From: Kiritimatiellales bacterium
GTDB lineage: Bacteria > Verrucomicrobiota > Kiritimatiellia > Kiritimatiellales > Pontiellaceae
Direction of reading: 5' to 3'
Assembly: GCA_003230915.1 (NCBI GenBank)
Contig: QIHI01000049.1
Span: 1 to 32,136 of the forward strand
Length of the DNA: 32,136 nucleotides
Below are positions 1 to 32,136 of this stretch, piece by piece. The notes under the pieces were generated by a model. It had not been told where the DNA came from, searched no databases, and saw only the letters and a program-made list of their open reading frames with translations. Positions within the stretch are counted from its first letter, which is position 1, and each line of letters starts with the position of its first letter. The position numbers and the translations under genes are program-made.

Positions 1-248
1 GTATCAGCCACCAACAGGTTGGATCCTTGGCCAATCACCAAAAATGGAATGGATCGTTTGTATAGCAACACTGCAGTATCGGCAAGAGCCGCCGCATCGG
101 CGCAGTCAATCAATGCCGGGCATCCCCCCCCGAGCTGAAAGGTCGTATAGTCGCGCAAGCGCGCCCCTTGAACAACGGTTGTATTCAAAGGAATCTGCTT
201 TAAGAGTGTCTCGTCCATCACTGGTTTCTTCCGCAAAATTCTCGCCAT
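1..248 (-). CDS. murB: UDP-N-acetylenolpyruvoylglucosamine reductase MurB (N-terminal part, cut by window edge)
   Basis: MurB reduces UDP-GlcNAc-enolpyruvate to UDP-MurNAc in cytoplasmic peptidoglycan precursor synthesis, using FAD and NADPH. Only the first 82 codons lie inside the window. They read without a stop and show the start of the FAD-binding (PCMH-type) domain: a DYTTFQLGG stretch, then the pattern IPFLVIGQGSNLLVAD, which matches the family's LVLGgGSNlLv flavin-binding motif. The ATG is preceded by GGAGGG about 8 bases upstream, which supports this start. The gene is divergent from the RNA methyltransferase at 291, with about 40 bases between starts, so both promoters must share or overlap that gap. 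The identification is by motif and is fairly secure; the catalytic C-terminal half is not visible. Confidence 0.85.
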   Translation of the reverse strand, partial: MARILRKKPVMDETLLKQIPLNTTVVQGARLRDYTTFQLGGGCPALIDCADAAALADTAVLLYKRSIPFLVIGQGSNLLVAD

Positions 249-290
249 GCTAATCATCCCTCCGCTAATTTCCAAGCCTTGGAGATAAAA

Positions 291-1064
291 ATGATACGTG
301 AAATAACATCCGCCACCAACCCGCTTGTCAAAGAACTGCGCGCCCTCGCGACCTCGAAAAAGGCGCGGCAAGAAAACGGCACTTTCATTATCGAAGGCTG
401 GCGCGGAATCGAAAGTCTACTCGCACGCGAAAGCCGGCAATACCAACTCGAACAGCTCGTGGTTTCCAGCGATCTACAAAATGACCCGCGCCTCCCCAGC
501 TCGATCAACACCGTGGTGCTGTCCGATTTTATTTTTGAAAAAATATCCGATGTTAAAAATTCTCAAGGCATCCTCGGCGTCGTCCGCCATACCCCTGCCC
601 TGTTCGATTTTCCCTCGGGTACCGGGTACTACCTACTGCTCGATGCCATCCGCGACCCCGGCAACCTAGGTACGCTCATCCGCTCCGCCGTCGGCGCAGG
701 GTTCGATGGCATACTGCTCCATGGCGACTGCGTTGATCCTTTCAACCCAAAGGTGATCCGTTCCACCATGGGCACTTTCGCCTTTGCCAATATTTGGCCG
801 ATCTCGCGCAACGACATCGACCGACTGATTCATACTGGCTACGAACTATGTGCCACTAGCGGACTCAAGGGCGAAAATCTGTACGAAAGTGACTTCTCGA
901 AAAGAACGGTTTTGGTGGTCGGATCCGAAGCTCATGGGATTTCCGATACGCTGATGCAACTTGCCCCAAAAAAAATAACAATCCCTTTGGCAGCGGAATG
1001 CGAATCGCTCAACGCCGCGATTGCCGGTAGCATCTGCATGTTCCAAATCAAATGCGGGGGATAG
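291..1064 (+). CDS. TrmH/SpoU-family RNA 2'-O-methyltransferase
   Basis: This SPOUT-superfamily methyltransferase should transfer a methyl group from AdoMet to a ribose 2'-OH of tRNA or rRNA. An N-terminal substrate-binding domain (about residues 1-95, with the usual NPLVKELRAL and GTFIIEGWRGIES elements) is followed by the trefoil-knot domain. Its three motifs are visible: LLLDAIRDPGNLGTLIRSA (motif 1, with the conserved N and R), VLVVGSEAHGIS (motif 2) and IPLAAECESLNAAIAGSI (motif 3). At 257 aa it has the normal length for RlmB/TsnR-like members. The ATG was chosen over an in-frame TTG 12 bases upstream because GGAG sits six bases before the ATG. Which RNA and which position are modified cannot be told from sequence alone. 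Confidence 0.9.
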   Translation: MIREITSATNPLVKELRALATSKKARQENGTFIIEGWRGIESLLARESRQYQLEQLVVSSDLQNDPRLPSSINTVVLSDFIFEKISDVKNSQGILGVVRHTPALFDFPSGTGYYLLLDAIRDPGNLGTLIRSAVGAGFDGILLHGDCVDPFNPKVIRSTMGTFAFANIWPISRNDIDRLIHTGYELCATSGLKGENLYESDFSKRTVLVVGSEAHGISDTLMQLAPKKITIPLAAECESLNAAIAGSICMFQIKCGG

Positions 1065-1173
1065 AGGTCAATGAGGTCGGTGTAAAGGTCACCTCCCTCA
1101 CCGCTACACCGAAAATTTATTTCGGAAGCAGAATAATCAATTGAAAAGAATCTCAAGGCGGGGCGGTAGGCAC

Positions 1174-1557
1174 TTATTTATGTTCCAGCAGAAAGTTCAG
1201 TTTGCGAATACGCAGTTCGCGGTATTGGGATTGCAGCTTTTGCAGTAGTATGCGCTTGATGCGTTCGAGTTCAGGCATCCAACCGGGGAGATCGACAAAC
1301 ACGTATAACGTAAAATCCTTGGTAAATCCCGGTTCGCTATGCTTCGCGATTTGCGCACCAACAAGTTTGGACCAAGCCTTACGCAGAATGAGGATATTTT
1401 CGGACTGTGGTTGCTCTAACCCTTCCAGCACATCGGGAAGGATTTCGCCGAAACTGCGGATTTCTCGGTTTGGCGAAAGGGGTTTACTGAGGTGGTAGCG
1501 GACTTTGTCCATATCCCAACGGGCGGCGTTTCGCTTGCTTTTACGTGGCTGTTCCAT
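1174..1557 (-). CDS. DUF721 / DciA-like protein
   Basis: A 127-aa DUF721-family protein. Members called DciA help load the replicative helicase DnaB in bacteria that lack DnaC. The family core is visible in the second half: a W-x-x-x-V-G-x-x-I-A-x-H-S motif (WSKLVGAQIAKHSEP), a hydrophobic strand (LYVFVDLPGWMPELERIK) in which the W and EL are typical, and a terminal Arg/Leu-rich strand with RIRKLNF. The first 35 residues are basic and probably disordered. It is divergent from manA. The replication role is inferred from the family only; the domain assignment is stronger than the function. Confidence 0.7.
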   Translation of the reverse strand: MEQPRKSKRNAARWDMDKVRYHLSKPLSPNREIRSFGEILPDVLEGLEQPQSENILILRKAWSKLVGAQIAKHSEPGFTKDFTLYVFVDLPGWMPELERIKRILLQKLQSQYRELRIRKLNFLLEHK

Positions 1558-1619
1558 TCGTCGTATTCAGCCATAAACAAGGGTTGATTTGAACCTCAAT
1601 CCTCCCTTTAATCTCCGCT

Positions 1620-2591
1620 ATGAAAAGTGACCTGTATCCCATGAAGTTCACGCCCGTCTACAAGGACTATCCTTGGGGCGGCTCGCGCATCCCCGAAACC
1701 TACAACCGCGATGTGCCGGAAGGCATCTATGCGGAATCGTGGGAGATCGCTGATCGCGATGACGGCATGAGCGTGGTCTCGAACGGCCCACTGGCAGGGA
1801 AGACGCTACGCGAAGTATTGCGCACCGACCCTGCAGGGGTCATGGGCTCCAACGTGAAGGGTTCCAAGTTCCCCCTGCTGATCAAGCTGATCGACTCTAA
1901 GCAAAAACTCAGTGTGCAGGTTCACCCGAACGACGAAACCGCCGTACAATACGGCGGCGAGGCCAAGACTGAGATGTGGTATCTACTGGGTGAAAACACA
2001 CCTCAAGTCTACTGCGGGCTTAACGAGGGCGTCACCAAGGAAAGCTTCTTACAGGCCGTTTCCGATGGAACCAGCGGCGATACCATGCGCCCGGTTCCGG
2101 TGGAAAAAGAGAGTGCCGTGTTCGTCCGTGGCGGTCGTATTCACGCCATTGATGATGGTTGCCTAATTCTTGAAATCCAACAAAACTCCAATACCACCTA
2201 CCGTATCTACGACTGGGACCGCATGGGCAACGACGGTAAGCCGCGTGATCTGCATATCGACCAGGCCGTCGAGGTCATCAACTGGAACGACAACGAAAAC
2301 CCGCTTGTCAAACCCACTCTGCTCGTCAATACCGATGGATTCAAATGCTGGGAAGTACTCAAGTGCAAATATTTCCGACTCGAAAAGCTTATCTTCTCGG
2401 CTCCACTCAAAGTACCGATGGATGGAAAATCCTTTCATGCGCTGTTTGTCTCGGAAGGCGAGGCCGTTATCGAATGGAGCGGTGCCCGCGAAATCGTCAA
2501 GGCGGGCGAGTCGATCCTGATTCCGGCCGCGCTACCCGCCTACACCCTCGTCGGAAAGGCGACTGTGTTGCGGACTAGTATTCCGGACTAA
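1620..2591 (+). CDS. manA: Class I mannose-6-phosphate isomerase
   Basis: Cytoplasmic zinc enzyme interconverting mannose-6-phosphate and fructose-6-phosphate, feeding GDP-mannose and glycan synthesis or mannose catabolism. It is a short type I form (323 aa), close to the Bacillus ManA length. It opens with YPMKFTPVYKDYPWGG, and has the zinc-site motif SVQVHPND (Q and H ligands), EMWYLL (E ligand) and GGRIHAID (H ligand), followed by a C-terminal cupin-like domain. No clear Shine-Dalgarno precedes the first ATG, and an ATG seven codons on is an equally plausible start. Nearby sugar genes (zwf, pgl, glycosyltransferases) are consistent with its role but are not in the same operon. Confidence 0.92.
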   Translation: MKSDLYPMKFTPVYKDYPWGGSRIPETYNRDVPEGIYAESWEIADRDDGMSVVSNGPLAGKTLREVLRTDPAGVMGSNVKGSKFPLLIKLIDSKQKLSVQVHPNDETAVQYGGEAKTEMWYLLGENTPQVYCGLNEGVTKESFLQAVSDGTSGDTMRPVPVEKESAVFVRGGRIHAIDDGCLILEIQQNSNTTYRIYDWDRMGNDGKPRDLHIDQAVEVINWNDNENPLVKPTLLVNTDGFKCWEVLKCKYFRLEKLIFSAPLKVPMDGKSFHALFVSEGEAVIEWSGAREIVKAGESILIPAALPAYTLVGKATVLRTSIPD

Positions 2592-2723
2592 AAAATTCGG
2601 GGTTTAAAGAGCTGGAGGATCGACGACCCCCCGCACGAACGGAACCCCACACTGCTACTAGATCAGAGAGGTCTCTACCACTCCACAATCAATCGGGCAC
2701 CCTTTCTGTTTATGGCAGAAGGT

Positions 2724-3158
2724 TTACAATACGATGATTTGGTAACCCCGCTCAATCCACTTAACGAGGCTCGGATGCCCCTCGTAGTCGCCGACCAGCA
2801 ACTTTTTCTGTTCCGCGGGGAGATCATCTTTCACGGTGAAAGAGTCTGCGCAGTAATCACAAATCTCTTCCACCATTCCGAGTTCTTTAATTCTGGTGTA
2901 GTGCTTGTGAAACGGATTTTCCGGTTTGCGCAATTCATTGGCCCAGCCTGTTCCGGCTCCGTCAAAAATCAGGACGACACCATAACCACTTTCTGCCAGT
3001 TCCGTAGCATAGAGCAAAGCATGGACTGCCCGCGCCTTTGCTTCGTTCGTCTCGTTTCCAGATTGCAGGACGATCGCATACTTACCCTTCTTCTCCGCCG
3101 CAAACCCAGTTACGAGCGTAACCGTCAAAATTAAACCCATCCATAGTGCCTTCTTCAT
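2724..3158 (-). CDS. Exported DsrE-like family protein
   Basis: A 144-aa protein with a typical Sec signal peptide: MKK, then a hydrophobic stretch to about residue 19, with a probable cut near Ala20-Ala21. The mature part resembles the DsrE/DsrF fold: a first strand KYAIVLQSGNE, helix ARAVHALLYATELAESG, second strand VVLIFDGAGTGWA, and a C-terminal WIERGYQIIVL strand. A CxxC pair (Cys100, Cys103, in EEICDYCADS) could be redox-active or bind sulfur or metal. Most characterised DsrE proteins are cytoplasmic sulfur carriers, so an exported version is less usual. AAGGGG stands about eight bases before the ATG. It is monocistronic, converging with manA and divergent from polA. Fold assignment is moderate; the function is unknown. 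Confidence 0.65.
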   Translation of the reverse strand: MKKALWMGLILTVTLVTGFAAEKKGKYAIVLQSGNETNEAKARAVHALLYATELAESGYGVVLIFDGAGTGWANELRKPENPFHKHYTRIKELGMVEEICDYCADSFTVKDDLPAEQKKLLVGDYEGHPSLVKWIERGYQIIVL

Positions 3159-3264
3159 ATCGTACCCCTTTTTAAATCGTAGAAGATTTTCTACAGGATT
3201 TCCCAGACATTGGAAAGCCAGAGGTGTAGCGTGATGGGCTTAATTCAACGTGGATACCAACGCT

Positions 3265-6045
3265 ATGCAGAAGAAACTATTTTTAATCGATGGAATGGCG
3301 ATTGTCTATCGCGCCTACTTCGGCCTCATACGCAACCCGCGCATCAACTCCAAAGGTGAAAATGTCTCCGCCGTCTTTGGTTTCATTAACACTTTACTCG
3401 ATATTATGCACACCTACGAGCCAACACACATTGCCGTTGCATTCGATACCCATGGACCGACCTTCCGGCATGTGGAATATCCTGAATACAAGGCCACCCG
3501 CGATGAAACGCCGGAAGGCGTCCGAACCGCTGTCCCACATATCCAGAAACTCCTAAACGCCTTCAGCATTCCCGTGCTCGAATATCCCGGTGTTGAAGCC
3601 GACGACGTCATCGGAACCCTCGCCCGCACCGCAGAGAAGCAAGGGTTCGACACTTATATGGTCACCCCAGACAAAGACTATGCACAGCTCGTCGATGAAC
3701 ACACCTTCATGCTCAAACCCGGTAGCGGGCGATCCGGCGAACTGCTCGACGTGCTGAAGATTCTAGAGCAATGGAATATTGAAAAGGTCGAGCAGGTGAT
3801 CGATATCCTCGGGCTGGCAGGCGACACCGCCGACAACGTTCCCGGCATTCCCGGCATTGGCCCCAAGACCGCGCAAAAGCTGATCGCCCAATTCGGCTCC
3901 ATCGAAAACCTACTCGAAAATACTGATCAACTGAAAGGCAAGCAGAAGGAAAATATCGAGGACAACAAAGCTCAAGCACTGCTCTCCAAACGGCTCGTGA
4001 CGATCAAGTGCGATGTACCGGTAAAGGAACAGCCCGACGAACTATTGATTGGCGAACGCAACGATGATCAGTTGAAGATCCTTTTCGCAGAATTGGAATT
4101 CAAGAGCCTCATCAAACGACTTTTCGGCGAGTCCCCCACTCCTACCTCCGTTGCGATAGCAGCGGCAACCTCCGGCCAGGGCGACTTATTTGAATTTACG
4201 GCGGCAGTACAACCTGAAATGATGGAACCCATTCCGACGTTCAAGACCATCAAGGACGTAAAGCATAAATATCACCTCGTCACCACCGCCGCCGAACGCA
4301 ACGCATTGGCCGAAAATCTATCCGGTTGCTACGAAGTCTGCTTCGATACCGAAACCACCGGACTCGACGTCCGTACCGCCGAACTCATCGGCATTTCATT
4401 CTGCATCGAGCCGCACGAAGCCTGGTTCGTCATCCTGCCGCCCGACCGTGAGGAAATGCTAAAGGCACTCGAAAAGTTTATTCCTATTCTAGCCAATCCC
4501 GATATCCGCAAGGTCGGGCAAAATCTCAAATACGATATGAGCGTACTGAAATGGAACGGCATCGAAGTACGCGGCGAACTGCTCGATACCATGCTGGCGC
4601 ACTACCTCATCGATCCTGATCAACGGCACAATATGGATCACATGGCCGAGACGCTACTCAACTATTCTCCCGTCCCGATCACCGCGCTTATCGGTGAAAA
4701 GAAGAGTTCGCAAAAAACATTGCGCGAGGTCGATGTGGATGAACTTTGCGAATATGGTGCCGAAGATGCCGACATCACTCTCCAACTCTGGCACAAGCTC
4801 ATGCCGATGCTCAAAGAGCGCGGACAGGAACGCGTCTTCTATGAAATCGAAACCCCGCTCATGCCGGTGCTTGCGCAAATGGAATACAACGGCATCAACC
4901 TTGACGTGCCGAACTTGGAGAACTATTCGAAAAAGCTGGCTGATAAAATCCAAATACTGGAAAGCTCTATCTACATGATGGCTGGCATGGAATTCAATCT
5001 CAACTCGCCCAAGCAACTCGGCGAAGTGTTGTTCGATTTGCTCAAGCTCGTCGAAAAACCCAAGAAGACCAAGACGGGCCAATACAAGACCGATGAATCT
5101 GTCCTCTCCGACCTTGCGCCCAAGCACGAGATTGTCCGGAAGATTCTCAACTATCGCACGCTCGCCAAACTCAAAAGTACCTATGTCGATGCGCTCCCGC
5201 AGGAAGTGTTCCCTGATAGCAGACGGGTCCACACCACCTTCAGCCAAGCCGTCACCACTACCGGGCGGTTGTCATCCGTCAACCCCAACCTGCAAAACAT
5301 CCCGATCCGCACCGAAGAGGGGCGTGAAATTCGCCGCGCCTTCATTCCCCGCGAAGGCTTTACCCTACTCGCCTGCGACTATTCCCAGATCGAACTACGC
5401 ATCATGGCCGAGCTCAGCGGCGACGAGCACCTTAGCGAGGCCATCATCCACGGCGAGGACATTCACACTGCCACCGCCGCGCGCATTTTTGGCGTTGAAA
5501 AGGACGATGTCACCCGCGAAATGCGCAACAAGGCCAAGATGGTTAACTTTGGCATTATCTACGGTATCTCCGCCTTCGGCCTTGCTCAGCGCCTCGGTAT
5601 TCCGCGCAAGGAAGCCGCAGAAATCATCGAACAATACCGCGCCAACTATCCCGGCGTGCAGGACTGGCTCGATGAAACTATCCTATTTGCACAAAAACAC
5701 GAATATGTCGAAACCATCACCGGTCGCCGCCGCTACATCCGCGACATCAACGCCCGCAATCAAATGGTTCGTGGCGGCGCCGAGCGTAACGCCATCAACG
5801 CCCCCATTCAGGGCACCGCTGCCGATATGATCAAAATCGCCATGATCGGCATCCAGAGGATGCTCGAAGAGCGCAAAACCAAACTGCTGATTCAGGTACA
5901 CGACGAACTCGTCTTCGACCTCGCTCTAGATGAAAAGGACGAACTCGTCCCATTGATCGAGGAAAAGATGAAATCTGCTATTCCCATGAGAATCCCGATC
6001 CTCGTTGAATCCGGTACCGGAACCAACTGGCTTGAGGCGCATTAA
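3265..6045 (+). CDS. polA: DNA polymerase I with 5'-3' exonuclease, proofreading and polymerase domains
   Basis: Removes RNA primers and fills gaps in lagging-strand synthesis and excision repair. All three domains are present. The 5'-3' exonuclease (about 1-290) contains LFLIDGMAIVYRAYFG, EADDVIGTLA and the helix-hairpin-helix PGIPGIGPKTA. The 3'-5' exonuclease has Exo I FDTETTGLD near residue 360, Exo II VGQNLKYDMS and Exo III YGAEDADIT, so its acidic residues look intact, unlike the degenerate form in many phyla. The polymerase has motif A DYSQIELRIMAELSGD near 706, motif B KAKMVNFGIIYG and motif C QVHDELVFD near 877. The ATG was chosen because the family usually starts just before LFLIDG. 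A GTG five codons upstream (3250) is the alternative; neither has a strong ribosome site. Confidence 0.97.
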   Translation: MQKKLFLIDGMAIVYRAYFGLIRNPRINSKGENVSAVFGFINTLLDIMHTYEPTHIAVAFDTHGPTFRHVEYPEYKATRDETPEGVRTAVPHIQKLLNAFSIPVLEYPGVEADDVIGTLARTAEKQGFDTYMVTPDKDYAQLVDEHTFMLKPGSGRSGELLDVLKILEQWNIEKVEQVIDILGLAGDTADNVPGIPGIGPKTAQKLIAQFGSIENLLENTDQLKGKQKENIEDNKAQALLSKRLVTIKCDVPVKEQPDELLIGERNDDQLKILFAELEFKSLIKRLFGESPTPTSVAIAAATSGQGDLFEFTAAVQPEMMEPIPTFKTIKDVKHKYHLVTTAAERNALAENLSGCYEVCFDTETTGLDVRTAELIGISFCIEPHEAWFVILPPDREEMLKALEKFIPILANPDIRKVGQNLKYDMSVLKWNGIEVRGELLDTMLAHYLIDPDQRHNMDHMAETLLNYSPVPITALIGEKKSSQKTLREVDVDELCEYGAEDADITLQLWHKLMPMLKERGQERVFYEIETPLMPVLAQMEYNGINLDVPNLENYSKKLADKIQILESSIYMMAGMEFNLNSPKQLGEVLFDLLKLVEKPKKTKTGQYKTDESVLSDLAPKHEIVRKILNYRTLAKLKSTYVDALPQEVFPDSRRVHTTFSQAVTTTGRLSSVNPNLQNIPIRTEEGREIRRAFIPREGFTLLACDYSQIELRIMAELSGDEHLSEAIIHGEDIHTATAARIFGVEKDDVTREMRNKAKMVNFGIIYGISAFGLAQRLGIPRKEAAEIIEQYRANYPGVQDWLDETILFAQKHEYVETITGRRRYIRDINARNQMVRGGAERNAINAPIQGTAADMIKIAMIGIQRMLEERKTKLLIQVHDELVFDLALDEKDELVPLIEEKMKSAIPMRIPILVESGTGTNWLEAH

Positions 6046-6053
6046 AACCACTC

Positions 6054-6083
6054 ATGGACACGAATGCACACCAATGTAGACGA
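6054..6083 (+). repeat. Three imperfect tandem copies of a 10-bp unit
   Basis: Directly after polA the sequence reads ATGGACACGA, ATGCACACCA, ATGTAGACGA, three adjacent 10-mers sharing ATGnAnACnA. The copies are in register with no spacer. The role is unknown; it could be a degenerate dispersed repeat or part of an old insertion boundary. Confidence 0.6.
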
Positions 6084-6138
6084 TGCCTCCAGCTTCGTTC
6101 TGATTGGACAGGAGATGAAGAGTATTAAAATACTGGGT
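6084..6138. other. Unassigned spacer between tandem repeat and IS remnant
   Basis: I see no coding potential here. The only structure is the quasi-palindrome AGTATTAAAATACT, which ends four bases before the inferred IS terminus. No terminator for polA could be identified. Confidence 0.4.
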
Positions 6139-6376
6139 TGAAGTAACCCCCGTTTAATGGACACCCGCCCGAGGGTTAACTTTCGTTTAGTTCATAGTTT
6201 AAGGAGACTTAATAATTCAAGCTCGAATGCTTTCTTCTTCGGTTATAAAACAGCTCGATATAATCGAATATACTCGCTCTAGCTTGGTTGTGATTTAGGT
6301 AGTTCTCATCGGCCGCCCTTTCGGTTGTTAAGGTATGAAAAAAGCTTTCAGCAACGGCGTTACCGTAACTCTCTTC
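6139..6376 (-). mobile_element. 3' remnant of an IS3-family insertion sequence (transposase C-terminus)
   Basis: Read on the minus strand, the frame ending at the TAA at 6209-6211 gives GNAVAESFFHTLTTER, followed by a Y-x-N-x-x-x-A-R stretch, IFDYIELFYNRRRKHSSLNY and stop. This is the characteristic end of an IS3-family DDE integrase (OrfB), including the Glu of the catalytic triad in AVAESFF. Upstream of about 6376 the similarity stops: the expected KGNCYD pattern is replaced by LEESYG and no transposase frame continues, so the 5' two thirds are gone. Beyond the stop, the right end appears to survive at 6139-6164: it starts TGAAGTAACCCCC and ends ATGGACAC, like IS3-type terminal repeats. The matching left terminus was not found. 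The element cannot be autonomous. Confidence 0.8.
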
Positions 6377-6470
6377 CAATAACAACCCGATGAAGATGAG
6401 AGTTCGTAAAATTCGGAAGGAGAGGGCGGGTTTAAAGATTTAAAATTGTATGACCTCCCCGGAATTCCAC
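6377..6470. other. Unassigned segment between IS remnant and vapB promoter
   Basis: About 95 bases separate the decayed transposase from the vapB promoter. There is no coding similarity. A short TGACCTCCCCGG stretch at 6450-6461 is weakly reminiscent of an IS3-type end, but there is no partner repeat, so I do not call it one. Confidence 0.35.
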
Positions 6471-6505
6471 TTGACAAACCCATATTATTTAGCCATATAT
6501 ATATG
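6471..6505 (+). promoter_or_regulatory. vapBC promoter with palindromic operator candidate, probably leaderless
   Basis: A perfect -35 box TTGACA at 6471-6476 is followed 17-19 bases later by CATATA/TATATA around 6494-6501. That would place the transcription start within one or two bases of the vapB ATG at 6507. No Shine-Dalgarno is present. The perfect 12-base palindrome CATATATATATG (6494-6505) covers the -10 element, the place expected for autorepression by a VapB-VapC complex. Confidence 0.6.
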
Positions 6506-6506
6506 T

Positions 6507-6701
6507 ATGAAAACGACATTAAATATTGATGATAAAATCATAGCGGAGGCGGCTCGTTTAACGGGAATCAAGGAGAAGACTGCCTTGGTACGGCGTGGGC
6601 TTGAGGCATTGATTGCGCAGGAGAGTAGCCGAAGGCTCGCGAGCCTTGGTGGAACGGAAAAGAGTCTCAAGGCCGGGTCACGGCGGCGGAGTGCCACCTG
6701 A
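6507..6701 (+). CDS. vapB: VapB-family antitoxin
   Basis: A 64-aa antitoxin of a type II toxin-antitoxin pair. The N-terminus MKTTLNIDDKIIAEAARLTG is the usual VapB DNA-binding half (a ribbon-helix-helix-like strand plus helix). KTALVRRGLEALIAQE forms the next helix, and the tail with LGGT and RRR is the part that wraps the toxin. It would neutralise VapC and repress its own promoter. The ATG was chosen because the antitoxin family starts at MKTT; a longer reading frame begins at 6450 but its extra residues have no family match. It overlaps the toxin by one base (TGATG), showing tight translational coupling. A second, decayed copy of the same family lies 1 kb downstream. Confidence 0.88.
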   Translation: MKTTLNIDDKIIAEAARLTGIKEKTALVRRGLEALIAQESSRRLASLGGTEKSLKAGSRRRSAT

Positions 6702-7087
6702 TGTTTTTAGTCGATACATCCATTTGGATCGACCATCTGCGTTCGGGCAACGTAAAGCTTACCGCATTGCTAAACGATGGCAAAGCGGCCATTCACCCTT
6801 TTATTGTCGGAGAGCTAGCCTGTGGCAACCTGAAAAACCGTAAGGAGATTATTTCACTCCTGCATGCCCTGCCTCGCCTCGACAAGGCCGACGATGACGA
6901 AGTGCTATTTTTCATCGAGAAGCATAAGCTAATGGGACTTGGAATCGGATTGATCGACTGCCATCTGCTTGCCTCCTGCAAGCTCGGAAACTCTAGTATC
7001 CTGACCAAAGACAAACGTCTGCACGATGCAGCCGGCCGCCTTAACCTCTTACCCACCGGCAAATCCAAGAATCAACGGTTCGGTTAA
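6701..7087 (+). CDS. vapC: VapC-family PIN-domain ribonuclease toxin
   Basis: A 128-aa PIN-domain endoribonuclease, the toxin partner of the overlapping vapB. VapC enzymes cleave specific tRNAs or rRNA when freed of antitoxin. The four acidic residues of the active site are recognisable: Asp5 in FLVDTSIWIDHL, Glu38 in VGELACG, Asp86 in GLIDCHLL and Asp104 in LTKDKRLH. Length and motif order are complete, so the toxin is probably functional. The start is fixed by the stop/start overlap with vapB. The pair sits beside an IS fragment and a vapB relic, which suggests an accessory insertion site. The RNA target cannot be predicted from this sequence. Confidence 0.9.
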   Translation: MFLVDTSIWIDHLRSGNVKLTALLNDGKAAIHPFIVGELACGNLKNRKEIISLLHALPRLDKADDDEVLFFIEKHKLMGLGIGLIDCHLLASCKLGNSSILTKDKRLHDAAGRLNLLPTGKSKNQRFG

Positions 7088-7258
7088 GGAAGCCTCAGTA
7101 GAAGGTCAAAAATGGAGCCCGCCTGAAGCAACCCCAATCCGAAAGATTAGACATTGGGCTACCCTCCATATAACAAGACTGATTTTCTCCTGCAACTCGG
7201 CGGTCAATATTCAGCATGCGCCATGGGGCACGATCATTTCTGGATTATGCGCGGGCAT

Positions 7259-7285
7259 AAAAAAAGCGTCCTTGCGGACGCTTTT
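7259..7285 (-). terminator. Intrinsic terminator of the cold-shock gene
   Basis: On the minus strand the hairpin AAGCGTCC-GCAA-GGACGCTT, with a stable GCAA tetraloop, is followed by seven T residues. It lies about 35 bases past the cold-shock stop codon. The plus-strand side has four T residues, so weak bidirectional action on vapBC transcripts is possible. Confidence 0.88.
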
Positions 7286-7318
7286 CCAGTGCAATTTCGT
7301 ACTGCCTAATTCAAAGAA

Positions 7319-7522
7319 TTAGAGAGCAGTAACGTTGGTCGCACATGGGCCTTTTTGGCCTTCTCCAATCTCGTATGAAACCTTTTGGCCTTCATCGAGT
7401 GAAGCGTATCCTGAAACTTGTATTTCAGAGTGATGAACGAACAAATCAGTTCCGCCTGCATCAGGAGTGATGAAACCAAAACCTTTTTCCGAATTGAACC
7501 ACTTAACTATTCCTGTATCCAT
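7319..7522 (-). CDS. Cold-shock domain protein (CspA family)
   Basis: A 67-aa single-domain nucleic-acid chaperone that binds single-stranded RNA or DNA and melts mRNA structure. Both RNP motifs are present: KGFGFITPD (RNP1) and LFVHHSEI (RNP2), and [14 protein letters not shown] is the standard start. The C-terminus [14 protein letters not shown] follows the family pattern (normally KGPQAxNV) with Cys at a position usually held by Gln or another residue. AGGGA lies about nine bases before the ATG. The gene is monocistronic, with its own terminator downstream. It is wedged between the vapBC pair and a vapB relic, both on the opposite strand. Confidence 0.95.
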
Positions 7523-7621
7523 TTTCTATGTCCCTCGTGTTTAAGAAGCACATTAACTAATTCTTTTTTGAGGATGTTACCATAGAAATCGACAACTATT
7601 TTTGGAAGCTAGGAGAACACG

Positions 7622-7750
7622 ATGTGGGTGCAGCAGGGACTGATGGATGCGCTCGCCACGCAGGAAAACAGTTGGAGGCTCGTAAACCTCGGCGGAACGA
7701 AAGGAAATCTTAAGGATATTTCCCAGATTAAAACCCGTCGTCGTGCTGCT
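7622..7750 (+). pseudogene. Decayed vapB antitoxin fragment
   Basis: A reading frame starting at an ATG with AGGAG six bases upstream gives VQQGLMDALATQENSWRLV, then NLGGTKGNLKD and a final RRRA. This matches the C-terminal two thirds of VapB antitoxins and aligns with the intact vapB here (VRRGLEALIAQ, LGGT, RRR). The N-terminal DNA-binding strand is missing from this frame. A short TIEIDN-like stretch at 7579-7596 in another frame may be its remains, implying a deletion plus frameshift. The normal stop is lost and the frame runs on, antisense, into the cysK terminator. No toxin gene follows. It is probably an orphaned relic, although a short peptide could still be translated. Confidence 0.7.
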
Positions 7751-7758
7751 ATCGACAT

Positions 7759-7797
7759 AAAAAAAACGCCGGACTCCAGCCTATGGAATGTCCGGCG
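7759..7797 (-). terminator. Intrinsic terminator of the rrf2-cysK operon
   Basis: On the minus strand CGCCGGAC and GTCCGGCG form a perfect 8-bp stem around a 15-base loop that can extend pairing (ATTCCA with TGGAG). It is followed by eight T residues. It sits about 25 bases past the cysK stop. Confidence 0.9.
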
Positions 7798-7821
7798 ATT
7801 TGCGTATGGCAGGGTTGCTTG

Positions 7822-8748
7822 CTAGTTTTCTTCGAACAGCCAGGTGGAAAGATAACGCTCACCAGTATCGCAAATCACCGTGACGATCAGCTTTCCAGCA
7901 TTTTCGGGACGCTTGGCAAGTTCGATGGCCGCGAGTACGTTGGCTCCTGAGGAGATTCCGCACAAGATCCCTTCTTCCTTCGCAAGCCGCCGTGCCATTT
8001 TACCCGAAGCACTTCCATCGACTAGTACAATGTCATCCACCAAATCGGTATGCAGGTTGTTCGGGATAAAACCGGCTCCGATGCCTTGAATTTTATGAGG
8101 GCCAGGCTTCCCACCGGAAATCACGGGCGACTGTTCCGGCTCGACGGCCACAGCCTTAATGTTCGGATTTTTTTTCTTCAACGTGTCGGCCACTCCGGTC
8201 AGAGTTCCGCCCGTTCCAACGCCGGCCACAAAGATATCGACCTTGCCATCGGTATCCGCCCAAATTTCCTCAGCGGTGGTGGTGCTATGAATTTCCGGAT
8301 TTGCCGGATTATCAAACTGCTGGAGCATGATTGCATCCGGATTTTCCTCAACCAGTTTTTCGGCTGCACGAATTGCTCCAGGCATACCTTCCTCCGCAGG
8401 AGTTAGTACTAGTTCGGCTCCGAGGACTTGTAACAGGCGGCGACGTTCAATGCTCATACTTTCGGGCATTGTGAGAGTCAGTTTATAGCCTTTTGCGGCA
8501 GCCGTGAAGGCCAATGCGATTCCTGTGTTTCCGCTGGTGGGTTCAATTAGATTTGATCCGGGTTTGATGAGTCCCTTCTTTTCGGCATCCTCAATCATGG
8601 CAACACCAATGCGATCTTTCACGCTGCCCAATGGATTACTGGACTCTAATTTGACGGCTACAGTAGCATGAAGTCCCTCTGAGATACGGTGTAGCTTCAC
8701 TAGTGGGGTGTTGCCAACGGTTTGGGTAATGTTATCGTGAATGGGCAT
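7822..8748 (-). CDS. cysK: Cysteine synthase (O-acetylserine sulfhydrylase)
   Basis: A PLP enzyme making cysteine from O-acetylserine and sulfide, the last step of assimilatory cysteine synthesis. It has 308 aa, the normal length. The PLP lysine is Lys44 in [11 protein letters not shown]; the substrate loop is EPTSGNTG (about 69-76); the phosphate-binding loop is [10 protein letters not shown]; and the C-terminal GISSGAN is present. The start was moved inward to the ATG giving [17 protein letters not shown], because AAGGAG stands eight bases before it and the 18 extra upstream residues lie in the end of the preceding gene. It lies 17 bases after the Rrf2 regulator, so the two are almost certainly co-transcribed and cysK is the likely regulatory target. 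Confidence 0.96.
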
Positions 8749-8765
8749 ATTTAATCTCCTTCTAG

Positions 8766-9203
8766 TTAAATATTGAACATGATCGGCTGCTCGGAAGTAC
8801 ATTTGTTATAGTCATCATGCAACTTTTTCAGCGTTATTCTCGAGAAATATTCCCGCAGTTGGTCGCTTGCCCCCTGCCAAACACTCTGTACTACACAGGC
8901 ATCCGAACGACTGCACCCTTCAGCCAAACAGCTCACAAGGTGAACATTCCCTTCCGATGCAGATAAAATATCATAGACGGTGATGTCTGCCGGGTCTTTT
9001 GCCAAGCGGAAGCCTCCGCGCAAGCCGCGAACGCTGTTCACGAGCCCCGCATTTTTAAGTGGCACAATAATCTGCTCAATATAGTCGGTGGAAATACCTT
9101 CTTGCTCAGAAATTCTTTTTTTTGGCACCGGTTGGTCCCCTTGCAAACGAGAAACACACAGCAAGATTCGAGTGGCATAGCGCCCTTTCGTGGATAACTT
9201 CAT
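8766..9203 (-). CDS. Rrf2-family transcriptional regulator with three-Cys cluster motif
   Basis: A 145-aa winged-helix repressor or sensor of the Rrf2 family (IscR, CymR, NsrR). The N-terminus [18 protein letters not shown] and the recognition region [19 protein letters not shown], followed by the wing [12 protein letters not shown], are typical. Cys92, Cys97 and Cys103 occupy the place of the [2Fe-2S] ligands of IscR (Cys92/98/104). This suggests Fe-S or redox sensing rather than the cluster-free mode of Bacillus CymR. GGAGGAGA precedes the ATG. Its position at the head of the cysK operon points to control of cysteine supply, possibly linked to Fe-S demand; that link is inference. Confidence 0.88.
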
Positions 9204-9218
9204 AGATCTCCTCCGGAT

Positions 9219-9258
9219 TCATCATTTTATGATAATTTTCATCACCTATAAATGATGA
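9219..9258 (-). promoter_or_regulatory. Inverted repeat in the rrf2-cysK promoter region (operator candidate)
   Basis: TCATCATTT at 9219-9227 and AAATGATGA at 9250-9258 form a perfect 9-bp inverted repeat around 22 AT-rich bases, starting 15 bases upstream of the Rrf2 start codon. The site is well placed for autoregulation. A hairpin in the leader RNA is the alternative reading. Confidence 0.5.
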
Positions 9259-9397
9259 GTAGATTACCCGTCAAGAGAATTCATGAAAAAATGGACACCT
9301 TTTAAGGAATTTACCTAGCAAACTCAAATAGAGCATCTTCAGTCTTCTACACGATCATTTTCTTTACTCAATCCAGTAGTCAGTTATCGTCCGGCGC

Positions 9398-10048
9398 ATG
9401 GTGATAATCAGACAATTCAAAACGATTGATACGCTCGCTCTCCATACCCTGAAACTTTTGCGCGAAACCCTCTTGCGATCTGGCAGCTTGATGCTTAGCG
9501 GCGGCTCGACCCCCTATGCCATCTACAATCAACTCGCGGCCACCCCCTGCTCCGTACATCCCGGCCGTACACTCTTTCTCAGCGACGAACGCATGGTTCC
9601 CACCAACTCGCCCGACAACAATGCCAACCATCTTAAGCCCATGCTTCTTGCTCTGGACTGCGAAGACCGATTTATCAGAGTAAATACCGAACTTCCACCT
9701 CAAACTGCCGCTACCCGATTTGCCGACGAACTTGAATCTTTGAGAAAAATCGACCTCGGCTTCCTCGGTATGGGAACCGATGGTCACACCGCCGGATTTT
9801 TCACCCATGAGCAGGCTATCCTTAAAACTGGTACACTTGCCCTCCATACCGATCGCCCCGATGGTATGCAGGGCGTCAGCGTCACCCCTGCTCTTTTCCA
9901 ACAGGTGGAGAGAATAATTTTGCTCGTTACCGGCGAAGCCAAGCGCGACATTATCAATACTCTATTGAATGCCCCAAAAACCATCCCCGCCGGTATTGCC
10001 CTCTCCAGCCATCCCCATGTCGAGCTTTGGACAGATGTACAGTTGTAA
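9398..10048 (+). CDS. pgl: 6-phosphogluconolactonase
   Basis: Hydrolyses 6-phosphogluconolactone in the oxidative pentose phosphate pathway, directly after the Zwf reaction. At 216 aa it is a DevB/SOL-type enzyme. Visible motifs are LMLSGGSTPYAIYNQL near residue 31 (phosphate binding), LFLSDERMVP with the conserved DER, and LGFLGMGTDGHTAGFF with the catalytic-site His. The ATG has only a weak upstream ribosome site, and a GTG follows immediately, so the exact start is uncertain by a codon. The gene is separated from zwf by 5 kb, whereas many bacteria keep the two adjacent. It stands alone between the rrf2 operon and the pilin leader. Confidence 0.93.
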   Translation: MVIIRQFKTIDTLALHTLKLLRETLLRSGSLMLSGGSTPYAIYNQLAATPCSVHPGRTLFLSDERMVPTNSPDNNANHLKPMLLALDCEDRFIRVNTELPPQTAATRFADELESLRKIDLGFLGMGTDGHTAGFFTHEQAILKTGTLALHTDRPDGMQGVSVTPALFQQVERIILLVTGEAKRDIINTLLNAPKTIPAGIALSSHPHVELWTDVQL

Positions 10049-10279
10049 TATATCTCCTGAATTCAAAATCCTCTGAATCGGTGGTTTTCCCATTCCAGAA
10101 TTGAAAAATTTCGCAGAAGTGAAGAAAGATCAATTCCCAGACCACCTTCCAACATTCAGGAAAACTTTTTTACCCCTCCCGCAAATATCTTAATAAAACC
10201 CTGTTTTTATTGAAATTAATTATCAAAATCCCCCTCTACACCCCGACTTTCATGCCCCTACTTCTCCACACCATCTCTC
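10049..10279. other. Non-coding region upstream of the pilin promoter
   Basis: About 230 bases without a credible reading frame or recognised RNA. The strand turns pyrimidine- and AT-rich toward the sigma-54-like promoter, including a C-rich tract at 10231-10275. It could hold enhancer-binding sites for an activator, but I see no clear inverted repeat. Confidence 0.4.
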
Positions 10280-10297
10280 TTGGCATACCAACTGCTT
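10280..10297 (+). promoter_or_regulatory. Sigma-54 (-24/-12) promoter of the pilin gene
   Basis: TTGGCATACCAACTGCTT has GG at 10282-10283 and GC at 10294-10295 separated by exactly ten bases, the invariant spacing of RpoN promoters (consensus TGGCAC-N5-TTGC). Five of six bases of the -24 element match. The predicted start is near 10307. In many bacteria pilin genes are driven by RpoN with a PilSR-type activator. Confidence 0.72.
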
Positions 10298-10307
10298 TAT
10301 ACCTTCC

Positions 10308-10344
10308 CGTCTGAACAAAATTTTGAGGAGAGCTCAATCAGACG
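10308..10344 (+). promoter_or_regulatory. Stable hairpin at the 5' end of the pilin mRNA leader
   Basis: CGTCTGA (10308-10314) pairs with TCAGACG (10338-10344), and inside it TTGAG (10323-10327) pairs with CTCAA (10333-10337) around a GAGAG loop. The 3' arm is continuous over 12 bases; the 5' arm carries an 8-base bulge. It begins at the predicted transcription start. It resembles 5' hairpins that protect abundant mRNAs from decay. Confidence 0.6.
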
Positions 10345-10385
10345 GAAACAACTAAATTCAGTTAAAACATAACGGAGATAAGAAA

Positions 10386-10724
10386 ATGAAAAAAATGAAT
10401 AAAAAAGGGTTCACCCTAGTAGAAATCATGATCGTAGTTGCAATTATCGGTTTGCTCGCAGCAATCGGTATTCCTTCCTTCCAGAGGGCTCGTGCTAACT
10501 CCATCTCTAATTCCAAAGCCAGCAACACTCGTATTGTTAACTCTGCGGTTCAGCAGTATGCAATGGATGAAGGCATAACTGCTGGTAATGTTTCTTCAGG
10601 GGATTATCTGGTCTACATCAACGGTGGTCTGAGCAGCTTAACGGTTGGAGCGGATACTTTCCTTTCGCCGAGTGCTGATGTTTCAGGTGAGCTTGCAATT
10701 ACTGATTGCTACACTAACGAGTAA
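10386..10724 (+). CDS. Type IV pilin-like / pseudopilin protein
   Basis: A 112-aa prepilin. The short basic leader MKKMNKKG ends at Gly8, cut before Phe9 by prepilin peptidase. FTLVEIMIVVAIIGLLAAIG forms the conserved hydrophobic helix, with Glu at mature position 5 (Glu13 here). The helix continues through PSFQRARANS into a short Ser/Thr-rich globular part. The mature size (104 aa) is small, nearer to minor pilins or GspG-like pseudopilins than to major pilins. However, a strong leader, sigma-54 promoter, good ribosome site (CGGAGA) and tight terminator suggest a highly expressed single gene. No other pilus assembly gene is in the window. Base composition is more AT-rich than its neighbours. 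Major versus minor role is undecided. Confidence 0.88.
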   Translation: MKKMNKKGFTLVEIMIVVAIIGLLAAIGIPSFQRARANSISNSKASNTRIVNSAVQQYAMDEGITAGNVSSGDYLVYINGGLSSLTVGADTFLSPSADVSGELAITDCYTNE

Positions 10725-10746
10725 GTAAATATCATTCGCTCAAGAA

Positions 10747-10772
10747 AACCTCGGCTCAGCCGGGGTTTTTTT
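10747..10772 (+). terminator. Intrinsic terminator after the pilin gene
   Basis: AACCTCGG, a CTCAG loop and CCGGGGTT form an 8-bp stem (one T-G pair) followed by a run of T residues. It lies about 20 bases past the pilin stop and isolates it from the glycosyltransferase gene. Confidence 0.9.
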
Positions 10773-10820
10773 GTGTTCCTTACATTGAACTAATCGACTA
10801 AATCCTCTAAAGGTTATGGG

Positions 10821-12740
10821 ATGAAAGCGAACTCATCTAATCCTTCGAAGATGTACCTTCGTTTGACGCTCATTGCCCTATCGATCCGCTTAATCTACTT
10901 GTTTTCCCATATTCTTTCGCCCTTCTTTGCCCAACCGTTCCTCGATCAACGCTATTATGATCTCTGCGCCCGGCAGCTGGCCGGTGCGGGTGGCAACCTT
11001 ATTGATGGCTTTCGCCCCTTGTTGTATCCCTTCTTTCTTTCGATTTTCTACACGCTCGACCTAGAAGACGGCATCATTCTTTCGATTCTTGCCCAGCATA
11101 CCCTTGGAGTCTGCATAACCTTAATGGTGGCGTGGCTGGCCCTGCGCATATTTGACAGCATCAAAGCTGGATTGATCGCCGGCCTACTTTTTTGCTTCAG
11201 TGCCCCACCGCTCTATTTCGAGGGCGAACTGCTGATTGCTACTCTCTTTTCATTTCTACTCCTCGGCACGTGGATGGCCGTATTCAAAGCGATGGAATCG
11301 TCCAGAATCCGTTCTGCTTCGGCATTTTGGCTTGTATCCGGCATTGTTCTTGGCTTGGCTGCACAGGCTCGCCCCAACGCCATTCCCTTGCTCCTCTTTT
11401 TTCCAATGCTCTCGATCTTCCGGCTGATTAAGGATCGTCAACAGCTCCTACGAGGCACTATGCCAATGCTGGCAGTCGTCGGTATCCTTGCCATACAAGT
11501 TATATTTGGTGCATTAAACGCAAAATACAGTGGCCATTTTGCCTTGATGACTCAGGCCGGTGGAATCAACTTCTACCTCGGCAATTCACAAAAGGCCGAT
11601 GGGATGATTCCGCGCCAAAACAAGCATGTGGTCTACACAGGCGAATACCGCGATCCCATCCAAGTGATGGCGGAACAAGGGTATCGAGAAGACACCGGAA
11701 TAACCGGAAAGATTTCAGCCAAAGAGATTTCCAGCCACTGGAAAGAAAAGACCCTGGATGAGATCCATGAGGATCCCGCGCGCTGGATCGGGTTGATGGC
11801 CAAGAAAGCGTGGCTCATGATCTGGAACCATGAAGTTCCCAACAACCGAAGTTTTTCATTCGCAGCGAACGAGGAAACGCCAATTCTTCGATGGCTTCCC
11901 GTCCGCTGGTGGCTATTACTGACGCTACTCCCTTGGGGGCTGGCGGCATTGATAAAAAAACAGCACTATGAATTCCTGCTCTGGGTGCTCTCCTTCCTTC
12001 TGTTATTTTCCGGAACCGTGGTTCTTTTTTTCGTGAACAGCCGTTTCCGCATTCCTTTGTGGCCGGGGCTGGCGATTCTCGGAGGCGGCGGAATCACCTA
12101 TCTCGGATCATCGCTAAAATCGCGGAGCTTCCCTCTCTTCCCCATCATTTTTAGCGGCGCCCTGGTGCTCCTATCCACTATCAACTGGTTTGGCATTCCG
12201 CCTGACCCGATTGAAAACGATCTATCGATGCGTGCCAGCGCCTATTACGACCAAGGGCGATACGAGGAAGCCCTCCCGGATGTTTTGCAGTGCATTGAAA
12301 CCGCACCGAACAATCCGCGTTACCACTTTCTGCTCGGTAATATCCTACTCGCACAGGAAAACGCCGAAATAGCCATTCAAGCCTATCTTAAAGCTCTGTC
12401 GCTAGATGCATCCGACCCGATGTTCCACAACAATCTAGGCATTGCATTTGAAGAGATAGGTGAACCCAAAAAAGCTATGACCGCCTATCGACAAGCGCTG
12501 GAACTACGGCCTAACCACCGTGCGGCACAAATTAATCTACTTCTGCTGGCCATCCAAACGGATCAGCTTGCCCAGGCAAAAATTATTTTGGAGCAGATTC
12601 CCGCCGATAGCCGAAACAACTCCACTCTTCAGTGCGCCCAACTCATCCTTCATTACAAGGAGTCGGGAGATCAAACCTTCCGCACCCGCGCTGAGGAGAT
12701 AAATAAGCCGCTTGCAGACCAGTTGACCCGCAGCGAATGA
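10821..12740 (+). CDS. GT-C (PMT/ArnT-like) membrane glycosyltransferase with C-terminal TPR repeats
   Basis: A 639-aa polytopic protein. About ten hydrophobic segments occupy residues 12-460. The first extracytoplasmic loop holds an acidic motif (Asp42, Asp47 in FLDQRYYDLCARQL), as in the catalytic loop of polyprenyl-phosphate-sugar-dependent GT-C enzymes, followed by GFRPLLYPFFLS. From about residue 466 there are three or four TPR units (MRASAYYDQGRYEEALPDVL, YHFLLGNILLAQENAEIAIQ, FHNNLGIAFEEIGEPKKAM), probably periplasmic. It should transfer a sugar from a lipid-linked donor to a protein or glycan outside the membrane, with the TPRs binding acceptor or partner. It lies just after the pilin gene and converges on an O-antigen-ligase-family gene, which makes pilin or surface glycosylation possible but unproven. 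Confidence 0.78.
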   Translation: MKANSSNPSKMYLRLTLIALSIRLIYLFSHILSPFFAQPFLDQRYYDLCARQLAGAGGNLIDGFRPLLYPFFLSIFYTLDLEDGIILSILAQHTLGVCITLMVAWLALRIFDSIKAGLIAGLLFCFSAPPLYFEGELLIATLFSFLLLGTWMAVFKAMESSRIRSASAFWLVSGIVLGLAAQARPNAIPLLLFFPMLSIFRLIKDRQQLLRGTMPMLAVVGILAIQVIFGALNAKYSGHFALMTQAGGINFYLGNSQKADGMIPRQNKHVVYTGEYRDPIQVMAEQGYREDTGITGKISAKEISSHWKEKTLDEIHEDPARWIGLMAKKAWLMIWNHEVPNNRSFSFAANEETPILRWLPVRWWLLLTLLPWGLAALIKKQHYEFLLWVLSFLLLFSGTVVLFFVNSRFRIPLWPGLAILGGGGITYLGSSLKSRSFPLFPIIFSGALVLLSTINWFGIPPDPIENDLSMRASAYYDQGRYEEALPDVLQCIETAPNNPRYHFLLGNILLAQENAEIAIQAYLKALSLDASDPMFHNNLGIAFEEIGEPKKAMTAYRQALELRPNHRAAQINLLLLAIQTDQLAQAKIILEQIPADSRNNSTLQCAQLILHYKESGDQTFRTRAEEINKPLADQLTRSE

Positions 12741-12760
12741 TCCACACCGCGAAGTCTGGA

Positions 12761-14050
12761 TTAGTGGTCTTGCGGCGTCATCCAAACTGCAAATGCTATC
12801 GCCATGTAAAAGGAGGACTGTGCGTGGTAGAAAATCCCATCCACCAGCGAGTGCACCCCTAGCGCAAGAATGAGGGAACCTGCCGCCATGGCGGGAACCG
12901 AAAGCCTTCCGGTCACCAATAGGACATGGTTTTTTAATCCCCGAATACATCCAACCACGAGCAATGCAAGAAAAAGAACCGTTCCAGCAATGCCCCATTC
13001 AGCTAAAAATTGAAAAACAAGGTTGTGCGGCTGAAAGGCATAAATACGGCTTGGCATATAGCAATATCCCTGAGAGCCCAACCCAAAAGCATATGCTCCC
13101 GTTTCCTTCAGTGATTCCCAAACCGACATCCAATAATCAAAGCGGCTATTGGAAAGTTGGTAGATATCGAAACCTCCATGCTGGAGTGTCCGCTGCGCCG
13201 CTCCCCCCACACCATTCCAAGGGAACACCGAAAAAAGATTGGCCACGAAAATTCCGCCGAAAATGCTCAAAAGAAGCATAAGAGAAAGTTTCAAAGTCGG
13301 TTGTTTTTTCATTTTTAAGATCAGTAAAAAAATGAAAGCGGTAGATACGGCGGAAATAATTCCACCTCGTCCGCCGCACCAAAATAAAAAACCCCATGTC
13401 ACGACGGATAAACCCAACACACTCACTTGCACAACGCTAGAAGACGCTCCCTTCCTTTTGTATGAAAAATAGGGAACAAGGAGTGTTGCGGCAGCTGTTG
13501 CCAGAAAATCTGTGATTCGAATATGTGCATTTAGTGGAGGTTCGATATACCAAAAATGTCGACCAAACTCTTGAGAATGGTCTAAAACAAACCACGTTCC
13601 TATAAAAACTAGAGCTAAGATAAAAACTGATACAGGGATCGACAGTAATAGTGGAGAGCAAGACCTCTGGTAGCGAGATAGAAAATCCAATAGGCACACA
13701 AAAAAAACCATGTGGAAAAGCGTCTGAAAATAACGAGAAACTGCGAACCATTCCGTCATTAGTCCATAAGGAGAATTAATTAGAGAGAGCGTTACGCTAC
13801 CGAACCAAGCGGCAAGCAACCAAAATGAAATAGCCTTTTTAGGAAAGAGGTTTCCAGTCAACCCCTTCTCCACCCGGAAGATTAGAAATCCGATCACGAA
13901 AAGTGCTTCATACCCAAAAATAAGCCATGCATTCCGAAATACGTTGTGTCCCGTAGTGATGGCTACCAAAAAAGACACCAAACACAACAGGAAAAATAGC
14001 CATCGCCCGCCTGAAAAGAGGCCTTCCTTACTCACCGAAATATCATTCAT
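12761..14050 (-). CDS. O-antigen ligase / Wzy_C-family membrane protein
   Basis: A 429-aa protein with roughly 11-12 hydrophobic segments, the normal topology of WaaL ligases, Wzy polymerases and PglL-type O-oligosaccharyltransferases. A large periplasmic loop (about residues 265-345) contains the Wzy_C signature: SRFDYWMSVWESLKE, then GLGSQGY, and PHNLVFQFLAEWGIAGTVLF, whose His is the conserved residue. A late VHSLVDGIFYH also matches the family. It should join a lipid-linked glycan to lipid A, a polymer or a protein. Sequence alone does not separate ligase, polymerase and protein-transferase roles. It converges with the GT-C gene with only 20 bases between stops and no visible terminator. 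Confidence 0.82.
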   Translation of the reverse strand: MNDISVSKEGLFSGGRWLFFLLCLVSFLVAITTGHNVFRNAWLIFGYEALFVIGFLIFRVEKGLTGNLFPKKAISFWLLAAWFGSVTLSLINSPYGLMTEWFAVSRYFQTLFHMVFFVCLLDFLSRYQRSCSPLLLSIPVSVFILALVFIGTWFVLDHSQEFGRHFWYIEPPLNAHIRITDFLATAAATLLVPYFSYKRKGASSSVVQVSVLGLSVVTWGFLFWCGGRGGIISAVSTAFIFLLILKMKKQPTLKLSLMLLLSIFGGIFVANLFSVFPWNGVGGAAQRTLQHGGFDIYQLSNSRFDYWMSVWESLKETGAYAFGLGSQGYCYMPSRIYAFQPHNLVFQFLAEWGIAGTVLFLALLVVGCIRGLKNHVLLVTGRLSVPAMAAGSLILALGVHSLVDGIFYHAQSSFYMAIAFAVWMTPQDH

Positions 14051-14144
14051 CCAACACCCACCTTATGCAAAAAAAAATATGGCTTAAATAACTCTAAATC
14101 CTGCAATAGCATTAAATACGCCAGCAAGACTGGTTCTGGCTGGG

Positions 14145-14888
14145 CTAATAAAACACCTTCCAGAGAAAGAGGCCGTGCGGCTGGGCGGTCTGCACCTTTG
14201 CGGTTCGCTTTCCGTGGTCAAGGATGTCAAGGGCGGCTTCAGGTTCTAGTCGTCCCATTCCAACATGGATTAGGAAGCCAGCGAGGCCACGCACCATTTT
14301 GTAAAGGAAGCCGTTCCCTTGTACCTCCAGCGTAATATCGGCCCCGTGTTTGCGAACATAAAATGAATGGATGGTGCGAATGGTACTTTTAATGGGAACC
14401 TTCCGATTGGCGGCGAACGGTGCAAAGTCGTGCTCGCCTACCAGCAGGGAGGCGGCAGTACGCATTTTTTCAATATCCAACGGTCGGCCTTCCTGCAGAC
14501 GGTAGAGTCGCTTCGTGGGTGGGACGATCAAACCGTTGTAAATGAAATAGCGGTATTCTTTGCCCACAGCACTGAAGCGTGCGTGGAAATCGGGGGAAGC
14601 CTGCTCCAAAGTCAAAATCCGAATGTCGCGATCGATCTGCGCATTGAGTCCGCGCTGGAAATATTTTGGATCGATTGGTTTTTCCAAGTCAAAATGCGCC
14701 ATCTGTGCACGGGCGTGTACCCCAGTGTCGGTGCGGCCAGACGATTCCAGACGAACATGTTTCAGGCTGGTCATCTCGGCGAGCAACCGTTCGATTTCCC
14801 CCTGCACCGTGCGGTGCCTAGGCTGCACCTGCCAGCCAGAATAGTTTGTGCCGTCGTAGGTAACCTTCATTTTATAGCGCGTGGACAT
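14145..14888 (-). CDS. truA: tRNA pseudouridine(38-40) synthase TruA
   Basis: Isomerises uridines 38-40 of the tRNA anticodon arm to pseudouridine. It has 247 aa with the standard domain content: KVTYDGTNYSGWQVQP at the start, the catalytic Asp54 in ESSGRTDTGVHARAQ, GKEYRYFIYNG, and the C-terminal FLYKMVRGLAGFLIHVG. The ATG taken here lies inside a longer reading frame that is continuous with the upstream cutA. No Shine-Dalgarno precedes it (the upstream bases are CATTCCTCGCCT), so translation probably depends on ribosomes coming from cutA, either by reinitiation or as a real fusion protein. An alternative start is the ATG at Met7. Confidence 0.93.
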   Translation of the reverse strand: MSTRYKMKVTYDGTNYSGWQVQPRHRTVQGEIERLLAEMTSLKHVRLESSGRTDTGVHARAQMAHFDLEKPIDPKYFQRGLNAQIDRDIRILTLEQASPDFHARFSAVGKEYRYFIYNGLIVPPTKRLYRLQEGRPLDIEKMRTAASLLVGEHDFAPFAANRKVPIKSTIRTIHSFYVRKHGADITLEVQGNGFLYKMVRGLAGFLIHVGMGRLEPEAALDILDHGKRTAKVQTAQPHGLFLWKVFY

Positions 14889-15236
14889 AGGCGAGGAATG
14901 TAGAACAACGGCTAAATTCAGGCAACGGATATCAGGTCGTTTCTCGCTTGATCCACTATTACCGGCGGCAATGGGTAGGCAGACGATGGCAGGACAATCG
15001 TAGCTGTGGAGTTGTTTAATTCGGTCGATGAGTTCCGCTTTCCGAGCCTTGGAGGTTTTGAGAACAAGCGCAACTTCTTCGCTTTCGCAAACCTCCCCCT
15101 CCCACCAGTAGATTGATTTGATCGCACCGAGCAGGTTCGCACAAGCAGCGAGTCGTTCTTCGACCACCGACCGAGCAATCAACTTCGCCTCGGATTCATT
15201 CGCCGCTGTCACATAAATAAAAAAAATATCCATCAT
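14889..15236 (-). CDS. cutA: CutA1-like protein, 3' end frameshifted and open into truA
   Basis: CutA1 is a small trimeric ferredoxin-fold protein linked to divalent metal tolerance. Residues 1-93 match well: FIYVTAANESEAKLIARSVV, EERLAACANLL, SIYWWEGEV, ALVLKTSK and SYDCPAIVCLPIAAGN. The family then normally has a short x-x-Y-L-x-W-I-x-x-E tail. Here that tail (WIKRETT, then TGA at 14932-14934) exists but in another frame; only two bases separate AAT from TGG where about fifteen are expected. The translated frame instead reads SGSSEKRPDIRC and onward with no stop until the end of truA. It starts four bases after zwf. The true fold probably survives because the lost strand is terminal, but this is uncertain. 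A sequencing error is an alternative. Confidence 0.75.
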
Positions 15237-15240
15237 AAAA

Positions 15241-16782
15241 CTACTCGTTCCGCCAGTGGCCTTCCGCTCCGTGGAAGAGCCAATCAGCCTCGGGCATACC
15301 CCATGCATTGGGTGGATAAGCATACGGTTTAAGTTTTTCCAAATTCTCCAAAATCGGTTGCACAACGCGCCATTCAGCTTCAACTTCGTCGGAACGGGTG
15401 AAGAGTGTAGAGTCGCCGTGAAGAGTGTCGAGCAACAGACGTTCGTAGGCTTCGGGCAACGATTTGTTCCAAGTGCCAGAGTATGAAAAATCCATATTCA
15501 CATCTTCAACTACAAACCGCATACCCGGCCGCTTGGTGCCGACCTTGAGGAAGATGCCCTCGTCGGGCTGGATGCGGAAGATGAGCGTATTGGGTTTGAT
15601 GCCGGTGATATCGCACACATCCTCTTCGCACTCAACGTGCTGGAAAAGCTGAAGTGGCGGCACTTTGAATTGCACGGCGATTTCGGTGGCCTTTCTCGCC
15701 ATGCGCTTGCCGGTACGCAGGAAGATCGGTACACCGGCCCAGCGCCAATTGTCGATCTTCAACCGCATGGCCGCAAAGGTTTCAGTTTGTGAGTTGGAGT
15801 CAATGCGATCCTCTTCTCGATAGCCTTTAATGTGCACATTGCCTTTACTGATTCCTGCGCCATATTGCCCGCGACAGGCGGCATCGGAAATATCTTCGCG
15901 GATATCGAGTTTGGCGGCATTGAGCACCTTTACTTTTTCGTTGCGGATAGCTTCGGCGGAAAGATCGCCGGGCGGTTCCATCGTCACGAGGCAGAGAAGC
16001 TGCAGAATATGATTGGTGACCATGTCGCGAATCGCTCCATATTCATCGTAATAGCCACCCCGGCCGCTTTCCATGCCGACGGTTTCGGAGGCGGTGATCT
16101 GGATGTGGTCGACATAGCTACGGTTGAAGACCGGCTCGAAGATGGCATTAGCAAAGCGAAACGAAAGGATGTTTTGCACCGTCTCCTTGCCGAGGTAGTG
16201 GTCAATGCGATAGATCTGCGACTCGTCGAGATGGCGCAGTAGCGCAGCGTTCAACGCCATTGCGCTGGCGAGATCCTTGCCAAACGGCTTTTCGATCACT
16301 ACGCGTGTCCAGTGCTTGCTACTCGGAGGAGAAATTAGCCCAGATTGTTGCAGCGACTCCACCGCCACCTCAAATAACGATGGGATGATCGAAAGGTAGT
16401 AGAGCCGATTCTCGGGATAGGTTTCTACGTCTTCAAATTTTCCCTTCATCTGCATATACGTAGCGGAATTGGAAATATCACCCTTGTGGTAGCGAATATG
16501 CCCAACAAAATTCTGCACGGCTTTTTCGTCGGTTGGCAGGCGCGAGAACTCCTTGATCGAGTCGGCCACCATACCGCGAAATATTTCGTCGTCATAGTCC
16601 CGCCGAGCCACCCCGACAATGGTGAATGTTTCGGGCAGTAAACCTTGCGCATAGGCAACAAATAGTGCCGGGATCAGTTTGCGGTGCGTTAGATCGCCCG
16701 ATGCACCGAAAATTACGATGGTAATGGGATCACTCACACGACTTTCGCCAGTGGAGCCATCGCCTTGGATTTCTGTATTCAT
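15241..16782 (-). CDS. zwf: Glucose-6-phosphate 1-dehydrogenase
   Basis: Oxidises glucose-6-phosphate to 6-phosphogluconolactone with reduction of NADP, the entry to the oxidative pentose phosphate pathway. It has 513 aa, the typical length. The dinucleotide-binding motif is GASGDLTHRKL (26-36), EKPFGKD lies at 164-170, and the substrate-binding signature RIDHYLGKE at 192-200 includes the key His and Lys. The following FANAIFEPVFNR is also standard. AGGAA lies nine bases before the ATG. It heads an operon with cutA and truA. The next enzyme of the pathway, pgl, is encoded 5 kb away. Confidence 0.97.
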   Translation of the reverse strand: MNTEIQGDGSTGESRVSDPITIVIFGASGDLTHRKLIPALFVAYAQGLLPETFTIVGVARRDYDDEIFRGMVADSIKEFSRLPTDEKAVQNFVGHIRYHKGDISNSATYMQMKGKFEDVETYPENRLYYLSIIPSLFEVAVESLQQSGLISPPSSKHWTRVVIEKPFGKDLASAMALNAALLRHLDESQIYRIDHYLGKETVQNILSFRFANAIFEPVFNRSYVDHIQITASETVGMESGRGGYYDEYGAIRDMVTNHILQLLCLVTMEPPGDLSAEAIRNEKVKVLNAAKLDIREDISDAACRGQYGAGISKGNVHIKGYREEDRIDSNSQTETFAAMRLKIDNWRWAGVPIFLRTGKRMARKATEIAVQFKVPPLQLFQHVECEEDVCDITGIKPNTLIFRIQPDEGIFLKVGTKRPGMRFVVEDVNMDFSYSGTWNKSLPEAYERLLLDTLHGDSTLFTRSDEVEAEWRVVQPILENLEKLKPYAYPPNAWGMPEADWLFHGAEGHWRNE

Positions 16783-16883
16783 GGTTAAGTTCCTAGAAAA
16801 TCGGTGGAATCGTACATCCTCTCCTCTCTCTTTTCAACGCTTGCCGTTATCTGGTTTTCCCGCTACCGTGTGGCCACCTTTTT

Positions 16884-17966
16884 ATGAAGATCCTACCTCG
16901 ATACTTGTTCAAGAACCTGCTAAGTCCCCTCGTCTATCTGATCGTGGCTTTCACGTTGTTATTCATCATTGGGGATTTAATGGACACCGCCAGTAACTTT
17001 CTCGAAGCCGGAACCCGACCGCTGGATATTGCCTACTACTACACCCTGCGCCTGCCGAGCATGGTCATCATGATTGTTCCGCTCTGCCTGCTGCTCGCCG
17101 TACTCTACAGCCTCTCAACACTCACGCGCCATAGCGAAATCACCGCCATGCGCGCCTGCGGCATCAGCATCTACCGTATCATCCGCCCCTACCTGCTAAT
17201 AAGCCTCATCTGCCTCGTTTTCACCGCCGTGGTCAATGAATACACCGGCCCGAAATTCGCCTACCGCGCCGACCAATTCATCGAACACCAAAAGCATGAC
17301 GAAGAAGAGGTCTACCAAAAACAGATTGCCTTCAAGAATCCCACTGCGAACCACGTCTGGTACGTCAAGCAATTCGACACGCGCACTTTTACCATGATGG
17401 ATGTCAAGCTCGCACAGCAACGCGAGGACGGCACCGACCAGGTCATGTACAACGTCGGCAAGGCGCGCTGGATGGATGGCCGCTGGTGGTTCGAAGACGG
17501 TGAAATCCAGAAATATGACGAAATAGGAAACCGCGCCGGCCCCGTCGAAAAATTCCAGACTCTGGAAATGCGCCATCTGCCCGAACTCCCCGAAGACTTC
17601 ATGGGCGAGATCAAAGACCCAGCCTACCAATCCTCCATGGAGCTGTGGAAATACATCCAGACCCACCAATTTCTCTCGCCGGAAACCCTAACTAAATACG
17701 AGGTCGACTTCCACCATCGGCTCTCCATGCCCTTCGTCTGCATCATTATCAGCATGATCGGCATTCCCGTCGGCGCGCACACCGGCCGTAAAGGTGCCTT
17801 CGCCGGCATCATGCTCGCGCTCGGCATGTTCTTCGGGTTCTACGCCCTGCAATTCACTCTGGAATACCTCGCCAAACAAATGCACATCGTCCCTTGGGTC
17901 GGGCCATGGGGCGCCATCATCGCCTTCTTCACCATCGGTGCCGTCATGATCCACCGGATGCGATAA
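16884..17966 (+). CDS. LptF/LptG-family LPS export permease
   Basis: An inner-membrane component of the Lpt machine that extracts lipopolysaccharide and passes it to the periplasmic bridge. It has 360 aa with the YjgP/YjgQ layout. Three N-terminal membrane helices begin after MKILPRYLFKNLLSPLVYLI and contain TRHSEITAMRACGISIYRII, the coupling segment that contacts the LptB ATPase. A periplasmic beta-jellyroll domain spans about residues 125-265, and three C-terminal helices follow (FVCIIISMIGIPVG, FAGIMLALGMFFGFYALQ, WGAIIAFFTIGAVMI). Only one of the two partner permeases is in the window, so LptF versus LptG is not decided. No clear ribosome site precedes the ATG. Its presence implies an LPS-bearing outer membrane. 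Confidence 0.9.
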   Translation: MKILPRYLFKNLLSPLVYLIVAFTLLFIIGDLMDTASNFLEAGTRPLDIAYYYTLRLPSMVIMIVPLCLLLAVLYSLSTLTRHSEITAMRACGISIYRIIRPYLLISLICLVFTAVVNEYTGPKFAYRADQFIEHQKHDEEEVYQKQIAFKNPTANHVWYVKQFDTRTFTMMDVKLAQQREDGTDQVMYNVGKARWMDGRWWFEDGEIQKYDEIGNRAGPVEKFQTLEMRHLPELPEDFMGEIKDPAYQSSMELWKYIQTHQFLSPETLTKYEVDFHHRLSMPFVCIIISMIGIPVGAHTGRKGAFAGIMLALGMFFGFYALQFTLEYLAKQMHIVPWVGPWGAIIAFFTIGAVMIHRMR

Positions 17967-18198
17967 AAGCGATTTTCCGTTCAAATACGTACCCTTGCGT
18001 GTGTGGATGCTCCCCTTTCCTTACTCCATGTCGATGCACCTTTCCTCAGTTTGTGGTGAATTAAATAAAAGTTCATTCTCGCTTCGCTTCCATCGCGGCG
18101 CACCAGCCTCACTATGTGTCCGGCACGAGGCATGATTACTCCAATAATTAGCATTTTAATTCGCAGTCTGCCACCCCCCGAAACATCTCCACCCAAGC
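17967..18198. other. Non-coding region between the LPS permease and the tig promoter
   Basis: About 230 bases with no supported gene; a long frame beginning at 18114 is only an upstream extension of tig. I see no intrinsic terminator for the permease gene and no recognised RNA. Confidence 0.4.
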
Positions 18199-18251
18199 TT
18201 GACCAAAATGGGGTTTCTGCGTACTGTTTCAGGCTTTTACCCAAAATGGGG
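18199..18251 (+). promoter_or_regulatory. tig promoter with two CCAAAATGGGG sites
   Basis: TTGACC (18199-18204) and TACTGT (18222-18227) are separated by 17 bases, a good sigma-70-type arrangement with a start near 18234. The 11-mer CCAAAATGGGG occurs at 18203-18213, overlapping the -35 and spacer, and again at 18241-18251, just after the start. Each copy is a short imperfect palindrome (CC-AAAAT-GG). Paired identical sites around a promoter suggest a repressor operator. Confidence 0.5.
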
Positions 18252-18275
18252 CTAAACACAGGAGTTAAAGGATTT

Positions 18276-19571
18276 ATGAAGATTTCAGTCAAGGACACAG
18301 GCGTTTGCCGCAAAACCATGAGCATCGAAATCCCGGCGGATACCATCGGTGAGGAACATGCGGAAACCCTCAAGGTCTACGCGAAACATTCCAGCATTCC
18401 AGGCTTCCGCAAGGGAAAAGCTCCCAAGCATGTGGTAGCCAAAAAATACGCCAACGAAATCAACAAGGATCTTGAGGAGCGTATGGTACCTAAATTCTAC
18501 CACAAAGCTCTGCAGGAATCCGAACTCAAGGTCGTGACCGTTGTCGATGTCTCCGAAGTGAAAATACAGGTAGACCACCCATTGGCATTCGAAGTGACCG
18601 TCGATGTGGAACCGGAATTCAAGTTGCCGAAATACACCGATATTCCGATCAAAGAAGAGAAAGAAGAGGTTACCGATGTTCAAGTGCAGGAACAGATCGA
18701 CACGATCCGTAGCCAGCACGCTAGCTTTGAAGAGGTTGAAGGCAAGGCCGTAGAAGCCAGCGACATGGCACAATTGACCTATGATGCTTACGTCGACGAA
18801 AAACCACTGGAAGAGGTTGCCCCAGAAGCTAAAGGGATTGGAAAGGGTGAAGGCTATTGGATTTCCGCCGACGATCAGGCCTTTCTTCCAGGTATGGGCG
18901 AAGCCATTATTGGCATGAATACGGGCGACAAAAAGGATATTTCAGTGACGTTTCCGGATGATTTCATGGTGAAGGAACTGGCGGGTATCAAGGCGATTTA
19001 TAGCGTTGAGGTTACAGCGGTTCGGGTTCGCACCCTACCAGAGATCGACGAAGAATTCCTGAGCCGTCTGCAGGTGGAGTCCGAAGAGACACTTTGTTCG
19101 CAAATTCGCGAACAACTGGAGCTACAGGCCGAAAACAAGGCATTGAGTGCCAAACATGAACAACTGATTAAATATCTAGTCAAAAAGGCGAAGCTTGATG
19201 TGCCAGAAAGCATTGTGCAGCAGCAGACTCGCGATGCGATGTATAACATTGCCCAGCGGCGGATGATGGCAGGCATGACTCAGGAGCAGATTGGCGAGCA
19301 GCAGGGCGATATTCTGAAGGAAGCGCAGGAACAAGCACTGGAAAATGTTAAACTGCGCTACATTGGCCTTGGAATTGCTACTGAGTTAGAGTTTGAGTCT
19401 AGCGATGCTGAAATTGATGAGGAAATCGCATCGATGGCAATCCGCCAACAGAAAGATGCGCGTGTGCTTCGTAAGGAAATGGAAGAGAACGATACGATCC
19501 ATAGCGTAGCCGAACAGATCCGCTTCAACAAGGCGCTCGACTACATGCTGGAAAACGCAAAAATAAAATAG
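18276..19571 (+). CDS. tig: Trigger factor
   Basis: Ribosome-associated chaperone and peptidyl-prolyl isomerase that receives nascent chains at the exit tunnel. It has 431 aa. The ribosome-docking signature GFRKGKAP lies near residues 44-51 in the N-terminal domain. An FKBP-type domain follows around 150-245 (ASDMAQLTYDAYVD to SVEVTAV), in which aromatic residues are sparse. The remaining part is the long helical substrate-binding arm. The start is the ATG giving MKISVKD, preceded by AAAGGA and GGAG; the 54 codons upstream in the same frame have no family match. It is followed after 25 bases by clpP and then clpX, the widely conserved order, implying one quality-control operon. Confidence 0.95.
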   Translation: MKISVKDTGVCRKTMSIEIPADTIGEEHAETLKVYAKHSSIPGFRKGKAPKHVVAKKYANEINKDLEERMVPKFYHKALQESELKVVTVVDVSEVKIQVDHPLAFEVTVDVEPEFKLPKYTDIPIKEEKEEVTDVQVQEQIDTIRSQHASFEEVEGKAVEASDMAQLTYDAYVDEKPLEEVAPEAKGIGKGEGYWISADDQAFLPGMGEAIIGMNTGDKKDISVTFPDDFMVKELAGIKAIYSVEVTAVRVRTLPEIDEEFLSRLQVESEETLCSQIREQLELQAENKALSAKHEQLIKYLVKKAKLDVPESIVQQQTRDAMYNIAQRRMMAGMTQEQIGEQQGDILKEAQEQALENVKLRYIGLGIATELEFESSDAEIDEEIASMAIRQQKDARVLRKEMEENDTIHSVAEQIRFNKALDYMLENAKIK

Positions 19572-19596
19572 TATAATCTGGTAAATGGAGTTTGAA

Positions 19597-20196
19597 ATGA
19601 ACGAAATGGCACAAATGCTGATTCCAATGGTCGTGGAACAAACTGGGCGCGGCGAACGCTCGTACGATATCTATTCACGCCTGCTCAAGGAACGTATTAT
19701 TTTTATGGGTACGGCTATCGACGACAATGTCGCCAACTTGATGATTGCCCAGTTGCTGTTCCTTCAAAGCGAAGATCCTGAAAAAGATATCAGCATTTAT
19801 ATCAACTCACCGGGCGGTGTCGTTACCGCAGGGTTGGCAATCTACGACACAATGCAATTCCTGAAGTGCGATATTACGACCTACTGTGTAGGTCAGGCCG
19901 CCAGTATGGGCGCGGTGCTTCTGGCAGCAGGAGCCAAAGGTAAGCGCTTTGCACTGCCCAACGCACGGATCATGATCCACCAACCTCTAGGTGGTGCACA
20001 GGGACAAGCCACCGACATTAATATCCAGGCGCAGGAAATCATGCGCATTAAGCAGATCCTCAATGGCATTCTGGCCGCCCATTCCGGTCGGAGCATTGAT
20101 GAGCTGGAAAAGGATACCGACCGCGATAACTTTATGTCCGCCAAACAGGCCGCAGAATATGGACTGGTTGACGAAGTGATCGCCCACGCAAAATAA
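19597..20196 (+). CDS. clpP: ATP-dependent Clp protease proteolytic subunit
   Basis: Serine protease forming the tetradecameric chamber used by ClpX. It has 199 aa. The catalytic triad is visible: Ser103 in [14 protein letters not shown], His128 in ARIMIHQP and Asp177 in DTDRDNFMS, all six residues later than E. coli numbering. YINSPGG (oxyanion region) is intact. The ATG giving MNEMAQ was chosen because GGAG lies six bases before it. An ATG four codons upstream overlaps that ribosome site and lacks one of its own. The gene lies between tig and clpX in one transcription unit. Confidence 0.97.
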
Positions 20197-20211
20197 ATTT
20201 AAGGAAAACCG

Positions 20212-21471
20212 ATGGCAGATAAACCAAAGGCAACCGAATGCTCCTTCTGCGGAAAGAGCGAAAAAGACGTCAAGCGACTCATTGCCGGTCCCGGCGTATT
20301 CATTTGCGATGAATGCGTGGGTCTGTGCGACTCCTTACTTGGCCACCAAACGGCAAATCGTGATGAGGCGCCCACGACTTCGCAGGAAATCGGCGTACTC
20401 AGCCCGCACGAAATCAAGGCTCAGCTCGATGAATATGTCATCGGGCAGGACAACGCCAAGAAGGTGCTATGTGTCGCCGTGCATAACCACTACAAACGCA
20501 TGTTTGCTCAACTTGAGGACGACGGGATTGAACTCGATAAAAGCAACGTCCTACTCATCGGCCCCACCGGTAGCGGAAAAACCCTACTGGCCAAAACGCT
20601 CGCACGTGCGCTTAATGTTCCCTACGCCATCACCGATGCCACCACCGTCACCGAGGCCGGCTATGTAGGGGAAGACGTCGAGAATATCCTGCTCCAACTA
20701 CTGCAATCTGCCGACTACGATGTCGAGCGTGCTCAACGCGGCATTATCTATATCGACGAGATTGACAAGATTGGTCGCCGTACCGACAACGCCTCGCTCA
20801 CACGCGACGTCTCCGGCGAGGGGGTTCAGCAAGCCTTACTAAAAATCATTGAAGGCACGGTTTCGCGCGTTCCACCGAAAGGCGGGCGTAAGCACCCGCA
20901 GCAGGAATATATCGAGATCGACACCACCAACATCCTTTTCATTTGCGGCGGTGCCTTCGTCGGCATGGAGGAGATCATCAAGCAACGAGTCGATAAAAAA
21001 TCGATTGGGTTTGGAACGACTGAAAAGAAAGAACTTTCCCCAAATTTCGTCACGATGAACGTCGAATCTGAGGATTTACTGAAGTTCGGGCTGATTCCCG
21101 AATTCATCGGTCGCCTTCCGGTCGTCACCATGCTCAACGAGCTGACCGAAGAAGAGATGGTCAATATCCTGACCGAGCCGAAAAATGCGATGGTCAAGCA
21201 ATATAAAAAGCTACTTTCGATGGACGGCGTTGAACTTGAGTTTGAAGACGCCGCGCTCAAGGCACTGGCCGCCATGGCCATCAAGCGCAAGACCGGCGCC
21301 CGCGGACTCCGTGCGATCATCGAGCACCTGATGCTCGATGTGATGTATGAAATCCCCTTGCGCGGCGATGTCACCCATTCCGTAATTACACGCGACATGG
21401 TCGAGCATGGTCTCCACCCGATCGAAGGCCTTAAAATCAAGGGATCCAGTGAAGAGAAAAAATCGGCCTAA
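20212..21471 (+). CDS. clpX: ATP-dependent Clp protease ATPase subunit ClpX
   Basis: Hexameric AAA+ unfoldase that recognises tagged or damaged proteins and feeds them to ClpP. It has 419 aa. The N-terminal zinc-binding domain has Cys10, Cys13, Cys32 and Cys35 (CSFCGKS and [10 protein letters not shown]). Walker A is GPTGSGKT near 117, Walker [12 protein letters not shown] near 178, followed by the substrate-pore loop GYVGEDVE. The ClpP-docking loop is seen as [10 protein letters not shown] (IGF type). [13 protein letters not shown] and the sensor-2 region [11 protein letters not shown] complete the AAA+ module. AAGGAA precedes the ATG by about eight bases. It starts 15 bases after clpP. Confidence 0.97.
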
Positions 21472-21473
21472 AC

Positions 21474-21503
21474 TTTTCTTTCTGGGAATCCCGAAGTAGA
21501 AAA
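21474..21503 (+). terminator. Hairpin just after clpX, no T-run
   Basis: TTTTCT/AGAAAA and TTC/GAA arms enclose GGG-AAT-CCC, giving an interrupted stem of about 12 pairs that starts two bases after the clpX stop. It lacks a T tract, so it may be an mRNA 3'-end stabiliser or weak terminator rather than a strong intrinsic terminator. Confidence 0.35.
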
Positions 21504-21777
21504 GGATCACGTTTCGAAATTCAAGGCCTTCTGGCTGGCTGGTCGGCTTCTAGAAGGATGAAGCCGAAAAGATAACCAACCTGTTGAAAAGATTCTGGCC
21601 GCTCTCAAACAAGCTGATGCGGACGGGTTTAGCTCAATTCTAAGGGTGATTGACCCGCTCTTTATCCTGCAGATCCTGGACGCAGGATACGAGTATCATG
21701 CCTAGACGGTAAGCGATTTGGAAACTGCCGAGTGCTTTAAGAAATGGAAAGCGAAGCCTATTACCGCGAACCTCTAG
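21481..21777 (+). pseudogene. Decayed, unrecognised reading frame
   Basis: Between clpX and the exonuclease gene, one plus-strand frame has protein-like content but is broken by a TGA at 21559 and a TAG at 21703, ending at TAG 21775. The pieces read EKDHVSKFKAFWLAGRLLEG, then KILAALKQADADGFSSILRV, IDPLFILQILDAGYEYHA, and TVSDLETAECFKKWKAKP. The middle piece looks like a genuine amphipathic helical protein, and the other frames look random. I do not recognise the family, there is no start codon with a ribosome site, and the 5' part overlaps a hairpin. It may be a gene relic or a chance open stretch. Confidence 0.35.
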
Positions 21778-21800
21778 AAAACTCTTGGCTTATTAAGAGA

Positions 21801-22388
21801 TTAAGCTAGTTCGGCAACCGTAACGCCCCTCCATCCCGGTTGTTCAAGCAAATGTTCGAGCAGCATGGCAGAGGCAACAGCATCGTAAAGCGCATCGTGG
21901 ACTTCTCGGTCAGGACAAACCGCATCAACCTCCTTGGTCAACCCCAGTATCCTAACCAGATCTCCAAGCGCATACGACGAACAGCCCGGCCAGACCTTGC
22001 GAGCCATTTTAAGCGTATCAATCCACGGACTAAAGCGATGCATCGGGGCGGCAGCGCGGGTAAATTTTTTCTCGGTCGCTACATTATGGGCGCATAGCGG
22101 GCGATCAATCAAACGATGTTTGATCTGCGGCCACAATTCCTGCTGGGCGGGGGCTTCAGCAATTTGATCGCGCAACAGGCTGTGCCGCCCTGGGGCATGG
22201 GAATTGAACGGACGGTTGGCATCGACTCGTAGCAGGCTCTCGAACATGGAATCAGCATCTATTTTTCCGCCCTTGAGCGACACCATACCGATCTGCCACG
22301 GCTCATTTTCATACCCCGCCAGCGACCCCGTACTTTCATAGTCCAGCACCGTGATCTCGGTATCAAAAATGGCTACGGATAAATCCAT
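21801..22388 (-). CDS. ExoX-like DEDDh 3'-5' exonuclease
   Basis: A DnaQ-superfamily exonuclease of about 195 aa. The order of motifs resembles exodeoxyribonuclease X. Exo I is FDTEITVLDYESTG, in which the DYESTG copy is the likely catalytic D-x-E. Exo II is CAHNVATEKKF, where the usual Asp (HNAxFD in ExoX) is replaced by Glu. DTLKMARKVWPG is very like the ExoX segment TMKLARRLWPG. Exo III is VHDALYDAVASAMLLEHLL, with the general-base His and final Asp. Several in-frame starts exist; the ATG chosen has GGAAG nine bases upstream. The gene follows aceF closely and is probably co-transcribed, at the place where lpd would be expected in many genomes. Function in repair is inferred. Confidence 0.75.
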   Translation of the reverse strand: MDLSVAIFDTEITVLDYESTGSLAGYENEPWQIGMVSLKGGKIDADSMFESLLRVDANRPFNSHAPGRHSLLRDQIAEAPAQQELWPQIKHRLIDRPLCAHNVATEKKFTRAAAPMHRFSPWIDTLKMARKVWPGCSSYALGDLVRILGLTKEVDAVCPDREVHDALYDAVASAMLLEHLLEQPGWRGVTVAELA

Positions 22389-22424
22389 AGCCATTATCTT
22401 CCACATCAACGATGCGGATGCAAT

Positions 22425-23696
22425 TTATCCTTCCAGCGAAATGAGCATCGGCTCCTCAATGGCTTCGACAATCCAGCGCAGGAAACGTGCCCCGTCGGCT
22501 CCATCGATGATACGGTGATCGTAGGAAAGCGAAAGCGGCATGCGTAGGCGAGAGGTATACAGCTCATTGTCTCCAATGTATGGTTCCATGATTGCACGAC
22601 CGACGCCGAGGATCGCCACTTCGGGTGAATTGACAATGGGTGTGAAGAACGATCCTCCGATTCCACCGAGATTCGTGATGCTAAAGGTTCCGCCTTGCAT
22701 ATCGGCCAAGCCGATCTGTCCAGCGCGTGCCTTCTTGGCGATCTCGCCCAGATCCCGCGCAATATCAACCATATTTTTCTGGTCGGCATCATTGATTACG
22801 GGAACCATTAGCCCCCTCTCGGTATCCACGGCAATGCCGATGTTGTAGAACTCCTTGTAGAAAATTTCGGCCTTTTCCGGATCAATGCTGCAATTAAAGT
22901 TCGGGAATACTTTTAGTGCAGCCGCGACAACTTTCACCAAGATGGCGGTCACAGTCAATTTGGCTCCGGCAGACTCGGCTTTGGGAGCAAAACGCTTACG
23001 CAACTCTTCGAGCTTGGTGATATCGGCCATGTCGTGCTGGGTAACGTGCGGGATTGTCGTCCAGCAATGCGTCATGTGCGCCATAGTCGCCTTGCGAACG
23101 GCAGACATTTTCTCAACGCGAATACCGCCCGGTGAAGTCGAAGCGCGCCGAAAATCCGTACCACTGCCCATGTTTGATTTTGCAAACTGCTTTACATCCT
23201 TAAGGCTGATACGGTCACCTTTGCTCGCAGGAGCAACGGCATGAATATCGACGCCGAGTTCACGCGCCAGACGCCGTACGTTTGGTGCAGCAGAAACAGC
23301 CTTTTCAGCCGCTACAGGAGCGGGGGCAGAGGCTACTACCAGTGCGGATACTTCCTCTTTAACCACAGGGGTAGCCATATTCTCAACTAGAACCTCCTCA
23401 GGCTTTGGGGCGGGAGCGGCTTCCATTTCTGGTTCGGCCTGTGAGGCAGGAGCGGCATCGCCCGCTTCGATGGTGAAGGTCAGTTGACCGACCTCAACCG
23501 TGTCGCCTTGGGCAATATGAACTGCACTAATCGTTCCCGTCGCTGGCGACGGGATTTCCATGCTGGCTTTGCCGGCTTCTAGTTCTAGAATCGCCTGCCC
23601 TTCGGACACTGAGTCCCCAACCGCAACGAGGATGCTTACCACGTCGCCACCTTCAATATTTTCTCCAAGCTCTGGAAGTTTGAATTCAATAGCCAT
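22425..23696 (-). CDS. aceF: Pyruvate dehydrogenase E2, dihydrolipoyl acetyltransferase
   Basis: Core acetyltransferase of the pyruvate dehydrogenase complex, passing acetyl groups from lipoamide to CoA. It has 423 aa with one lipoyl domain (Lys43 in LEAGKASMEIPSP, where Ala-Gly replaces the common Thr-Asp before the Lys). An Ala/Pro/Glu-rich linker covers about 78-135, and the E3/E1-binding domain is VRRLARELGVDIHAVAP, then KGDRISLKDVKQF. The catalytic domain ends with LSLSYDHRIIDGADGARFL, carrying the active His and Asp. The ATG starts two bases past the aceE stop, so the two are translationally coupled. No E3 gene (lpd) follows in this window. Confidence 0.95.
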   Translation of the reverse strand: MAIEFKLPELGENIEGGDVVSILVAVGDSVSEGQAILELEAGKASMEIPSPATGTISAVHIAQGDTVEVGQLTFTIEAGDAAPASQAEPEMEAAPAPKPEEVLVENMATPVVKEEVSALVVASAPAPVAAEKAVSAAPNVRRLARELGVDIHAVAPASKGDRISLKDVKQFAKSNMGSGTDFRRASTSPGGIRVEKMSAVRKATMAHMTHCWTTIPHVTQHDMADITKLEELRKRFAPKAESAGAKLTVTAILVKVVAAALKVFPNFNCSIDPEKAEIFYKEFYNIGIAVDTERGLMVPVINDADQKNMVDIARDLGEIAKKARAGQIGLADMQGGTFSITNLGGIGGSFFTPIVNSPEVAILGVGRAIMEPYIGDNELYTSRLRMPLSLSYDHRIIDGADGARFLRWIVEAIEEPMLISLEG

Positions 23697-23698
23697 GT

Positions 23699-26353
23699 CT
23701 ATTCTCCTACCGGATTGGGTTTTTCGGAATCAATGCCCAGTTCCTTGCGAGCCTTTTCCAACTTCTTTTTATCATATTCACCTTTCGCGGTCAGCGATGA
23801 AAGTACCGTCCATGCAATGGCATTCTGGTCGACCTCGAAGTGTTTGCGTAATGCGCGGCGGCCATCGCTACGACCAAAACCATCGGTTCCCAGCGAGACC
23901 ATCCCATTTGGAACGTACTTGGCCAGCGAGGCGGACAACAGCTTCATATAGTCCGAAGCCGCGATCACCGGACCTACCTCCCCTTCCAGACATTGCGTGA
24001 TGTAGGGTTTCGCATCGTCGTTCAGGTTGCGAACATTTTCACGTTCGGCATCTAACGCGTCATTAATCAGGTTCTTATAACTAGTCACCGACCAAACATT
24101 GGTTTCAACGCCATAGGTTTCTTTTAGCAATTTCGCCGCGTGGACAACTTGCTGCATGATGGCGCCGCTACCGAAAATCTGCGCCTGTGCCTTGTCGGAC
24201 GACTGGAACTTATACATACCTTTGAGAATGCCCTCTTTCACGCCTTCCGGCATGGCGGGTTGCTCGTAGTTTTCGTTCAGTAGCGTGATGTAGTAGAAAA
24301 CCTGCTCGTTCTCCACATACATGCGGCGAATGCCGTCCTTGACGATCGCGGCCAGCTCAAAGGCATAAGCTGGATCGTAGGCGACCAGATTTGGAATGGT
24401 GAGAGCCATAACAATGCCGTGGCCATCCTGATGTTGAAGCCCCTCGCCCGCCAACGTCGTGCGGCCAGCAGTAGCGCCCATCAGAAAACCCTTACAACGC
24501 GAGTCGCCTGCCAACCACGCAAGATCGGCGATGCGCTGGAAGCCGAACATGGAATAGTAGGTATAGAACGGGATCGTATTTATGCCGTGGTTCGAATAGG
24601 CCGTTCCTGCCGCGATAAACGAGGAGAAGGCCCCGGCTTCGGTAATGCCCTCTTCAAGGATTTGGCCGCTTTTGGCCTCCTTGTAGTAGAGCAGATTATC
24701 GGCATCGACCGGCTCGTAGAGCTGGCCTGAGTGGGCATAGATTCCAACCTGGCGGAACAGGGTGTCCATGCCGAAAGTCCGCGCCTCGTCGGGAATGATC
24801 GGAACAACGAGCTCTCCTATATTTTTATCGGAAAGCAATTTGCTGAGCATTCGGACAAAGACCATCGTGGTGGAGACCGAGCGGTCGGAGCCGCCGTCGA
24901 ACTCCATGAATATCTTGTCGGCGGGCGGTTGGATCGGTGTATATTCCGTCCGGCGGGTCGGCACATAATCACCGAGTTCAACACGACGCTCCATGAGGTA
25001 TTTCATTTCCGGGCTATCTTCCGGTGGGCGGTAGAACGGCACATTGTCGATCTCTTCATCAGAAATCGGAATACCAAAGCGGCTACGAAATTCGCGAAGC
25101 GCCTCTTCATCGAGTTTCTTTTGCGAGTGGGTAATGTTCTGCCCTTCTCCAGCGCGGCCGAGGCCATAGCCCTTGACGGTTTTGGCAAGAATCACGGTCG
25201 GTCGGTCTTCAGTATCCATCGCTTTTTTATAGGCCGCGTAAACCTTGGCCGGGTCGTGACCACCGCGGCGCATCCGTTTGATTTGCGTGTCGGAAAGGTG
25301 TTCGGCCAATTTAGCCACGCGTGGATCGGCGTTGAAGAAATGGTCGCGGACATATTGCGCGTCTTCAACAGTATATTTCTGGTACTGGCCATCGACCACC
25401 TCGCCCATACGTTTGACCAGTGCGTCGTCGTGGTCTTTTTCCAACAGTGGGTCCCAATCATCACCCCAAATTACTTTAATGACGTTCCAGCCTGCACCAC
25501 GGAAAGTCGCTTCGAGCTCTTGGATAATCTTACCGTTTCCGCGCACCGGACCATCCAAACGCTGGAGGTTGCAGTTGACGACAAAGGTTAGGTTGTCGAG
25601 TTTTTCGCGCGACGCCAACGCGATCGCCCCGAGGGATTCGGGTTCGTCGGTTTCGCCGTCACCGATAAAAGCCCAAACCTGCTGCCCCATAGGTTCCCGC
25701 AGGCCGCGGTCTTCAAGGTATTTAATAAAACGTGCGTGGTAGATCGCTGTGATCGGTCCGAGCCCCATCGAGACGGTCGGGAATTGCCAAAAGTCAGGCA
25801 TCAGCCACGGGTGCGGGTAGGAGGAAAGGCCAGGTGAATCGTCTAGTTCATGGCGGAAGTTGGTCAGTTGTTCGGCGGTCATACGACCCTCGAGGAATGC
25901 GCGGGCGTAGACACCTGGCGAGGAGTGTCCTTGGAAGTAGACGAAGTCACCGGGGAAACTCTCCGTACGGCCGCGGAAAAAATGGTTGAAGCCCACTTCA
26001 TAGAGAGTGGCAATAGATTGGTAGCTCGAAATGTGGCCCCCAATACCATCTTCCTCACGATTGGCGCGCACCACCATAGCCATCGCATTCCAGCGAATGA
26101 GGCTTTTAATTCGACGTTCCATTTCACGGTCGCCTGGATAGGCCGGTTGATCGTTGAGATCGATGGTATTGATATAGGGGGTGTTCGCCGAGAAAGGCAG
26201 GCGTACACCTTGCCGATAGGCACTTACTTGAAGATCGTGCAGAATATCTTTCACACGGTCGGCGCCATGTGTTTCGAGCAAATCGTCGAGCGCATCTAAC
26301 CAGTCCTGTTTTTCAACGTCGGCGGCTTCCATTTTATTATCGCTTGTATCCAT
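23699..26353 (-). CDS. aceE: Pyruvate dehydrogenase E1, homodimeric type
   Basis: Thiamine-diphosphate enzyme that decarboxylates pyruvate and acetylates the E2 lipoyl group. It has 884 aa, the length of the single-chain AceE type rather than the alpha-beta E1. The ThDP-binding motif is AFIGDGETDEPES at 228-240. Other AceE blocks include GHISSYQSIATLYEVGFNHF, FQGHSSPGVYARAFLEGRM, GRTTLAGEGLQHQDGHG and YYITLLNENYEQPAMPEG. AAAGGAAT precedes the ATG. It begins the aceE-aceF-exonuclease operon and is divergent from nfo; the 230-base gap between them should hold both promoters. No PdhR-like operator was recognised. Confidence 0.97.
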   Translation of the reverse strand: MDTSDNKMEAADVEKQDWLDALDDLLETHGADRVKDILHDLQVSAYRQGVRLPFSANTPYINTIDLNDQPAYPGDREMERRIKSLIRWNAMAMVVRANREEDGIGGHISSYQSIATLYEVGFNHFFRGRTESFPGDFVYFQGHSSPGVYARAFLEGRMTAEQLTNFRHELDDSPGLSSYPHPWLMPDFWQFPTVSMGLGPITAIYHARFIKYLEDRGLREPMGQQVWAFIGDGETDEPESLGAIALASREKLDNLTFVVNCNLQRLDGPVRGNGKIIQELEATFRGAGWNVIKVIWGDDWDPLLEKDHDDALVKRMGEVVDGQYQKYTVEDAQYVRDHFFNADPRVAKLAEHLSDTQIKRMRRGGHDPAKVYAAYKKAMDTEDRPTVILAKTVKGYGLGRAGEGQNITHSQKKLDEEALREFRSRFGIPISDEEIDNVPFYRPPEDSPEMKYLMERRVELGDYVPTRRTEYTPIQPPADKIFMEFDGGSDRSVSTTMVFVRMLSKLLSDKNIGELVVPIIPDEARTFGMDTLFRQVGIYAHSGQLYEPVDADNLLYYKEAKSGQILEEGITEAGAFSSFIAAGTAYSNHGINTIPFYTYYSMFGFQRIADLAWLAGDSRCKGFLMGATAGRTTLAGEGLQHQDGHGIVMALTIPNLVAYDPAYAFELAAIVKDGIRRMYVENEQVFYYITLLNENYEQPAMPEGVKEGILKGMYKFQSSDKAQAQIFGSGAIMQQVVHAAKLLKETYGVETNVWSVTSYKNLINDALDAERENVRNLNDDAKPYITQCLEGEVGPVIAASDYMKLLSASLAKYVPNGMVSLGTDGFGRSDGRRALRKHFEVDQNAIAWTVLSSLTAKGEYDKKKLEKARKELGIDSEKPNPVGE

Positions 26354-26586
26354 CTTTTATTCCTTTGTGATTGGAGCCGACAGAGTAAATATGACCGGTT
26401 AGGCACACAATTAAAAAAGCGGAAAAACATGCTCTCAACTATCCTAGTTTCGGTCTTTACATCTCGAAGCCGTATTTTTAACTCAACCCGACACAGCCCT
26501 CAACATCGTTTAGCCTTCAAACTTGCTTTTTTCCAGCCTCCAGATGTGTTTTAAAGAACGACTGTTGAGCCATATTGGAGAATGTA

Positions 26587-27429
26587 ATGAAACGAATCGG
26601 AGCCCATGTTAGTGCGAATGGAGGGGTGGAGAATGCCCCTATAAATGCAGCAAAAATCGGAGCTACGGCCTTCGCTCTGTTCACCAAGAATCAACGCCAG
26701 TGGGTAGCCAAGCCACTCGCCGCTGAAAACATCGAAGCCTTCAAGAGAAACTGTACAGAACACGATCTAGCTCCGGAATACATTCTACCCCACGATAGCT
26801 ATCTTATTAACCTCGGACACCCTGAAGCCGAGAAATTGGAGAAGTCACGCGCCGCTTTTCTCGACGAAATTCAGCGCTGTGAACAGCTCGGCCTCCAACT
26901 CCTCAACTTCCATCCGGGCAGTCACCTCAAACAGGTTTCCGAAAGTGAATGCCTTGCCACCATCTCCGAATCAATCAATATCGCGTTGGAGCAAACCAAA
27001 GGGGTAACGGCGGTGATTGAAAATACGGCGGGGCAAGGCTCCAACCTCGGTTTCCGCTTCGAGCACCTCGCCGAAATCATCGACGGTGTCGAAGATAAAA
27101 CCCGTATCGGGGTGTGCATCGATACCTGCCATAGTTTTGCGGCAGGCTACGATCTGCGCACCGCCGAGTCGTGCGAATCCGTTTTCTCAGAATTTGAAAA
27201 GATCGTCGGCTTCGGCTATCTGCGCGGCATGCATCTGAATGATTCCAAAAAAGGGCTCGGCACCCGAGTTGACCGACATCATAGCCTTGGAAAAGGTGAA
27301 CTTGGGCTGGAGGTTTTCCGCTATATCATGAAGGATGCGCGGTTTGATCACATCCCGATGATCCTCGAAACCATCGACGACACCATCTGGGCAGAGGAAA
27401 TTAAATTGCTGCACAGCTTTGAAGCATGA
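26587..27429 (+). CDS. nfo: Endonuclease IV (AP endonuclease)
   Basis: Cleaves DNA 5' of abasic sites and removes 3' blocking groups in base-excision repair, using three zinc ions. It has 280 aa with a TIM-barrel pattern. Metal-ligand motifs are visible in order: [62 protein letters not shown] and MILET. The start is the ATG giving MKRIGAHVS, with GGAG six bases upstream; a TTG four codons earlier overlaps that site. The stop overlaps the trmJ-like start by four bases (ATGA), so the two are translationally coupled. Confidence 0.96.
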
Positions 27430-28178
27430 ACATACTCGATAACATCCGCATCGTTTTGGTGGAGCCGATCCATGGCGGAAACATTGGATCGGTTTGCCGT
27501 GCCATGAACAACAACGACATCACCGATTTGGCCATCGTCAACCCGCGCCCAACCACCGATTGGGACGATGCGCGCAAACTGGCCTGCAATGCCAAAGAAC
27601 AGCTCGATGCCCGCAAGGAATACTCCACCCTTGCAGAAGCCGTGGCCGATTGCACCGTTGTGGCCGGAACCTCCGCCCGCACTGGATTTTATCGCGATAC
27701 CGCCCACTCCCCTCGTGAATTTTCCTCTGTCGCTCTCGAAAGCGCAACAGACCATAAAATCGCGGTCGTCTTCGGTCGCGAAGACAAAGGTCTCTTTAAC
27801 GAAGAACTGGCACTCTGTACCCACATTATTCAGATTCCATCAAGCGAGCGCTACACCTCGCTCAATCTGTCACATGCCGTAATGGTCTGTAGCTACGAAC
27901 TTTTCATTGCCGCAGGAACCTTCCAGCCCTCGGAAGAAAAAGCCGACGAAGCCAACTCCGAACTGCGCGAACGCATGTTTTCCACTTGGCGCGAAATGAT
28001 GATCGAAACTGAGTTTACCCACGACCAAAAACTTGAACACATGATGATGGGTCTACGCCGTATCTTCTCGCGCGGGAAATTAACCATTCCCGACGTTAAG
28101 ATCCTAATGGGTCTCGCCAAGCAATCCCTCTGGGTTACCGACCAGTGGAAAAAATCCATGAAAGATTCCTATGACTAA
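27426..28178 (+). CDS. trmJ: TrmJ-like tRNA (cytidine/uridine-2'-O) methyltransferase
   Basis: A SPOUT methyltransferase of 250 aa, similar to TrmJ, which methylates the ribose of tRNA position 32. The three knot motifs are present: [19 protein letters not shown] (motif 1), [16 protein letters not shown] (motif 2) and [20 protein letters not shown] (motif 3). The C-terminal helical extension with [15 protein letters not shown] is typical of TrmJ and separates it from the TrmH-like gene at the left of the window. It overlaps nfo at its start and the next exonuclease gene by eight bases at its end. Family assignment is firm; the exact target nucleotide is inferred. Confidence 0.88.
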
Positions 28179-28764
28179 CTTCCCCGAAAAACGCCACATC
28201 AGCAAAGCCGAGATCAACGAGCTTCCGATGAAACAATACGACGGTCCGATCCATCTCTGCCGCACTGCGGAAGAGGCAGAAGCAGCCGCCGAAAAACTAA
28301 AGAAGCACTCACTGCTTGGCTTCGACACCGAAACCCGCCCAGCCTTCCGTAAGGGAGAGAGCTACGCCCCCTCCCTGCTCCAGCTCGCCACCGAGACAGA
28401 AGTTTATCTTTTCCAAATTCAGCAAACCGGATTAATCCCCAGACTGCTCGAAATTCTCGCTTCCCACGATATTATCAAGGCTGGTGTCGCCATCGATCGT
28501 GATATCGAAGAACTTCAGGCCATGGCCTCCTTCATGCCCGACGGCTTCGTCGAACTTGCCGATCTCGCCCAAACCGCCAACATCAAAAACCTAGGCCTCC
28601 GCGGTCTCACCGCCATCCTCTTCAACTTCCGTATCTCTAAGCGCGAGCAAGTCTCCAACTGGGCTCGTAAAGACCTCACCGACTCCCAACAGCGCTACGC
28701 CGCCACCGACGCGTGGCTCGGTCGAAAAATATTTCAACACTTCGAGGACGCGGGAATCATCTAG
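28171..28764 (+). CDS. RNase D-like DEDDy 3'-5' exonuclease
   Basis: A 197-aa single-domain exonuclease of the RNase D/WRN type. All four acidic positions and the Tyr are visible: LLGFDTETRPAF (Exo I), GVAIDRDIEEL (Exo II) and QRYAATDAWLGRKIF (Exo III, Y-x-x-x-D). SLLQLATETEVYLFQI is the usual strand after Exo I. It lacks the HRDC domains of full RNase D, so it may act on DNA or RNA ends. The start overlaps the trmJ-like gene by eight bases, making nfo, trmJ and this gene a compact nucleic-acid processing operon. A basic, poorly conserved leader of about 20 residues precedes the domain. Confidence 0.85.
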   Translation: MTNFPEKRHISKAEINELPMKQYDGPIHLCRTAEEAEAAAEKLKKHSLLGFDTETRPAFRKGESYAPSLLQLATETEVYLFQIQQTGLIPRLLEILASHDIIKAGVAIDRDIEELQAMASFMPDGFVELADLAQTANIKNLGLRGLTAILFNFRISKREQVSNWARKDLTDSQQRYAATDAWLGRKIFQHFEDAGII

Positions 28765-28773
28765 CGGATCGAC

Positions 28774-29991
28774 ATGGCCCCTAAAAAAAAAATCGCGTTT
28801 CTGCACCGCTATGGACTCGAAGGCTGGGTCTGTTGCGGCGGCCATGCGATCCCCGATCTTATAGCCAATCTATCCAAAAGTACGGAAATTCATTTCTACG
28901 GGCCACATACAACGGAAACGAAGAACCCCGAACTGCGTTCTAGTCTTCGCATGCACGAACTTCCACATACGTGGGATCGCGCCCGCCCCTACGACAAAAT
29001 AACAAAAACGATCCTTTGGTATTTCTGGCTTCCAATCATTGGGATCCGGTGCCGCCTGAATGGAACCCAACTCATATGGAACGATGAAACGGTTCCACTT
29101 ACCGCGCCCATCCTTCAGATTTTTTATGGAAGAAACATCGCCATCACCGTCATGGATTTTTTCATGCGGATCTATACCGAAAACCATCCGCGGTTGCACG
29201 GACTCCGCGATTTCATCGAACGCATCGACTTTGCCGCTTGGCGTAAATTGCCACTCATCTTCACCAAAGTGCTCTACACACAAGAATTTCTCGCGGAACG
29301 GGGTGTTCCAAAGGAGGCCATGCACCTCTACCGTAATCCCATCGATCATACCAAATTCCACCCCGTTAACGAAGCTACCCGCAAGACCACTCGCAAGGCA
29401 TTCGGTTTCACCGACGACGACATCGTACTCAGCCACCACGGCATCCTGCATCCCAACAAAGGTAACGACTGGATTCTAAACCGGCTCTCAGAACTGAAGA
29501 ACGACCTTCCCCATTTAAAATACCTTCTAATTGGCGATGGCCCCGAAATGCGCACCCTCAAGCAACTCGCGTCCAAGCTGGGAATCGACGACCGAATTGT
29601 ATTCGCCGGATGGCTCCCCTCCGAAGATGCCCTCAACAATGCTCTCGCTTCCGCCGACATCGGCCTCGTCATGCGCATCGGCCAAGAAACCGACCACTTC
29701 CACATGACCGACACCCTCGCCCACGAAATGGCCTGCGCTAAACCCATTCTCGCTGTCAACCTCAAGGGAATTGCAGAGATTATCCAGGACAAGGAGAACG
29801 GCTTTCTCTTCTCTCCAAATCAACCCTCCGAGTTTTGTAGTAAATTAAGTACCTTAGCTACAATCCCTGAGTTTCGGATGCAGCTTTCGAAGCAAGCTCA
29901 TGAGTGGAGTACAAAAAATGGAACTATCGCTAATTGCACCCTTGGCTTACTTACTATTTTAAAACAGATTACAAAAAGGCAAGAGGGTTAA
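28774..29991 (+). CDS. Glycosyltransferase family 4-like protein
   Basis: A GT-B-fold retaining glycosyltransferase of 405 aa. The C-terminal donor-binding half is clear: LSHHGILHPNKGNDWILNRL, then YLLIGDGPEMRTLKQLASKL, RIVFAGWLPSEDAL, and HEMACAKPILAVNLKGIAEI, which corresponds to the E-x7-E nucleotide-sugar site with the first Glu in HEM. The N-terminal half starts KKKIAFLHRYGLEGWVCCGG. It follows the exonuclease by nine bases and precedes the YfhO-like gene by four bases, so it could be read from the nfo operon. The acceptor is unknown; envelope polysaccharide or lipid-linked sugar assembly is likely. Confidence 0.85.
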   Translation: MAPKKKIAFLHRYGLEGWVCCGGHAIPDLIANLSKSTEIHFYGPHTTETKNPELRSSLRMHELPHTWDRARPYDKITKTILWYFWLPIIGIRCRLNGTQLIWNDETVPLTAPILQIFYGRNIAITVMDFFMRIYTENHPRLHGLRDFIERIDFAAWRKLPLIFTKVLYTQEFLAERGVPKEAMHLYRNPIDHTKFHPVNEATRKTTRKAFGFTDDDIVLSHHGILHPNKGNDWILNRLSELKNDLPHLKYLLIGDGPEMRTLKQLASKLGIDDRIVFAGWLPSEDALNNALASADIGLVMRIGQETDHFHMTDTLAHEMACAKPILAVNLKGIAEIIQDKENGFLFSPNQPSEFCSKLSTLATIPEFRMQLSKQAHEWSTKNGTIANCTLGLLTILKQITKRQEG

Positions 29992-29995
29992 AATC

Positions 29996-32136
29996 ATGAA
30001 GTTCAAACTCCTCATTAAGGAACAACCGCAAGCTATTCTCGGCTTTCTTATTCTTCTCATTACTCTCATCGCTATTTTTTACACGGGTCTAGCTGACTCA
30101 TCCCAAACCATTTGGACGACAGATTATAAGATGGCCCTGCACCGAAATTATTCCGAAATGGCGCAATCATTCCAACCCCAAGCTTGGGATGCAACCTATT
30201 TTCTTGGAGGTGTTGCCGATGCTTTGATCTACCCCAACTGGCTGTTCATCGGTTTGCTTCCGGTGGGGATTTCGATGTGGCTTAACGTAATGCTACATTT
30301 CCTATTAGCTGGTGCCGGTGCGTGGGTGCTTTGCCGAAAAATGAAAATAGGTGCATGGGGTGCAGCACTGGCCGCCGTTGGTTTTGGCCTGACCTCGCAC
30401 CTACTTTCGTTGACGCATGCAGGACATATCTACAAAATCCAGAGCCTGCCATGGATCCCGTGGGTATTCGCCTACTATTACGTAGGTTGGAAGCAAGGTG
30501 GCTATAGAAACTTTATTGCCGCCGCCCTATTTTTTGCCTTGTCCTTTCAAGGCGGCGAACCTCAGGTTCCTCTGTATACGGGGATGTTCCTCGCCTTGCT
30601 CACTCCGCTATTTATTCTACAAAAATTACGAAAAGGCGCCTCGGGAAAAGAAATTGGAACCTTGATCAGCCTCAGTGCGCTTTGCGCAATATTAACCGTA
30701 CTGCTTGCCCTGCAGTGCCTCTCCAAATACGCTAGTATAAGAAATACCTATAAAAATATCGGCGAACTCTCATCCGATACCTCCGAAGACAAAGCCGCCC
30801 AAGCCAAGCAAAAGTATGACTTTGCTACGGGTTGGTCATTCCCTCCGGAAGATACATCCACATTTTTGATGACCTATAAAGTACGAGGAGGAACCTCCCC
30901 TTCCTATTTTGGTCGATTAGGGACTGAGGACTTTAAACTCCGCCTAAATGACGACTTCATGGGGGTGGCCATTTGTATTTTTGCACTGGTCGGATTAATG
31001 GTTGGGCGAAAGCACGAAGCCTATCCCTTTCTACTTATTCTCCTGATCGTCTCGTTAGTGATTGGCTTCGGACGCTACACCCCAATCTATAAATTCGTCT
31101 ACCACCTCCCAACCATGGCCTCACAACGTGCACCGGCTAGATGGATATTTTTCTCATCGCTAGCCATCTGTATGTTTGCGGGTATCGGCTTCGAGCAATT
31201 CATCCAAAGCTTAAGGGACAGGAACAAAAAATGGGTTTTCCTTCCCGCAGGAATTCTAGCAATACTTTTGATCGTGTTAATGATCGATGGAGCCCTCGGA
31301 GTCCATTCCGCGGACTTTGCACTAAAGGCCTTTGGCTCCACAGGATCCATAACAACATCAAACAACCCCGTTCTGTCGAACCTTCGGGCTGAAAACCTGC
31401 TCGCCGCATTCACCCGCACCGAAATATTTCTTTTCCTAAGTCTTCTTATCACCGCGCCTGCGGCGTGGATTTCCATCCGAGGCAAACGCACGAATGCCGC
31501 AACTCTCTATGCCTGCGGAACTCTGTTCCTCGTCTTAACCAGTATCGACCTTTCCCTTAACGGTGTAAATTTTATCCAATTCTATGACTGGAAGGCCTAT
31601 CACAAGGGAAATCCCATCATTCAGCACTTCAAAGCCGATAAAGACATTTTCCGAATCCAACCCTTAGGAACCCAGGCCCACCCGGCCATCAACCAGATTG
31701 TCGGACCCATCGGCCGATGGAACGGCCTACTTTTCACAGAGGCACAGGAAGCACATCGAACGAAAGGAGAATTTGCTTCGATGCAGCAGATGCTACGGAC
31801 AAAACAGATCCCCCATCAACTGAATCCCCGTTGGATGGATCTATTCAACGTGAAATATGTGCTATCAGCCTACCAGCTTCCTCCCGAGCTACTAAAAATC
31901 TGCCGGTTGGCGCCCGATAAGCAATACAACTTTAACCAACCCGGACCGGTTTTCATTTATCGCTATGAGGATTTTAAGCCCTTCGTGTTCTACACAGCCT
32001 CTGCGATCCACACAGAATCGGATGAAGAAGCTCTAGCCACTGTCTGCAAAACACCCCTACTACAGAAAGCCATCTACTCCCCGTCCACCGAAAACCATAC
32101 AGCGACAAGTCAAGGTGTAGTCAAGGTTGTTCACAG
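29996..32136 (+). CDS. YfhO-like GT-C membrane protein (C-terminus beyond window)
   Basis: An open frame of 713 codons runs off the right edge. It starts MKFKLLIKEQPQAI, with a possible ribosome site AGAGGG eight bases before the ATG. About ten hydrophobic segments occupy the first 500 residues. The first external loop has Asp43 (IWTTDYKMALH) and WDATYFLGG, which resemble the W-x-P-x-x-x-G and acidic motif of YfhO/GT-C proteins. The conserved LPTMASQRAPARWIFFSSLA segment (a family hallmark is R-x-P-x-R-x) is also present. Beyond about residue 510 a soluble extracytoplasmic domain begins. YfhO-type proteins add sugars to lipid-anchored or wall glycans outside the membrane. It starts four bases after the glycosyltransferase stop, so the two are co-expressed. 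Confidence 0.75.
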   Translation, partial: MKFKLLIKEQPQAILGFLILLITLIAIFYTGLADSSQTIWTTDYKMALHRNYSEMAQSFQPQAWDATYFLGGVADALIYPNWLFIGLLPVGISMWLNVMLHFLLAGAGAWVLCRKMKIGAWGAALAAVGFGLTSHLLSLTHAGHIYKIQSLPWIPWVFAYYYVGWKQGGYRNFIAAALFFALSFQGGEPQVPLYTGMFLALLTPLFILQKLRKGASGKEIGTLISLSALCAILTVLLALQCLSKYASIRNTYKNIGELSSDTSEDKAAQAKQKYDFATGWSFPPEDTSTFLMTYKVRGGTSPSYFGRLGTEDFKLRLNDDFMGVAICIFALVGLMVGRKHEAYPFLLILLIVSLVIGFGRYTPIYKFVYHLPTMASQRAPARWIFFSSLAICMFAGIGFEQFIQSLRDRNKKWVFLPAGILAILLIVLMIDGALGVHSADFALKAFGSTGSITTSNNPVLSNLRAENLLAAFTRTEIFLFLSLLITAPAAWISIRGKRTNAATLYACGTLFLVLTSIDLSLNGVNFIQFYDWKAYHKGNPIIQHFKADKDIFRIQPLGTQAHPAINQIVGPIGRWNGLLFTEAQEAHRTKGEFASMQQMLRTKQIPHQLNPRWMDLFNVKYVLSAYQLPPELLKICRLAPDKQYNFNQPGPVFIYRYEDFKPFVFYTASAIHTESDEEALATVCKTPLLQKAIYSPSTENHTATSQGVVKVVH

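Follow-up and report, generated by a model that had tools for sequence, protein, structure and literature searches.

An open cutA-truA reading frame in a draft Kiritimatiellales genome: fortuitous read-through after a probable recent frameshift deletion, or a slip in the assembly

In the draft genome of a Kiritimatiellales bacterium, cutA lacks a stop codon of its own and is read in frame into the adjacent truA, which raises the question of whether this locus encodes a CutA-TruA fusion protein, carries a recent lesion in cutA, or contains an assembly error. The window, i.e., the whole stretch of DNA analyzed (32,136 nucleotides), is contig C33 of a 1.9-Mb genome in 143 contigs, whose relatives are Pontiella sulfatireligans, other Pontiellaceae and Kiritimatiellales genomes. 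Genomes placed in one genus here span about 1.1 to 8.7 Mb.

Organization of the cutA-truA reading frame

The minus-strand frame at 14145-15233 is open throughout, from the cutA ATG to the truA stop codon, and encodes 362 amino acid residues; an alternative in-frame cutA ATG at 15236 adds one more Met (363 residues). The frame contains CutA residues 1-92 (14958-15233, minus strand), 23 codons (14889-14957, minus strand) and the whole TruA of 247 residues (14145-14888, minus strand). The CutA1 family match (Pfam PF03091, E value 2.9e-31) covers residues 5-93 of the fused frame and positions 2-90 of the 99 in the profile, and TruA is whole from residue 116. The last base of the cutA codons for LPIAAGN is 14958, and the first base of the truA ATG is 14888. 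The 23 codons between them encode the linker SGSSEKRPDIRCLNLAVVLHSSP, which corresponds to the shifted cutA tail followed by the old intergenic spacer. An earlier note on this DNA had described a CutA frame that is normal up to AGN, and a shifted frame without stop codon that joins truA in frame through a 23-residue linker. Both descriptions agree with our results, the frame being open from 15233 or 15236 to 14145 and the N being N92 when counted from 15233 (residue 93 in the note).

Directly upstream of cutA is zwf, which encodes a glucose-6-phosphate dehydrogenase (15241-16782, minus strand; TIGR00871). The distance from the zwf stop codon to the cutA ATG is 4-7 nt (window 15233-16782), and the zwf-cutA order is also found in several relatives.

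Comparison of the cutA tail with relatives

The window gene was compared with 29 other cutA genes (L003-L031), at genus, family and order level. In all 29 the tail G-N-x-x-F-(L/I)-x-W is intact and the gene ends in a stop codon of its own. In these relatives, the motif LP-x-x-x-G-N (with G-H, G-S or G-Y in a few of them) is followed by five codons for x-x-F-(L/I)-x, by W and later by the stop codon. The window gene has only AG after the G-N codons (14956-14957, minus strand), and then TGG ATC AAG CGA GAA ACG ACC TGA, which encodes WIKRETT and a stop codon in another frame (14932-14955, minus strand) and matches the W-I-x-x-E-T tail of the relatives. Since 15 bases are found between G-N and W in the relatives and two here, 13 bases are missing. 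This bears out the loss of about 13 bp that the earlier note had deduced from the out-of-frame tail and the two bases left in place of about 15. The distance between G-N and the truA ATG, which is 82 nt in L012, L014 and L019 against 69 nt in the window, may be an independent second sign of a 13-nt loss, although a weaker hint, as it ranges from 50 to 550 nt in the other relatives. A search of 28 genus genomes and the named-genome collection found no further assembly of this species, the nearest being 79% identical in DNA. No flanking repeat that could explain a slippage deletion is obvious at the site, as judged with the original bases lost.

Sequence comparisons reveal no clear decay in the remainder of cutA. 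The body motifs L-A-A-C-A-N, W-x-G and H-x-Y-x-x-P are present, and only four residues of the body are unseen in other members of the genus. According to pairwise NG86 estimates, which give a coarse test with dS near saturation, dN of the cutA body ranges between 0.11 and 0.15 to the five nearest relatives and between 0.10 and 0.19 among those relatives, and it averages 0.278 to the remaining genus members, at the top end of the 0.22-0.28 of the neighbors. Since the body is well conserved, the lesion would be either recent or not real. No second copy of cutA was found in the 143-contig genome. In a few genus genomes, such as G014 (94% complete), cutA was undetected, and the gene may therefore be dispensable in this group.

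Predicted state of CutA and TruA

Compared to the CutA1 family (PF03091, NF041095), residues 1-92 of the window protein keep the body positions and the gene has zwf and truA as neighbors, as in the relatives; however, the last ~9 profile positions, which include F/Y-L-x-W, are replaced by unrelated residues, and the protein has no stop codon of its own. Tertiary structures were modeled with AlphaFold2 as monomers, and the window model covers CutA and the linker only. For the intact relative L003, residues 92-101 are predicted with high confidence to form a C-terminal helix, whereas the window protein shows no such helix and its residues 94-115 have pLDDT values below 50, so that the linker is predicted to be disordered. 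The comparison with relatives and these models together show that F/Y-L-x-W is lost through the deletion and that the predicted C-terminal helix is disrupted. In the solved CutA1 structure of SIB1-CutA1, the tail aromatics Tyr98 and Trp101 are located at the trimer interface (PMC3004244); from their spacing, they were assigned to the tail F and W of the CutA studied here. On this basis we infer that the window protein would no longer form a stable trimer and that CutA function would be lost.

TruA, a tRNA pseudouridine(38-40) synthase (TIGR00071, PF01416), is complete in the window. Its sequence matches the NCBIfam model TIGR00071 over the whole length with 202 bits (cut-off 142.85), and the catalytic-aspartate motif GRTDxGVH is present as GRTDTGVHA and kept in the phmmer alignment to the TruA structures 2nqp and 1dj0. 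Furthermore, the truA start (MSTRYK) is the same as in the relatives. With a complete protein, the motif and the start of the relatives, TruA activity, and thus tRNA modification, is probably kept. It differs from the family in that in-frame reading from upstream cutA would add an N-terminal extension of 115 residues.

The earlier note had also pointed to the lack of a Shine-Dalgarno sequence before truA. This lack is real but says nothing about a fusion, because such a sequence is mostly absent before truA in intact relatives too and several genes elsewhere in the window lack one as well. A 16-mer, TCGATATTCGACATTC, closely precedes the truA ATG in L007 (1401-1416, minus strand), L009 (1860-1875, plus strand) and L017 (1896-1911, plus strand). 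It is the sole exact copy per genome in G008, G003 and G005, has further copies in G002 and G021 and is absent from the window genome. Its appearance suggests either a conserved leader element or a small repeat.

Origin of the joined frame

How often a deletion of this kind would leave an open in-frame junction was estimated in two ways. When a 69-nt stretch of the same composition was shuffled, 32% of the shuffled versions were open, against 49% of random 69-mers from the window; multiplied by 1/3 for the correct frame, these rates give about 11-16%. In addition, when the same 13-nt deletion was scripted in 14 relatives, an open in-frame fusion was obtained in one (L014), likewise with a linker of 23 codons. 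By chance, then, about 7-16% of such deletions would leave the junction open and in frame, and read-through into truA needs no selection.

Neither the fusion nor its linker was seen again in the genomes sampled from the phylum or among plasmid records. Among the matches listed, cutA was found in at least 166 of the 388 genomes of the phylum, and no other CutA-TruA fusion was seen among these 166 cutA-bearing genomes, in which part of the cutA frames were inspected. Nine loci with long cutA frames were fetched, and in all of them the extra length lies on the upstream side of cutA, in sequence that is unrelated or spurious, with TruA in none of the nine. None of the plasmid records matched the fusion over 80% of its length, and the papers searched mention no CutA-TruA fusion protein. 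In the sequences searched, CutA-TruA does not appear to be a recurrent architecture.

The explanation that we prefer, with a probability of roughly 0.62, is a recent frameshift deletion that damaged CutA and led to a fortuitous read-through, rather than an evolved bifunctional protein. Small out-of-frame deletions which skip a stop codon and fuse neighboring genes of an operon are a known kind of event, and the locus does not differ in kind from them: a small deletion bypasses the stop codon and joins adjacent frames, in a gene pair not found fused elsewhere here. A recent loss of 13 bp in the last cutA codons would have changed the frame so that the cutA stop codon is bypassed; the shifted frame, by chance without a stop codon in the short spacer, would then meet truA in frame. 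CutA would probably be damaged as a trimer through the loss of the F/Y-L-x-W segment, ribosomes translating cutA would run into truA rather than stopping about 40 nt before it, and TruA would be made from its ATG, which is still present, and perhaps additionally as a fused product carrying the N-terminal extension. The part of the earlier note that proposed a young deletion fits these results, as all relatives are intact and cutA shows no clear decay. The idea of a functional fusion is not supported, given a linker that is simply shifted tail plus spacer, the loss of the trimer-interface segment and the lack of a fusion in the other genomes searched.

The deletion itself is likely to be real. 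The main rival, less probable but to be taken seriously, is that the loss of 13 bases arose in assembly or consensus calling, or through the collapse of strain variants, and that cutA in the organism ends at a normal stop codon, with truA separate. This agrees with the draft state of the genome (143 contigs), with the intact genes of all relatives and with the lack of clear decay in the remaining cutA, as expected for a truly intact gene. However, the site lies mid-contig, and unbroken frames with matches to their families were found for about 20 further genes of the window, including polA, zwf, tig, clpP, clpX, aceE and nfo, so errors are not common here. Losses of 13 bp in non-repeated sequence are also unusual for short-read assemblies, which counts against an error if this genome was assembled from short reads.

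A functional, selected CutA-TruA fusion, in which, for instance, a PII-like CutA domain is coupled to tRNA pseudouridylation, is improbable. In its favor, the junction is open and exactly in frame, cutA lies next to truA in many genomes of the Pontiella group, and the cutA body looks constrained; however, an open in-frame junction arises by chance alone in about one in ten cases, the linker has the makeup of a shifted tail and is predicted to be disordered, the trimer-interface residues are gone, and the 166 cutA-bearing genomes of the phylum (matches listed) show no other example. This analysis found no positive evidence for a maintained fusion. It is likewise improbable that one Pontiella-group species expresses a ~40 kDa fusion in which a truncated PII-like CutA is tethered to TruA, changing its assembly or metal response.

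Programmed ribosomal frameshifting, which would restore the WIKRETT tail, was rejected and has almost no probability: the original tail and stop codon are still present in the other frame just past the junction, but the missing F-L-x residues cannot be recovered in this way, no slippery heptamer is seen at the junction, and such an arrangement is seen in no relative.

The most likely reading of the locus is therefore an ordinary one, in which a young frameshift deletion led to read-through by chance, or else the assembly slipped. In the case of a slip, it is a caution against calling a fusion gene from a single draft genome. If the deletion is real, the locus would be a snapshot of how a small deletion can destroy the tail of one gene and join it to its operon neighbor, and it would test whether CutA tolerates the loss of its trimer-interface segment.
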